A stretch of DNA of 64,000 nt from Microbacterium atlanticum. Its GTDB lineage: Bacteria; Actinomycetota; Actinomycetes; Actinomycetales; Microbacteriaceae. Below the pieces are notes generated by a model that made no database searches, was not told the DNA's origin, and was given only the letters and a program-made list of their open reading frames with translations. Every line of letters begins with the position of its first letter. Positions within the stretch are counted from its first letter, which is position 1. The translations under genes were made by a program, and so were the position numbers. The stretch is from the NCBI RefSeq assembly GCF_015277815.1, contig NZ_CP063813.1:558001-622000 (forward strand), in the 5' to 3' direction. Positions 1 through 64,000 of this stretch are shown here, in pieces.

Positions 1-2
1 CC

Positions 3-755
3 GTGCGGTGCTCGACGAGTTCTGGGCGCCGGTTCCCGGCCACGGTCGAGCTGTCGATCGCGGCGCTCATCATCGCGGTCGGCATCGGCATCCCGCTCGG
101 CTACTGGGCGGCGCGACACCACGGCAAGCTGAGCGACCACGCGGCGATCGTCTTCAGCCTCATCGGCATCACGATCCCCGTGTTCTTCCTGGCCTTCCTG
201 CTCAAGTACGTCTTCGCCGTGCAGCTCGGGTGGCTGCCCAGCGACGGACGCCAGGACCCGCGCATCGATGCGACCCACCCCACGGGCTTCTACGTGCTCG
301 ACGGCATCCTGACCGGCGAGTTCGATGCCGCGTGGGATGCGATCCTGCACCTCATCCTTCCGGCCATCGCCCTCGGCACCATCCCGCTCGCGATCATCGT
401 CCGCATCACCCGGGCATCCGTGCTGGAGGTGCAGAACTCGGACTACGTGCGCACGGGACGCGCGAAGGGCATCAGCAGCGGCACCCTGCGGCAGCGCTTC
501 ATCCTGCGCAACGCGATGCTCCCCGTCATCACGACCGTCGGCCTCCAGGTCGGCCTGCTGCTGGCCGGCGCCATCCTCACCGAGACGGTCTTCGCCTTCC
601 CCGGAATCGGCTCGTTCATGGCCAACGCGATCCAGGCGCGCGACTTCCCCGTGCTGCAGGGGTTCATCATCTTCATCGCCATCATCTACGCGCTCATCAA
701 CCTGACGGTCGACGTCTCGTACAGCTTCATCGACCCGAGAGTGAGGGTCTCATGA
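3..755 (+). CDS. ABC transporter permease, DppB/OppB type (5' partial, apparent frameshift)
   Basis: Membrane permease subunit of a peptide/nickel-type ABC importer. The 5' end is cut by the window edge. From about base 30 the frame reads RFPATVELS, followed by several hydrophobic membrane segments and a typical EAA-loop region (YVRTGRAKGIS, then FILRNAMLP), which contacts the ATPase. The first 28 bases make better sense one frame earlier (RAVLDEFWA). Dropping one C at 29-30 would join the two as LDEFWARFPATVELS, the usual family pattern, so there is either a real frameshift or a sequencing error here. The gene ends 31 bases before the next permease, with which it should form a heterodimeric channel. 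Substrate cannot be told from the sequence. Confidence 0.88.
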   Translation: MRCSTSSGRRFPATVELSIAALIIAVGIGIPLGYWAARHHGKLSDHAAIVFSLIGITIPVFFLAFLLKYVFAVQLGWLPSDGRQDPRIDATHPTGFYVLDGILTGEFDAAWDAILHLILPAIALGTIPLAIIVRITRASVLEVQNSDYVRTGRAKGISSGTLRQRFILRNAMLPVITTVGLQVGLLLAGAILTETVFAFPGIGSFMANAIQARDFPVLQGFIIFIAIIYALINLTVDVSYSFIDPRVRVS

Positions 756-786
756 CACCCCGTCCGCCCCATCGAGGAGGTGCCGC

Positions 787-1752
787 ATGAGCTCCGTCAT
801 CCTGCCCCCGGCGCCCGACGGCGGCCCCGTCGACGACACCGCGATCGACGACGCCGAGCTCCTGGCGGCGAAGACCCGCGGCGGCGGCGGCTTCTGGCGT
901 GACGTGTTCCGCCGGCTGCGCCGCAATCCCACCGCCTGGATCGGCGCCGCGATCGTCTTCCTCTTCGTCGTGGTGGCGGTCTTCGCCCCGTGGCTCGCGC
1001 CGTACCCCGAGACAGCGCTGCCGGGCGCGCAGTACATCACCCCGACGTACATCCCCGGACCGGGCGAGCTGCCGCAGTTCCCCCTCGGCCTGGACCGCTT
1101 CGGCGGCGACGTGCTGTCGAAGCTCATCTGGGGCGCACGCGCGTCGCTCGTGATCGGTGTCGTCTCGACACTGTTCGGCCTGATCGGCGGCATGCTCCTG
1201 GGCCTCATCGCCGGCGCCTTCGGCGGCTGGGTCGACACCGTCATCATGCGGTTCGTCGACATCCTGCTCTCGGTGCCCAACCTGCTGCTCGCGGTCTCGA
1301 TCGCCGCGATCCTCGGTCAGACGCAGCTCTCGGTCATGATCGCGATCGGAGCCTCGCAGGTGCCGATCTTCGCACGACTCCTGCGCGCCTCCATGCTGCA
1401 GCAGCGCAACGCCGACTACGTCCTGTCGGCGCAGACCCTCGGTCTCGGACGCGGCACCATCACGATGAGCCACGTGCTGCCCAACAGCATCGGGCCCGTG
1501 ATCGTCCAGGGCACGCTGACCCTCGCGACGGCCGTCATCGACGCCGCGGCGCTGTCGTTCCTCGGGCTCGGCGGCGGGCGCCCCGAGACCGCGGAGTGGG
1601 GCCGCATGCTCACCTACGCGCAGGCCGAGCTCGCGATCGCCCCCTGGCTCGCGTTCCTCCCCGGCCTCTGCATCATGATCACCGCGCTCGGCTTCACCCT
1701 CCTCGGAGAGGCGCTGCGCGAGGCGATGGACCCCCGCACCCGCGCGCGCTGA
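787..1752 (+). CDS. ABC transporter permease, DppC/OppC type
   Basis: Second membrane permease of the same importer, 321 residues. It starts at ATG 787 behind a strong ribosome site (GAGGAGG) eight bases upstream. After a cytoplasmic N-terminus of about 45 residues come the OppC-type first membrane helix (around residues 50-75) and the DppC landmarks LGLDRFGGDVLSKLIWGAR and, in the EAA loop, YVLSAQTLGLGRG. About five further membrane helices follow. It pairs with the upstream DppB-type protein. No solute-binding protein is in the window, so it probably lies upstream of base 1. A perfect hairpin follows the stop codon. Confidence 0.93.
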   Translation: MSSVILPPAPDGGPVDDTAIDDAELLAAKTRGGGGFWRDVFRRLRRNPTAWIGAAIVFLFVVVAVFAPWLAPYPETALPGAQYITPTYIPGPGELPQFPLGLDRFGGDVLSKLIWGARASLVIGVVSTLFGLIGGMLLGLIAGAFGGWVDTVIMRFVDILLSVPNLLLAVSIAAILGQTQLSVMIAIGASQVPIFARLLRASMLQQRNADYVLSAQTLGLGRGTITMSHVLPNSIGPVIVQGTLTLATAVIDAAALSFLGLGGGRPETAEWGRMLTYAQAELAIAPWLAFLPGLCIMITALGFTLLGEALREAMDPRTRAR

Positions 1753-1764
1753 CGCGGTGCGCAG

Positions 1765-1793
1765 GACGGATGCCGCCGGTCGCGGCATCCGTC
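1765..1793. terminator. Bidirectional terminator-like hairpin
   Basis: Perfect 11-bp inverted repeat (GACGGATGCCG / CGGCATCCGTC) around a 7-base loop, between the convergent permease and ATPase genes. There is no clear U-tract on either side, which is common for high-GC actinobacteria. Confidence 0.6.
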
Positions 1794-1835
1794 ATCGTCG
1801 CCTGGGATGTGCCTGCTCTCGCCTGCCGAAGCGGG

Positions 1836-3737
<1,902 letters not shown>

Positions 3738-3847
3738 GCGCTCCATCCTGCCTCGACGGGCCGAATCCCGCACGGATGCCGCGGCAGCCTTTACGGATCC
3801 GTGACGCGTGCGGGGGTGAGGGCTGCGCGCGCGGGTGCGGAAGGGGT

Positions 3848-3935
3848 TGCGCAGAACTCAACGGATCCGGCCGCAAAGGGTGCCGGGAACGGGCAATCCG
3901 GGCGCCCGGGCACCGGATCCGTGGAGTTCTGCGCA
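3848..3935. repeat. Large inverted repeat (REP/BIME-like)
   Basis: Two 23-base arms at 3848-3870 and 3913-3935 are reverse complements at 22 of 23 positions (arm core GCGCAGAACTC...ACGGATCCGG). The 42-base spacer contains a further palindrome, CCGGGCGCCCGG. It lies in the space between the divergent ATPase and pxpA genes. It has no transposase and no U-tract, so it looks more like an intergenic palindromic repeat or a regulatory site than a terminator. Confidence 0.7.
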
Positions 3936-3984
3936 GCCGCCCGGCCCGTCCGCCGAGGCAGACCGCCGCAGTACCGTGGAGGTC

Positions 3985-4740
3985 ATGGCGGCCATCGACC
4001 TCAACGCCGATCTCGGCGAGACCGTCGCCGGCGTGCCGACGGCCGATGACGAGGCGATGTTCGCCGTGATCTCCAGCGCCAGCGTGGCGTGCGGCGGCCA
4101 CGCGGGCGACGCGGCGTCCATGCGCGCGGCGGTGGCGCGCGCGCAACGGCACGGCGTCGCCGTCGGCGCGCATCCGTCGTATCCGGATGCCGCGAACTTC
4201 GGCCGCGTGCCGGTCGCCCTCGACCCCGCCGACCTGATGCGCGTCGTCGCCGGCCAGCTCGGCGATCTCGTCGCCGCGGGCGCGGAGGTCCGCTACGTCA
4301 AGCCGCACGGTGCGCTCTACCACGCGGTCACGCGGGACCGCGAGCAGGCGGATGCCGTCGCCCGGGCCGTCGCCGACCGCGCGGCGCAGCTCGGCCGACC
4401 TCTCCCCGTGCTCGGGCTGGCGGGCGAGATCGAGCGGGCCGCGGCATCCGTCGGCCTCCCCTTCGTGCACGAGGCGTTCCTGGACCGCGGCTACCTGCCC
4501 GACGGATCGCTCGTGCCCCGGTCGCATCCCGGGGCGCTGCTGGACGACCCGGAGGCCGTCGCCGCGCGGGCCGTGCGCCTCGCCCGCGACGGCGTCGTCG
4601 AGGCCGTCGACGGGACGGTGGTGGTCGCGGCGGCGGCGTCGCTGTGCGTGCACGGCGATTCGCCGTCGGCCGTCGACATGGCCCGGGCGGTGCGGGCGGC
4701 GCTCGACGCGGCCGGCGTGGTCGTGAGGGCACCGTGGTGA
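3985..4740 (+). CDS. pxpA: 5-oxoprolinase subunit A (LamB/YcsF family)
   Basis: Subunit of the ATP-dependent PxpABC 5-oxoprolinase, which opens 5-oxoproline to glutamate. The 251-residue length is normal for the family. Family signatures are DLNADLGE at the N-terminus, ACGGHAGD, HPSYPDAANFGR and VKPHGALYH, which carry the metal- and substrate-contacting His and Asp residues. ATG 3985 is chosen because GGAGG lies just upstream and because the family starts at this point; the open frame runs further upstream without family similarity. It is followed 46 bases later by the PxpB-PxpC fusion, so the whole enzyme is encoded by two adjacent genes. Confidence 0.95.
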   Translation: MAAIDLNADLGETVAGVPTADDEAMFAVISSASVACGGHAGDAASMRAAVARAQRHGVAVGAHPSYPDAANFGRVPVALDPADLMRVVAGQLGDLVAAGAEVRYVKPHGALYHAVTRDREQADAVARAVADRAAQLGRPLPVLGLAGEIERAAASVGLPFVHEAFLDRGYLPDGSLVPRSHPGALLDDPEAVAARAVRLARDGVVEAVDGTVVVAAAASLCVHGDSPSAVDMARAVRAALDAAGVVVRAPW

Positions 4741-4786
4741 TGCCCGAGCGCGCCGAGCGCTCCGGGCGGAAGGAAGGGGCGGCGCG

Positions 4787-6388
4787 GTGACCCCGCGGGT
4801 CCGGCCCATGGGGGAGCGGGCGTTCCTGCTGGAGGTCGCCTCGCTCGACGAGGCGCTCGCACTGCACGCGGCCCTCGCGGCGACGCGTCCCGACGGGGTG
4901 GTCGACCTCGTGCCGGGGGCACGGACGGTGCTCGTCCGGGTCGATCCGAGCACGCTGGCGCTGCCGGCCGCGCGGGCGTGGGCGCGCGGGGCGGTGGAGG
5001 GCGCCGTCCCCGGCGCTGCCGCTTCCGGGCCGGTCGTCGAGCTCGAGATCGCCTACGACGGCGCCGATCTGACGGAGACCGCCGCGCTGCTCGGGATGAG
5101 CGCCGAGGAGCTGACCCGCCGCCACGCGGCGGCCCAGTGGCGGGTGGCCTTCACCGGGTTCGCACCGGGCTTCGGCTATCTCGTGAGCGACGACTGGCCG
5201 TTCGACCTGCCCCGGCTCGAGACCCCGCGCACGCGGGTTGCCGCGGGGTCGGTCGGCCTCGCCGGCGTCTTCACCGGCGCCTACCCGCGCGACACCCCGG
5301 GCGGGTGGCGCCTCATCGGCACGACGGGCGCACCCCTGTTCGACGCGGATGCCGCCTCCCCGGCGCTCCTCGTGCCCGGCGCGCGGGTGCGCTTCCTCCC
5401 CGTCGCCGCCTCGACTCCGTCCGCGCTCGCCGGCTCGTCCGCGCCGGGCGACCCGGAGACGCCGGGTACCGGAACGCCGGGCGACCCGCAGCCGCCGGGC
5501 GACCCGCAGACGCCGGGTCGCGGCATCCGGATCCTGGAACCGGGGCTGCTGACGACGGTGCAGGATCTCGGGCGCGCCGGCGCGGGCGCGGTCGGGGTGG
5601 CCGTGTCGGGCGCCCTCGACCGCGGCGCGCTGCGCACCGCGAACCGGCTGCTGGGCAACGCCGAGGGCGCGGCGGGGCTCGAGGTGACCATGGGCGGGTT
5701 GCGCGCCGTCGCGGAGCGCGACCTGTGGGTGGCCGTCACGGGCGCGTGGGGTGTCGTCCGGCTCGACGGGCGCGAGATCGATCCCTATGAGGCGCACGCC
5801 TGGCCCGCGGGCGCCGAGCTGCACCTCGACTGGTTCACCCGCGGCGCGCGCGGCTATGTCGCCGTCCGCGGGGGCGTCGACGCGCGCCCCGTGCTCGGCT
5901 CGCGGTCGACCGATCTCCTGGCGGGCCTCGGTCCGGCCGCGCTGCACGCGGGGGACGCGCTCGGCGTCCGCGACGACGCGCCGGCGCCGATCCCCGTCGC
6001 GCCGCCCGCCGCGTGGGGGGCGCCGCACGACGACGAGCTCGAGCTGGAGCTCGCGCCCGGCCCGCGCGCCGACTGGTTCGGTCCCGAGGCGCACGAGACC
6101 CTGTTCGACACGGTGTGGACCGTCTCGAACCACGCCGACCGCGTCGGCGCTCGTCTCGACGGCCCCGCGCTTGCCCGGGTGCGCGAGGGCGAGCTGGCCA
6201 GTGAGGGCATGGTGCCGGGCGCACTGCAGGTGCCGCCGAGCGGCCGGCCGACGATCCTCCTCGCCGACGGCCCGGTGACCGGCGGCTATCCGGTCATCGC
6301 GGTGGTGACGGATGCCTCGCTCGACCTCGTCGCGCAGGCGCGGCCGGGCACCCGCATCCGGTTCCGGCACGCGCGCGCCGCCGTCTGA
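4787..6388 (+). CDS. pxpBC: 5-oxoprolinase subunits B and C, fused (KipI/KipA, biotin-dependent carboxyltransferase-like)
   Basis: Single 533-residue chain joining the two remaining subunits of the PxpABC 5-oxoprolinase. Residues 1-210 match PxpB/KipI (VRPMGERAFLLEV; AFTGFAPGFGYL; PRTRVAAGSVGLAG). Residues 245-530 match PxpC/KipA (ILEPGLLTTVQDLGRAGAG; RGGVDARPVLGSRSTD; DGPVTGGYPVIAVV). The linker is low-complexity Pro/Gly with repeated GDPxxPG units. GTG 4787 is the best start: GGAAGGGG lies upstream and the family begins with this segment. The stop is only 6 bases from the stop of the convergent caspase gene, so there is no room for a separate terminator. Related allophanate hydrolase subunits are an alternative name, but the adjacent pxpA favours 5-oxoprolinase. 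Confidence 0.93.
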   Translation: MTPRVRPMGERAFLLEVASLDEALALHAALAATRPDGVVDLVPGARTVLVRVDPSTLALPAARAWARGAVEGAVPGAAASGPVVELEIAYDGADLTETAALLGMSAEELTRRHAAAQWRVAFTGFAPGFGYLVSDDWPFDLPRLETPRTRVAAGSVGLAGVFTGAYPRDTPGGWRLIGTTGAPLFDADAASPALLVPGARVRFLPVAASTPSALAGSSAPGDPETPGTGTPGDPQPPGDPQTPGRGIRILEPGLLTTVQDLGRAGAGAVGVAVSGALDRGALRTANRLLGNAEGAAGLEVTMGGLRAVAERDLWVAVTGAWGVVRLDGREIDPYEAHAWPAGAELHLDWFTRGARGYVAVRGGVDARPVLGSRSTDLLAGLGPAALHAGDALGVRDDAPAPIPVAPPAAWGAPHDDELELELAPGPRADWFGPEAHETLFDTVWTVSNHADRVGARLDGPALARVREGELASEGMVPGALQVPPSGRPTILLADGPVTGGYPVIAVVTDASLDLVAQARPGTRIRFRHARAAV

Positions 6389-6394
6389 GCACGC

Positions 6395-8611
6395 TCACGG
6401 CGCGTCCGCGCCGCCCGCCTCGAGCAGGTCCGCCGTGGCCCGGAGGATGGCGACGATCGCCGCTGTCCGGACCTCGGCCGCGCTGCCGCGGCCGTCGGTG
6501 TGCGCGGCCTTGGGCCCGGCGATCGTCGGGGCGTCGCGCAGCGAGGTCAGCAGCGCGCGGCCGCCGAGGTCCTCGGCCGCGGAGAGCAGCGGCCGCTGCT
6601 CGTAGTCGTCGTCGATGATGTCGGAGACGGCCCGGACGAACTCGCGGTAGCTGAGGTCGGGGCTCTTCCCGAGGACGGTGAGCGCCGCCGTGGTGAACAC
6701 GCCGTGGCCGTTCGTCTCGAGCGCGACCTGGTCCGGCTGGCACGCGCTGACCAGCACCTCCCGGTTCGCCTCGTGCGGCGTGGGTGGCTCGGCGGCCCGG
6801 TCGGTCTCCACTTGGACCACCCGCGCCCACGCGGCCCGCCGGAACGGGTCCGACAGCGCGGCGGCGCGCTGGGCGCGGTAGGCGTCCTCCTCCGCGGCAT
6901 CCAGCACCGTCATGCGGGGCTTCGCTCCCGCCGGGATCCGCTTCTGGGCGAACTGCGACCGCGTGAGCCCGCGGTTGACGGTTCCGGAGTGGCACGAGTC
7001 GAAGAACAGCGACACCGCGACACCGTCCGGGATGGCGTCCCAGATCGCCCCGAGGTCGTCGTCGACGATGAGGCTGCCGTCCCGGAAGTCCACCGGGCAC
7101 AGCGCCTCGTCGCTCGGGCCGAAGGCATCGGTCTCGTCGCCGTCGAGGTCGGGGACGAACGTGCCGTGGCCCGCGAACTGGATGGCCACGACGTCGCCGT
7201 CGCGCGCCGCCGACACCTTGTCGAGCATCGCCCGGAGGATCACGTCGCGCGTCGCGTCGGCGTTGCGGATGGACTCCACCTCGAACCCTGCGCCGCGGAA
7301 GGCCTCGCCCCACGCCTCCGCGTCGGCGACGCAGCCGTTCAGGGGGTCCTTCGGGTAGGCGTCGATGCCGATGCACAGCGCCAGCTTGCGCGGCGTCGCG
7401 CCCCGCACGCCGGCCGGCTCGGGGCGCGGCGGCCGTACCGGCTCGACGGCGACGTCGCGTCCCCGGCTCGGGAAGACCGTCAGCCGTTCGGGCTCGTCGC
7501 TGTCGGGCACGCCGAGCACGCGCCGCGCGAGGCTCATCATCGTCTCGACGTCGTTGTCGAACGCGCCGTGCGAGGTGGCCTGCGTGCGGCTGCGGCGGCC
7601 GCGCGCCACCGGACCGAGCACCAGGCGGGCGGGGTCGTCGCCGAGGTAGCCCATCGTGCGACCGGCGCGGCGCAGGTGCTCCTCCAGACCCAGGATCTTG
7701 GCGTCCCGCTCCGCCTCGAACGCGCGCGAGACGAGGTACAGCAGCGACTTGCGGTAGACGCCGCCGGTGTTGTCGCGCTTCTCGTGGGTCTCGTCCATCG
7801 TGAAGATCGCGAGGTCCTTGATCCGGCCGGTCTCTGCCAGGGGCAGCAGCGTCGCCTCGAAGGTGTCCACGCGCACCGCGGGGGCGAGGAAGGTGACGCT
7901 GGCGACGTGGTCCACCGCATCGTCGCCGTCGAAGAGCCGCGGCACGAAGTGCGAATGGTAGATCGACCCGGCGCTGTGCCCGGCGATGTGCAGCTCGACG
8001 GCCCCCTGGTTCGCCGTCATGTACTCGCGCAGCGCTGCGGCGAGCACGTCGGCCCCGCCCTGCGTCCCGTCGGCGAGCGCGGGCAGGCACGCCGCCGCCG
8101 AGTCGAGCTTCATGTCGTCCCAGAACTTCCGCCCGCCGAGGATGCGTGCCGCGGCCTCCACCGCCCGGTCGGTGAGATCGGTGAACCCGCGCGACCCCGT
8201 CGCCCGCCCCGAGAGCACGTCGGCGAGCGTCGTCATCAGCCCGCTCTCCCACACGAGGTGGATCGGGTACACGCCGTTCTTCTTCCACCACGCGGTCTGG
8301 TGGTGCGCCGTCCGCAGGCCCGCCGCCTTGTCGGTGAGCCCGCCGTGCGCCCAGATCAGCACCGGCACCGGAGCGGGCACGTCGCCCGCCGGCGCCTTCT
8401 TCACCTGCTGCTCGACGAACGCCGCGAGGTCCTGCTCGATCATCCGCCGCACGTCATCGGCGGTCGTCGCGAACGCGTCCACGCTCGCCGGTCGAGCGGT
8501 CGACGTCGCGTCCAGCTTGCCGTCGGCGGTGTGCACGACGTGCTTGCGCAGGGCGGCGAGGTCGGCGGGGCGGAGGTCCGCGCCGCGGGCGGCGGTGGTC
8601 GTGTCGGCCAT
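6395..8611 (-). CDS. Alpha/beta-hydrolase-caspase (peptidase C14) fusion protein
   Basis: Predicted cytoplasmic effector, 738 residues, no signal peptide. The N-terminal half looks like an alpha/beta-hydrolase: an oxyanion-type HGG (WAHGGL, about residue 88) and the nucleophile elbow GHSAG (about residue 211). The C-terminal half is a metacaspase/caspase domain. It begins LALCIGIDAYP and has the catalytic His in FAGHG (about residue 480) and catalytic Cys in FDSCHSG (about residue 538). Start ATG 8611 (MADTTTAAR) has AGGA 11 bases upstream; the frame upstream of it overlaps the CHAT gene and is not coding. It is the last gene of the STAND-STAND-CHAT-caspase operon, 50 bases after the CHAT gene. 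A protease or lipase effector triggered by its neighbours is an inference. Confidence 0.9.
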   Translation of the reverse strand: MADTTTAARGADLRPADLAALRKHVVHTADGKLDATSTARPASVDAFATTADDVRRMIEQDLAAFVEQQVKKAPAGDVPAPVPVLIWAHGGLTDKAAGLRTAHHQTAWWKKNGVYPIHLVWESGLMTTLADVLSGRATGSRGFTDLTDRAVEAAARILGGRKFWDDMKLDSAAACLPALADGTQGGADVLAAALREYMTANQGAVELHIAGHSAGSIYHSHFVPRLFDGDDAVDHVASVTFLAPAVRVDTFEATLLPLAETGRIKDLAIFTMDETHEKRDNTGGVYRKSLLYLVSRAFEAERDAKILGLEEHLRRAGRTMGYLGDDPARLVLGPVARGRRSRTQATSHGAFDNDVETMMSLARRVLGVPDSDEPERLTVFPSRGRDVAVEPVRPPRPEPAGVRGATPRKLALCIGIDAYPKDPLNGCVADAEAWGEAFRGAGFEVESIRNADATRDVILRAMLDKVSAARDGDVVAIQFAGHGTFVPDLDGDETDAFGPSDEALCPVDFRDGSLIVDDDLGAIWDAIPDGVAVSLFFDSCHSGTVNRGLTRSQFAQKRIPAGAKPRMTVLDAAEEDAYRAQRAAALSDPFRRAAWARVVQVETDRAAEPPTPHEANREVLVSACQPDQVALETNGHGVFTTAALTVLGKSPDLSYREFVRAVSDIIDDDYEQRPLLSAAEDLGGRALLTSLRDAPTIAGPKAAHTDGRGSAAEVRTAAIVAILRATADLLEAGGADAP

Positions 8612-8661
8612 GGTGTGACGTCCTGTCTGGTTCGAAGTGGCGGTGGGTGGTGCGGCGCCCG

Positions 8662-10758
8662 TCAGCGGGGCTCGAGTCTCGCGCGGGGGTCGGCGAAGAC
8701 GGTGAAGGCGAGCGAGGTCAGGTCGCCCGCCTCGCGGGCGGCGCGGCGCGCGGCGAGCACGGCGTCGCCGAGCGTGGCGTGCTCGCCGAGCGTCTGCTCG
8801 TAGAAGGTGCGCACGAAGGCCGCGGTGACGTCGTCGCGCACGGCCCACGAGCAGCCGATGAAGACGCCGACGCCGCCGCGCAGGAACGCCTCGGCGAAGC
8901 CGCCGAGTCCGGTCGCGCCCGAGCGCAGGCGGCCCACGTCGCACGCGCTGAGGAAGACGAAGGGAGCGGATGCCGCGGCGGCCGCGTCCTCGAGCTCCGG
9001 CAGGTCGCGCCGCGCGTCGGAGTCGGTGTAGGCGGCCGAGCCGTCGTCCTCCTCCGACCAGGTCGCGAACGCGATCTCCTGGCCCGGCGGCGCCGCGTCC
9101 CGCCAGCGGCCGTGCCCGGCGAAGTGGAGCAGGTCGAATCCGCTCGCGATCTGCTCCCGCAGCTGCGCCGGATCGGCCGCCGAGCGCGGCGCGGCCGCGA
9201 GCAGGGTGGCCAGCGCCGCCACCTCCTCGCCCGCCCGCGGCAGCCGGTAGTCCGGATTGACGTATTCGGGCGCGATCGCCAGCACCCGCGTCGCGTCGAC
9301 GGGCACGACGGTCGGCCGAGGCGTCCCGTACATCCAGCGCATGAGTCCCAGGTCGCCGAGGAAGTACCGGTCCGGGTCGGGTCGCTGCTTCCCGACCGGC
9401 ACGAGGTGCACGATCTCCCACGGGATGTCGAGCTCGCCCGAGGTCTGCAGCACCACCTGCGAGAGCCGGCGGCGACGGCGCCACAGCAGCTCGTTGATCT
9501 CGTCGCCCAGGAGCTCACCGGCGATGCGGGCGCCGAGCGAGCGCACCTCGCGCCGCACCGTCTCGGCGGCCTCGTCGGGATCGTCCTCGGCCTCGGCCAC
9601 GAACTCCCGGCGGATCCTCGCGAGCTCCGCGTACACGCCCTCCACGTACGCCGCCTTGTCGTCGAGGCGGACGACGTGCCGCTTCACCGTCCGCCCGATC
9701 TTCGCCGTGATGACGAGGTCGGACCTCCCGCGCGAGATGGTCTCGTCGACGGCGATCGTGGGCAGGTCGGCGATCTCTCGGGGCGGGACGGCGACGGATG
9801 CCGCGACCAGCCGCAGGTCCGGCTCCTGCGGCTGCAACTCCTCATCGGCCGGCCGGATCGCGGCGCTCACCGCGAGGACGGCCAGCGGTGTGACCACCGG
9901 AGGCTGCGTGAAGGTCACCGTGATGTGGCCGCGGCCCGGCTCCTCGCCGATGAGGCGGAAGACCAGCCGGCGCGGCTCCTCGCCGGGCGCGGGCAGCGTC
10001 GTGGTCACGGCCGCCGGGGTGCCGTCGGCCGGCGCGAAGCCTCGCAGCTGCACGCCGACCTCGATCTCGCGGGTGGGGTCGAAGCGGGCGACCGCCTTCT
10101 TGCGCGACGTGCCCTTCGTCGGCGTGAGGTCGCTCACCGACAGGCGGACGACGGCCTCGAACACCACGCCCTCGACGACCGCGGACGGCACCTCGGCGTC
10201 GACGAACGCCGGCACCGGGGTGGCGCCGTCCAGTGCGCCGGCCGTGCCGCCGCTGGGCTCTGCATCCGGCGCGGGCTCGGGCATCGCCGGTGGCGGGGGC
10301 GGTGCCGCGGGCGCCGGCGGGGGAGGCGGTGCCGACTCTGCGAGCGGCGGCTCGGCCATGACGTCCGGTCCACCCCCCATCCCCATGCCGCCGCCCGCGA
10401 CTTCGTCTTCGAGCTCGCGCATCGCGGCCTCGTCCGTGCCCGCCACCACGGTCAGGTGCAGCACCTCGCCGGGTGCCACGTTCAGGTGGGCGGCGAATCC
10501 GTCGTCGCGCCGCCGCAGGACGACCCACTGGGCGATCCCGTCCCGCACCACGATCGCGGCGTACCGCAGCCCTTCGGGCGCTCGCACGAGCAGGGTCGCC
10601 GTGCCGCCGGCGAGTCCGCGGACCACCGCGTCGGCCACGGCGGTGATCCCGCGCCGGTCGGGTACGGCATCCGTGATCGCGTGCACGTCCGCCACGACGG
10701 CGTCGGCGTCGCCCGCGACCTCGACGATGCCCCGTGGCGCCTCGGGAACCAGAGCCAT
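8662..10758 (-). CDS. CHAT-domain protease
   Basis: CHAT domains are caspase-like cysteine proteases (clan CD). This 698-residue protein has its CHAT domain in the last 250 residues: catalytic His in LLHFAGHGRW (about residue 546) and catalytic Cys in VFLSACDVG (about residue 604). The N-terminus (about 1-150) is a compact unrecognised domain. A Pro/Ala-rich linker follows at about 150-190, then a beta-rich middle region. I see no TPR repeats inside it, unlike many CHAT proteins. Start ATG 10758 has GAGGGG just upstream; an upstream ATG at 10866 would need about 36 more residues with no support. It is third in the operon, 162 bases after the second STAND ATPase. The natural substrate is unknown; the caspase protein encoded next is an obvious candidate. 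Confidence 0.9.
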   Translation of the reverse strand: MALVPEAPRGIVEVAGDADAVVADVHAITDAVPDRRGITAVADAVVRGLAGGTATLLVRAPEGLRYAAIVVRDGIAQWVVLRRRDDGFAAHLNVAPGEVLHLTVVAGTDEAAMRELEDEVAGGGMGMGGGPDVMAEPPLAESAPPPPPAPAAPPPPPAMPEPAPDAEPSGGTAGALDGATPVPAFVDAEVPSAVVEGVVFEAVVRLSVSDLTPTKGTSRKKAVARFDPTREIEVGVQLRGFAPADGTPAAVTTTLPAPGEEPRRLVFRLIGEEPGRGHITVTFTQPPVVTPLAVLAVSAAIRPADEELQPQEPDLRLVAASVAVPPREIADLPTIAVDETISRGRSDLVITAKIGRTVKRHVVRLDDKAAYVEGVYAELARIRREFVAEAEDDPDEAAETVRREVRSLGARIAGELLGDEINELLWRRRRRLSQVVLQTSGELDIPWEIVHLVPVGKQRPDPDRYFLGDLGLMRWMYGTPRPTVVPVDATRVLAIAPEYVNPDYRLPRAGEEVAALATLLAAAPRSAADPAQLREQIASGFDLLHFAGHGRWRDAAPPGQEIAFATWSEEDDGSAAYTDSDARRDLPELEDAAAAASAPFVFLSACDVGRLRSGATGLGGFAEAFLRGGVGVFIGCSWAVRDDVTAAFVRTFYEQTLGEHATLGDAVLAARRAAREAGDLTSLAFTVFADPRARLEPR

Positions 10759-10920
10759 CTCGACCCCCTCGCTCCGGCGCCCCCCGAGCGCCGTCACCCT
10801 GCGATCCGAGGAGCGCAGTCGGTGCACAGCATATGAGCACGCTCCTTGCCGCACCAGAGTCCGCAAGTCCCGCGGCTGATACGCCAGGACAGCGGATGCC
10901 TCCCCTGCGCGACCGCGCGG

Positions 10921-13554
10921 CTACCAGGAGCGGAGCTTGTCGGCGACGGACTCGTATTCGGCCGCCGGCAGCGCCAGCTGCACCGCCTCAGCGACCGTCA
11001 GTTCGGCGCCCGCCGCTTCACCGGCGGCCACGCTCTGCGGATCGTGGCCGCGGAGGATCTCGAGGTAGGGCGTGTGGACGGTGAACGCCTGCACGTCGAA
11101 GATGCCGATCCGGCGGCGGATCTCGCCGGCGGCCACCGCGAGCGCAGCCGCCCGCCACGCCTCGCCGTGCGCGGCGGCGACGGCGCACACGCCCTCCAGC
11201 CCGTAGGCGACACCCTCCTCGTAGTGCAGTCCGATCGACAGCAGCAGCGTGTGCACGAACTCGCGCTCGGCCTCCTCGATGCGGCCCAGCTCGAAGTTGA
11301 GACGGGAGCGGAGGTTCCCCGCGACCGACGTCGTGAACAGGTCGCCGCCGGCCTCGGCCACCGACGTCGCATGGTCGAAGTGCGCCAGCGCGTCCTCCGT
11401 GTCGCCCTTCACCCACGCCAGGCGCCCGAGCGACACATCCGTGATGGCCTCGGCCCACGTGTTGCCGCGCCCCCGCAGCCTCTCGACCGCCTGGTGGAGC
11501 TCGGCCTCGGCCTTGTCGGTGTCGAGGAGTGAGAACTGCACGCGCGCCGTGGCGCGTGCCGCGAGCGCCATCGCCGCGGCATCCTCGTCCCCGGTCTCGG
11601 TGAACAGCCGCACGCACTCGCCGAGGCCCGCGACCACCTGCTCGCTGGGGCGCTGCCACATCTCGCCCCACAGCGCGAAGAACCACGCGACGGCGCGCGT
11701 GTGCGGGGTGATCGGCTGCTCGTGCTGCTTCTCGAGCAGCTCCAGCATCCACACCCGCACCTCGGCGAAGAAGCCCGAGATCCACCAGTAGATCAGGAGG
11801 CTCCACGCGAAATCGCCCGCGTCGTCGAGCCTGTCGGTGTAGATGAGGTGCCGCACGGCGGCACGCAGGTTCGGCAGGTCCAGCCCGAGCCGGGCGACCG
11901 CTTCGGCCTGCCCCGGTCCGCCGAGGTCCGGCGCGACCCGCGCGACCATCGTTCGGTAGTAGTCGGCGTGGGCGCGGCGCACCTCGTCGGCGTCGCCGCG
12001 CTGCTTGAGGCGTCCGATCGCGTACTCGCGCACGATGGCCAGGAGCGAGAAGACGCGCCGCCCGCCGATCTCACCCTGCTTGACCAGCGAGCCGTCGACG
12101 AGCGAGGCCAGTGCCTCCAGCGCCTGCCCGTCCCACGAGCGTCCTGCGCCGATCGACTCGACGGCCTCGAGGGTGAACCGCGTCGCGAAGACGCCGAGGT
12201 CCTCCAGCAGACCGCGCTGCGACTCCGGGAGCAGGCTCACGCTCCAGTCGATCGTCGCCCGCATCGTGCGGTGCCGCTCAGGGAGGTCGCGGACGGCTGC
12301 GGTCAGCAGCGGCAGGCTCTGCTCCAGGCGCTCCGCGATCTCGGCGGGGTTCAGGATCCGCACCTTCGCCGCCGCGAGCTCGATCGCCAGCGGCAGCCCC
12401 TCCAGGCGCCGGCAGATGTCGGCGAGGTCGCGCGCATTGTCGGGGGTGACGTCGAAGTGGGGGTCGATCGCCCGCGCCCGGTCGACGAACAGCGACACCG
12501 CCGCCGACCTGGTGGCGCGGTCGAGGCTCGCCGGGCGGTCGCCCGCGGGCGTCGTCAGCGGCGGCACCTCGTACACGCGCTCGCCGCGGATGCGCAGCAC
12601 GATGCGGCTGGTGACGAGGAAGGTCGCGGCCGGTGCGACGGTGTACAGGCGCACCAGGACGGGCGCGGCATCCACGATCTGCTCGAAGTTGTCGAGCACG
12701 ATCAGCACGCGCCGGCCCTCCAGCGCCACGGCGATGCGCTCCTCGAGGGCCGCCTCGCCGTTGTCGCGGATGCCCAGGTAGTAGGCGATCGTGGGCAGCA
12801 GCAGCCCGGACTCCAGGACGCCCTCCAGGAGCACGAAGTACACCCCGTCCGGGAACATGTCGGCGCACGCGAGGGATGCCTCGATCGCGAGCCGGCTCTT
12901 GCCGATGCCGCCGGGCCCGATGAGGCTCACGACGCGGTCGGTGCCGCGCGCCAGGAGCGTGCGCACCGCCTCGATGTCGTCCTCGCGGCCGATCGTGGTC
13001 GTGTAGGGCACCGGCACCCGGCCCACGAGGTTCGGGCCCGACTCCGGCTCGGCTCGCACCGGCGCGCGGGATTGGTCGAAGCGTTCGGCCAGGAGCATGG
13101 CGAGGTCGCCGGCGACCTGGTCTTCGAGGTCTTGGGCGGAGCGGAAGTGGAGGTAGGCGGCGGTGTCGTCGGCCTGGATGCGGGAGATGAGCTCTTTGAG
13201 GCGGTCGTCGCGGGTGTCGGTGTCTTTGACGTAGATGAGCTTGGGCATCTCGCGGGGGGCGAGGTTGTATTCGTCTTCGAGTCCGGAGACCTGTTCGTCG
13301 GGGGCGACCCAGCCGTAGCTGTCGCCGTAGATGCCGACGAACACGTCGCTCTGGGCGAGGTAGGAGCGGTACAGGTCGCGGGGCGGGTGGGGCCGTGCGC
13401 CGAGTTCGAACATCACCGGTGCCAGGCGCAGCCGTTCGATCGCCGACCGCACTGCTTCGCGCTCTTCCGCGAGCTCGCGCAGCGTCGAGCTCACGAACAC
13501 CCGGATCCGCTGGTCGGGCGTGCGGATCACCGGGTGGTGCTGCATCCCCGTCAC
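10921..13554 (-). CDS. DUF4062-STAND (NB-ARC type) ATPase with C-terminal helical repeats, copy 2
   Basis: NLR-like regulator of about 877 residues. Residues 5-160 are a DUF4062 domain (RVFVSSTLREL; SDVFVGIYGDSYGW). Then comes the STAND ATPase, with Walker A GPGGIGKSRLA (about residue 215), Walker B RVLIVLDNFEQI and the GLPLAIEL motif. The last 450 residues are alpha-helical, TPR/MalT-like, the usual ligand-sensing part. The GTG at 13554 is chosen because it overlaps the stop of the upstream paralogue (GTGA) and because VTGM aligns with the paralogue's MTGV; ATG 13545 is the alternative. Its first about 155 residues are identical to the paralogue; the rest is only moderately similar. No DNA-binding domain is seen, so it is not an AfsR/LuxR-type regulator. 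Confidence 0.9.
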   Translation of the reverse strand: MTGMQHHPVIRTPDQRIRVFVSSTLRELAEEREAVRSAIERLRLAPVMFELGARPHPPRDLYRSYLAQSDVFVGIYGDSYGWVAPDEQVSGLEDEYNLAPREMPKLIYVKDTDTRDDRLKELISRIQADDTAAYLHFRSAQDLEDQVAGDLAMLLAERFDQSRAPVRAEPESGPNLVGRVPVPYTTTIGREDDIEAVRTLLARGTDRVVSLIGPGGIGKSRLAIEASLACADMFPDGVYFVLLEGVLESGLLLPTIAYYLGIRDNGEAALEERIAVALEGRRVLIVLDNFEQIVDAAPVLVRLYTVAPAATFLVTSRIVLRIRGERVYEVPPLTTPAGDRPASLDRATRSAAVSLFVDRARAIDPHFDVTPDNARDLADICRRLEGLPLAIELAAAKVRILNPAEIAERLEQSLPLLTAAVRDLPERHRTMRATIDWSVSLLPESQRGLLEDLGVFATRFTLEAVESIGAGRSWDGQALEALASLVDGSLVKQGEIGGRRVFSLLAIVREYAIGRLKQRGDADEVRRAHADYYRTMVARVAPDLGGPGQAEAVARLGLDLPNLRAAVRHLIYTDRLDDAGDFAWSLLIYWWISGFFAEVRVWMLELLEKQHEQPITPHTRAVAWFFALWGEMWQRPSEQVVAGLGECVRLFTETGDEDAAAMALAARATARVQFSLLDTDKAEAELHQAVERLRGRGNTWAEAITDVSLGRLAWVKGDTEDALAHFDHATSVAEAGGDLFTTSVAGNLRSRLNFELGRIEEAEREFVHTLLLSIGLHYEEGVAYGLEGVCAVAAAHGEAWRAAALAVAAGEIRRRIGIFDVQAFTVHTPYLEILRGHDPQSVAAGEAAGAELTVAEAVQLALPAAEYESVADKLRSW
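13066..13530. repeat. 465-bp near-identical segment, copy A (DUF4062 coding region)
   Basis: Direct repeat of 15684-16148, differing at a single base (CAG versus CAA, synonymous Gln). It spans the DUF4062 domain of the second STAND gene and stops sharply at both ends. Coding strand uses GAA, CAA and AAA codons more than the rest of the gene. Confidence 0.95.
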
Positions 13555-16175
13555 CACGCGGGCACCCTCTCGCGCACCTCGGCGTCGGCGTCGGCCAGCG
13601 CGAGGCCGATGGCATCGACGAGGCTCATCTCCGCGCCTGCGCGCTCGCCGGCCGCGACGCTCTCGGGCTCCGCCGCGCGCAGCGCGGCGAGCGGCTCTTC
13701 GTGCACGGCGAAGCCGGCGATGTCGTACACCCCCGTCGTCGCGCGGATGGTCGCGGCGACGGCGGACAGGGCGCCCGCCCGCCATCCGTCGCCGTGGACC
13801 GCCGCGAGGGCGCACATGCCCTCGATGCCGTACGTCGCGCCGTCCACGAAGTGCAGGCGCACCGACAGGGTCAGCGTGAGCAGGAACTCCTGCTCGGCGG
13901 CCTCCCGCTCGCCCAGCATGAACCGCAGCCGCGCCCGGTTGTTGCCGGCGACGACGCGGGTGAAGGCGTCGTCCGCCTCGTCGGCGATCGCGACTGCGCG
14001 ATCGAAGTGCTCGAGGGCGTGCGGGATGTCGCGGGTCAGCACTCCGAGCTGCCCCAGCGCGACCTCTGCGAGGGACTCGGCCCAGCTGTCCCCCAGGGCG
14101 TGCAGCGTCGTGATGGCGTCGCCGAGTTCGGCGCGCACGGTCGCCGGGTCGACGTCGGGGAACTGCATCCGCGTCGATGCCCGCGCCGCCAGCGCCATCG
14201 CCGCCGACCGCTCGTCGTCCGACTCGAGGAAGAGCCGCACCGACTCGCCCAGCCCGTCGACCACCTGGTCGCTGGGACGCTGCCACATCTCCGCCCACAG
14301 CGGGAAGAACGCGGCGATCGCCCGGGTACGGGCGCTCAGCGGCAGGCCCTTGCCGCGGAGTTCGAGCATCCACAGGCTGACGTCGGCGAAGTATCCGCTG
14401 ATCCACCAGTAGGGCAGGAGGGTCCACGCGAAGTCGGCGGCGTCGTCGAGCCGGTCGGCGTGCACGAGATGCCGGGCCGCCGCGCGCAGGTTCGACACCT
14501 CCAGGCCGAGCTTCGCCACCGCCGCGATCTGCTCGGACCCTCGCAGTCGCGGCGCGATCCGGTGCACCAGCGACAGATAGTAGTCGGCGTGGGCGTTGCG
14601 CATCTCCTCCGCGCCACCCTGGGATTCGAGGATCCCCACGGCGTACTCGCGGACGATGGCCAGCAGCGAGAAGACCGTCCGGCCGCCGGACTCGAGGCGC
14701 TGCACCAGCGACGCGTCGATGAGGGCGGCGAGCGTCTCGATCGCCTGTTCGCCCCACGAGCGGCCGGCGCCCACCGCCTCGACCGCCTCGAGGGTGAACT
14801 TCGCCGCGAAGACGCCGAGGTCTTCCAGCATCGCGTGCTGCTCGGCGCCCAGCAGCCCCACGCTCCATTCGATCGTCGCGCGCATCGTGCGGTGCCGGTC
14901 GGGCAGGTCCCGCACGGAGGTGGACAGCAGGGGGAGGCTCTGCTCGAGCCGCTCGGCGACGTCATGCGGCGACAGCAGCCGGATCTTCGCCGCCACGAGC
15001 TCGATCGCCAGCGGCAGCCCTTCCAGGCGGCGGCAGATCTCGATGACGTCTCCCGCGTTGTCGGCGGTCAGCGCGAAGCCGGGCATCGCAGCTGCGGCGC
15101 GCTCGGCGAAGAGCACGCACGCGGCGGACGCGCGCGCCTGGCCGAGTGTCGCGGGCGACTCCTCCGACGGCGTCGCGAGGGCCTCGACCTCGAACACCCG
15201 CTCGCCGCGGATGCGCAGCACCGTCCTGCTGGTGACGAGGAAGAAGGCCCGTGGCGCAAGCGTGTAGAGGCGCACCAGGACCGGCGCCTCGTCGACGATC
15301 TGCTCGAAGTTGTCGAGCACGATCAGCACGTGCCGGTCGGCCAGCGCCTGCGCGATGCGCTCCTCCAGGACGGCGGCGCCGGTGTCGCGGATGCCGAGGA
15401 CGTATGCGATCGTCGGCAGCAGCAGCCCCGGTTCGAGCACCCCTTCCAGCGGCACGAAGTACACGCCGTCGGGGAAGAGATCGGTGTTCGCGTGGGCGGC
15501 CTCGATCGCCAGCCGGCTCTTTCCGATGCCGCCGGGCCCGATGAGGCTCACCACTCGCTGCTGCCCGCCGGCCAGCAGCGCGCGGATCTCGGCGAGCTCC
15601 CCGTCACGGCCGATGGTCTCGGTGTACGGAACGGGCACCCGCGCGGTCAGCGGTGTGGTGGAGACGCTCACGGGCTCGGAGCGGCGGGATTGGTCGAAGC
15701 GTTCGGCCAGGAGCATGGCGAGGTCGCCGGCGACTTGGTCTTCGAGGTCTTGGGCGGAGCGGAAGTGGAGGTAGGCGGCGGTGTCGTCGGCCTGGATGCG
15801 GGAGATGAGCTCTTTGAGGCGGTCGTCGCGGGTGTCGGTGTCTTTGACGTAGATGAGCTTGGGCATCTCGCGGGGGGCGAGGTTGTATTCGTCTTCGAGT
15901 CCGGAGACCTGTTCGTCGGGGGCGACCCAGCCGTAGCTGTCGCCGTAGATGCCGACGAACACGTCGCTCTGGGCGAGGTAGGAGCGGTACAGGTCGCGGG
16001 GCGGGTGGGGCCGTGCGCCGAGTTCGAACATCACCGGTGCCAGGCGCAGCCGTTCGATCGCCGACCGCACTGCTTCGCGCTCTTCCGCGAGCTCGCGCAG
16101 CGTCGAGCTCACGAACACCCGGATCCGCTGGTCGGGCGTGCGGATCACGGGGTGTCCCACCCCAGTCATGTGCAT
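13551..16175 (-). CDS. DUF4062-STAND (NB-ARC type) ATPase with C-terminal helical repeats, copy 1
   Basis: First gene of the operon, 874 residues, same plan as its downstream neighbour: DUF4062 (about residues 8-165), STAND ATPase with Walker A GPGGIGKSRLA (about residue 215), Walker B HVLIVLDNFEQI and GLPLAIEL, then a long helical-repeat region. STAND ATPases sit in an ADP-bound off state until the C-terminal region senses a ligand, then oligomerise and activate the N-terminal domain. Start ATG 16175 (MHMTGVG) is preceded by GGGGCC; ATG 16169 and 16205 are alternatives. It is transcribed from a well-formed promoter about 130 bases upstream and is translationally coupled to the next gene by a 4-base overlap. 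Confidence 0.9.
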   Translation of the reverse strand: MHMTGVGHPVIRTPDQRIRVFVSSTLRELAEEREAVRSAIERLRLAPVMFELGARPHPPRDLYRSYLAQSDVFVGIYGDSYGWVAPDEQVSGLEDEYNLAPREMPKLIYVKDTDTRDDRLKELISRIQADDTAAYLHFRSAQDLEDQVAGDLAMLLAERFDQSRRSEPVSVSTTPLTARVPVPYTETIGRDGELAEIRALLAGGQQRVVSLIGPGGIGKSRLAIEAAHANTDLFPDGVYFVPLEGVLEPGLLLPTIAYVLGIRDTGAAVLEERIAQALADRHVLIVLDNFEQIVDEAPVLVRLYTLAPRAFFLVTSRTVLRIRGERVFEVEALATPSEESPATLGQARASAACVLFAERAAAAMPGFALTADNAGDVIEICRRLEGLPLAIELVAAKIRLLSPHDVAERLEQSLPLLSTSVRDLPDRHRTMRATIEWSVGLLGAEQHAMLEDLGVFAAKFTLEAVEAVGAGRSWGEQAIETLAALIDASLVQRLESGGRTVFSLLAIVREYAVGILESQGGAEEMRNAHADYYLSLVHRIAPRLRGSEQIAAVAKLGLEVSNLRAAARHLVHADRLDDAADFAWTLLPYWWISGYFADVSLWMLELRGKGLPLSARTRAIAAFFPLWAEMWQRPSDQVVDGLGESVRLFLESDDERSAAMALAARASTRMQFPDVDPATVRAELGDAITTLHALGDSWAESLAEVALGQLGVLTRDIPHALEHFDRAVAIADEADDAFTRVVAGNNRARLRFMLGEREAAEQEFLLTLTLSVRLHFVDGATYGIEGMCALAAVHGDGWRAGALSAVAATIRATTGVYDIAGFAVHEEPLAALRAAEPESVAAGERAGAEMSLVDAIGLALADADAEVRERVPAW
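15684..16148. repeat. 465-bp near-identical segment, copy B (DUF4062 coding region)
   Basis: Partner of 13066-13530, 464 of 465 bases identical, in the same orientation, inside the first STAND gene. Flanking sequence on both sides diverges at once. Confidence 0.95.
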
Positions 16176-16311
16176 ATATTGGCCCCATCCGGGCGAATGC
16201 GCCATGGATCGGCCGTCGCGCTTCGCAAAACGTTCCGGGTGTGCGCGTGCAGGCGGTCGTCTGAGACCCGCTGCAGGGCTGCGGCGGGGCGCTCGGAGGC
16301 GGCCGTCGCCG

Positions 16312-16340
16312 CTTATACCGCAGCATCCGGAACTTTTCAA
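16312..16340 (-). promoter_or_regulatory. Sigma-70-type promoter of the STAND-CHAT-caspase operon
   Basis: On the minus strand: -35 TTGAAA (16340-16335), 17-base spacer, -10 TATAAG (16317-16312). Transcription should start near 16305, giving a leader of about 130 bases before the first STAND gene. The match is unusually good for this genome. Its -35 is only 9 bases from the -35 of the rpoB promoter on the other strand. Confidence 0.75.
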
Positions 16341-16349
16341 GAATCCGAG

Positions 16350-16378
16350 TGGACACGGCGCGTCATCCGATGTATAAT
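16350..16378 (+). promoter_or_regulatory. rpoBC promoter
   Basis: -35 TGGACA (16350-16355), 17-base spacer, consensus -10 TATAAT (16373-16378). Predicted start is near 16385, giving a leader of about 158 bases before rpoB. The rest of 16176-16542 shows no further gene. Confidence 0.8.
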
Positions 16379-16542
16379 GGGTCTTTGCGCTCTTGGATTC
16401 CCCCTGCCCTCATATGGTGGTCGGCTGTGCCTGCGCCCCCTCTCGTTCACGTGAGGAGTGCCGCGCGGGCTTCGGGGACGACTGAGCACTCCACCTGACG
16501 ACAAGGAAACGAGCCCGACACGGGCCCACGGAGGTAATCCCC

Positions 16543-20043
<3,501 letters not shown>

Positions 20044-20119
20044 TCTCGACACGCCCGCTCGTTCCTCGCGGGCTACTCGATCACCGATTTCATAAAGAAT
20101 TTCCGACACAGGAGAACCA

Positions 20120-23992
<3,873 letters not shown>

Positions 23993-24000
23993 CACACGGC

Positions 24001-24032
24001 GAAGGACCCCGGCCATTCGGCCGGGGTCCTTC
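24001..24032. terminator. rpoBC terminator (bidirectional)
   Basis: Perfect 14-bp stem (GAAGGACCCCGGCC / GGCCGGGGTCCTTC) with an ATTC loop, just after rpoC. It can also serve the convergent DUF3618 operon that ends at 24054. Confidence 0.9.
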
Positions 24033-24053
24033 GTGGTTCTCGGGACGGATGCC

Positions 24054-24692
24054 TCAGCCGAGGCCCTGCCCGGGGTACTGGGTCGTCGACGACGAGCCGC
24101 CCGACCCGCCGCTGCTGACGTTCTCCTTGACGCGCTCAGCGGTGTGCTGAGCCTCGTCCTTGACGGTCTCGGCCGACGAGACGGCCGACTCCTTGACCTC
24201 CTGGACGGCGTCCTTCGCCGGCTCCTTGAGGTTCTGCGCGACGTCCTGGGCGGCGCCCTTGGCCTTGTCCACCGCCTTGTCGACGAGCGGCTGCGCCTGG
24301 TCGCGCAGCTGCGTGCTCCAGCGCCGCTCGGCGTCGGTCGCGGGGATCAGGCTCGCGATGAGGAATCCGATCCCCGCGGTCACGAGGCCCGCGACCAGGG
24401 GCGTGCCCTGGGTCGACTGCCGGGCCTTGTGGGGGAGATCCTTGACCGCTTCGCCCGCGGCACCGAGCTTGTCGCCGACCGCGTGCCCGGCGGACGATGC
24501 CGAACCGCCCACGTCGTCTGCCACGCCCATGACACGTCCCTTCACGTCGCCGAGCACCTGGCGCACCCGGGTCTTCTGCCGCTCCATGATCTTGGGAGGC
24601 GACACCTTGTCGGCGAGCGCGTCCACGTCGCGTCCGAGCTCGTCGCGCGTCACCTCGATCTCGGCGCGGATCTGGTCTGGGTTGCTGCTCAT
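24054..24692 (-). CDS. DUF3618 family membrane protein
   Basis: Protein of 212 residues. The N-terminus (PDQIRAEIEVTRDELGRDVD) is the DUF3618 signature. One hydrophobic membrane segment follows at about residues 105-125 (VAGLVTAGIGFLIASLIPA). The C-terminal part is a charged amphipathic helix region rich in Lys, Asp and Ala, in the style of LEA/apolipoprotein repeats, then a Gly/Ser tail. ATG 24692 has AGGAGAA upstream and overlaps the stop of the preceding gene by one base (TAATG). It is third in a coupled three-gene operon of envelope proteins. Function of the family is not established. Confidence 0.88.
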   Translation of the reverse strand: MSSNPDQIRAEIEVTRDELGRDVDALADKVSPPKIMERQKTRVRQVLGDVKGRVMGVADDVGGSASSAGHAVGDKLGAAGEAVKDLPHKARQSTQGTPLVAGLVTAGIGFLIASLIPATDAERRWSTQLRDQAQPLVDKAVDKAKGAAQDVAQNLKEPAKDAVQEVKESAVSSAETVKDEAQHTAERVKENVSSGGSGGSSSTTQYPGQGLG

Positions 24693-25111
24693 TATCGGTT
24701 CTCCTGATTTCTCTTGAGCGCGTCGGGGATCTCCTTGACGGTCTCGACCGTCTTCGGGGCCCCTTGCACGGTCTTCAGTCGCTTGCGTCCGACGGCGTAG
24801 AGGATCGCGGCGACGATGCCCCACAGGACGGCCACGATCACGGCCGACCAGCCGAGGCTGTCGATGAGGTCGCCGAGCCCCCACCAGAGGGCGACGGACA
24901 GGAAGAACACGGCCATGAGGCCCGCGTACCCCGCTCCACCCAGGAGACCCGCGCCCTTGCCGGCGCGCTTGGCCGACTCGGAGAGCTCCGCCTTGGCCAG
25001 CTCCAGCTCTTTGCGCATGAGGACGGAGAGGTCACGCGAGACCTCGCCGACCAGCTCGCCCAGCGATGTCTCGGCCGCCTTCTGCTGAGACGGCGTGGGC
25101 ATGTCCGTCAT
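24692..25111 (-). CDS. Phage-holin-like membrane protein (actinobacterial holin superfamily)
   Basis: Protein of 139 residues. A soluble N-terminal helix region (TSLGELVGEVSRDLSVLMRK, then ELELAKAEL) is followed by two membrane segments at about residues 60-80 and 90-112, the pattern of the putative actinobacterial holin-X family. Nothing else here is phage-related, so the name describes the fold, not a lytic role. ATG 25111 has GGAGAGGG upstream; it overlaps the stop of the preceding gene by 4 bases (ATGA). Confidence 0.87.
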   Translation of the reverse strand: MTDMPTPSQQKAAETSLGELVGEVSRDLSVLMRKELELAKAELSESAKRAGKGAGLLGGAGYAGLMAVFFLSVALWWGLGDLIDSLGWSAVIVAVLWGIVAAILYAVGRKRLKTVQGAPKTVETVKEIPDALKRNQENR

Positions 25112-25890
25112 CGTCGGCCCTCTCCGGTCGCCGACCACTCGTCAGCGCCGCCGGCGGTGAGGCCGGGGTCGGCGCCGGTGGTCAGCGGGTCGCCGGTCAG
25201 CGGGTCGCCGGCGAGCGCGTTCCCGATGGGCGTGTCGCCCTCGTAGCCGGTCGCGCCGACGGTGCCCGCGCCGGCGGTCGCGCCGCCGAGGCCCGCGGCC
25301 GTGGGCGCGCTCGTGGCGAGTGCGGGCTGCCGTCCGACGGCCGTCCCGCTCGTGCCCTGGTCGCCGTTGCGCGACTCCGAGACGAGCGCGCGCGTCAGCC
25401 GTCCGGCGACGACGCCCACTCCGACCGCGATGGCCAGGAAGGCACCCGTGTGGCGCCGTGCGAATGACCGCACCTCGTACACGACGTCCGCCGGCTCGCG
25501 CTGCTCCAGCCAGTCGGCCACGCGGCGCGTCTGCTCGCCGACGGCGCGCACCGCGCTGGTCGCAGCGCCCCCGCCGCCTGTGGCGTTGCCCGAGGCGAGT
25601 CCTTCGAGCTCATCGCTCGTGCTGCGCAGCATCCCCGCCGCGCGGCGCTGTTGCGTCGACGCCTGGTCGGACAGCTGGTAGCGGGTCTCGTCGAGGAACC
25701 CGCGTGCGGCGCGCTTGGCGTCGTGGGCCACGCCCTTTACCTCTTCGCCGGCGACGCCGGCGACGTGCATGGCGCCCGCGTCCACCTCGGCGACCGCCTC
25801 GGTCGCCCGCTCCTTCATGTCACCAGAGCCCGTGCCCTGGCCCGAACCCGTGCTCTGGTTCGCATACGGATCGGTGTCGTAAGTCGACAT
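25108..25890 (-). CDS. Hypothetical membrane-associated protein
   Basis: Protein of 260 residues, first gene of the operon with the holin-like and DUF3618 proteins. Start ATG 25890 follows a very strong ribosome site (GGAGGAGGAG). The N-terminus is Gly/Ser-rich and hydrophilic. Residues 30-140 are predicted helical (KERATEAVAEVDAG; AAGMLRSTSDELEGLASG). A single membrane segment lies at about residues 155-180 (TGAFLAIAVGVGVVAGRLTR). The tail is Gly/Ala/Thr-rich with short repeats (GDPLTGDPLT). No catalytic motif is visible. The operon looks like the envelope/stress clusters common in actinobacteria. Confidence 0.82.
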   Translation of the reverse strand: MSTYDTDPYANQSTGSGQGTGSGDMKERATEAVAEVDAGAMHVAGVAGEEVKGVAHDAKRAARGFLDETRYQLSDQASTQQRRAAGMLRSTSDELEGLASGNATGGGGAATSAVRAVGEQTRRVADWLEQREPADVVYEVRSFARRHTGAFLAIAVGVGVVAGRLTRALVSESRNGDQGTSGTAVGRQPALATSAPTAAGLGGATAGAGTVGATGYEGDTPIGNALAGDPLTGDPLTTGADPGLTAGGADEWSATGEGRR

Positions 25891-26198
25891 GCTCCTCCTC
25901 CATCTCACGTGCGGCGTCGGCCCTGCTGCGTGCAGGACCCTGGAAGTTCCGCCGTGGGTGTCTACCGTCGCTGGAGGAGGTGGTCGAGACGAGGGGGTGG
26001 TGACGAAGGGGGCCGGCGGGTAGCATGTGCCGCCTTTGGACGCGGGCAGTGGCCGCCGGAGCCGGTGTCCACACGTCCTCCCCCGCCGAGGTGCGACGCC
26101 GTGGATTATGTGTCTGGCCGGGCGATTTCAGCCGTCCCTGCGCGCCTCGGCGTGGCATCCGCGTCCCCGGCTTACCGTGGACGCGGAAGGGAAACCGC
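25891..26198 (+). other. Intergenic region with weak promoter candidate
   Basis: No gene seen in these 308 bases between divergent genes. A possible promoter for the plus-strand gene has TGGTGA (25998-26003), a 17-base spacer and TAGCAT (26021-26026); the -35 match is poor. Confidence 0.3.
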
Positions 26199-26810
26199 AT
26201 GGCACGGGTCGGAGGTCGCAACTCGTGGATCGCGGTGCCCGCCGGGCTCGTGTGCGCGGCGGTTCTCGGCGTGCTGGTGTGGCTGTCGCTGCCGATGATC
26301 CCCGTCGCCCTCGCCTGGGTGGGCGACACGCTGCGCAGCGCGACGGCTCCGAAGCCGGTCGCGACGCCGGCGATGACCCTCGCACAGCAGGCGGCCGACG
26401 GCGCCGCGATCGACTGCCGCACGCTGTACTCCGACGACCTGTGGAACGAGCTGATGTGGCGCCCCGGGTCGCTGCTGAACCAGTCCGCTGCCGCGCCGGC
26501 GACGGCCGCGACCGCGTTCGCCGACGCCGCGTCGCCGGAGGTGCTGGTGACGTGCGCCTGGCGGTTCGACAGCGGCGACATCGCCACGACGTTCGCCAGG
26601 ATCGACCCCGAGGCGGCGACGCTCGCCGAGGTGGCGCTGTCGGCGGACGGCTACGCGTGCCGGACCGGCGCGCAGCTGACCTGCACGCGCGAGCGAGGCC
26701 CCGTTCTGGAAGAGCACACGCTCCGCGACGGCCTGTGGCTGGTGAGCGTCCAGACCCGCTGGCATCCCGAGGACTACGGAGCGCGGCTGGATCGCACAGT
26801 GTGGGGGTGA
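26199..26810 (+). CDS. Membrane-anchored cysteine-containing hypothetical protein
   Basis: Protein of 203 residues with one N-terminal membrane anchor (about residues 10-35). The outside part has cysteines in the order DCRTL, VTCAWR, GYACR and LTCTRE, well placed for two disulfides. ATG 26199 has GGAAGGG upstream. The convergent lipoprotein gene at 26815 has the same cysteine and Trp-Arg pattern, so the two appear to be paralogues. Function unknown. Confidence 0.8.
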   Translation: MARVGGRNSWIAVPAGLVCAAVLGVLVWLSLPMIPVALAWVGDTLRSATAPKPVATPAMTLAQQAADGAAIDCRTLYSDDLWNELMWRPGSLLNQSAAAPATAATAFADAASPEVLVTCAWRFDSGDIATTFARIDPEAATLAEVALSADGYACRTGAQLTCTRERGPVLEEHTLRDGLWLVSVQTRWHPEDYGARLDRTVWG

Positions 26811-26814
26811 CGCG

Positions 26815-27402
26815 TCAGCGGAAGATGGCCCCGACGACGGCGTCGGTGTAGCCGGTCGGGGCGAGATTCGAGTACCGCGTGTCGATGAGGATGTCGTCGC
26901 GCCAGAACAGCGTGCGCCCGTCGGTGACCGGATAGGTCTCATTCGGCCAGGTCTTCTCGCACCGGGTGCCGCCGACCGGGGTGTAGCACGTGAACCCCTC
27001 CTCGGCCACGAGCTGGTTGAGCATGTCCAGTGCCGGGCCGCGCGACATGTACGAGATGGTCGTGACGAGCCCCGTGGTGTCGGCTGCGGGGTCGCGCCAC
27101 ACGCAGATCAGACCGCCGCCCGGCTGCGGGCCCGACGCCCCGAACGCCGGGTCGTTGAGCGGCACGCCCTCGAGCTGCGACAGCACGCCCGGCGTCAGCA
27201 TCGCGCGGCAGTCGTCGGGGATCTCGGCACGCCCGGTCGCCGAGGGGCTCGGGCTCGGTGCGGCGGTCCGCGTGGGGGTGGCCGTCGGGGTGCCGGGGGC
27301 CGGCGAGTCGGCGGCGTCCGGGTCGGGAGCGCACGCGACGAGAGCGGCGAGACAGAGGGCGGATGCCGCGGCTGCGGCGACCCGCTTCACGCGAGGTGCC
27401 AT
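26815..27402 (-). CDS. Cysteine-containing lipoprotein, hypothetical
   Basis: Protein of 195 residues. The signal peptide ends in a lipobox (LAALVAC), predicting a lipid-anchored extracellular protein. A Pro/Thr/Ser linker follows, then a domain with DCRAML, LICVWR, GFTCY and TRCEK. This mirrors the tail-to-tail neighbour at 26199-26810 and ends with a similar hydrophobic strand. ATG 27402 is chosen because it gives a normal signal peptide; the open frame runs to 27465. The ribosome site is weak. Confidence 0.82.
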   Translation of the reverse strand: MAPRVKRVAAAAASALCLAALVACAPDPDAADSPAPGTPTATPTRTAAPSPSPSATGRAEIPDDCRAMLTPGVLSQLEGVPLNDPAFGASGPQPGGGLICVWRDPAADTTGLVTTISYMSRGPALDMLNQLVAEEGFTCYTPVGGTRCEKTWPNETYPVTDGRTLFWRDDILIDTRYSNLAPTGYTDAVVGAIFR

Positions 27403-27568
27403 GGCGCCCAGGGTAGGGGCATCCGTCTCCCCGCTTCGCGCACCCCACCGCGCATCGGCGTGCACGCGAGGCGATCGCGCTACACGCGCGGCATGCCTCC
27501 CGGGGATGCGCGGCGCGCCGGGCTACTCTGCCTCTGCAGGGATCAGCCCTGCGTGAGGAGTGCCTGCG

Positions 27569-28609
27569 ATGAGTGACCCCAAGTCGACCTACGGCGACCC
27601 CGTGGAAGAGCCTCGCAGCGTCGACGACGTCGTCGGTCGCGCGAACGAGGGCCTCGCCGAAGCCGAGGCCGCCGGTCGCGGAGCCGTCGACGGCGACCGG
27701 ACCGCCGACGCCCCCACAGCCGACGCCCGCACTCCCGACGCATCGGACGTCGACTCCTCCGCGTCCGTCGCGGACGCACGCGCCGCCGAGGGCGGCGACG
27801 ACCTTCCGTCTTCGTCCGAGCGGACAACCGACGCCGGGGTCGCTCCCGCCGCCGCGCCGGCCGCCCCTGTCGCCGCCCCGAAGGACGCCGAGCCCGATCC
27901 GTGGGACTCGCCCGAGGCGGCGTCCCTGGACTACCGCTCCCACACCGCCGCGCCGCCCGCCGACGAGTCGCCGACCGTGGTCGCCGCACCCGTCGTGACC
28001 TCCAGCGAGCCCGTCGCCGACCGCCCCACCGCCCCGGCTCCGCAGCCGATCTTCGTGCAGGCGCCGGAAGCCCCGCGACCCCGCGGGAACCGCGCCGCCG
28101 CGGGCGCCATCGGGCTGCTCGCCGCCCTGGCCTTCGCCGTGCTGTACCTCGCCGCCTGGCTCGGCGTCGGCGCACTGCGCGGCGACGTCACGGTGGCCAA
28201 CGTCGGCGCTGCGGCGCTCGCGGCCCTGGCCACGTGGTCGCTGTGGGTGCCGACGGTGGTGTTCTTCATCGCGTTCTGGCTGCTCGGCGCGATCATCAAC
28301 CGCGGCCGGTGGGGCGCCTGGGTCATCTTCGGCATCTTCGTGGGCTTCGCGGCGTACGGCGGGCACCTCCTGGGCGCACTGTTCCAGGCGCCGTTCTGGG
28401 AGCTCACCGCCCGCGAGGGATCCGAGCTCATCACCGCGGAGCTCCTCGCCCCGCTTGCGATCGCCGCATTCGTCATCGGCCGTGAGCTGACGATCTGGTT
28501 CGGCGCGTGGGTCGCGTCGCGCGGCAAGCGCGTCACCGAGCTCAACGTCGAGGCCCAGCGGGAGTACGAGCGCACGCTCGAGGCCGGTCCGCAGCTCGTC
28601 CGCGCGTAG
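27569..28609 (+). CDS. Multi-pass membrane protein with long acidic N-terminus, hypothetical
   Basis: Protein of 346 residues. The first about 165 residues are disordered and rich in Ala, Asp, Pro and Glu. Four membrane segments follow: about residues 177-200, 215-240, 250-275 and 290-315 (for example WVPTVVFFIAFWLLGAII and WGAWVIFGIFVGFAAYGG). A short charged cytoplasmic tail ends the protein. ATG 27569 has GAGGAG eight bases upstream; GTG 27560 is in frame. I do not recognise the family. Confidence 0.83.
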   Translation: MSDPKSTYGDPVEEPRSVDDVVGRANEGLAEAEAAGRGAVDGDRTADAPTADARTPDASDVDSSASVADARAAEGGDDLPSSSERTTDAGVAPAAAPAAPVAAPKDAEPDPWDSPEAASLDYRSHTAAPPADESPTVVAAPVVTSSEPVADRPTAPAPQPIFVQAPEAPRPRGNRAAAGAIGLLAALAFAVLYLAAWLGVGALRGDVTVANVGAAALAALATWSLWVPTVVFFIAFWLLGAIINRGRWGAWVIFGIFVGFAAYGGHLLGALFQAPFWELTAREGSELITAELLAPLAIAAFVIGRELTIWFGAWVASRGKRVTELNVEAQREYERTLEAGPQLVRA

Positions 28610-28653
28610 CGGGCGGCCACGTCGCGCCGGTGCCGAGCCCCGTCTCCCACCGC

Positions 28654-28718
28654 GAAACAGGGGATCCGCGCCGAGACAAGGGACGACGTCCCCTGTCTCG
28701 GCCGTAACCCCATGTCTC
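28654..28718. repeat. Four copies of a 12-bp motif in inverted arrangement
   Basis: The motif GA(A/G)ACAnGGGG/A occurs at 28654-28664 and 28673-28683 on the plus strand and at 28689-28699 and 28707-28718 on the minus strand. The middle two form a 14-bp hairpin with one mismatch around CGACG. It lies between two membrane-protein genes. Could be a REP-type repeat, a terminator or a multi-site operator. Confidence 0.6.
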
Positions 28719-28791
28719 GACGGCGGAGGCGCGCCGGCGCGGTCGCGCGGGCGGCCGAGACCCGGACGACCCCGCGACGTAGGCTGGCCGC

Positions 28792-29292
28792 ATGGCCGCC
28801 GATCGCGGGAGCGGAGAGCCGCACGGATCCGTGCGGCCGGCCGTCGCGCTCGCGTTCGCGAGCATGGCCTTCGTCGCGCTCGTCATCTTCGCGCTCGGCA
28901 TGACCAGCCTCGTCACCGGCGAGGACATCATCGCCACCCCGGGGCTCGGTCAGGTGCCCGGGATCGCCGGTGTCGTCTGCGCCCTGCTCGCCTTCGCCGG
29001 GGGGCTGTGGGCGTCGATCGGGCGCGCCGAGGAGCGGCATCCGTCGTTCTGGGGCGCCGCGTGGACGACGGCCGCGAGCTTCCTGGCCTACATCGGCGGG
29101 GTGTGGCTGGGCGCCCTCTTCACCGGTGCCGACCTCGGGGTCGCGACGGGAGTGGCGGGTCGCCTCGCGACGTCGTGGTTCGGCGTGGCGGTCGCGGCGG
29201 CGGCCTTCGTGTGCGCGTGGTCGGGGATCGCCCTCGTGCGCACGCGGGCGCAGCGGCCGCGCTGGCCCTGGGAGGACGAGCACGACGAGTGA
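28792..29292 (+). CDS. Small multi-pass membrane protein, hypothetical
   Basis: Protein of 166 residues with about four membrane segments (starting AVALAFASMAFVALVIFALG, then GIAGVVCALLAFAGGLWA, FLAYIGGVWLGALF and VAVAAAAFVCAWSGIALV). The C-terminus is short and charged, with PRWPWEDEHDE. No recognised family and no clear ribosome site. The preceding inverted motifs at 28654-28718 could control it. Confidence 0.75.
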   Translation: MAADRGSGEPHGSVRPAVALAFASMAFVALVIFALGMTSLVTGEDIIATPGLGQVPGIAGVVCALLAFAGGLWASIGRAEERHPSFWGAAWTTAASFLAYIGGVWLGALFTGADLGVATGVAGRLATSWFGVAVAAAAFVCAWSGIALVRTRAQRPRWPWEDEHDE

Positions 29293-29351
29293 CGCCGGGT
29301 CGGGGCTTTGTTCCGCGGAAATCCGGGCGTGCGCGCGGGCGGCGTACTAGC

Positions 29352-30029
29352 GTGGTGCAGGTGGAGCGGTCCCTCGAGACCCAGGTCAGCCAGGCGGTCG
29401 ACGCCTGGCTGGCGTGGTTGCCGCGCTGGGAGCCGGCCACGCACCGGGGCCGCACGGCGCCGTGCCGCCGGTGCTTCGGTTCGCCGGTGCTGTCGGCTGC
29501 CGGGCTCGGCGCAGACGTGCCGCACGGCGTGCAGCACGGCCTGTCGACCCGCATCAAGGCGATCGTGGACCGGTCGGTCGCGGAGTACACCGCGCTGAAC
29601 CTGCCCATGCTGCAGGCCGAGCTCGACCAGCAGGCGGCGCGCAACCGCGCCCGCAGCTACCGGCCCGCCGAGGGCCTCGACCCCGAGTTCGAGGGTCTTC
29701 CCCTGGACCCGGACCCGATCCCGGGCGCGCCCTTCCTCTTCACCGTCGCCGGACTCGCCGAAGCGGCCGACGCCGACGTGCCCGCCCTGCCGCCTCTCAG
29801 CGAGGAGGCCAAGGCCGCGCTCCGGCAGGAGGTCGGCCTCGCCGACGACTACGCCAACATGGTCGGCCGCGAGGTGTGCACGATCCTGCTGCACCACCGG
29901 CTGCGGATCCAGGCCGCCATCGCCGAGTACGTCGAGCCGCAGATCGAGGCGATGCTCGCCGACCTCACCAAGTCGCTCGACGCGCCCTTCGACCCGCACG
30001 ACCCGGGCGACGGCCGGCGCCTGGACTGA
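29352..30029 (+). CDS. Hypothetical cytoplasmic protein with CxxC
   Basis: Soluble protein of about 225 residues. It has a CRRC pair near the N-terminus (TAPCRRCFGSPVLS, about residues 36-40), which might bind a metal. The rest is mostly helical and acidic. In-frame GTG codons at 29352, 29355 and 29361 are all possible starts and none has a good ribosome site. TACTAG just upstream could be the -10 of a leaderless message, but no -35 fits. It precedes the kinase gene by 217 bases. Family not recognised. Confidence 0.68.
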   Translation: MVQVERSLETQVSQAVDAWLAWLPRWEPATHRGRTAPCRRCFGSPVLSAAGLGADVPHGVQHGLSTRIKAIVDRSVAEYTALNLPMLQAELDQQAARNRARSYRPAEGLDPEFEGLPLDPDPIPGAPFLFTVAGLAEAADADVPALPPLSEEAKAALRQEVGLADDYANMVGREVCTILLHHRLRIQAAIAEYVEPQIEAMLADLTKSLDAPFDPHDPGDGRRLD

Positions 30030-30133
30030 CGGGCCCGGGGTTTCCGGCGACGTTCGGCCGGTGCCGCACTGCTGCGCCTCCCGTCGGCCATCTCCCGGCG
30101 CCCGATCGCAGGGCGCGCCGGCCCGAGTGGCTG

Positions 30134-30153
30134 TCCACACGGCGGGGTGTGGA
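30134..30153. promoter_or_regulatory. Inverted repeat upstream of the kinase gene
   Basis: Perfect 7-bp arms TCCACAC / GTGTGGA separated by 6 bases, about 95 bases upstream of the kinase start. The left arm with its flank (CTGTCCACA) also resembles an actinobacterial DnaA box at 8 of 9 bases. Operator role is a guess. Confidence 0.35.
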
Positions 30154-30246
30154 GCGGAGGGCGACGCAGGTGGTTTTGTTAGCATGGCCGGGTTTGTTGC
30201 CGCGGTCTGCGGCACGGGTCGTGCTCGGTGCGGACGAGGGGGTGCG

Positions 30247-31386
30247 GTGGCCACGCGACTCCCTTCGGCGCCTCCCATCCTTCCGGGACTCGCCTACATC
30301 CGTCCGCTCGGCTCGGGCGGCTTCGCCGACGTCTTCCTGTACGAGCAGGACATGCCCCGCCGCAACGTCGCGGTGAAGGTGCTGCCCAGCGACGTCCGCG
30401 ACCCCGAGCTGCGGCGCATGTTCAACGCCGAAGCCGATGTGCTCGCCCACCTGTCGGCCCACCCGTCGATCGTGACGGTCTATCAGGCGAGCATCTCGGC
30501 CGACGGCCGGCCGTACATCGTCATGGAGTTCTGCCCCGGCTCGCTCGCGCAGCGATACCGGGTGGAGCGCATCCCCGTGGACGAGGTGCTGACGATCGGG
30601 GTGCGCATGGCCAGCGCCCTGGAGTCCGCCCACCGCGCGGGACTCATCCACCGGGACGTCAAGCCCAGCAACATCCTCATCACGACCTTCGGGACTCCGG
30701 TGCTGGCCGACTTCGGCATCTCGGCGTCGCTGCAGCGCCGGAGCGGTGGCGAGGTGCTGGCCATGTCGATCCCCTGGAGCGCACCGGAAGTGGTGGCCGA
30801 GCACACCAGCGGCACGGTCGCCAGCGAGGTGTGGAGCCTCGGCGCGACGGTGTACTCCCTGCTGGCGGGCCACAGTCCGTTCGAGCGCCGGGAGCGCGGC
30901 CAGAACACGAAGGACCTCCTCCGCCGGCGCATCGCGCGCGCCAGCTACGTCGAGATCCCCCGGGCCGACGTCCCCCCGTCGCTGCAGAAGGTGCTCGCCC
31001 GCGCGATGAGCCGGGATCCGGGGCGGCGCTATGGGTCGGCCCGCGAGTTCGGCGAGGCGCTGCGCGAGGTGCAGGCCGAGCTCGGGCTTTCGCCGACGCC
31101 CCTCGAGGTGCCGGGGACGGAGTGGGCCCCGGCATCCGTCCCCGTCGACTTCGCCGACTCGGGCCTGCGCGGCCCGGCCCGCTCCCGCGTCGAGCGGGAG
31201 GTGACGCGCAAGGCCGCCGGCGGCGTCGAGCTGACCTCCCTCGCCCGGGACGAGGACACCGACATCTCGGCTCTCGCCGGGCGCCGCGCCGGTGCGGCGC
31301 TGCCGTGGGTCGTCGGCATCGGCGCGGGTCTCGCGGTGGGCGCGGGAGCGGTCGTGGTCGCCCTGCTGCTCGCGGGGGTGCTCTGA
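30247..31386 (+). CDS. Membrane-anchored Ser/Thr protein kinase
   Basis: PknB-type (Hanks) kinase, 379 residues. The cytoplasmic kinase domain (about residues 12-280) has the glycine loop GSGGFADV (22-29), the ATP lysine in VAVKVL (Lys44), HRDVKPSN with catalytic Asp137, and DFG. The activation segment lacks the usual TxT and reads RRSGGEVLAMSIPWSAPE. A membrane segment near the C-terminus ends the protein, with no PASTA or other extracellular domain. GTG 30247 has GAGGGGG upstream; ATG 30184 is in frame but poorly supported. The stop overlaps the start of the Ig-like protein gene (TGATG). Likely targets are proteins of this locus, such as the FHA protein and the Thr-repeat protein. No partner phosphatase is in the window. 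Confidence 0.94.
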   Translation: MATRLPSAPPILPGLAYIRPLGSGGFADVFLYEQDMPRRNVAVKVLPSDVRDPELRRMFNAEADVLAHLSAHPSIVTVYQASISADGRPYIVMEFCPGSLAQRYRVERIPVDEVLTIGVRMASALESAHRAGLIHRDVKPSNILITTFGTPVLADFGISASLQRRSGGEVLAMSIPWSAPEVVAEHTSGTVASEVWSLGATVYSLLAGHSPFERRERGQNTKDLLRRRIARASYVEIPRADVPPSLQKVLARAMSRDPGRRYGSAREFGEALREVQAELGLSPTPLEVPGTEWAPASVPVDFADSGLRGPARSRVEREVTRKAAGGVELTSLARDEDTDISALAGRRAGAALPWVVGIGAGLAVGAGAVVVALLLAGVL

Positions 31387-34300
31387 TGCGGCGCGGCACG
31401 CTCGCCGGACTCATCGCCACGGGCGCCGTGGTGGCGACGGTCGTCGGCCTCAGCGTCGTGTGGCCGGGCCTCGACGCGCAGGAGACGCCCGAGGTCGACA
31501 CCGCCGTGTGGGCGCTGCAGACCGGGGACGGCCGGCGGTACGCGCGCGTGAACACCTCGGTCGGCGAGCTCGACACCGTCCGCCGCATCAGCAACCCCGA
31601 CCAGGTCGTGCAGACGGGGGACGCCGCGTATCTGTTCAGCGGCAGCTACAGCACCGTGACGCGCATCGACGCGGCCCTTCCGGCCGACCTCGACGAGGAG
31701 GCGCTGCGGTCCTCGCAGAAGACGCCTCCGGGCACCATCGACGCGGTCACCGCGGGCGACTACGTCGCGTACCGCACCGACTCCGGCGCCGTCTACGCGG
31801 GCCGCCTCTCCAGCGGCACCACGGTGCAGGTGGATCCGTTCCGCGCCGGAGACGACGAGGCGCCGCAGTACACCGCGGATGCCGTCGCCGTCGACGCACG
31901 CGGCATGCTCTTCGCCTACTCGTCCGACGACGACTCGGTGCTGCGCTACGACGTCCGCACCGGCGACGTGCGGGGCCGCGACGAGGTGGATGCCGAGGGC
32001 CTGGCGGTGCCCGCGATCACCGCCGCGGGCGATACGTGGGTCGTGGTCGACGCGGAGGACGGCGAGGTGTGGCTGCGCGGTCAGGACGGCTCCGCGCCCG
32101 CTCCCACCACCGGCCCCGTGGTGGTCGGCGCCCCCGACGCCGACGGGACGGCGGTGCACCTCGCCGACGACACCGCCCTGGTGCGGGTGCCGGCAGACGG
32201 ATCGGCCATGACGCGAGAGGCCGGCGAAGGGGACGGGGCGGTGCTCGGCACCCCCGCGCAGCCGATCACGAACGACGGCGTCACGTACGCGGCGTGGCTC
32301 GCGCAGGGCGAGGCCGGCGGACGGCTGTGGCGGTCCGACGAGGGCGAGATCCCGCTCGACTACGGCGGCCGCGAGCTGGGCGACGAGGTCCGGCCCGTCT
32401 TCGTCGCGAGCGGCTCGGCGGTGATCCTCAACGAGACCCGGTCGGGATGGGCGTGGTCCGTGCCGACCGGCAGGCTGATCCCCTCGAGCCAGGACTGGAG
32501 CCTGGACGACCGCACCGAGGCTGATGCCGTTCCCAGCGAGGAGCAGCTGCAGGTCGTGCTCGACCCGAAGCCGCCGATCGCCGAACCGGACGCGTTCGGG
32601 GTTCGTGCCGGCACCCTCGTGTCGCTGCCCGTCCTCATGAACGATCACGACCCCAACGAGGACGTGCTGACGATCGACCGCGCGTCGGTGAGCGGGCTGG
32701 ACCCCGGCTTCGGGTCGGTGACGGTCACCGATGATCTGCAGCGCTTCGCGGTGCGCGTGCAGCCCGGCGCAACGGGCTCGGCGACGTTCTCGTACGCCGT
32801 GATGGACGGGACGGCCGAGAACGGACTGGCCTCCGAGCCCACCACCGTCACGCTGACGGCGGCCGGCCCCGAGGCCGACTCCGCGCCGGAGTGGTGCGGT
32901 GTCGAGCGATGTCTGATCGAGTGGCCGCGCCCGGAGGTCGCGCGCGGTGGGACCGTCACCGTGCCGGTGCTCCCCGGGTGGGTGGACCCCGAAGGGGATC
33001 CGCTGCTCCTGCTGTCGGTCGAGAACCGCACGGGGCCGGGCTCGGTCGCGGCCACCCCGGGCGGCGAGGTGGTCTACCAGCACAGCGACACCGGTGAGGG
33101 GGGCGAGCAGCTGATCGAGCTGGCGGTGACGGTCGCCGACACCCGGGGCCGGACGGCGGTCAAGCCCCTCACGATCACCGTGTCGCCGCAGCCGCAGCTG
33201 GTCGCCCAGTCCTTCGCCGTCAGCGACACCGTGGCATCCGCGCTCACCGTCGACGTCGCCGACCACTTTACCGGCACGGCCGGGCTGGTCTCGCTCGACT
33301 CCGTCCGGGTGGTCGACGATGCCCAGGCGACGGCCACTGTGATCGCCGGCTCGACGTCCTTCGAGTTCGGCGCGCGCGACCCCGGCACCTTCCGCGTCGA
33401 CTTCACCGTGACCGACGGCACGACGGAGGCGACCGCCACGGTCCGCATCACGCTGCTGCCCGCCGACGCCCCGGCGCAGCTGGCCACCTCACCGGTGGTG
33501 GCGTTCGTGCATCCGCAGCAGGACGCCACGCTCGACGTCTTCGACGCGGTGTCCAACCCCACTCGACGGGTGCTGCTGCTGAGCGACGTCGTGCCGAGCG
33601 CGGATGCCGGCGCCACGCTGACCGTCGACGCCGTCGGGCAGAACCACCTCCGCGTCGCCGGCACCACCGCCGACGGCGCCGCAGGGCGGCTCGGGACGGT
33701 CTCGTACGTGGTGAGCGACGGCACCGAGGATGCCGGCGCGAGCGTCGAGGGGGAGGCGACGGTGTACCTCCTTCCGCCCGCCCCCGAGCTCGCGCCCATC
33801 GCGGTCGACGACGCCGTGGTGGTCCGCGCCGGCGCGCAGATCGACATCCCCGTGCTCGACAACGACATCTCCCCGGCCGGCGGCCGCCCCACTCTCAACG
33901 CCGCGTCGGTGCGCTCCTCCAGCGATGCCGCGCTCGCCTTCGGCGCGGGCGATCTCCTGCGCTACCTCGCGCCCGACGAGCCGGGGGAGTACGCGGTCGA
34001 GTACTCGGTGTTCACCACCGGGGCGCCGGCGCTCGCCGACACCGCCACGGTGCGGGTGCGGGTGATCGACGACGACGCGAACCGGGCGCCGTCGGCCGAC
34101 ACCCTGGAAGGCCGGGTGCTGAGCGGTCAGTCGGCGCTCATCGCGTTCGACGGCTTCGGCGCCGACCCGGACGGCGACGTCGTCACACTCGATCGCATCG
34201 TGTCGCAGCCCGAACGCGGCGCCGCCACGATCACTGCCGACGGCGCGTCGATCCTCTACACCAGCGTGCCGGGCGACAGCGGCCAGGTCTCCTTCCGCTA

Positions 34301-37300
34301 CCGCGTCGTGGACGCGCTCGGCGAGACCGCAGAGGGCACGGCCCGGGTCGGAGTGCTCGACGGCGAGGCGAACCCCAGCCCGGTGACGTTCACCGACTAC
34401 GTGCAGGTGCAGGCCGGGGAGGGCAGCACGATCCGGGTGAGTCCTCTCTCGAACGACGTCGATCCCACCGGTGGCCGCCTCCGGGTCGCCGACGTGCGTC
34501 CCGACGTCCCCGAGACGCTCATCGACGGCAGCGAGAATGCGGAGTTCGCCCGCCTGGACGGGCTGATCTCCGACACCGACGACACGACCGTCGTGATCGA
34601 AGCGGGCGAGAGCCCCGGAACCATGTCCTTCCTCTACGACGTCGAGTCGTCGTCGGGCAACACCGGCCGCGGGCTCATCGTGGTGAGGGTGGTGCGCGAG
34701 AGCGTGCCGGACTATCCCATCGTCGCTGACACCGTCCTGACCGTGGAGACGCGCGAGGACTTCCGCCGCGGCGTCGACGTGCTCGACGGCAAGGTGATCT
34801 GGTCGGGGGGCGACATCGGCGACCTCGAGGTCTCGCTGTGGGGCGAGCAGAACGGGGTGAGCGTCAGCGGCTCGCGGATTCGCGGCGAGCTGCCGGCGAC
34901 GACGCGGCTCATCCCGTTCGCGGTGACCGGCGAGGGCGCCTCGGGCGAGGTGGTGACCTACGGCTTCCTGCGCGTGCCCGGCGACGACGACGTGGCGCTG
35001 ACGCTGCGGGCGGGGGTCGCCCCGCCGCCGGTGGCGGAGCTGGAGTCGACCACGTTCGACATGAGCGATCTGGTGGCCCGTCCGCGGGGCACCGTCCTCG
35101 AGGTCGGCGGCGAACTGCGTGCCTCGGGGGCGCGGTCCGAGGCGCGGTGCGTCGTCGACGCGGGCACCGTCGTGCGCTACGACGCCGGTGCCGGCGCGCC
35201 GTGGGTCGACGCGTGCCAGGTGCCGGTCCGCCTCGCGGGCGATGAGGACTGGACGCTGCTGTCGGTGCCGCTCACGATCGTGCCGCGCGACCCGCAGCCC
35301 GAGCTGCGCCCCGGCTCGATCACCGTCGGACCGGGCGAGCAGGTCTCGTTCGACCTCCGCAACATGACGACGTGGCAGCTGCGCGCGGATTGGGAGGGCA
35401 TCCGGTACGCCGTCCAGCACGCCGGCACCGCCTTCGACGTCGCGCAGGAGGGATCCGTCCTCACCGTCACCGGCGCGGACCGCGCGGTGCCCGGCAGCGA
35501 CGAGACCGTGGTCGTGTCGGTCACCAGCCATCCGGCTGTCGCCCCCGCTCGCCTCATCCTGCGCGTCGGTGCCGCTCCCTCCACGCTGCCGCAGGGCGGA
35601 TCGGTCGTGCAGCAGTGCTCGCAGGCGGCGGGCGCGTCGTGCACCATCACGGTGGTCGGAGCGAGCGGCGAGATCAACCCGCTGCCGCGCACCCCGCTCG
35701 AGCTCGTCGGCGTGCGGGCGACGGGCGCCTGCACGGGCGTGGGGTTCCAGGTGGTGTCGGCGACCTCCATCGCGGCGACGTGGACGACGGATGCCCCGGG
35801 CGCGACGTGCACCGCGAGCTTCTCGGTGCGCGACGCCCAGGGCCGCATCACGAGGTCTGAGCGGGACGGCCGCCTGGTCCTGGATCTGCTCGGGTACCCC
35901 AGGACGCCGGCGAGTGTGGTGCAGACGGCGTACGGCGACGGCACGCTGACCCTGCGCGTGGACCCCGGCGAGGCGCGACTGGCCTACCCGGGGCTCTCGG
36001 GCTTCGTCGTCCGCGCCGCCGGACAGGAGGCGGTGCGATGCTCGGCTGACGGCGTGTGCCCGCCGATCGCGGCCCCCAACGGCGAGCGGCGCACCTACGA
36101 CGCGTGGGCCGTCAACGCGGTCGGGGAATCGCGCGGGAGCGTGCGCACCGTCGCATGGGCCTACGACGCTCCGCTGCGGCCGGCCGGCGTGACGGCCGCG
36201 CCCGTCGTCACCGGTGACGGGGCCGGCGGCGTCGTCCGGCTGGTCGTCGACGGGATCGACGCGGCCGAGACCGGCAGCCTCGAGATCGCCAGCCCCGCCG
36301 GCGAGGTCGTGCGGGTGCCCGTCGCACCCGGCGAGACGAGGGTGGAGGTCACCTCGTACCGCGTGGGCAGCAACACGTCGTCGCCGGTGACGGTGACGCC
36401 GTTCTCGCGCTTCGACGTGCCGCCCGGCCTCGGCGGCAGCGCCGCCGGCGAGGCCGTCACCGTGCCGGCGAACGGCGTGGGAAGCCCGCTGTCGCCGCAG
36501 CTGACCCTCACCTCGGTGTCCAACGGAGACGGCACCTCGACGGTGACCGCCCGCGCCGGCGCGACGGTGAACGGCGACGGATCGCGCCTGCGCTACGGGA
36601 TCGTGCCGGAGGGCCGTGGCTGCACGGTGACCGAGGAGGGCGGTACGGTGACGTTCCCCGGTCTGGCCGACGGCGAGGAGTACGCCTTCCGCATGTGCGC
36701 CGAGTCGTGGTGGGACGGTGCGTCCTTCGGACGAGTCGAGGCGACCGGGACCGTCCGCGCGCAGCAGTCCGGCCGCGCGCCGGAGGGCTGGACCTTCGTC
36801 GTCGACGGACGGCCGGAGGTGTCGGCGCAGCGCGCGGAGTGGCTGATCCGGGAGCAGCCGACCTCGACCGAGCGGCTTCCCAACCGCAACCGGGTCGAGT
36901 TCCAGGGCTGGGGCCCGGGCACCGGGGTGTTCGGCGGGGATCCGGGCATCCAGGTGCGGTACGTCCACGAGTTCTGGGGCACCGCGACGGCGTGGTCGAC
37001 GGTGAGCCCGCGCGCGGGGAGCGCCCCCTATCAGGTGCAGGCGACGTGGCGCGTCGACTCGTGCGTCGGCGGGACGCCGCTGGCCGTGAGCGGGCAGTCC
37101 TCCAACGCCCCCGACGGCTCACCGGCGGCGTTCACGTTCGGCAACGCCGGGCTGCGCTACTTCGACGCTGCGGGTCTTCCGCTCGTCCACGAGGCCGGCA
37201 CCTGGAACGTCCCCCTCGGCGCCGTGCGCGTCGACGGCGTGTCCGTCACCGTCGGCTGGGACGCCCAGGGCTGGGGTCTGGCGCCGGCGAGCGCGACCTT

Positions 37301-37346
37301 CTCGGCCTCGTGCCAGCCGAACCTCCCCGCCCCGCCCGCGCCCTGA
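31386..37346 (+). CDS. Giant extracellular Ig-like/tandem-95 repeat protein
   Basis: Protein of 1986 residues with an N-terminal signal anchor (about residues 5-27). Residues 30-390 look like a beta-propeller or other beta-rich sensor region. Then come many Ig/cadherin-like beta-sandwich modules marked by LMNDHDPNEDVLTID, LDNDISPAGGRP and LSNDVDPTGGRLRV. Fibronectin III-like modules lie near the C-terminus. The C-terminal 300 residues hold several cysteines. There is no LPXTG or other wall-sorting signal, so it is probably membrane tethered. Start ATG 31386 overlaps the kinase stop by one base, so translation is coupled. The kinase-Ig-MoxR-DUF58-TgpA order is conserved in actinobacteria in my recollection; an envelope role is inferred. 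Confidence 0.9.
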   Translation: MRRGTLAGLIATGAVVATVVGLSVVWPGLDAQETPEVDTAVWALQTGDGRRYARVNTSVGELDTVRRISNPDQVVQTGDAAYLFSGSYSTVTRIDAALPADLDEEALRSSQKTPPGTIDAVTAGDYVAYRTDSGAVYAGRLSSGTTVQVDPFRAGDDEAPQYTADAVAVDARGMLFAYSSDDDSVLRYDVRTGDVRGRDEVDAEGLAVPAITAAGDTWVVVDAEDGEVWLRGQDGSAPAPTTGPVVVGAPDADGTAVHLADDTALVRVPADGSAMTREAGEGDGAVLGTPAQPITNDGVTYAAWLAQGEAGGRLWRSDEGEIPLDYGGRELGDEVRPVFVASGSAVILNETRSGWAWSVPTGRLIPSSQDWSLDDRTEADAVPSEEQLQVVLDPKPPIAEPDAFGVRAGTLVSLPVLMNDHDPNEDVLTIDRASVSGLDPGFGSVTVTDDLQRFAVRVQPGATGSATFSYAVMDGTAENGLASEPTTVTLTAAGPEADSAPEWCGVERCLIEWPRPEVARGGTVTVPVLPGWVDPEGDPLLLLSVENRTGPGSVAATPGGEVVYQHSDTGEGGEQLIELAVTVADTRGRTAVKPLTITVSPQPQLVAQSFAVSDTVASALTVDVADHFTGTAGLVSLDSVRVVDDAQATATVIAGSTSFEFGARDPGTFRVDFTVTDGTTEATATVRITLLPADAPAQLATSPVVAFVHPQQDATLDVFDAVSNPTRRVLLLSDVVPSADAGATLTVDAVGQNHLRVAGTTADGAAGRLGTVSYVVSDGTEDAGASVEGEATVYLLPPAPELAPIAVDDAVVVRAGAQIDIPVLDNDISPAGGRPTLNAASVRSSSDAALAFGAGDLLRYLAPDEPGEYAVEYSVFTTGAPALADTATVRVRVIDDDANRAPSADTLEGRVLSGQSALIAFDGFGADPDGDVVTLDRIVSQPERGAATITADGASILYTSVPGDSGQVSFRYRVVDALGETAEGTARVGVLDGEANPSPVTFTDYVQVQAGEGSTIRVSPLSNDVDPTGGRLRVADVRPDVPETLIDGSENAEFARLDGLISDTDDTTVVIEAGESPGTMSFLYDVESSSGNTGRGLIVVRVVRESVPDYPIVADTVLTVETREDFRRGVDVLDGKVIWSGGDIGDLEVSLWGEQNGVSVSGSRIRGELPATTRLIPFAVTGEGASGEVVTYGFLRVPGDDDVALTLRAGVAPPPVAELESTTFDMSDLVARPRGTVLEVGGELRASGARSEARCVVDAGTVVRYDAGAGAPWVDACQVPVRLAGDEDWTLLSVPLTIVPRDPQPELRPGSITVGPGEQVSFDLRNMTTWQLRADWEGIRYAVQHAGTAFDVAQEGSVLTVTGADRAVPGSDETVVVSVTSHPAVAPARLILRVGAAPSTLPQGGSVVQQCSQAAGASCTITVVGASGEINPLPRTPLELVGVRATGACTGVGFQVVSATSIAATWTTDAPGATCTASFSVRDAQGRITRSERDGRLVLDLLGYPRTPASVVQTAYGDGTLTLRVDPGEARLAYPGLSGFVVRAAGQEAVRCSADGVCPPIAAPNGERRTYDAWAVNAVGESRGSVRTVAWAYDAPLRPAGVTAAPVVTGDGAGGVVRLVVDGIDAAETGSLEIASPAGEVVRVPVAPGETRVEVTSYRVGSNTSSPVTVTPFSRFDVPPGLGGSAAGEAVTVPANGVGSPLSPQLTLTSVSNGDGTSTVTARAGATVNGDGSRLRYGIVPEGRGCTVTEEGGTVTFPGLADGEEYAFRMCAESWWDGASFGRVEATGTVRAQQSGRAPEGWTFVVDGRPEVSAQRAEWLIREQPTSTERLPNRNRVEFQGWGPGTGVFGGDPGIQVRYVHEFWGTATAWSTVSPRAGSAPYQVQATWRVDSCVGGTPLAVSGQSSNAPDGSPAAFTFGNAGLRYFDAAGLPLVHEAGTWNVPLGAVRVDGVSVTVGWDAQGWGLAPASATFSASCQPNLPAPPAP

Positions 37347-37398
37347 ACCCGGGCATCCGCTTCCCTCCCCCTCGCCGGGCCCACACGAAGGACACGAC

Positions 37399-38364
37399 AT
37401 GACCATCACGCAGGAGCAGGCCGACTGGTTCGCGCAGACGTTCGGGCAGATCGCCGACAACGTCGAGCGCGCCGTGCTCGGCAAGCGCCACGTGGTCGAG
37501 CTCGTGCTGACGGCGATGCTCAGCGACGGTCACGTGCTGCTGGAGGACGTCCCGGGGACCGGCAAGACGTCGCTGGCGCGCGCCATGGCGCAGTCGGTGC
37601 AGGGCACGAACACGCGCATCCAGTTCACGCCGGACCTGCTTCCGAGCGACATCACCGGGCTCAGCGTGTACGACCAGAAGGAGGGCGTGTTCGAGTTCCA
37701 TGCCGGCCCGGTCTTCGCCAACATCGTGCTCGCCGACGAGATCAACCGCGCGAGTCCCAAGACGCAGTCCGCGCTGCTGGAGGTCATGGAGGAGGGGCGG
37801 GTCACGATCGACGGCGTGTCCCGCGAGGTCGGCGTGCCCTTCCTCGTGCTCGCGACGCAGAACCCGGTCGAGCAGGCCGGAACCTACCGGCTTCCCGAGG
37901 CGCAGCTGGACCGCTTCATGATGCGCACCTCCCTCGGCTACCCCGATCACGCCGCGACCGTGCGGATCCTCGACGGCGCGGCGATCTCGACGGCGGCTCT
38001 CGCGCCCGTCATCACTCCGCAGGCGCTCGTGGGGATGGCGGACCTGGCCGCCCAGGTGTACGTGGACGCGCTCGTGCTCGACTACATCGCCCGGCTCGTC
38101 GACGGCACCCGCACGGCGGACGAGGTGCGCCTCGGCGTCAGCATCCGCGGCGCCCTCGCCCTCACGCGGGCCACGCGCACCCGCGCGGCCGCGCAGGGCC
38201 GCACCTACGCCACCCCCGACGACGTCAAGACGCTCGCCGTGCCGGTGCTGTCGCACCGCCTGATCCTGCACCCCGAGGCCGAGTTCGACGGCGTCACGCC
38301 TGAGACCGTGGTCGGGCAGGTGCTGCTGGATGTCGCACCGCCGGCGAGGCGCGAGGCGGTATGA
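37399..38364 (+). CDS. MoxR family AAA+ ATPase
   Basis: Cytoplasmic AAA+ chaperone-like ATPase, 321 residues. Walker A is EDVPGTGKTSLARAMA (about residues 49-64), Walker B NIVLADEINRASPKTQS, and sensor 1 with VLATQNPVEQAGTYRLPEAQ. MoxR proteins remodel or assemble partner complexes, usually with a DUF58 and a VWA or transglutaminase-like protein. That fits the next two genes. It starts 52 bases after the Ig-like protein and overlaps the DUF58 gene by 4 bases (ATGA). Confidence 0.96.
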   Translation: MTITQEQADWFAQTFGQIADNVERAVLGKRHVVELVLTAMLSDGHVLLEDVPGTGKTSLARAMAQSVQGTNTRIQFTPDLLPSDITGLSVYDQKEGVFEFHAGPVFANIVLADEINRASPKTQSALLEVMEEGRVTIDGVSREVGVPFLVLATQNPVEQAGTYRLPEAQLDRFMMRTSLGYPDHAATVRILDGAAISTAALAPVITPQALVGMADLAAQVYVDALVLDYIARLVDGTRTADEVRLGVSIRGALALTRATRTRAAAQGRTYATPDDVKTLAVPVLSHRLILHPEAEFDGVTPETVVGQVLLDVAPPARREAV

Positions 38365-39770
38365 GCACCGCCGAACGCCAGCGGGACGCGACCGGGACGT
38401 CGCGCCTCACCCGCACCGCGCACTCCAGCGGCCCCGCCGGACGCACGCTCACGACGGCGACCGCGACGGCGACGAGCGTGGCCCCGTCGCGCCGTGGACG
38501 TGCGCTGGTGCGCCTGGCGGTGCGGTGGGCGCGCGCGTGGCGGGCCGCCGGCGCGGCTGTCGGAGCCTTCGCCGAATGGGCGGGCGACACCGTCCGGCCG
38601 GCGGGGGTCCTCGTCGCGGTCGCCGCGACGCTGGGGCTCGCGCTGGGCGTCGCCTTCGGCTGGGTGGAGTTCATGGTCGCGGGCGCGGCATCCGTCCTCC
38701 TGCTCCTGGCGGCCGTCCCGTTCCTGTTCGGCGCCCGCGCGTACGACGTCGACCTCACGCTGACGCACGAGCGGGTCGTCGCCGGCTCCGGCGTGCACGG
38801 CAGCATCGTCGTCCGCAACGACGGGCATCGCATGGCGCTGCCCGGGCGCATCGACATCCCCGTCGGCGCCGGCCTCGTGGAGTTCGGCGTGCCGCTCCTG
38901 CGCCCCGGCCACGCCGTGGACCAGCCGTTGGACATCCCGGGCCTCCGCCGGGGGATCATCCGCGTGGGGCCGGCGACCACCGTGCGCAGCGATCCCATCG
39001 GGCTGCTCCGCCGCGAGCACTCGTTCGACGACGTGCACGACGTGTACGTGCATCCGCGCACCACGTCCCTGCCGTCTACCAGCGCGGGGGTGGTGCGCGA
39101 CCTCGAGGGCAGCCCGACACGGCGACTCGTCGACGCCGACATGTCGTTCCATGCGATCCGCGAGTACGCGCCGGGCGACTCCCGGCGTCAGATCCACTGG
39201 CGCTCGACCGCGAAGACGGGCCGGCTGATGGTCCGTCAGTACGAGGAGTCCCGGCGGTCGCGCATGGCGGTCGTGCTGGCCGTCTCGGGAAACGAGTACG
39301 CCGACGCGGACGAATTCGAGCTCGCCGTGTCGTGCGCCGCGTCGCTCGGACTGCGTGCGGTCCACGACGCCCGCGACGTCGAGATCGTGACCGGCTCCGA
39401 GATCCCCCGCGTCGTGCGCGGCCGCCTCCGCTCGATCACCCGCATTCCCGCGGGGTCGCCGCGGCATCTGCTCGACGGCTTCAGCGGCGTCGAGCTGCTG
39501 GACAGCACCATGCCCGTGGGCGAGGTCTGCCGGCTGACGGCGGAGTCCACGGAGCGCCTCTCGATCGCCTTCGTCGTCGTCGGCTCGGTGGTGTCGCTGA
39601 CGCGCCTGCAGCAGGCGGCGCTCGCCTTCCCGGCAGACACCGCCGTCGTCGGGGTCATCTGCGACGAGCGCGCGCACCCGCGCATGCAGCAGCTCTCGGG
39701 CATGACCGTCCTCACCGTCGGCACCCTCGACGACCTGTCCGGCCTGCTCCTGCGGGGGGCCGCGTCGTGA
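38361..39770 (+). CDS. DUF58 domain-containing membrane protein
   Basis: Protein of 469 residues. After a charged N-terminus come two membrane segments (about residues 80-100 and 103-125), then a beta-rich region. The DUF58 core follows, with FHAIREYAPGDSRRQIHWR and STAKTGRLMVRQYEES, and then a VWA-like fold. DUF58 proteins are the regular partner of MoxR ATPases. It is coupled to both neighbours by 4-base overlaps (ATGA upstream, GTGA downstream). Confidence 0.94.
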   Translation: MSTAERQRDATGTSRLTRTAHSSGPAGRTLTTATATATSVAPSRRGRALVRLAVRWARAWRAAGAAVGAFAEWAGDTVRPAGVLVAVAATLGLALGVAFGWVEFMVAGAASVLLLLAAVPFLFGARAYDVDLTLTHERVVAGSGVHGSIVVRNDGHRMALPGRIDIPVGAGLVEFGVPLLRPGHAVDQPLDIPGLRRGIIRVGPATTVRSDPIGLLRREHSFDDVHDVYVHPRTTSLPSTSAGVVRDLEGSPTRRLVDADMSFHAIREYAPGDSRRQIHWRSTAKTGRLMVRQYEESRRSRMAVVLAVSGNEYADADEFELAVSCAASLGLRAVHDARDVEIVTGSEIPRVVRGRLRSITRIPAGSPRHLLDGFSGVELLDSTMPVGEVCRLTAESTERLSIAFVVVGSVVSLTRLQQAALAFPADTAVVGVICDERAHPRMQQLSGMTVLTVGTLDDLSGLLLRGAAS

Positions 39771-42328
39771 GCGCGCGCGGGCAGGGGATCGGCGGCGGGG
39801 CGCCGGAGATGACGGATGCCGCGCCCCGCCGCGACGCCGAGCTGCCGGCCCTTCGCACCCCGTGGTTCCGGCCCCGCATCGCGGCGGGCACGGTGTTCGC
39901 CGTGCTCGTCGCGACGATCGCCGCCGTGGCGGCCTGGCCGATCTACCGATCCGGCGCCTTCGCGCTCCTCGTCGTCACGAGCGTGCTGGTCGCGGGGGTG
40001 GTCGCCGCGGTGGCCCGCGCCCGCCGCTGGCCCGGATGGACCGTGGCGGCTGCGCTGACCGGTGCGGTGCTCGTCGTCGGGATCCCGCTGGCCGTGCCGT
40101 CGCGCCTCGGCGGTCCGACCGAACTGGTCCGCGGGCTCGGCGAGCTCGCGAGCGGGCTCGTGCTGGGGTGGAAGGACCTCCTCACCGTCGAGCTGCCCGT
40201 CGGCGCGTACCGCAATCTCCTGGTCCCCGCGCTGGTGTTGTTCCTCGTCGGGACGTGCGTCGTGCTCCTCCTCGCGTGGCGGGAGGACCGCGTCGCGTAC
40301 GCGGCGGTGCCGCTGGCGCTGGGGATGGTGACGTTCGGCCTGTTCTTCGGGCGCACCCAGGTGAGCGCGCCGCTGGGTCAGCGCCCGATCGTCCTCTACG
40401 CGCCGCTCGAGACCGCCGTCGGCGTCGCGGGCCTGCTGGTTTGCCTGCTGTGGCTGGCCTGGCGCACGCACGACGAGCGGGTCCGCGCGCTGCAGCGGGC
40501 GGCGGCATCCAGCGGCGTGCGCATCTCCCGCCGCCCGTCCTCGGCGGACCGGCGGCGCACCGCGCTCGGCGCGGCCATGGTCGCCGGCGCGCTGGTGGTC
40601 GCCGTCGCCGTGGTGCCGTTCGCGGCGCGCGGGGCGGAGCGCGAGGTGCTGCGCACTGCCGTCGGCCCCGATATCGACGTCTCGGCCGAGGTGAGCCCGC
40701 TGTCGGAGTACCGCGCGCTGTACGCCGACGACCGCGCCGACGACGTCCTCTTCACCGTCGAGCCGGTGTCGGGATCCCTTCCCGAGCGGGTGCGCATCGC
40801 CACCCTCGACGCGTACGACGGCGCGGTGTTCCGCTCCGGTGGCGAGGGGGCCGTCGAGGCGGGGCGTTTCGTGCGGGTGCCGTCCTCGCTCGATGCCGGA
40901 CCGGGATCGCCCGTGGACGCCCGCATCCGCATCGACGGCTGGAACGACATCTGGATGCCGACGGTCGGACGCCTCGCCGCCGTCGAGTTCGGCGGAGACC
41001 GCGCGGCCACGCTGGCCGACGGCTTCTACTACAACGCGGCGGCCGCGGCCGGCGTGCAGACCGGCGGCGGCGGATTGCGGGCGGGCGACGTCTACATCGT
41101 GCGCGGCGTCGAACCCCGGGGCGCTGACCTCTCCGCGCTCCAGCCGCCGGGCAGCCAGGGCGGCGTGGCGGCGCCCGAGAGCCTGCGCACCTGGATCCAG
41201 CAGCACGCGGACTGCAGGGACGGCGCCGCACTCGCCGGCCTCGTCGCCCTCCTGCGCGAGCGCGGCTACCTCAGTCACGGGCTCACCGAGGGCGAGGCCG
41301 CCCCTTCCTGGGTGAGGGCTCTGCCCGGCTACCGATTCCAGCCGAGCGCATCGGGGCACTCGCTGGCACGCGTCGACGCGATGTTCGCGCGGCTGCTCGA
41401 GCGTGAGGGCGACCCGCGCGCCGCGGCATCCGGGAACTACGTCGCCGCCGTCGGCGACGACGAGCAGTTCGCGGTCGCCACGGCGCTCATCGCGCGCGAG
41501 CTGGGCTTCCCGTCACGGGTCGTGCTGGGTGCTCGCCTGTCGGCCGCTGACCCCGGCCTCGCCGCATGCGAGGGCGGCCGCTGCCGCGCGCAGGACCTCT
41601 CCGCCTGGGTCGAGGTGCAGTCGGCCGAGGGGGAGTGGGTGCCGGTCGACGTGACCCCGCAGTACTCTCAGCCGCCGAGCCTTGAGGTCACCGAGCAGCG
41701 CGACCCCGAGAACGTGACAGAGGTGCGGCCGGAGACCGTCGAAGAGGTGGTGCCTCCCGACCCCACGCAGGAGGACACCGCGGACGACCGGGCGCCCGAC
41801 GAGGCGGCCGGCCTCGACCTGGCGTGGCTGCTTCCGGTGCTGCGGACGACCGGCATCGTGCTGCTCACGGCGCTGCTGGTGCTCGGCCCGTTCCTGTTCG
41901 TGCTCGGGGCGAAGGCGGCGCGTCGCCGTGGCCGCCGCCGGGCCCCCGACCCCGCATCGCGGGTCGCGGGCGGCTGGGACGAGTACGTCGACGCGGCGCG
42001 CGACAGCGGCCGCACCGTTGCGCGCGGGGCCACCCGCACCGAGCTGGCGGATGCGTTCGGCACGCCGGCTGGGATCGCGCTGGCGCGCGACGCCGATCGC
42101 GCCGTCTTCTCGCGCGCCGCCGTGTCGGACGAGGAAGCGCGCGGCTACTGGGAGGCTGTAGACGCGGAGCGTCGGGGCCTCCGTCGCGCACAGGGGTTCT
42201 GGCGCGGGCTCCGCGCGACCGTATCGTTGAGATCGTTGATCCGCCCGCCGGTGCCCGACAGAGGTGTCGGCACGAGATTCACCGAGAGGGGGAGACGCCG
42301 GGCCGAGCCCCTGCGTCCCACACCATGA
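39767..42328 (+). CDS. TgpA-like transglutaminase-fold membrane protein, apparently catalytically dead
   Basis: Protein of 853 residues. It has an N-terminal block of about five to seven membrane helices (residues 30-280), an extracellular transglutaminase-like domain (about residues 450-640), one more membrane helix (about 690-715) and a cytoplasmic tail. The domain core reads VGDDEQFAVATALIARELG, where active enzymes have Cys in place of the second Asp. It then reads DLSAWVEV, where active enzymes have His before AWVEV. Only the third residue (VDVTP) looks normal. So it is probably a binding protein, not an enzyme. Start GTG 39767 overlaps the DUF58 stop (GTGA); the ATG in GGAGATGACG (MTDAAP) is an alternative. 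Partner of the MoxR/DUF58 pair. Confidence 0.9.
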   Translation: MSARGQGIGGGAPEMTDAAPRRDAELPALRTPWFRPRIAAGTVFAVLVATIAAVAAWPIYRSGAFALLVVTSVLVAGVVAAVARARRWPGWTVAAALTGAVLVVGIPLAVPSRLGGPTELVRGLGELASGLVLGWKDLLTVELPVGAYRNLLVPALVLFLVGTCVVLLLAWREDRVAYAAVPLALGMVTFGLFFGRTQVSAPLGQRPIVLYAPLETAVGVAGLLVCLLWLAWRTHDERVRALQRAAASSGVRISRRPSSADRRRTALGAAMVAGALVVAVAVVPFAARGAEREVLRTAVGPDIDVSAEVSPLSEYRALYADDRADDVLFTVEPVSGSLPERVRIATLDAYDGAVFRSGGEGAVEAGRFVRVPSSLDAGPGSPVDARIRIDGWNDIWMPTVGRLAAVEFGGDRAATLADGFYYNAAAAAGVQTGGGGLRAGDVYIVRGVEPRGADLSALQPPGSQGGVAAPESLRTWIQQHADCRDGAALAGLVALLRERGYLSHGLTEGEAAPSWVRALPGYRFQPSASGHSLARVDAMFARLLEREGDPRAAASGNYVAAVGDDEQFAVATALIARELGFPSRVVLGARLSAADPGLAACEGGRCRAQDLSAWVEVQSAEGEWVPVDVTPQYSQPPSLEVTEQRDPENVTEVRPETVEEVVPPDPTQEDTADDRAPDEAAGLDLAWLLPVLRTTGIVLLTALLVLGPFLFVLGAKAARRRGRRRAPDPASRVAGGWDEYVDAARDSGRTVARGATRTELADAFGTPAGIALARDADRAVFSRAAVSDEEARGYWEAVDAERRGLRRAQGFWRGLRATVSLRSLIRPPVPDRGVGTRFTERGRRRAEPLRPTP

Positions 42329-43803
42329 ACGCCACCGATGCCACTGGCGCGGTCTTCGGATCGCTGACCAGCCTGCTGCTGTTCGCCGGCCTGTACGTCT
42401 GGACGGCCCTCGCGCTCTCGGCGGTGTTCGGGAAGTCCGGCGAGGAGCCGTGGAAGGCCTGGGTCCCCGTGCTCAACAGCGCGGTGGTGCTGCGCCTGGC
42501 CGGCCTCTCGCCGTGGCTCCTGCTGCTGGCTCTCGTGCCGTTCCTGGGCTGGATCCCGCTCGTGGTCGTCTTCGTGCTCGCTTACTACCGCCTCAGCGTC
42601 GCCTTCGGCTTCGGCGCGGGCATGACCGTGCTGGCCGTCCTGGCCTTCCCCGTCTGGGCCTCCGTGGTGGGATGGGGAAGCGCTCGCTGGGTGGGCTGGG
42701 AGCAGAGCGGCTCGGGAGTGCGCCGGTCGTCCGAGACCGCCGGTCTCCCGGCCGTCTCGCCCTTCACCGCCACTGCCGCGCACCACGGCGACGCCGGCGA
42801 GTACCCGCCCCCACCCCCCGCGCCGACCACGCCGATCTCTTCCCCGGTGGCGTCGACCCCGGCGCCGCCCGCGCCGGCCGCGTCGCCGGCGTCCACCCCG
42901 GCGCGACCCGCGCCGGCCGCGTCGCCGGCGCCCGCCACCGCGTCGCCCGGTCCGGCCGCGGCGACCTCCGCCTTCGCGCCGCCGCCACCGGCCGCCACCG
43001 ACCATACGCCTGCCGCGTGGGCACCGCCCACGCAGCTTCCGGGACGACCCGTCGCCGCCGCCCCCGCGCCCGGTCCGATCCGGCGCGACGATGCAGACCG
43101 GTGGCCCGGCTTCGCGTCGGATTCGGCCGACCGCAGCGACGAGGTGACCGGTGCCTTCCCCGGAGCGCCGGCGCCGATCTCGGCCGTCCGCCCGTCCGAT
43201 TCCGCGGACGTCGGCGCCACGCGCCCGCCGGTCACGCGGGTGCCGGGCGCCCACGCTGCCCGCGACGGCCACGGCGCCTGGGCCCCGATGCGCTCGCCGG
43301 CGGACGATGCCGGCGCCTTCCCCGAGGCATCCGGACCCGTGTCGGCCGTCTACGGCGCACCCGACGCCGGTGCCCCCCGCGCGGCGCGCTCGTCGGTGTC
43401 GGCCGCCCACGCCAAGCCCGAGATCCCCGACGAGGACGCCGCGGTCGACCAGACGATCGTCGCGCGCCGCAAGCGCAGCACGTGGATGCTGATCCCGCCC
43501 ACCGGCGACCCGGTGGCGCTGTCGGGCGACGTGGTGATCCTCGGACGCCGACCGGCGGTCGACCCCGAGTATCCGCACGCCCAGCTCGTCGCCATCCCGG
43601 ACGGCACGGTCTCCAAGACGCACGCCCGGCTGCGCCTGCGCGACGACCGCTGGTACGTCACCGACCTCGACTCCACGAACGGCGTGCTGTTCGCCACGGT
43701 GATGGGCACCGAGGTCGAGGCGCCGCGCGGTGAGGAGGTCGAGGCAGGCGACCGGTTCCTCCTCGGCGACGCCGAGGTGCGCCTGCACCGGAGCGACGGG
43801 TGA
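42325..43803 (+). CDS. Membrane protein with C-terminal FHA domain
   Basis: Protein of 492 residues. The N-terminus has about four membrane segments (residues 8-125; includes EEPWKAWVPVLNSAVVLRL). A linker of about 250 residues is rich in Pro and Ala. The C-terminal FHA domain (about residues 400-490) has ILGRR, SKTHARL and DSTNG, the residues that bind phospho-threonine. FHA proteins read out Ser/Thr kinase signalling, and the kinase gene lies 11 kb upstream in the same run of genes. It overlaps the previous gene by 4 bases (ATGA) and the next by 4 (GTGA). Confidence 0.93.
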   Translation: MNATDATGAVFGSLTSLLLFAGLYVWTALALSAVFGKSGEEPWKAWVPVLNSAVVLRLAGLSPWLLLLALVPFLGWIPLVVVFVLAYYRLSVAFGFGAGMTVLAVLAFPVWASVVGWGSARWVGWEQSGSGVRRSSETAGLPAVSPFTATAAHHGDAGEYPPPPPAPTTPISSPVASTPAPPAPAASPASTPARPAPAASPAPATASPGPAAATSAFAPPPPAATDHTPAAWAPPTQLPGRPVAAAPAPGPIRRDDADRWPGFASDSADRSDEVTGAFPGAPAPISAVRPSDSADVGATRPPVTRVPGAHAARDGHGAWAPMRSPADDAGAFPEASGPVSAVYGAPDAGAPRAARSSVSAAHAKPEIPDEDAAVDQTIVARRKRSTWMLIPPTGDPVALSGDVVILGRRPAVDPEYPHAQLVAIPDGTVSKTHARLRLRDDRWYVTDLDSTNGVLFATVMGTEVEAPRGEEVEAGDRFLLGDAEVRLHRSDG

Positions 43804-44495
43804 TCGACCCCGACGACGAGAACACCGCCCTCTCGCGCCGCCGGGCCGCCGGCGACGCCGAGGATGAGCGCACGGCGCTCTCGCGCCGCCGGGCCGCCCG
43901 CGATGCCGAGGACGAGCGCACGGCGCTCTCGCGCCGCCGGGCCGCCCGCGATGCCGAGGACGAGCGCACGGCGCTCTCGCGCCGCCGGGAACGCGTCGCC
44001 GCCGCCGACGAGGCCACGGCACCGCGCCGTGGTGCGCCGACGGCGCCGCCGGGACCGCTTCGCGGGGGACCCGCCTCCCCGCCCGCGAGCGCGCCGTCCC
44101 CGGTGCCCGACGATGAGCCCGCGACGGCGCCTGCCGACGAGCCGACGACCACGCGCCTGCGGTCGCGCGGCCGCACCGAGGCGGCCACGGAGGCCGCGGC
44201 GCCGGCACGCCCCGCTGCGCCCGCCGCCGCGGACGGCGTGGTCCCGGTCGCCGGCGGGCGCGTCGCACGGCCGCCGCAGGATGCGGTGCCCTACCCGGCA
44301 CGGTCGCTGCCGCCCACCGCCCCGGCTCGTCCCGCGGCGCCCGCGCACCCGTCGCAGGCCTTCGTCGACACCGCGGCGATCCAGGCCCGCGAGCGGATGC
44401 GGAGGCGCCGGCGCGCCGTGCTGCTCGTGGTGGCGGCATCCGTCGTCGCGCTGCTGGCGGCCGTCGCGCTGGTCGCGCTGCTGACGATCGGCTGA
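43800..44495 (+). CDS. Thr-repeat, single-pass membrane protein (possible FHA ligand)
   Basis: Protein of 231 residues, start GTG 43800. The N-terminal 62 residues hold four repeats of 16 residues, each containing (D/E)(N/R)TALSRRR, a threonine after acidic residues. Further copies of the style occur later (DDEPATAP, DEPTTTRLRSRGR). After a Pro/Ala linker, one membrane segment close to the C-terminus anchors it (VLLVVAASVVALLAAVALVA). The repeated Thr sites, the neighbouring FHA domain and the kinase in the same locus suggest these are kinase targets bound by the FHA domain. That is inference. Confidence 0.85.
   Translation: MIDPDDENTALSRRRAAGDAEDERTALSRRRAARDAEDERTALSRRRAARDAEDERTALSRRRERVAAADEATAPRRGAPTAPPGPLRGGPASPPASAPSPVPDDEPATAPADEPTTTRLRSRGRTEAATEAAAPARPAAPAAADGVVPVAGGRVARPPQDAVPYPARSLPPTAPARPAAPAHPSQAFVDTAAIQARERMRRRRRAVLLVVAASVVALLAAVALVALLTIG
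43815..43990 (+). repeat. 48-bp tandem repeat, about 3.7 copies
   Basis: Units start at 43815, 43863, 43911 and 43959. Units 2 and 3 differ at one base; unit 1 has a few changes and unit 4 is cut short. The repeat encodes the 16-residue unit carrying TALSRRR. Copy number is likely to vary by slippage or recombination. Confidence 0.92.
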
Positions 44496-44512
44496 GCGAC
44501 GCGGGCGCGCGT

Positions 44513-44541
44513 TTGCCCGCTCCCCGAAACCCACGTATCAT
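44513..44541 (+). promoter_or_regulatory. rpsL (str operon) promoter
   Basis: -35 TTGCCC (44513-44518), 17-base spacer, -10 TATCAT (44536-44541). Start predicted near 44548, so the leader to rpsL is about 237 bases, long enough for regulation. I see no known riboswitch in it. Confidence 0.65.
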
Positions 44542-44784
44542 GGATCGGGTGTGCGCTCACGCGCGCCGTCAACCGTGCCTCGGTGCGGCGAACGGTGTGG
44601 GCGCCGCATCTCAGGGACCGGTCTGCGAACAGGCCGCCCCCACGGCATATCCACCACGAAACGCTCGGCACCATCATGCCGCGCCGGTGGATCCACGTGA
44701 GCCCGCAGCGTCACGATCTGCAAGATCCGGATGCCTCGGGGGAGACCACGACGCTGTCACCGTGCAGCACAACAAGGAGAGAAC

Positions 44785-45153
44785 GTGCCAACCATTCAGC
44801 AGTTGGTTCGCAAGGGCCGCTCGCCCAAGGTCGCGAAGACCAAGGCGCCCGCGCTCAAGGCGAACCCGCAGCAGGCGGGTGTCTGCACCCGCGTGTACAC
44901 CACCACCCCGAAGAAGCCGAACTCGGCGATGCGCAAGGTCGCCCGTGTGAAGCTGCGCAACGGCACCGAGGTCACCGCCTACATCCCCGGCGAGGGCCAC
45001 AACCTGCAGGAGCACTCGCTCGTGCTGGTCCGCGGCGGCCGTGTGAAGGACCTGCCCGGTGTGCGCTACAAGATCATCCGCGGTGCCCTGGACACCCAGG
45101 CCGTCAAGAACCGTAAGCAGGCCCGCAGCCGCTACGGTGCGAAGAAGGGCTGA
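44785..45153 (+). CDS. rpsL: 30S ribosomal protein S12
   Basis: Decoding-centre ribosomal protein, 122 residues. GTG 44785 is the start; AAGGAGAG lies upstream. The two lysines altered in streptomycin-resistant mutants are wild type (TTPKKPNSA and GGRVKDLPG), so sensitivity is expected. First gene of the str operon. Confidence 0.99.
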
Positions 45154-45158
45154 GAGAG

Positions 45159-45629
45159 ATGCCTCGTAAGGGACCCGCCCCGAAGCGCCCCGTCGTCAAC
45201 GACCCGGTGTACGGCGCCCCCGTCGTCACCCAGCTCGTCAACAAGATCCTCGTCGACGGCAAGAAGTCGCTGGCCGAGTCGATCGTCTACGGCGCCCTCC
45301 GCGGCGTCGAGGCGAAGAACGGCCAGGACGCCGTCGCCACCCTCAAGAAGGCCCTCGACAACGTGCGCCCGACCCTCGAGGTCAAGTCGCGTCGCGTCGG
45401 CGGCTCGACCTACCAGGTGCCGGTCGAGGTCAAGCCTCACCGCGCCAACACGCTCGCCCTCCGCTGGCTCGTCAGCTACGCCAAGGGCCGTCGTGAGAAG
45501 ACGATGACCGAGCGCCTCCAGAACGAGATCCTGGACGCCTCGAACGGCCTCGGTGCCGCGGTCAAGCGCCGCGAGGACACCCACAAGATGGCCGAGTCGA
45601 ACCGCGCCTTCGCGCACTACCGCTGGTAA
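45159..45629 (+). CDS. rpsG: 30S ribosomal protein S7
   Basis: Ribosomal protein, 156 residues, head of the 30S subunit. It begins [10 protein letters not shown] and ends NRAFAHYRW, both typical. It follows rpsL by 5 bases, with the ribosome site (GAGAGAG) in the gap. Confidence 0.99.
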
Positions 45630-45642
45630 CCAGCTCTCTGCC

Positions 45643-45671
45643 GCCGGCCGGGGACGACCTCCCCGGCCGGC
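45643..45671. terminator. Perfect hairpin between rpsG and fusA
   Basis: 12-bp perfect stem (GCCGGCCGGGGA / TCCCCGGCCGGC) with a CGACC loop and no U-tract. It lies inside the str operon, so it is more likely a partial terminator or an RNA-processing/stability element than a full stop. Confidence 0.55.
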
Positions 45672-45700
45672 GCATCCCGAACACGTAAGGAAGACATCCC

Positions 45701-47815
45701 GTGGCACAAGAAGTGCTCACCGACCTCAACAAGGTCCGCAACATCGGCATCATGGCGCACATCGATGCCGGCAAGACGACGACGACCGAGCGCATCCTCT
45801 TCTACACGGGCGTCAACCACAAGATCGGCGAGACGCACGACGGCGCTGCCACCACCGACTGGATGGAGCAGGAGCAGGAGCGCGGCATCACGATCACGTC
45901 GGCCGCCGTGACCTGCTTCTGGGAGGGCAACCAGATCAACATCATCGACACGCCCGGCCACGTCGACTTCACCGTCGAGGTGGAGCGTTCGCTGCGCGTG
46001 CTCGACGGTGCGGTCGCCGTCTTCGACGGCAAGGAGGGCGTGGAGCCCCAGTCCGAGACGGTGTGGCGTCAGGCCGACAAGTACGACGTCCCCCGCATCT
46101 GCTTCGTCAACAAGATGGACAAGCTGGGCGCCGACTTCTACTTCACGGTCGACACCATCATCAACCGCCTGAAGGCCAAGCCGCTGGTGCTGCAGATCCC
46201 GATCGGCGCCGAGAACGACTTCGTCGGCGTGGTCGACCTGGTCTACATGCGCGCACTCGTGTGGCCCGGCGACGCCAAGGGCGACGTGACCATGGGCGCG
46301 AAGTACGAGATCCAGGAGATCCCCGCCGACCTCGCCGACAAGGCCGCCGAGTACCGCACGAAGCTGCTGGAGACGGTCGCCGAGTCCGACGAGGAGCTTC
46401 TCGAGAAGTACTTCGGCGGCGAGGAGCTGAGCCCCGAGGAGATCAAGGGCGCGATCCGCAAGATGACGATCGCGGGCGAGCTCTACCCCGTGCTCTGCGG
46501 CTCGGCGTTCAAGAACCGCGGCGTGCAGCCGATGCTCGACGCCGTCGTGGACTACCTCCCGACGCCCCTCGACGTGCCCGCCATCGAGGCGCACGACCCG
46601 AAGGACGAAGAGGTCGTCATCGAGCGTCACGCCGACCGTGACGAGCCGTTCGCGGCCCTCGCGTTCAAGATCGTGTCGCACCCGTTCTTCGGTCGCCTCA
46701 CCTACATCCGCGTCTACTCGGGTCACCTCGACTCCGGCGCCCAGGTCGTCAACGCGACGAAGGGCAAGAAGGAGCGCATCGGGAAGATCTTCCAGATGCA
46801 CGCCAACAAGGAGAACCCGGTCGACTCGGTCACCGCGGGCCACATCTACGCCGTGATCGGCCTCAAGGACACCACCACCGGCGACACCCTGTCGGACGCG
46901 GCGAACCAGGTCGTCCTGGAGTCGATGACGTTCCCGGAGCCGGTCATCGAGGTCGCGATCGAGCCCAAGACCAAGGCCGACCAGGAGAAGCTGGGCCTGG
47001 CGATCCAGAAGCTCGCCGAAGAGGACCCGACGTTCCGCGTCGAGCAGAACGCCGAGACCGGCCAGACGGTCATCAAGGGCATGGGCGAGCTGCACCTCGA
47101 CATCCTCGTGGACCGCATGAAGCGCGAGTTCAAGGTCGAGGCGAACGTCGGAAAGCCCCAGGTCGCGTACCGCGAGACGATCCGCAAGACCGTCGAGCGC
47201 CACGACTACACGCACAAGAAGCAGACCGGTGGGTCGGGCCAGTTCGCGAAGATCCAGTTCGCGCTCGAGCCCCTCGAGGTCACGGCCGACAAGACGTACG
47301 AGTTCGAGAACAAGGTCACCGGTGGCCGCATCCCGCGCGAGTACATCGAGCCGACCAACCAGGGCTTCCAGGACGCGATGAACGTCGGCGTGCTGGCGGG
47401 GTACCCGATGGTGGGCGTGAAGGCGACGCTCATCGACGGCGCCTCGCACGACGTCGACTCGTCCGAGATGGCGTTCAAGATCGCGGGCTCCATGGGCTTC
47501 AAGGAGGCCGTCCGCAAGGCGAACCCCGTCATCCTCGAGCCGCTCATGGCGGTCGAGGTGCGTACTCCCGAGGAGTACATGGGCGACGTCATCGGCGACC
47601 TCAACTCCCGCCGCGGCCAGATCCAGTCGATGGAGGACGCCCAGGGCGTCAAGGTCGTGCGCGCGCTCGTCCCGCTCTCCGAGATGTTCGGCTACATCGG
47701 CGACCTGCGCTCGAAGACCTCGGGCCGCGCCGTGTACTCGATGGAGTTCGACAGCTACGCCGAGGTGCCTCGCAACGTGGCCGACGAGATCATCCAGAAG
47801 ACCAAGGGCGAGTAA
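45701..47815 (+). CDS. fusA: Elongation factor G
   Basis: Translocation GTPase, 704 residues. GTG 45701 has AAGGAAG upstream. G motifs are [20 protein letters not shown] and NKMDK. The family features through domains III-V are intact ([38 protein letters not shown]). The reading frame shows no fusidic-acid oddity that I can point to. Confidence 0.99.
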
Positions 47816-47822
47816 CCCTGCA

Positions 47823-47874
47823 CTCCGGGATGCCTCGGCCCACCGCATCGTCGTCGGGCCGGGGCATCCGGGAG
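47823..47874. terminator. Long imperfect hairpin between fusA and tuf
   Basis: 19-base arms (47823-47841 and 47856-47874) built around GGATGCCTCGGCCC / GGGCCGGGGCATCC, with one mismatch and one G-T pair. No U-tract. Could give partial termination after fusA, with tuf also driven by its own promoter; a TAAGGT at 47911-47916 could be its -10, but no good -35 is seen. Confidence 0.5.
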
Positions 47875-47990
47875 CACAACTTCACACAGAATCACCAGAA
47901 CCGTCTCCACTAAGGTGGAGATATCCCCGTAGACGTCCGGTCGCAAACCAGTGCCCGGAACTTCTACATGACCGTCCTGAGGAGGACCCA

Positions 47991-49184
47991 GTGGCTAAGG
48001 CCAAGTTCGAGCGGACCAAGCCGCACGTGAACATCGGAACGATCGGTCACGTCGACCACGGCAAGACCACGCTCACCGCAGCGATCTCGAAGGTGCTCGC
48101 CGACAAGTACCCGTCGGCCACCAACGTGCAGCGCGACTTCGCGTCGATCGACTCGGCTCCCGAGGAGCGTCAGCGCGGTATCACGATCAACATCTCGCAC
48201 GTCGAGTATGAGACCCCCAAGCGTCACTACGCTCACGTCGACGCCCCGGGTCACGCTGACTACATCAAGAACATGATCACCGGTGCCGCCCAGATGGACG
48301 GCGCGATCCTCGTTGTCGCGGCCACCGACGGCCCGATGGCGCAGACGCGTGAGCACGTTCTGCTGGCCAAGCAGGTCGGCGTCCCCTACCTGCTGGTCGC
48401 GCTCAACAAGTCCGACATGGTCGACGACGAGGAGATCCTGGAGCTCGTCGAGCTCGAGGTTCGCGAGCTGCTGTCGTCGCAGGACTTCGACGGCGACAAC
48501 GCTCCCGTGGTGCGCGTCTCGGGCCTGAAGGCTCTCGAGGGCGACGCCGAGTGGGTCGAGAAGATCGTCGAGCTCATGGACGCCGTCGACGAGTCCATCC
48601 CCGACCCGGTGCGTGACAAGGACAAGCCGTTCCTCATGCCCATCGAGGATGTCTTCACCATCACCGGCCGTGGCACGGTCGTCACGGGCCGCGCCGAGCG
48701 CGGTACCCTCGCGATCAACTCCGAGGTCGAGATCGTGGGTCTGCGCCCGACGCAGAAGACGATCGTCACCGGTATCGAGATGTTCCACAAGCAGCTCGAC
48801 GAGGCGTGGGCCGGCGAGAACTGTGGTCTGCTCCTTCGCGGCACCAAGCGTGACGACGTCGAGCGCGGCCAGGTCGTCGTGAAGCCCGGTTCGGTCACCC
48901 CGCACACCAACTTCGAGGGCACGGCGTACATCCTGTCCAAGGAGGAGGGCGGCCGTCACAACCCGTTCTTCACGAACTACCGTCCGCAGTTCTACTTCCG
49001 CACCACCGACGTCACCGGCGTCATCACGCTGCCCGAGGGCACCGAGATGGTCATGCCCGGCGACACCACCGACATGACGGTCGAGCTGATCCAGCCGATC
49101 GCCATGGAGGAGGGCCTCGGCTTCGCGATCCGTGAGGGTGGCCGCACCGTCGGCGCCGGCACGGTGACCAAGATCCTCAAGTAA
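47991..49184 (+). CDS. tuf: Elongation factor Tu
   Basis: GTPase delivering aminoacyl-tRNA, 397 residues. GTG 47991 has GAGGAGG upstream. Motifs: [22 protein letters not shown] (the usual actinobacterial form) and, at the C-terminus, [20 protein letters not shown]. Last gene of the str operon; a strong terminator follows. Confidence 0.99.
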
Positions 49185-49196
49185 GTCCTCGGACTT

Positions 49197-49230
49197 CAGA
49201 AGCCCCCGGGAGCGATCCCGGGGGCTTCTG
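49197..49230. terminator. tuf terminator
   Basis: Perfect 15-bp stem (CAGAAGCCCCCGGGA / TCCCGGGGGCTTCTG) with a GCGA loop, 12 bases after the tuf stop codon. Confidence 0.9.
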
Positions 49231-49263
49231 CCGTTGCCGGGTCGTGTCGGGCGCAGATGTGCA

Positions 49264-49312
49264 GTTCGGGCGGATGCCGCGGGCCGAGGCATCCGCCCGT
49301 TCTGCGATTCTG
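49264..49312. repeat. REP-like palindromic element, copy 1
   Basis: Perfect 11-bp arms (GGGCGGATGCC / GGCATCCGCCC) with a 9-base loop, flanked by GTTC and TTCTGCG. 46 of 49 bases match copy 2 at 50344-50392. Lies just after the 3' end of the DUF559 gene. Confidence 0.85.
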
Positions 49313-49321
49313 CCCGCGGTG

Positions 49322-50200
49322 TCACCGCGCCCGATGCAGGCCCTGCGCGACGGCTCGCATGATGAGGTCCTGCACCTCCTCCCAGTGATCCACGACCTGC
49401 CGGTACCCGACGCGGATGACGTGGTAGCCCATCAGCATCAACGCGGCGTCGTGCGCGATGTCGGCGTCGCGCTGCGCGCCGGTGTGGTGACCGCCGTCGA
49501 TCTGCAGGACGAGCCGCTCCCCGATGAGCAGGTCGACACGATGGCCGTGGATCCAGATCTGGCGACGCAGCGGCAGCCTCAGCCACAGCAGTCGCGGCAC
49601 GACGAGCGTCTCGAGGCCCGAGTCCGAGAACATCCCCGCGTCCTCGCGCAGTCGCCTCGCCGCCGGCGGCAGCGGGTAGCGCGCGAGCGCGTCGCGGTCG
49701 ACGGTGCCGGCGCGCAGCGCGGACTCCCACACGACGAGCGCCTCTTCGTACGGCAGGCACGTCGCGACGAGCGCCAGCACGTTCTCGACGCCGTCGACGA
49801 GACGGTGCGGATGCCTCGGCACGAGCGGCTTCGCCCAGTGCACGTGCGCCTCCGCGCGCCCCGCCCGGCCCGATCCCGGCCGGGCTGCGACGTGCGGCCG
49901 CCCGTCGTCGTGGAGCACGAAGAGACCGAGCCGTCGCGCCTGCGTCGTGCAGGTCAGCACGACGCCGTGCCGAGCTGCGGCCACGAGCATGGGGTCGGCC
50001 GTCGGCAGCGCGAACCAGCCCCGCTTCACACGCACGATCGCCCGCTGCGCGAGCGCGATCTCGAGCGCTCTTCGCGAGTGCCCGGCGTCTGTCAGCACCG
50101 CCGCGGGCGCGACGCCGTCGTGCAGGGCGAGGGTCGCGGTGACCGCGCGCCCCCTCGCGGCTCTCGGCGTGACCTCCGCTGTGCGCATGCCCGTCATCAT
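49322..50200 (-). CDS. DUF559 (Vsr/PD-(D/E)XK-like) protein
   Basis: Protein of about 292 residues. The N-terminal about 60 residues look like an AbiEi-type winged-helix segment ([20 protein letters not shown], then [12 protein letters not shown]). The C-terminal DUF559 domain has the endonuclease-fold pattern: Glu in SGLETLV, Asp in GHRVDLLI, and LQIDGGHH, with [15 protein letters not shown]. This is related to the very-short-patch repair endonuclease. Start at 50200 or ATG 50188, both with weak ribosome sites. It is flanked by copies of a 49-base repeat in direct orientation, suggesting the gene moved as a unit. Such proteins are often found alone in actinobacteria, and their role is not established. 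Confidence 0.85.
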
Positions 50201-50291
50201 GACGAGTCGGTCCCGTCGCGATGGCCGGTTCGCCGGGACTGTGGACCGGCCGAGTCCCCGCCGCTGCTGGGGAGGAGGGGTCGGGGATGCG

Positions 50292-50314
50292 GGATGCCGC
50301 GGGCCGAGGCATCC
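50292..50314. repeat. REP-like element, partial copy
   Basis: The core GGATGCC, 9-base loop GCGGGCCGA and GGCATCC match copy 1 exactly, without the outer arms. Confidence 0.7.
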
Positions 50315-50343
50315 AGTCGCGCGCGGGCCGGGCGCATGTTTGC

Positions 50344-50392
50344 GTTCGGGCGGATGCTGTGGGCCGAGGCATCCGCCCGTTCTGCGACTCTG
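50344..50392. repeat. REP-like palindromic element, copy 2
   Basis: Direct-orientation copy of 49264-49312 with 3 differences, upstream of the DUF559 gene. The rest of 50201-50535 has no gene; it holds this repeat, the partial copy and scattered TCTGCGCCCG-like pieces. Confidence 0.85.
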
Positions 50393-50535
50393 CGCCCGGG
50401 GGCCGGGGGTTCTGCATCTTCGCGTCGGGGCGGCTGCGAGTCTTGCATCTCTGCGCCCGAACCACGGACACGGCCTGGTGCGGCGGGACCGCGCCACGCC
50501 ACAATGGGCGCAACGGCGACCGACAAGGAGCGGAC

Positions 50536-50751
50536 ATGGGAATCGACGACATCGTCAACCAGGGCAAGGACTTCCTCGAGCAGAACAAGGACAAGATCGA
50601 CGACGTCATCACGTCGGAGCAGGCCGAGGGCGTCAGCGACAACGTCCTCGACGCCGCCGCCGAGTTCGTCAAGAAGGTCGCGCCCGACAGCGTCGACCAG
50701 CACGTGGACGGTTTCCGCGATCACATCGACAAGGCCGTCGGGAACGAGTAG
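50536..50751 (+). CDS. Small acidic protein, Rv0909-type antitoxin family
   Basis: Protein of 71 residues, highly charged and helical. It starts [20 protein letters not shown] and ends DKAVGNE. This resembles the Rv0909/MT0933 family, annotated as putative toxin-antitoxin antitoxins. No toxin gene is beside it, so a free-standing role is as likely. ATG 50536 has AAGGAG upstream; the longer open frame to 50221 is not supported. Confidence 0.78.
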
Positions 50752-50760
50752 CACTCGGAG

Positions 50761-50792
50761 CGAAGGGCGGTCCGAGAACGGACCGCCCTTCG
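50761..50792. terminator. Terminator of the Rv0909-type gene
   Basis: Perfect 14-bp stem (CGAAGGGCGGTCCG / CGGACCGCCCTTCG) with an AGAA loop; also placed to stop transcription from the convergent glycosyltransferase gene. Confidence 0.88.
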
Positions 50793-50855
50793 TCCGCGCA
50801 TCGCGGGGGAGTCACGCGAGCGCGCCGCCGGGGGCTTCAGCTCCTGTTCGGGGGG

Positions 50856-51992
50856 TCAGGACGCCTGTGCCACCACCGGCGGGGTCACGGGTGCGCCGTG
50901 GCGCGACATCCACGAGGTGAGCTCCTCGTCGAACCGCGGCGCGTCGAACTGCTGGGCGTGCCGCACGATCCCCTCGCTGGGAAGCGCGACCGCGCGCGTC
51001 GCGGCGGCGACGAGGTCGCTGCGCGAGCGCGGGTCGAACAGCGCGCCGCCCACACCCTCCCGGATCGACTCGCTCGCCCCACCCACGCGGTTGGCGATCA
51101 CCGGGGTACCGGCCGCCATCGCCTCGACGGCGACGATGCCGAAGTCCTCGACCGGCGGGAACACGAACAGCCCGGCGCGCTCCATCAGCGCGAACAGCAT
51201 CGCATCCGACGGGGCCACCTGCAGGTGCACGGGCACGCGCGCCGCTCGGCCCCGCTCGCGCAGCTCTGCTTCGAGCGGCCCGGAGCCGGCGATGACGACG
51301 GGCATCCCGAGCGCCTCCCCGGCGGCGATCACGAGGTCCAGCCGCTTGTACGGGATGAACCGCGAGACCCCGAGGACGAAGTCCTGCGGGAGCGCGTCGA
51401 GCCGGCGCCGCTCGCGGTCGGTGAGCTCCGCGCGCCACGAGCCGGAGGAGATCCGCGCGACGTCGACGGGCGGGTGGATGACGGTGGCCTCCACACCCCA
51501 GGCCTTGCGGATGCGCTGGGCGACGAAGCGGCTGTTGGCCGCCACCGCGGTCGCGCGACGCGCCGTACGCCGGTCGAGGGCCCGCAGCGGCGGCGCGGCG
51601 ATCCGTGCCGCGAGGTTGTCGCCGCGGTGGTCGAGCTCGGGCGCCCACAGGTACCGCGCCGGCGTGTGCGCGTAGACGAACGTCGGCGTCCCGGGCTGAG
51701 CGAACTGCACGTGGTGCGCGAAGGCGTACGAGCTCACCAGCGCCCAGTCGGGGGTCACGGTCGCAGGCCGCCGCCACGCCAGCGGCATGAGCGGCAGCGC
51801 GAGCGCCTTATGGTGGCGCAGCGGAGTGCGCGCCAGCCACGTCTCGCGGACGGCGTGGCCGCGGTGCCTGCCGGGTGCGTCGTTCCACAGGCACAGGATG
51901 TCGGCATCCGGGAACAGCTCGGCGAACCGGTCGACCACGCGCTCGGCGCCACCGACCGCCTCGATCCATTCGGCGACGATCAGGCCGCTCAT
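50856..51992 (-). CDS. Glycosyltransferase family 4 (GT-B), exopolysaccharide type
   Basis: Sugar transferase of 378 residues with two Rossmann-like lobes. The N-lobe starts MSGLIVAEWIEAVGGAERVV. The C-lobe has the retaining GT4 motifs FIPYKRLDLVIAAGEALG, VIAGSGPLE, and the sugar-nucleotide E-x7-E region in PPVEDFGIVAVEAMAAGTPV. Likely adds a sugar to a polyprenyl-linked precursor at the cytoplasmic face. It overlaps the initiating glycosylphosphotransferase gene by 4 bases (ATGA). Acceptor and sugar are unknown. Confidence 0.92.
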   Translation of the reverse strand: MSGLIVAEWIEAVGGAERVVDRFAELFPDADILCLWNDAPGRHRGHAVRETWLARTPLRHHKALALPLMPLAWRRPATVTPDWALVSSYAFAHHVQFAQPGTPTFVYAHTPARYLWAPELDHRGDNLAARIAAPPLRALDRRTARRATAVAANSRFVAQRIRKAWGVEATVIHPPVDVARISSGSWRAELTDRERRRLDALPQDFVLGVSRFIPYKRLDLVIAAGEALGMPVVIAGSGPLEAELRERGRAARVPVHLQVAPSDAMLFALMERAGLFVFPPVEDFGIVAVEAMAAGTPVIANRVGGASESIREGVGGALFDPRSRSDLVAAATRAVALPSEGIVRHAQQFDAPRFDEELTSWMSRHGAPVTPPVVAQAS

Positions 51993-53557
51993 GCTGCCGT
52001 CCTCCCCGGAAGGAGCGTCGCGCGGGCGGTGCGGAGCAGGATCACGAAGTCGCCGGCGAGCGTCCAGTTGTCGACGTACGACAGGTCGAGCCGCACCGAC
52101 TCCTCCCACGACAGCGACGAGCGTCCGCTCACCTGCCAGAGGCCGGTGATCCCCGGCTTGACCATGAACCTCCGATGCACGTGGTCGGCGTACCGCGCCA
52201 CCTCGCGGGGGAGCGGCGGGCGCGGACCGACAAGCGACATCGACCCGGTCAGCACGTTCCACAGCTGCGGCAGCTCGTCGAGGCTGTACTTGCGCAGGAA
52301 CCGCCCGAACGGGGTCACCCGGGGGTCGTCGAGCATCTTGAAGAGCACCTCGTTGCCGACGTCGCGGCTCGAGACGAGTCCCGGCAGGCGATCCTCGGCA
52401 TCCGGCACCATCGTTCGGAACTTCAGCATCTGGAAGCTCCGCCCGTCCAGTCCCACGCGGGTCTGGCGGAAGAGCACGGTCCCCGGCGAGCTGCCGAAGA
52501 TGACAGCCGCGACGACGGCCATGAGCGGAGCGAGCACGATCAGCGCGACGGCGGAGACCAGGATGTCGGTCCCCCGCTTCAGGATCCGCTGGCCCTTGCT
52601 GTACCTCGGCGTCTCGACGTGGATGAGCGGCAGTCCCGCCACCGGGCGGGTGTGGATGCGCGGGCCGACGATGTCGGCGATGCTCGGCGCCAGGATGAGG
52701 TGGCGGCGGTCGGCTTCGAGCGCCCACGAGATGCGCTTCACGCCGGACGGCGGGAGCTCGTCGGTGCTGGTCACCGCGACGGTGTCGGCCCCGGCCGCGT
52801 CGAGGGCGCCCAGGACGCCCCGGATGTCGCCGCGCACCGGGATGTCGGTGCCGGGGACCGTCTGCCCGGGCAGTCCGTCCGGGATGCACGCGCCCACCAC
52901 GCGATAGCCGGCACTCGGCGACCGGCGCAGGGCGGCCGCGATCTGCGCGACCGACTCGGCCGAGCCGACCAAGAGCACCGTGGCGCTCCATTCGCCGCGC
53001 ACGCGCTGCGCGGTCAGCCAGCGGCGCCACGCCCACCGCTCGATGAGCAGGAACGCCACTCCGAGCGGGAAGCTGATCAGCAGGTACCCCCGCGCGACGT
53101 CCACGCGCAGCAGGAACGCGAGGATCGCGATGATCCCGAACAGGCGCGTGCTCACCGAGATGATGCGCGCGTACTCGGCGGAGCCGCTGCCGACGATCCG
53201 GGCGCTGCGCGAGTCGGCCAGGCTCAGCGACCACATCCACGCGCAGAGGAGCACGACCGAGAACGCCCAGTAGGACGCCCCCATGAGGAGCGAGTCCTCG
53301 CGGATGACCACGTCGGAGCTGTCGAGGCCGAACCACGCGATCTGCGCGCCGAAGACGACGGCCGCGAGTACCGCGAGGTCGCTCAGCCACAGACGGCGCG
53401 TGTATCTGTCGCGCCATTGATCCGTCGGCACCGATGCGGCCGGTGCGCGGGCACTCCGAGTATCGGCCTCCCCAGACCGGCTCCGTATTTTCGAACGACT
53501 GCTTGCCAAGACATCGGCGTACGGCTGTTGAGCCGCGCCGACAGAATGCGACGCCAC
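51989..53557 (-). CDS. Exopolysaccharide polyprenyl glycosylphosphotransferase (WbaP/WcaJ type)
   Basis: Membrane enzyme that starts polysaccharide assembly by moving sugar-1-phosphate to undecaprenyl phosphate. 522 residues. About four or five membrane segments and a Rossmann-like CoA-binding domain come first. The C-terminal transferase core (about residues 325-520) starts KRGTDILVSAVALIVLAPLM. It then has GRSFQMLKFRTMVPDAE, FLRKYSLDELPQLWNVLTG and SLVGPRPPLPREV. GTG 53557 is chosen for its excellent ribosome site (GGGAGGG seven bases upstream); the frame is open for a further 54 bases. The pair with the GT4 gene is a small exopolysaccharide unit; no flippase or polymerase is in the window. 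Confidence 0.94.
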   Translation of the reverse strand: MASHSVGAAQQPYADVLASSRSKIRSRSGEADTRSARAPAASVPTDQWRDRYTRRLWLSDLAVLAAVVFGAQIAWFGLDSSDVVIREDSLLMGASYWAFSVVLLCAWMWSLSLADSRSARIVGSGSAEYARIISVSTRLFGIIAILAFLLRVDVARGYLLISFPLGVAFLLIERWAWRRWLTAQRVRGEWSATVLLVGSAESVAQIAAALRRSPSAGYRVVGACIPDGLPGQTVPGTDIPVRGDIRGVLGALDAAGADTVAVTSTDELPPSGVKRISWALEADRRHLILAPSIADIVGPRIHTRPVAGLPLIHVETPRYSKGQRILKRGTDILVSAVALIVLAPLMAVVAAVIFGSSPGTVLFRQTRVGLDGRSFQMLKFRTMVPDAEDRLPGLVSSRDVGNEVLFKMLDDPRVTPFGRFLRKYSLDELPQLWNVLTGSMSLVGPRPPLPREVARYADHVHRRFMVKPGITGLWQVSGRSSLSWEESVRLDLSYVDNWTLAGDFVILLRTARATLLPGRTAA

Positions 53558-53881
53558 TGCTTTTCCCTCCCCGTCGCAACCGTGCAGCATTCGGGTCTGC
53601 GGTCCGGCCAAACTCCCCAGTTCGCCGGCGGTTGCGTGTCGTCATTCTGTCATGACCTCAGCGATGCGGGAAGGGTCGGTTTCGCAGGACGCGTCGCCGG
53701 CCGGCGCCAGAACGGTGCGCATTCAGCTAATCCTCAGGATTTGCCAAGGGTTCGCGGGAAAAGTCCAGGTGACGCAGTAGTGTTCGAAGCACTTCGCTCG
53801 GGGGCGAAGCAGGAGGGCGCTCGGGGCGCAGCTGGGGACGTGACAGTCCTCGGTGTTCACCTTCCGGGGAATGGGTGGGTC
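53558..53881. other. Divergent intergenic region
   Basis: 324 bases between the glycosylphosphotransferase and the DUF11 protein, AT-richer than the surroundings. It contains small inverted repeats near 53778-53800 (CGAAG CA CTTCG, and CTTCGC / GCGAAG) that could be operators. No convincing promoter, riboswitch or small gene was found. Confidence 0.4.
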
Positions 53882-56800
53882 ATGTTTGCGAAGAGGTCTT
53901 TGCTCGGTGGATTCCTCGCTGCCGTTCTGGTGCTGGGGACTTCGGGCGCGGTGCTGGCAGACGACGTCGATCCGGTGGATCCGGCGGCGACTGCCGGCAT
54001 CGCGTCCGTGCCTGCGCCGGAGCCGCCCGCTCCGGCGCCGGACGAGGCGCCCGCGCCGCCGCCCCAGGAGGCGCCCGCGCCCGAACCACCGCAGGAGCCC
54101 GCGCCGCAGGAACCCGCGCCGCAGGAGCCCGCGCCCGCGATGGAGCCCGCTCCGCAGCCGCAGCCTCCTGCGGAGCCTGCCCCCGCACCGGCGCCCGCCC
54201 CCGGGCCCGCGCCGGTGCCGCCTGCGGCGACGGAGACGTCCGCGACGTCCTCCGCGCTCCAGACAGCGGCCCGCTCGACCGGCGACGCAAAGATGCGGGG
54301 CGTTCTCGAGGACGGCAAGGACGACGACTGCGAGGACGACGGTGACAAGCGCGTCGCCGGCGGTCAGGGCGACGGCAAGGACGACGACTGCGACGGCGAC
54401 GGCGGCGGCAAGGACGACGACTGCGAGGACGACGGTGACAAGCGCGTCGCCGGCGGTCAGGGCGGCGGCAAGGACGACGACTGCGACGGCGACGGCGGCG
54501 GCAAGGACGACGACTGCGAGGACGACGGTGACAAGCGCGTCGCCGGCGGCCAGCACGACGACGGCCAGCACGACGACGGCAAGGACGACGACGGCAAGGA
54601 CGACGACGGCAAGGACGACGACGGCAAGGACGACGACTGCGACAACGGCGGGAAGAAGCCGGGCCAGCTCAAGCTGGTCAAGGTCGTCGTCAACGACGAC
54701 GGCGGCATCGCGACGCCGGCGGACTGGGACCTCCAGGTCGAGGTGGGCGGTGTCTGGACGACCTTGACCCAGAACACGTTCCACGAGCTGCCCGCCGGCT
54801 CCTACCGCATCCGCGAGACCGGCGGTCCGGCCGGCTACGAGCCGGCGGGCGTCGTGTGCGTCGGCTCCGGGTCTCACGACGACGATGACGACGACAAGCG
54901 CAGCGGATCGGCGCATCCGTCCGGTGACCGCGTCGTGATCACGAAGGGTGCGAAGGTCGTCTGCACGTTCACCAACGACGACGTGCCCAGCGCCCCGACG
55001 ATCGGCAAGACCAGCGACGGACTGGTTCCCGTCGGGCCGGGCCCGGTCTGGCAGGTCGCGTACCTGCTGACCGTGGACAACTCGGGGCAGCCGCACCCGG
55101 CGACCTACACGCTGTTCGACGTGCCGGGCTTCCCCTCGGGCGTCACCATCGATGCGGTCTCGGTCGTGGACGTCACAGGCGGCAACGCGCCGGTGCCGTG
55201 GAACGGGCAGCCGGCGACGCCGATCGTGTCCGGCGTCGACATCGCCGCCGGCGCCTCGCACGTGTACCGGGTGGTCTTCACCATCTCGCTCACCGGCGCG
55301 GTCGTCCCCGGTGACGGGGACTGCCAGGGGGTTCCGGGGCAGGGCCTCTTCAACTCCGCCACGCTCGAATGGGACGGTGGCACGGGCGATGCCGACGCGT
55401 GCGAGCCGCTCCCGTCGCAGCCCGTCTTCGACAAGGCGGCGCTGGGGGCCACGGCCGTCGACGTCGACACCTGGTCGCTCGGCTACCGGCTCTCGGTCGC
55501 GAATCCCGGCCCCGGTGCCGCGGAGTACACGCTCGACGACACCCTGGGTGCCCTGCCGGCGGGCGTGACGCTGGTCGAGGCGCAGGCCGCCGCCGACCCC
55601 GGGTTCCCGCTGACGCCGGACCCGCTGGTGACCTCGTGGGCCGACTTCGACCCGGTGACGCTGGCCCTGGACGAGCCGATCGCGCCGGGAACCACGCACG
55701 CCTTCCTGGTGACGGTGATCGTGGACGTCGACGTGCCGGCGCTGCCCGACCCGCTGCCGGCCGACTGCGCCGACATCCCGGGCGTCGGATACCCGATCCC
55801 CAACCTCGGCTCGATCGACATCGACGGCATCGTGGTCGACGACGAGGCGTGCAACGTCATCCAGGCCGTGGATCTGGGCATCGTGAAGTCCCACTCCACC
55901 CTCGAGGGCGACGCCGTCGAACCCGGGACGCCGTTCACCTACTACCTCGACGTGACCAACCACGGCACCGTCGACGTCATCGACGGCGTCGTCACCGACG
56001 AGATCCCCGCCGAGCTCGACGTGCTGAGCGTGACGGTCCCGGCCGGCTGGACGAACGCCTCGTCCGGCAACACGGTGCTGGTCCAGGACGTGGCGCTCGT
56101 GGTCGGCGAGACAGAGCGCATCAGCGTCGAGGTGGTCGTGCCCGAGGTCGCCCCGCCGGCGCCGCCGGTGCTTCCCCCCGGGGCGGACACCGAGCCGTTC
56201 ACGCCGGAATTCATCGGGGACCTGGTGAACGAGGCGTGCGTCGTCACGCCCGGAGACGGCAACCCGGCGAACGACTGCGACACCGACACGGTGTCGGTCG
56301 ACCAGCTGGTCGCCGAGCTCTTCGTCAGCTGCCTGAACGACATCGCCTCGCTGAACTACCGCGTGGCCACGAGCCCGAGCCTGGCCGGCCAGCCGATCAG
56401 CTTCACGTGGGCTCCGGTGACGCAGGACCCGGCGCCCAACCCCGCGAACGTGCAGCGCACGCTGAGCTCGGGCGACTCCGGGACCATCCTGTGGCCGGGC
56501 GGGCGGCTCGCGCCGAACGACGTCAGCATCCAGTGGCCGGGGTACCGCCCGCTCACCATCGCCGACTACGACGTGGCGACCGGCGCGCTGCTGGTCGATC
56601 CCGCGCTCGTCTACAACGGCATGGTGCTGGACACGTCGTACCCCACCTACCCGTGGCGGCTCGCGTCGACGGTCACCATCTCGGTCAACCCGACGCTGGT
56701 GTTCCAGACGTCCTACCCGCCCCAGACGGCGAACTGCGAGGTGCCGCGGTCGGCCGACCTCGTCATCGAGAAGACGGCGACCGTGCAGGCCACCGCCCCC

Positions 56801-57316
56801 GGCGCGTCGTTCCGCTACGGCCTGACCGTCAGCAACCTCGCCGTGGACTCCGTGGCCGACCCGGTCGTCGTCACCGACGTGATCCCCGCCGACCTCCGCG
56901 TCGACTCGATCACCACCAGCCAGACGGCGTTCCCGAGGTGGCGCGACTGCGCGGTGTCGGGGACGGATGCCGCGGGCTTCGGCGGCACGCTGGAATGCAC
57001 GCTGCTCGGCCCGCTCGCGATGGGCACCTCGGCGCCCCCCATCACGCTCGGCGTGACGGTGAGCGACGGCGTCCGGGTGAGCTCGATCACCAACACCGGC
57101 GAGGTCTGCTGGGGGCCCGCGGCGAACGGCCTGCCCTACCAGGCGTGCGACGACGACTCGGTGACCGTGAAGCTGTCTGCGGGCGGCGCGCTGCCCGCCA
57201 CGGGCGGGACGGTGCCGGCGGCAGCCGCCGCACTGGGGATCGCGGGCGTCCTGCTCGGCATCCTGGCCGTGCTCTTCGCGTCGCGCCGGCGCAGCATCTT
57301 GACACCGAAGGGCTGA
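53882..57316 (+). CDS. LPXTG-anchored surface protein with Asp-rich repeats and DUF11 domains
   Basis: Cell-wall protein of 1144 residues. It has a signal peptide (about residues 1-27), a Pro/Glu/Ala stalk (about 35-125), and Asp/Lys/Gly repeats (about 145-260). A prealbumin-like domain (about 260-360; LKLVKVVVNDDG, YRIRETGG) and several DUF11 domains follow. The C-terminal sorting signal is LPATG, then a hydrophobic segment and RRR. A sortase should link it to the wall; no sortase gene is in the window. ATG 53882 is the only sensible start, with GGGTGGG upstream. The DUF11 parts are of the adhesin or surface-layer type, acting outside the cell. It lies head to head with the exopolysaccharide genes. 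Confidence 0.92.
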   Translation: MFAKRSLLGGFLAAVLVLGTSGAVLADDVDPVDPAATAGIASVPAPEPPAPAPDEAPAPPPQEAPAPEPPQEPAPQEPAPQEPAPAMEPAPQPQPPAEPAPAPAPAPGPAPVPPAATETSATSSALQTAARSTGDAKMRGVLEDGKDDDCEDDGDKRVAGGQGDGKDDDCDGDGGGKDDDCEDDGDKRVAGGQGGGKDDDCDGDGGGKDDDCEDDGDKRVAGGQHDDGQHDDGKDDDGKDDDGKDDDGKDDDCDNGGKKPGQLKLVKVVVNDDGGIATPADWDLQVEVGGVWTTLTQNTFHELPAGSYRIRETGGPAGYEPAGVVCVGSGSHDDDDDDKRSGSAHPSGDRVVITKGAKVVCTFTNDDVPSAPTIGKTSDGLVPVGPGPVWQVAYLLTVDNSGQPHPATYTLFDVPGFPSGVTIDAVSVVDVTGGNAPVPWNGQPATPIVSGVDIAAGASHVYRVVFTISLTGAVVPGDGDCQGVPGQGLFNSATLEWDGGTGDADACEPLPSQPVFDKAALGATAVDVDTWSLGYRLSVANPGPGAAEYTLDDTLGALPAGVTLVEAQAAADPGFPLTPDPLVTSWADFDPVTLALDEPIAPGTTHAFLVTVIVDVDVPALPDPLPADCADIPGVGYPIPNLGSIDIDGIVVDDEACNVIQAVDLGIVKSHSTLEGDAVEPGTPFTYYLDVTNHGTVDVIDGVVTDEIPAELDVLSVTVPAGWTNASSGNTVLVQDVALVVGETERISVEVVVPEVAPPAPPVLPPGADTEPFTPEFIGDLVNEACVVTPGDGNPANDCDTDTVSVDQLVAELFVSCLNDIASLNYRVATSPSLAGQPISFTWAPVTQDPAPNPANVQRTLSSGDSGTILWPGGRLAPNDVSIQWPGYRPLTIADYDVATGALLVDPALVYNGMVLDTSYPTYPWRLASTVTISVNPTLVFQTSYPPQTANCEVPRSADLVIEKTATVQATAPGASFRYGLTVSNLAVDSVADPVVVTDVIPADLRVDSITTSQTAFPRWRDCAVSGTDAAGFGGTLECTLLGPLAMGTSAPPITLGVTVSDGVRVSSITNTGEVCWGPAANGLPYQACDDDSVTVKLSAGGALPATGGTVPAAAAALGIAGVLLGILAVLFASRRRSILTPKG
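54314..54640 (+). repeat. Tandem repeats in the Asp-rich region
   Basis: A 93-bp unit begins at 54314, 54407 and 54500 (GKDDDCEDDGDKRVAGGQ plus GxGKDDDCDGDGG), with the third copy cut short. It is followed by about four 15-bp units encoding GKDDD. Copies are near identical, so length change by slippage is likely. Confidence 0.92.
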
Positions 57317-57410
57317 GCGGTGGGGGAGGGCGGAGCCGAGGCATCCGTCCTCCCCGACCCGTGCATGCTGAGAAGGCGCCGAGCATAGCCGCCGCCCGAC
57401 ACGCCCGAGT

Positions 57411-57439
57411 TTGCGACACGCCCGGGCTGCACGTAGACT
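57411..57439 (+). promoter_or_regulatory. S10 operon promoter
   Basis: -35 TTGCGA (57411-57416), 17-base spacer, -10 TAGACT (57434-57439). Start near 57446, leader about 325 bases. The stretch 57317-57410 upstream holds only a weak 7-bp hairpin. Confidence 0.72.
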
Positions 57440-57598
57440 AGTGAGGTTCCACATTCCGGTGCCCCTCTTGGCGTGCGCCGGATCACTGCCAGGGCAGTGC
57501 ATAGGCAGCGCAGGCGCGCAGAGTCCTAGGCCGCGGGCAGCAGAACCACCACATCTTCAACCCACCCACTGCGGAGCACCGTTTCGCGCGGGCGGGAG

Positions 57599-57633
57599 CG
57601 GATGCCGGGAGCGGCGCTTCGGCGCGGCATCCG
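57599..57633 (+). promoter_or_regulatory. Leader hairpin with UUCG tetraloop, upstream of rpsJ
   Basis: Inner stem GCGC-TTCG-GCGC (57614-57625) inside an outer 8-bp stem (CGGATGCC / GGCATCCG) with a bulge on one side. Its place in a long ribosomal-operon leader suggests autoregulation by a ribosomal protein; unproven. Confidence 0.5.
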
Positions 57634-57770
57634 GATTGACATGAGAACAGCGGTGCCCTCGAACGGGCTCGGAGGTCGCAAGGCCGCCACCCGCGAGATA
57701 TGCCCGGCGCGCGAGCGCCATGTGCGTCCAATGCCCGAGAGGTACGACGCGGAAAGAGAGTGAGCAGACA

Positions 57771-58079
57771 ATGGCGGGACAGAAGATCCGCATTCGCCTG
57801 AAGTCGTACGACCACGAGGTCATCGACTCGTCGGCGCGCAAGATCGTCGACACCGTGACCCGTGCGGGCGCGACCGTCGTGGGCCCCGTGCCCCTTCCGA
57901 CCGAGAAGAACGTCATCCCCGTGATCCGTTCTCCCCACAAGTACAAGGACAGCCGCGAGCACTTCGAGATGCGCACCCACAAGCGTCTGATCGACATCGT
58001 CGACCCGACGCCCAAGGCGGTCGACTCGCTCATGCGCCTGGACCTCCCGGCTGACGTCAACATCGAGATCAAGCTCTGA
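57771..58079 (+). CDS. rpsJ: 30S ribosomal protein S10
   Basis: 102 residues, normal length, from [20 protein letters not shown] to NIEIKL. Also acts in antitermination as NusE. First gene of the S10 operon. GAAAGAGAG upstream overlaps the end of a possible 10-codon leader ORF (57731-57763). Confidence 0.99.
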
Positions 58080-58087
58080 GGTTCGAC

Positions 58088-58747
58088 ATGGCTGACATCA
58101 ACTCCAAGGTTTCCAAGGGCCTGCTGGGCACCAAGCTCGGCATGACCCAGGTTTGGGACGAGAACGGCAAGCTCGTTCCCGTCACCGTCATCGAGATCGC
58201 CCCGAACGTCGTGACCCAGGTCCGCACGCCGGAGAAGGACGGCTACAACGCCGTCCAGATCGCGTACGGGCAGATCGACCCCCGCAAGGTGAACCAGCCC
58301 CTGACGGCCCACTTCGAGGCCGCCGGTGTCACCCCGCGCCGTCACCTCACCGAGATCCGCACCGCGGACGCCGCTGACTACTCACTCGGTCAGGAGCTCA
58401 CGGTGGACGGCACGTTCGAGGCCGGCCAGCTGGTCGACGTCGTCGGCACCAGCAAGGGCAAGGGCACCGCGGGCGTCATGAAGCGCCACAACTTCAAGGG
58501 CGTCTCCGCTTCGCACGGTGCGCACCGCAACCACCGCAAGCCCGGTTCGATCGGCGCCTCGTCGACCCCGAGCCGCGTGTTCAAGGGCATGCGCATGGCC
58601 GGCCGCATGGGTGGCGAGCGCGTGACCGTCCTCAACCTCACGGTGCACGCCGTCGACGCCGAGAAGGGTCTGCTGCTCGTCAAGGGCGCCGTCCCCGGCG
58701 CGCGCGGCCGCATCGTCTACGTCCGCAACGCAGTGAAGGGTGCCTGA
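58088..58747 (+). CDS. rplC: 50S ribosomal protein L3
   Basis: 219 residues. Typical [17 protein letters not shown] at the start and [13 protein letters not shown] / [20 protein letters not shown] in the middle, the loop near the peptidyl-transferase centre. Confidence 0.99.
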
Positions 58748-58751
58748 TCAC

Positions 58752-59414
58752 ATGGCTGACTCGACTCTCGCGCTCGACGTCGTGAAGGCTGACGGCTCGG
58801 CCGCTGGTTCCGTCCAGCTGCCCGCCGCGCTCTTCGACGTCAAGACGAACATCCCGCTCATCCACCAGGTCGTCGTCGCGCAGCTCGCGGCGGCCCGCCA
58901 GGGCACCCACTCGACCAAGCGTCGCGGTGAGGTCTCGGGCGCCGGCCGCAAGCCCTTCAAGCAGAAGGGCACGGGCAACGCCCGCCAGGGCTCGATCCGC
59001 GCGCCGCACATGACCGGCGGTGGCATCGTGCACGGCCCGAAGCCGCGCGACTACTCGCAGCGCACCCCCAAGAAGATGATCGCCGCCGCGCTCCTCGGCG
59101 CGCTCAGCGACCGGGCCCGTGGCGAGCGTCTCCACGTGGTGGAGTCGTTCGGCATCGAGGGTGCGCCCTCGACCAAGGCCGCCGCTGCGGTCCTCACCGG
59201 TCTCGGCGCGACCAAGAACGTGCTCGTGGTCGTCGACCGCGAGGACGACATCAACGTCCTGAGCGTCCGCAACCTCGCGTTCGCGCACGTGCTGCCGTTC
59301 GACCAGCTCAACGCCTACGACGTGCTCGTCTCGGACGACATCGTCTTCACCAAGGCCGCTTACGACGCGTTCGTCGCGTCGAAGACCGCCGCCACCGAGG
59401 AGGCCTCGGCATGA
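58752..59414 (+). CDS. rplD: 50S ribosomal protein L4
   Basis: 220 residues. ATG 58752 gives the expected [15 protein letters not shown]; a GTG at 58740 is in frame but overlaps rplC. The tunnel-loop basic segment ([20 protein letters not shown]) is intact. L4 often represses its own operon through the leader. Confidence 0.98.
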
Positions 59415-59710
59415 CCGCCGTGAACAAGGACCCGCGCGACATCATCCTCAAGCCGGTCGTTTCGGAGAAGAGCTACGGGCTCATCGACGAGGGCAAGTAC
59501 ACCTTCCTCGTCGACCCCCGCGCCTCCAAGACCGAGATCAAGCTCGCGATCGAGAAGATCTTCGGCGTGAAGGTCGCAGCGGTCAACACGCTCAACCGCA
59601 CGGGCAAGGCCCGTCGCACCCGCTTCGGCACCGGCAAGCGCAAGGACACCAAGCGCGCCATCGTGACCCTGAAGTCGGGCACCATCGACATCTTCACGGC
59701 AGTCGGCTGA
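59411..59710 (+). CDS. rplW: 50S ribosomal protein L23
   Basis: 99 residues, exit-tunnel protein that docks trigger factor and SRP. Typical [15 protein letters not shown] and the basic [19 protein letters not shown]. Starts inside the rplD stop (ATGA overlap). Confidence 0.99.
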
Positions 59711-59736
59711 CGGTCGGGACAGAGGACTAGAGAACT

Positions 59737-60576
59737 ATGGCTATTCGCAAGTACAAGCCCACGACCCCGGGTCGCCGCGGCTCGTCGGTGGCCGACTTCG
59801 CCGAGATCACCCGATCGACGCCGGAGAAGTCGCTCCTCCGCCCGCTCAGCAAGACCGGTGGCCGCAACAACCAGGGCCGCATCACCACCCGCCACATCGG
59901 CGGTGGCCACAAGCGCCAGTACCGCGTCATCGACTTCCGTCGCAACGACAAGGACGGCGTCAACGCCAAGGTCGCGCACATCGAGTACGACCCCAACCGC
60001 ACCGCGCGCATCGCGCTGCTGCACTACTTCGACGGCGAGAAGCGCTACATCCTCGCGCCGAACAAGCTGTCGCAGGGCGACATCGTCGAGTCCGGTGCGT
60101 CGGCTGACATCAAGCCCGGCAACAACCTGCCGCTGAAGAACATCCCGACCGGTACCGTCGTGCACGCCATCGAGCTCCGCCCCGGCGGCGGCGCGAAGCT
60201 GGCGCGTTCGGCCGGTGCGTCGGTGCGTCTGGTCGCCAAGGACGGCCCGTACGCCCAGCTGCGTCTGCCCTCGGGCGAGATCCGCAACGTCGACGCGCGC
60301 TGCCGCGCGACCGTCGGCGAGGTCGGCAACGCCGAGCAGTCGAACATCAACTGGGGCAAGGCCGGCCGCAACCGCTGGAAGGGCATCCGCCCGACCGTCC
60401 GCGGTGTCGCCATGAACCCGGTCGACCACCCGCACGGTGGTGGTGAGGGCAAGACGTCCGGTGGTCGTCACCCGGTTTCGCCGTGGGGTCAGGCTGAGGG
60501 CCGCACCCGTCACGCGAACAAGGAAAGCGACAAGTACATCGTCCGTCGTCGCAACGCCGGCAAGAAGCGGAAGTAG
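59737..60576 (+). CDS. rplB: 50S ribosomal protein L2
   Basis: 279 residues. Has the conserved [20 protein letters not shown] segment near the peptidyl-transferase centre and a basic C-terminus ending GKKRK. Confidence 0.99.
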
Positions 60577-60588
60577 GAGTAGAGGAAG

Positions 60589-60870
60589 ATGCCTCGCAGC
60601 CTTAAGAAGGGCCCCTTCGTCGACGAGCACCTGCTTCGCAAGGTCGTCGTCCAGAACGAAGCCGGCACCAAGAACGTCATCAAGACCTGGTCGCGCCGTT
60701 CGATGATCATCCCGGCCATGCTGGGTCACACCATCGCCGTGCACGACGGTCGCAAGCACATCCCCGTGTTCGTGACCGAGACCATGGTCGGCCACAAGCT
60801 GGGCGAGTTCGCGCCCACCCGCACCTTCCGCGGCCACGTGAAGGACGACAAGAAGGGCCGCCGCCGCTGA
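60589..60870 (+). CDS. rpsS: 30S ribosomal protein S19
   Basis: 93 residues, [16 protein letters not shown] to KKGRRR; typical [28 protein letters not shown] ribosome site. Confidence 0.99.
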
Positions 60871-60892
60871 CGCGGGGGCAGAGGAGAGAGAA

Positions 60893-61291
60893 ATGGTGGA
60901 GTCCATCGCACGCGTGCGACACATCCGCGTGACCCCTCAGAAGGCTCGTCGTGTCGTCGCGCTCATCAAGGGCAAGCAGGCCGAGGAGGCCCTGGCCATC
61001 CTCAAGTTCGCGCCGCAGGGTGCGAGCGAGCCGATCTACAAGCTCGTCGCCTCGGCGATCGCGAACGCTCGCGTGAAGGCCGACAAGGACGGCGAGTACC
61101 TGGACGAGCAGGACCTGTACGTGAAGAACGCGTACGTGGACGAGGGCACGACGCTCAAGCGTTTCCAGCCCCGTGCACAGGGTCGCGCCTTCCAGATCAA
61201 GAAGCGCACCAGCCACATCACCGTCGTGCTCTCGACCCCCGAGGTCGCCGAGACGGCACCGGCTGCCAAGAGCAAGAAGGCGAGCAAGTAA
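60893..61291 (+). CDS. rplV: 50S ribosomal protein L22
   Basis: 132 residues. Tunnel protein; conserved [23 protein letters not shown] beta-hairpin region near the end is present. The C-terminal tail is Ala/Lys-rich. Stop overlaps the rpsC start by one base. Confidence 0.98.
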
Positions 61292-62073
61292 TGGGACAGA
61301 AGGTCAACCCGTACGGCTTCCGCCTCGGCATCACCACGGACCACGTGTCGCGTTGGTTCTCGGACTCGACGAAGCCCGGACAGCGCTACGCCGACTACGT
61401 GGCCGAGGACATCAAGATCCGTCGCCTGCTGACGACGTCGCTTGACCGCGCCGGCGTGAGCAACATCGAGATCGAGCGCACGCGCGACCGCGTCCGCGTC
61501 GACATCCACACCGCCCGCCCGGGCATCGTGATCGGCCGCCGCGGCGCCGAGGCTGAGCGCATCCGCGCCGACCTCGAGAAGCTGACCGGCAAGCAGATCC
61601 AGCTGAACATCCTCGAGGTCAAGAACCCCGAGGCCGACGCCCAGCTCGTCGCGCAGGGCATCGCCGAGCAGCTCACCGCGCGCGTGGCGTTCCGCCGCGC
61701 GATGCGCAAGGGCCTGCAGGGCGCTCAGCGCGCCGGCGCCAAGGGCGTCCGCATCCAGGTCTCCGGCCGCCTCGGCGGCGCCGAGATGAGCCGCTCGGAG
61801 TTCTACCGCGAGGGTCGTGTGCCGCTGCACACGCTGCGCGCGAACATCGACTACGGCTTCTACGAGGCCAAGACCACCTTCGGCCGCATCGGCGTGAAGG
61901 TCTGGATCTACAAGGGCGATCTGACCAACAAGGAGCTCGCTCGCGAGCAGGCCAACCAGAAGCCGGCGCGCGAGCGCGGCGACCGCCGTGGCCCCCGTGG
62001 CGACCGCGGCGACCGTGGCGACCGCGGTGAGCGCCGCAACGAGGCCCCCGTGGCAGAAGGAGCGTCGGCGTAA
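61291..62073 (+). CDS. rpsC: 30S ribosomal protein S3
   Basis: 260 residues. [17 protein letters not shown] start, KH domain with [12 protein letters not shown]. The C-terminal tail has Arg/Gly/Asp repeats ([12 protein letters not shown]), common in actinobacterial S3. One-base overlaps with both neighbours. Confidence 0.99.
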
Positions 62074-62492
62074 TGCTCATCCCCCGCAAGGTCAAGTACC
62101 GCAAGCAGCACCACCCGGGCCGCTCGGGCCAGGCCACCGGCGGCACCAAGGTGTCGTTCGGCGAGTTCGGCATCCAGGCCCTCACGCCCGCCTACGTGAC
62201 GAACCGTCAGATCGAGTCCGCTCGTATCGCGATGACCCGTCACATCAAGCGTGGCGGCAAGGTGTGGATCAACATCTACCCCGACCGACCGCTGACCAAG
62301 AAGCCGGCCGAGACCCGCATGGGTTCCGGCAAGGGCTCGCCGGAGTGGTGGGTCGCCAACGTCAAGCCGGGTCGCGTCCTGTTCGAGGTCGCCGGCGTCA
62401 ACGAGGAACTCGCTCGTGAGGCCCTGACCCGTGCCATCCACAAGCTGCCGCTGAAGGCACGCATCATCAAGCGCGAGGAGGGCGACGCGTAA
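62073..62492 (+). CDS. rplP: 50S ribosomal protein L16
   Basis: 139 residues, [19 protein letters not shown] start and [19 protein letters not shown], the A-site-facing segment. Stop overlaps the rpmC start. Confidence 0.99.
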
Positions 62493-62806
62493 TGGCGATC
62501 GGCACCAAGACGCTCGCGACGAGCGAGCTCGACACGTTCGAAGACCAGCGCCTGGTCGAGGAGCTGCGCAAGGCCAAGGAAGAGCTGTTCAACCTGCGCT
62601 TCCAGTCGGCCACCGGCCAGCTCGAGAGCCACGGCCGCATCCGTGCGGTCAAGCGCGACATCGCGCGGCTCTACACCGTCATCCGCGAGCGCGAGCTCGG
62701 CATCCGTGCCACGCCCGCTCCGCTGGAGACGGCGACGAAGGCGAAGAAGACCAAGGCCAAGAAGGCGGATGCCGCCTCCGAGGCCGTGAAGGAAGAGGCC
62801 GAGTGA
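62492..62806 (+). CDS. rpmC: 50S ribosomal protein L29 with C-terminal extension
   Basis: 104 residues against about 65-80 for most L29. The core ([40 protein letters not shown]) is normal. The extra tail of about 30 residues is rich in Lys, Ala and Glu. Confidence 0.97.
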
Positions 62807-63120
62807 TGGCTGACAAGAAGCAGGCCGCCGAGGTCGAGCACGCCGAGCACGACGTGCGCGACGCCGACGCCCGCGGCTACCGCAAGGCCCGCCGCGGCTA
62901 CGTCGTCAGCGACAAGATGGACAAGACCATCGTCGTCGAGGTCGAGGACCGCGTGAAGCACCCGCTCTACGGCAAGGTCATCCGCCGCACCTCCAAGGTG
63001 AAGGCGCACGACGAGACGAACTCCGCCGGCATCGGCGACCTCGTCCTCATCAACGAGACCCGCCCGCTGAGCGCCACCAAGCGCTGGCGTCTGGTGGAGA
63101 TCCTGGAGAAGGCCAAGTGA
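62806..63120 (+). CDS. rpsQ: 30S ribosomal protein S17 with N-terminal extension
   Basis: 104 residues. About 22 acidic residues ([20 protein letters not shown]) precede the core, which has [16 protein letters not shown] and [16 protein letters not shown] 62806 overlaps the rpmC stop; an in-frame GTG lies 3 bases earlier. Confidence 0.97.
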
Positions 63121-63485
63121 TTCAGAACGAGTCCCGCCTCAAGGTCGCCGACAACACGGGCGCCAAGGAGCTGCTCACCATCCGCGTTCTCGGTGGCTCG
63201 AACCGCCGCTACGCGGGCCTGGGTGACATCATCGTGGCCACCGTCAAGGACGCGATCCCCGGCGGCAACGTCAAGAAGGGCGACGTCGTCAAGGCCGTCG
63301 TCGTCCGTACCGTCAAGTCGACCCGTCGTCCCGACGGCTCGTACATCAAGTTCGACGAGAACGCCGCCGTCATCCTGAAGAACGACGGGGAGCCCCGCGG
63401 CACCCGCATCTTCGGACCGGTCGGCCGTGAGCTTCGCGACAAGAAGTTCATGAAGATCGTCTCGCTCGCACCGGAGGTGATCTGA
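63117..63485 (+). CDS. rplN: 50S ribosomal protein L14
   Basis: 122 residues, GTG start 63117 overlapping the rpsQ stop by 4 bases. Typical [19 protein letters not shown] and [20 protein letters not shown]. Confidence 0.99.
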
Positions 63486-63489
63486 CCCC

Positions 63490-63849
63490 ATGGCCAAGAT
63501 CAAGAAGGGCGACCTGGTTCAGGTCATCTCGGGCGCCAAGCCCGAGCGCGGCGGCGACCGCGGCAAGCAGGGCAAGGTCCTCGAGGTCCTCGCCGAGCAG
63601 AACCGCGTCATCGTCGAGGGCGTGAACTACGTCACCAAGCACAACCGCGTCGGCCAGTCCCAGCGCGGCACCAAGACGGGCGGCATCGAGACGATGGAAG
63701 CCCCGATCCACATCTCCAACGTCCAGCTCGTGGACCCCTCGACCAAGAAGCCGACCCGCGTCGGCCACCGCGTCGAGGAGCAGACGAAGGACGGCGTGAA
63801 GCGCACCGTCCGCGTGCGCTACGCGAAGAAGTCAGGCAAGGACCTCTAA
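63490..63849 (+). CDS. rplX: 50S ribosomal protein L24
   Basis: 119 residues with the KOW motif ([22 protein letters not shown]) at the start, which initiates 50S assembly. One-base overlap with rplE. Confidence 0.99.
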
Positions 63850-64000
63850 TGGCTACCGCAACTGCCGCGCCGGCTGGCAAGACCCAGCCGCGCCTGAAGC
63901 AGAAGTACAACGGCGAGATCAAGAAGGCGCTGCAGGACGAGTTCGGCTACGCGAACGTCATGCAGATCCCCGGCCTGGTCAAGGTCGTCGTGAACACCGG
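63849..64000 (+). CDS. rplE: 50S ribosomal protein L5 (3' partial)
   Basis: First 50 codons only, cut by the window edge. ATG 63849 overlaps the rplX stop (TAATG). The translation starts [20 protein letters not shown] and continues with [20 protein letters not shown], the L5 N-terminus. Confidence 0.97.

What the first reader, a model, noticed from the sequence alone, without database searches (positions are those of the whole stretch)
6395..16340. NLR-like STAND-STAND-CHAT-caspase operon between pxp and rpoB
Seen: one minus-strand run from a good promoter encodes two DUF4062-STAND ATPases with helical C-termini, a CHAT protease (His/Cys pair intact) and a caspase fused to an alpha/beta-hydrolase (His/Cys pair intact). 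Gaps are -4, 162 and 50 bases. Known: STAND ATPases with C-terminal sensors act as bacterial NLR-type immune sensors, and CHAT and caspase domains are clan-CD proteases used as effectors or processors in several prokaryotic death and defence systems. Inference: a sensor pair triggers a two-step protease cascade, with the hydrolase half as a possible killing activity. I know of no described system with this exact set. No pore-forming partner such as a gasdermin is seen.
Basis: partly seen in the sequence, partly recalled or inferred. Interest (0 to 1): 0.9.

Follow-up and report, generated by a model that had tools for sequence, protein, structure and literature searches.

The report
Two bacterial immune modules, one slot
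Between two housekeeping genes, an actinobacterium carries twin NLR-like sensors that probably bear their own NAD-destroying domain, beside a separable pair of likely self-destruct proteases, and the twins keep copying that domain from each other while their other parts stay different.

Summary
The four genes, gaps (-4, 162, 50) and CHAT and caspase His/Cys pairs are real. The reading as one NLR-to-protease cascade is only partly supported. (1) DUF4062 is a TIR-like NADase family (2026 preprint), so each STAND is probably a complete sensor-effector. 46 of 60 genomes of the genus with this STAND lack the caspase. (2) CHAT plus hydrolase-caspase is separable: three genomes at least 99% complete carry it with no DUF4062 match; four single ORFs fuse the two; in 79 hydrolase-caspase loci the neighbour is CHAT (22), a zincin-like protein (46), neither (11), never both. 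(3) Both modules use a variable slot beside rpoB. STAND and CHAT-caspase are adjacent, in fixed order, in 12 of 17 caspase-bearing genomes of the genus; the full four-gene set is in 7. A link is possible, one origin is not excluded, and a conserved promoter-like block precedes CHAT. (4) Not noticed before: the two NADase domains are 99.6% identical in DNA, the rest 70.5%. This domain-limited gene conversion is seen in 12 of 31 scored adjacent pairs. Best reading: a composite immune locus. Functions are inferred; structure prediction could not be run.

The parts
13551..16205 (-). STAND1: DUF4062 (TIR-like NADase family) - NB-ARC ATPase - C-terminal region; start codon uncertain (ATG 16205 or a later one near 16160)
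15684..16148 (-). 465-nt tract of STAND1 nearly identical to STAND2 (NADase domain), gene-conversion tract
   Evidence: limits read; 99.6% over 468 aligned nt versus 70.5% over the remaining 2088 nt; bins
10921..13554 (-). STAND2: DUF4062 - NB-ARC - TPR-like; GTG start overlaps the STAND1 stop by 4
13066..13530 (-). matching 465-nt tract in STAND2
10820..10882 (-). conserved block upstream of CHAT (GTATCA ... CTCTGGTGCGG ... TATGCT), promoter-like; weak -35
   Evidence: aligned in 12 joint loci (L088 diverged) and in 11
8662..10758 (-). CHAT-domain cysteine protease: fast-evolving N-terminus, Pro-rich linker, DUF7363, CHAT (His549/Cys606)
6395..8611 (-). alpha/beta-hydrolase-like half (GHSAG, Ser213) fused to a caspase/metacaspase-like domain (His482/Cys540)
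16312..16340 (-). TTGAAA-17-TATAAG promoter-like site, divergent from rpoB; a like site is present also in 14 of 15 loci without the modules
   Evidence: sequence

Best explanation
This is a composite immune locus in a variable chromosomal slot (pxpBC-rpoB): two modules that can each live alone. Module 1 is a pair of self-contained NLRs. The helical/TPR-like C-terminus senses a trigger (inferred), NB-ARC drives oligomerisation (general knowledge of STAND ATPases), and the N-terminal DUF4062 domains, brought together, hydrolyse NAD+ and stop or kill the infected cell (shown for another bacterial DUF4062 protein, inferred here). Recurrent gene conversion keeps the two NADase domains the same while the rest differs, which would let two sensors feed one shared, perhaps mixed, NADase assembly (conversion shown from sequence, purpose inferred). 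Module 2 is a two-protease death module: the partner protease (CHAT here, a zincin-like protein elsewhere) and the hydrolase-caspase act in sequence, probably CHAT first, and the hydrolase and caspase then damage the cell (partnership shown by gene order and fusions; direction, target and immune role inferred).
For: DUF4062 match 3.2e-21; phmmer match to the solved DUF4062 protein KpSwz, PDB 10wc, E 6e-4; Walker-type motifs (G223, G225, G226, G228, K229, D298-E301 invariant in 53 rows). Separability: among 39 loci of the genus in the rpoB tree, 12 joint, 9 STAND only, 3 CHAT-caspase only, 15 neither; in the 20 drawn without regard to content, 15 neither, 5 STAND only, 0 CHAT-caspase. G498, G295 and G045 have CHAT-caspase and no DUF4062 match. 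Conversion: 12 of 31 scored adjacent pairs in the genus have NADase DNA identity of 94% or more against 69.6-71.4% for the rest; the NADase tree pairs most converted paralogues by genome, the rest-tree by gene. Module 2: of 79 loci, 22 CHAT partner, 46 zincin-like partner (39 with HExxH..HExxA), none with both; CHAT and hydrolase-caspase in one ORF in L114, L115, L127 and, in reverse order, L109. Amidase_2 in front of hydrolase-caspase in 2 of 5 non-actinobacterial forms scanned (L130, L136; not L142, L166, L171) and the motif HxHHTWxP in 29 of 79, which hints at an envelope-damaging role.
Against: No activity was tested. In PMC13174449 three of four human DUF4062-NACHT proteins (NWD1, NWD2, NPHP3) showed no NADase activity, so a DUF4062-STAND protein need not be an enzyme. 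The Glu that aligns with the only Glu of the KpSwz stretch (E104) is replaced in 4 of 52 well-aligned rows (A in two, Q in two), while E106 is kept in 52 of 52, so which Glu is catalytic is not settled. Fixed order and strand in 12 of 12 joint loci, and enrichment of STAND among caspase carriers (14 of 17 versus 46 of 230, Fisher 2.6e-7, not corrected for kinship), argue for some link. Conversion may be confined to the NADase part only because the rest is too diverged to recombine. 11 of 79 hydrolase-caspase loci have no convincing protease partner (10 none, plus L154 with 43 bits). The zincin-like protein is seen only weakly by Pfam (2 of 8, best E 0.032). The 79 loci are the best-scoring of 542, not a random draw. 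An immune role of module 2 rests on its neighbourhood and on analogies.
Confidence: 0.55

Rival explanations
1. One integrated cascade: the activated STAND pair switches on CHAT, by contact or through an NAD-derived messenger, CHAT processes the hydrolase-caspase, and that kills the cell.
For: STAND and CHAT-caspase adjacent, same strand, same order in 12 of 17 caspase-bearing genomes of the genus. STAND enriched among caspase carriers. Recent NADase conversion in 6 of 7 pairs beside CHAT-caspase against 6 of 24 other pairs (Fisher 0.007, kinship not corrected). TIR-to-caspase signalling is in print (title of Rousset 2025 seen in the reference list of PMC13174449; that it is type IV Thoeris is recalled).
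Against: Both modules occur alone. 11 of the 12 joint loci fall in one part of the rpoB tree, so a single juxtaposition kept by descent is possible. Five of the 12 joint loci have a single STAND, so the pair is not required. Promoter-like block before CHAT. The DUF4062 enzymes shown active in PMC13174449 (KpSwz, TEP1) made ADP-ribose and nicotinamide, and TEP1 no further derivative.
Confidence: 0.27
2. CHAT and hydrolase-caspase are not immune but an envelope or cell-lysis programme (stress, development, competition) that happens to sit beside immune genes.
For: Amidase_2 in some relatives; CHAT-CHASE2 and FecR-PASTA genes upstream in L136; flanking genes scanned beside L042 and L043 are ordinary (methyltransferase, TetR, TIM-barrel).
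Against: Patchy distribution in the genus (17 of 247) and residence in a variable slot together with NLR-like genes.
Confidence: 0.13
3. STAND proteins are transcription regulators of the AfsR/LuxR kind for the protease pair.
For: Weak NCBIfam similarity to AfsR (STAND1 45 bits against a cut-off of 1430).
Against: No DNA-binding domain among the Pfam matches; N-terminus is DUF4062; STAND mostly occurs without the caspase (46 of 60).
Confidence: 0.04

Closest known systems
Swarozyc (DUF4062 NADase anti-phage protein; KpSwz)
   Same: DUF4062 TIR-like domain at the N-terminus; phmmer hit to PDB 10wc, E 6e-4
   Different: KpSwz senses phage portal with a helix-turn-helix/winged auxiliary domain (PMC13174449); here NB-ARC plus helical/TPR-like region, often in tandem
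Human TEP1 / NWD1 / NWD2 / NPHP3 architecture (DUF4062 + NACHT)
   Same: DUF4062 next to a STAND-type ATPase (PMC13174449)
   Different: bacterial NB-ARC with TPR-like C-terminus; linked in some species to a protease pair; of the four human proteins only TEP1 was an active NADase
Avs / bNACHT / CARD-NLR bacterial NLR systems (recalled; papers seen as listings only)
   Same: STAND ATPase with C-terminal sensor and effector domain
   Different: effector is a DUF4062 domain; NADase domains homogenised between tandem copies
Type III CRISPR CHAT proteases (TPR-CHAT Craspase, seen in listings; SAVED-CHAT to caspase cascade, recalled, not found)
   Same: CHAT protease, possibly upstream of a caspase
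   Different: no SAVED domain among Pfam matches; CHAT carries DUF7363; caspase fused to a hydrolase-like half
Caspase plus alpha/beta-hydrolase pairs of VMAP ternary systems (Kaur 2020, PMC7159879, passages)
   Same: a caspase domain there always has a neighbouring alpha/beta-hydrolase gene
   Different: here fused in one protein, with a CHAT or zincin-like partner and no MoxR-vWA next to it
Canu and nuclease-protease pairs (Tuck 2025, PMC12799240, abstract and section 8)
   Same: protease-activated module attached to different sensors
   Different: no nuclease; two proteases plus a hydrolase
Amidase_2-metacaspase proteins (Asplund-Samuelsson 2012, PMC3501461, passages)
   Same: same domain pairing as the Gram-negative relatives found here
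   Different: four sequences reported (one with a GDSL lipase domain); no partner protease mentioned in the passages I saw

Membership tests
STAND / NLR-like ATPase | NB-ARC or NACHT P-loop with Walker A and sensor-like C-terminal repeats | tested here: met
   NB-ARC above cut-off in both, TPR_12 below cut-off in STAND2 only; GxGGxGK invariant in 53 rows
DUF4062 TIR-like NADase (Swarozyc) | DUF4062 domain | tested here: met
   (3.2e-21 and 3.4e-21)
DUF4062 TIR-like NADase (Swarozyc) | catalytic Glu | tested here: inconclusive
   E104 present in both window genes and in 48 of 52 well-aligned rows; A or Q in 4; E106 in 52 of 52
DUF4062 TIR-like NADase (Swarozyc) | portal-binding helix-turn-helix/winged auxiliary domain | tested here: not met
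   the rest is NB-ARC and helical/TPR-like; no winged-helix family among the Pfam matches
DUF4062 TIR-like NADase (Swarozyc) | NADase activity and phage defence | not testable with these tools
   needs experiment
CHAT protease | CHAT domain with His/Cys dyad | tested here: met
SAVED-CHAT effector | SAVED domain | tested here: not met
   no SAVED family among Pfam matches; PADLOC SAVED_CHAT match covers only residues 538-671, in the CHAT part
Caspase / metacaspase (C14) | C14 domain with His/Cys dyad | tested here: met
EACC1-associated caspase | NCBIfam caspase_w_EACC1 cut-off (140 bits) | tested here: not met
   19.8 bits
VMAP ternary system | adjacent VMAP, MoxR and vWA genes | tested here: not met
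   the four genes lie directly between pxpBC and rpoB in the window; the rest of the genome was not searched for these genes
Type IV Thoeris (TIR plus caspase-like) | TIR product activates the caspase-like protease | not testable with these tools
   recalled; only a reference title was seen

The most novel reading that the evidence does not exclude
A bacterial counterpart of plant TIR-NLR signalling: two NLRs with one shared, gene-conversion-matched TIR-like NADase domain form a mixed NADase assembly whose NAD product or surface switches on a CHAT protease, which unlocks a caspase fused to an alpha/beta hydrolase. The hydrolase-caspase half is an interchangeable death unit that evolution has paired with either a CHAT or a zincin activator across phyla.
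Probability: 0.2. Interest if true: 0.87.

Novelty: new variant of a known kind. Interest (0 to 1): 0.62.

Why it matters
It gives three directly testable points. Tandem bacterial NLR-like genes appear to homogenise their N-terminal killing domain by gene conversion while the rest diverges, a natural experiment on whether such domains must match to co-assemble. The hydrolase-caspase family, in several phyla, stands beside one of two unrelated kinds of protease, which points to a general two-protease death module. The locus also shows a self-contained NLR and a protease module side by side in one slot, a possible step in building a cascade.

Tried and rejected
Four-gene obligate system: rejected, because both modules occur alone and the full four are in 7 of 17 caspase-bearing genomes of the genus. 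'Good promoter' as operon evidence: rejected, a like site is present in 14 of 15 loci with neither module. A hairpin or operator in the STAND2-CHAT gap: an inverted repeat fitted a pattern in some loci but not in all, and no pair count was made. A small gene between rpoB and STAND in several congeners was looked at as a possible regulator; it reads as a small secreted protein on the other strand and the block is absent from the window. The rpoB tree shows the joint state to be clustered and does not decide between one and several origins. A PDB search with the CHAT profile gave only three weak matches outside the protease part. Paper searches for the combination gave no paper that I recognised as describing CHAT or zincin plus hydrolase-caspase modules, or domain-limited conversion in DUF4062 STAND genes; most hits were seen as listings only, and the library holds open-licence papers only.
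Full report
Observation. The window (G000:C1:558001-622000, one 3.71-Mb contig) has four minus-strand genes between pxpBC and rpoB, as described. Lengths and gaps are exact. Pfam gives DUF4062 + NB-ARC for both STAND proteins, with TPR_12 below its cut-off in the second; CHAT + DUF7363; and Peptidase_C14. PADLOC has no match for the STANDs and only domain-level matches for CHAT and caspase. The hydrolase half is recognised by GHSAG, an AHGG motif and an invariant His348, with only weak Pfam support (DUF900 in 5 of 48 sequences). Catalytic residues of CHAT and caspase are invariant in 19 and 22 sequences from the genus and family, window included.

What the STAND proteins are. A 2026 preprint (PMC13174449; I read parts 1 and 2 of 6 and passages) reports that DUF4062 is a TIR-like NADase, active in an anti-phage protein (KpSwz) and in human TEP1, where it sits beside a NACHT ATPase; NWD1, NWD2 and NPHP3, built alike, were inactive in the same assay. 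The window domain matches KpSwz (PDB 10wc) by phmmer at E 6e-4. In that alignment E104 of STAND1 lines up with the only Glu of the corresponding KpSwz stretch. E104 is Glu in 48 of 52 well-aligned STAND rows, Ala in two and Gln in two, while E106 is kept in all 52. Each STAND therefore most likely carries its own effector, not shown.

Separate modules. In 247 genomes of the genus, 17 have the hydrolase-caspase at E 1e-20 or better and 60 the STAND at E 1e-100 or better, the window's own genome included in both. By the two lists 14 have both, 3 the caspase only and 46 the STAND only. STAND next to CHAT-caspase holds in 12 of the 17: both STAND genes in 7 (window, L078, L082, L084, L085, L086, L087), one STAND in 5 (L079, L080, L081, L083 of the STAND2 type, L088 of the STAND1 type). 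Fisher for co-occurrence is 2.6e-7 but ignores kinship. STAND matches at E 0.001 were found in 111 of 249, many of them over the NB-ARC part only.

The slot. Among the 39 loci in the rpoB tree, 12 are joint, 9 STAND only (one to four copies), 3 CHAT-caspase only and 15 have neither. Of the 15, eight have pxpBC near rpoB (one, L075, with a 43-codon STAND fragment) and seven have no pxpBC match there. 20 loci were drawn without regard to content (15 neither, 5 STAND only, 0 CHAT-caspase); the others were picked because they carry one of the genes. Two further CHAT-caspase pairs (L092, L093) show no pxp or rpoB match in the 20 kb fetched. Of 10 genomes with hydrolase-caspase but no STAND beside it, 6 have no DUF4062 match: G498, G295 and G045 (99-100% complete, CHAT type), G411 (72% complete, CHAT type), G078 and G193 (zincin type). 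On the rpoB tree the joint state needs 4 changes, shuffled mean 10.4; 11 of 12 joint loci lie in one region, so one origin is not excluded. Caspase identity to the window is 80% in L078 but 59% in L085, while STAND2 is 86-87% in both, and the rpoB tree puts L085 and L086 nearest the window while the caspase tree puts L078 and L079 there; this fits cassette replacement beside STAND2. The caspase and CHAT trees agree in outline, with long branches flagged. The STAND2-CHAT gap holds a conserved block with a TATGCT hexamer (L088 diverged), so CHAT may have its own start.

Domain-limited gene conversion. In the window the NADase parts of STAND1 and STAND2 are 99.6% identical over 468 nt, the remaining 2088 nt 70.5%. 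The same holds in L078, L082, L084, L085 and L086 (94.4-99.4 against 69.6-71.4%), but not in L087 (79.9 against 71.5), so in 6 of 7 pairs beside CHAT-caspase. Away from CHAT-caspase it appears in L097, L177, L180, L181, L182 and L183, 6 of 24 pairs (one of the 24, L188, is in a genome with CHAT-caspase elsewhere). Together 12 of 31 scored adjacent pairs in the genus; in all 31 the NADase part was the more alike, and the other 19 lie at 72-85%. In the NADase tree the window, L078, L082, L085, L086, L094 and L097 pairs each join their own genome's partner, and L084's pair falls with L083; in the rest-tree STAND1 and STAND2 form separate groups. Tracts run from about nt 21 to about nt 450-480 (to about 404 in L086; patchy in L084) and end in the linker, the least similar stretch. 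The place where conversion stops may therefore reflect only where homology ends; selection for matching NADase domains is an inference. Kaur et al. (PMC8195603, passages) note that effector-associated domains within a genome tend to be closer to each other than to those of other genomes, a possible parallel.

The two-protease module. With profiles of the partners (over 40 bits, within 3 kb), 22 loci have CHAT and 46 a zincin-like protein (39 of 46 with HExxH..HExxA), none both, 10 neither; a further CHAT call, L154, is only 43 bits and I do not count it. L136, counted as neither, has a CHAT-CHASE2 gene some 2.6 kb upstream. Cryobacterium loci of the zincin type also carry a second, small caspase. 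Pfam sees the zincin only weakly (Peptidase_M4 in 2 of 8, best E 0.032). CHAT and hydrolase-caspase are one ORF in L114, L115 and, in reverse order, L109 (Pfam) and in L127 (profiles); the CHAT motif patterns were not found in L109. STAND genes of this kind were next to the pair only in eight Microbacterium records (L098-L103, L106, L107); two other STAND-profile hits (L134, L167) do not cover the DUF4062 part. Amidase_2 stands in front in 2 of 5 non-actinobacterial forms scanned, and HxHHTWxP is in 29 of 79; Asplund-Samuelsson et al. noted Amidase_2 in four prokaryotic caspases (PMC3501461, passages). Kaur et al. 2020 (PMC7159879, passages) report that caspases in VMAP systems always neighbour an alpha/beta hydrolase. 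Protease-activated modules shared among immune systems are known for nucleases (PMC12799240, abstract and section 8).

Mechanism. I take the locus as two immune modules in one slot (0.55): STAND pair = sensor plus NADase; CHAT plus hydrolase-caspase = protease pair that unlocks a lytic or proteolytic killer. The integrated cascade remains open (0.27): order is fixed in 12 of 12 joint loci, and recent conversion is commoner in pairs beside CHAT-caspase (6 of 7) than elsewhere (6 of 24; Fisher 0.007, not corrected for kinship). The corrections made on checking (four-gene set in 7, Amidase_2 in 2 of 5, inactive human DUF4062-NACHT proteins) pull in both directions and I left the odds as they were.

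Novelty. Parts are known kinds (DUF4062 NADase, STAND, CHAT, caspase); the tandem DUF4062-NB-ARC pair with converted NADase domain and the CHAT-or-zincin plus hydrolase-caspase module did not turn up in the paper searches made, which cover open-licence papers only.

Noticed in passing
window 16312-16378: rpoB promoter-like site (TGGACA-17-TATAAT, +) and a divergent site (TTGAAA-17-TATAAG, -) lie back to back; a divergent site like it is kept in 14 of 15 loci that have neither module.
   Followed up: partly
L078, L082, L083, L085, L088 between rpoB and STAND (read); L081, L084, L086 (similar by blastn): An extra block of about 500 bp holds a small secreted-looking protein gene on the rpoB strand; the gap is short, without this block, in the window, L079, L080, L087, L096.
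   Followed up: partly
L097 7640 and 10252; L048 6628 and 9338: Both copies of a tandem STAND pair carry Q (L097) or A (L048) at the Glu that aligns with the KpSwz Glu; in L097 the two NADase domains are 98.5% identical, so conversion may have spread the change.
   Followed up: no
L109 6420-12200: Hydrolase-caspase and DUF7363-CHAT in one 1927-aa ORF in reverse order; CHAT His and Cys motif patterns not found by regex, possibly an inactive CHAT.
   Followed up: no
L136 2151-7182: CHAT-CHASE2 protein and FecR-PASTA protein (Pfam) and a small caspase (profile hit) stand upstream of an Amidase_2-hydrolase-caspase.
   Followed up: no
L058 4077-6711: Middle STAND copy of a three-gene array is split between two reading frames; left as is.
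   Followed up: no
L088 12717-17352: 4.6 kb of other sequence between the caspase and pxpBC in one joint locus.
   Followed up: no
L075 1533-1661: A 43-codon STAND1-like fragment next to rpoB in a congener without an intact STAND there, perhaps a relic of loss.
   Followed up: no
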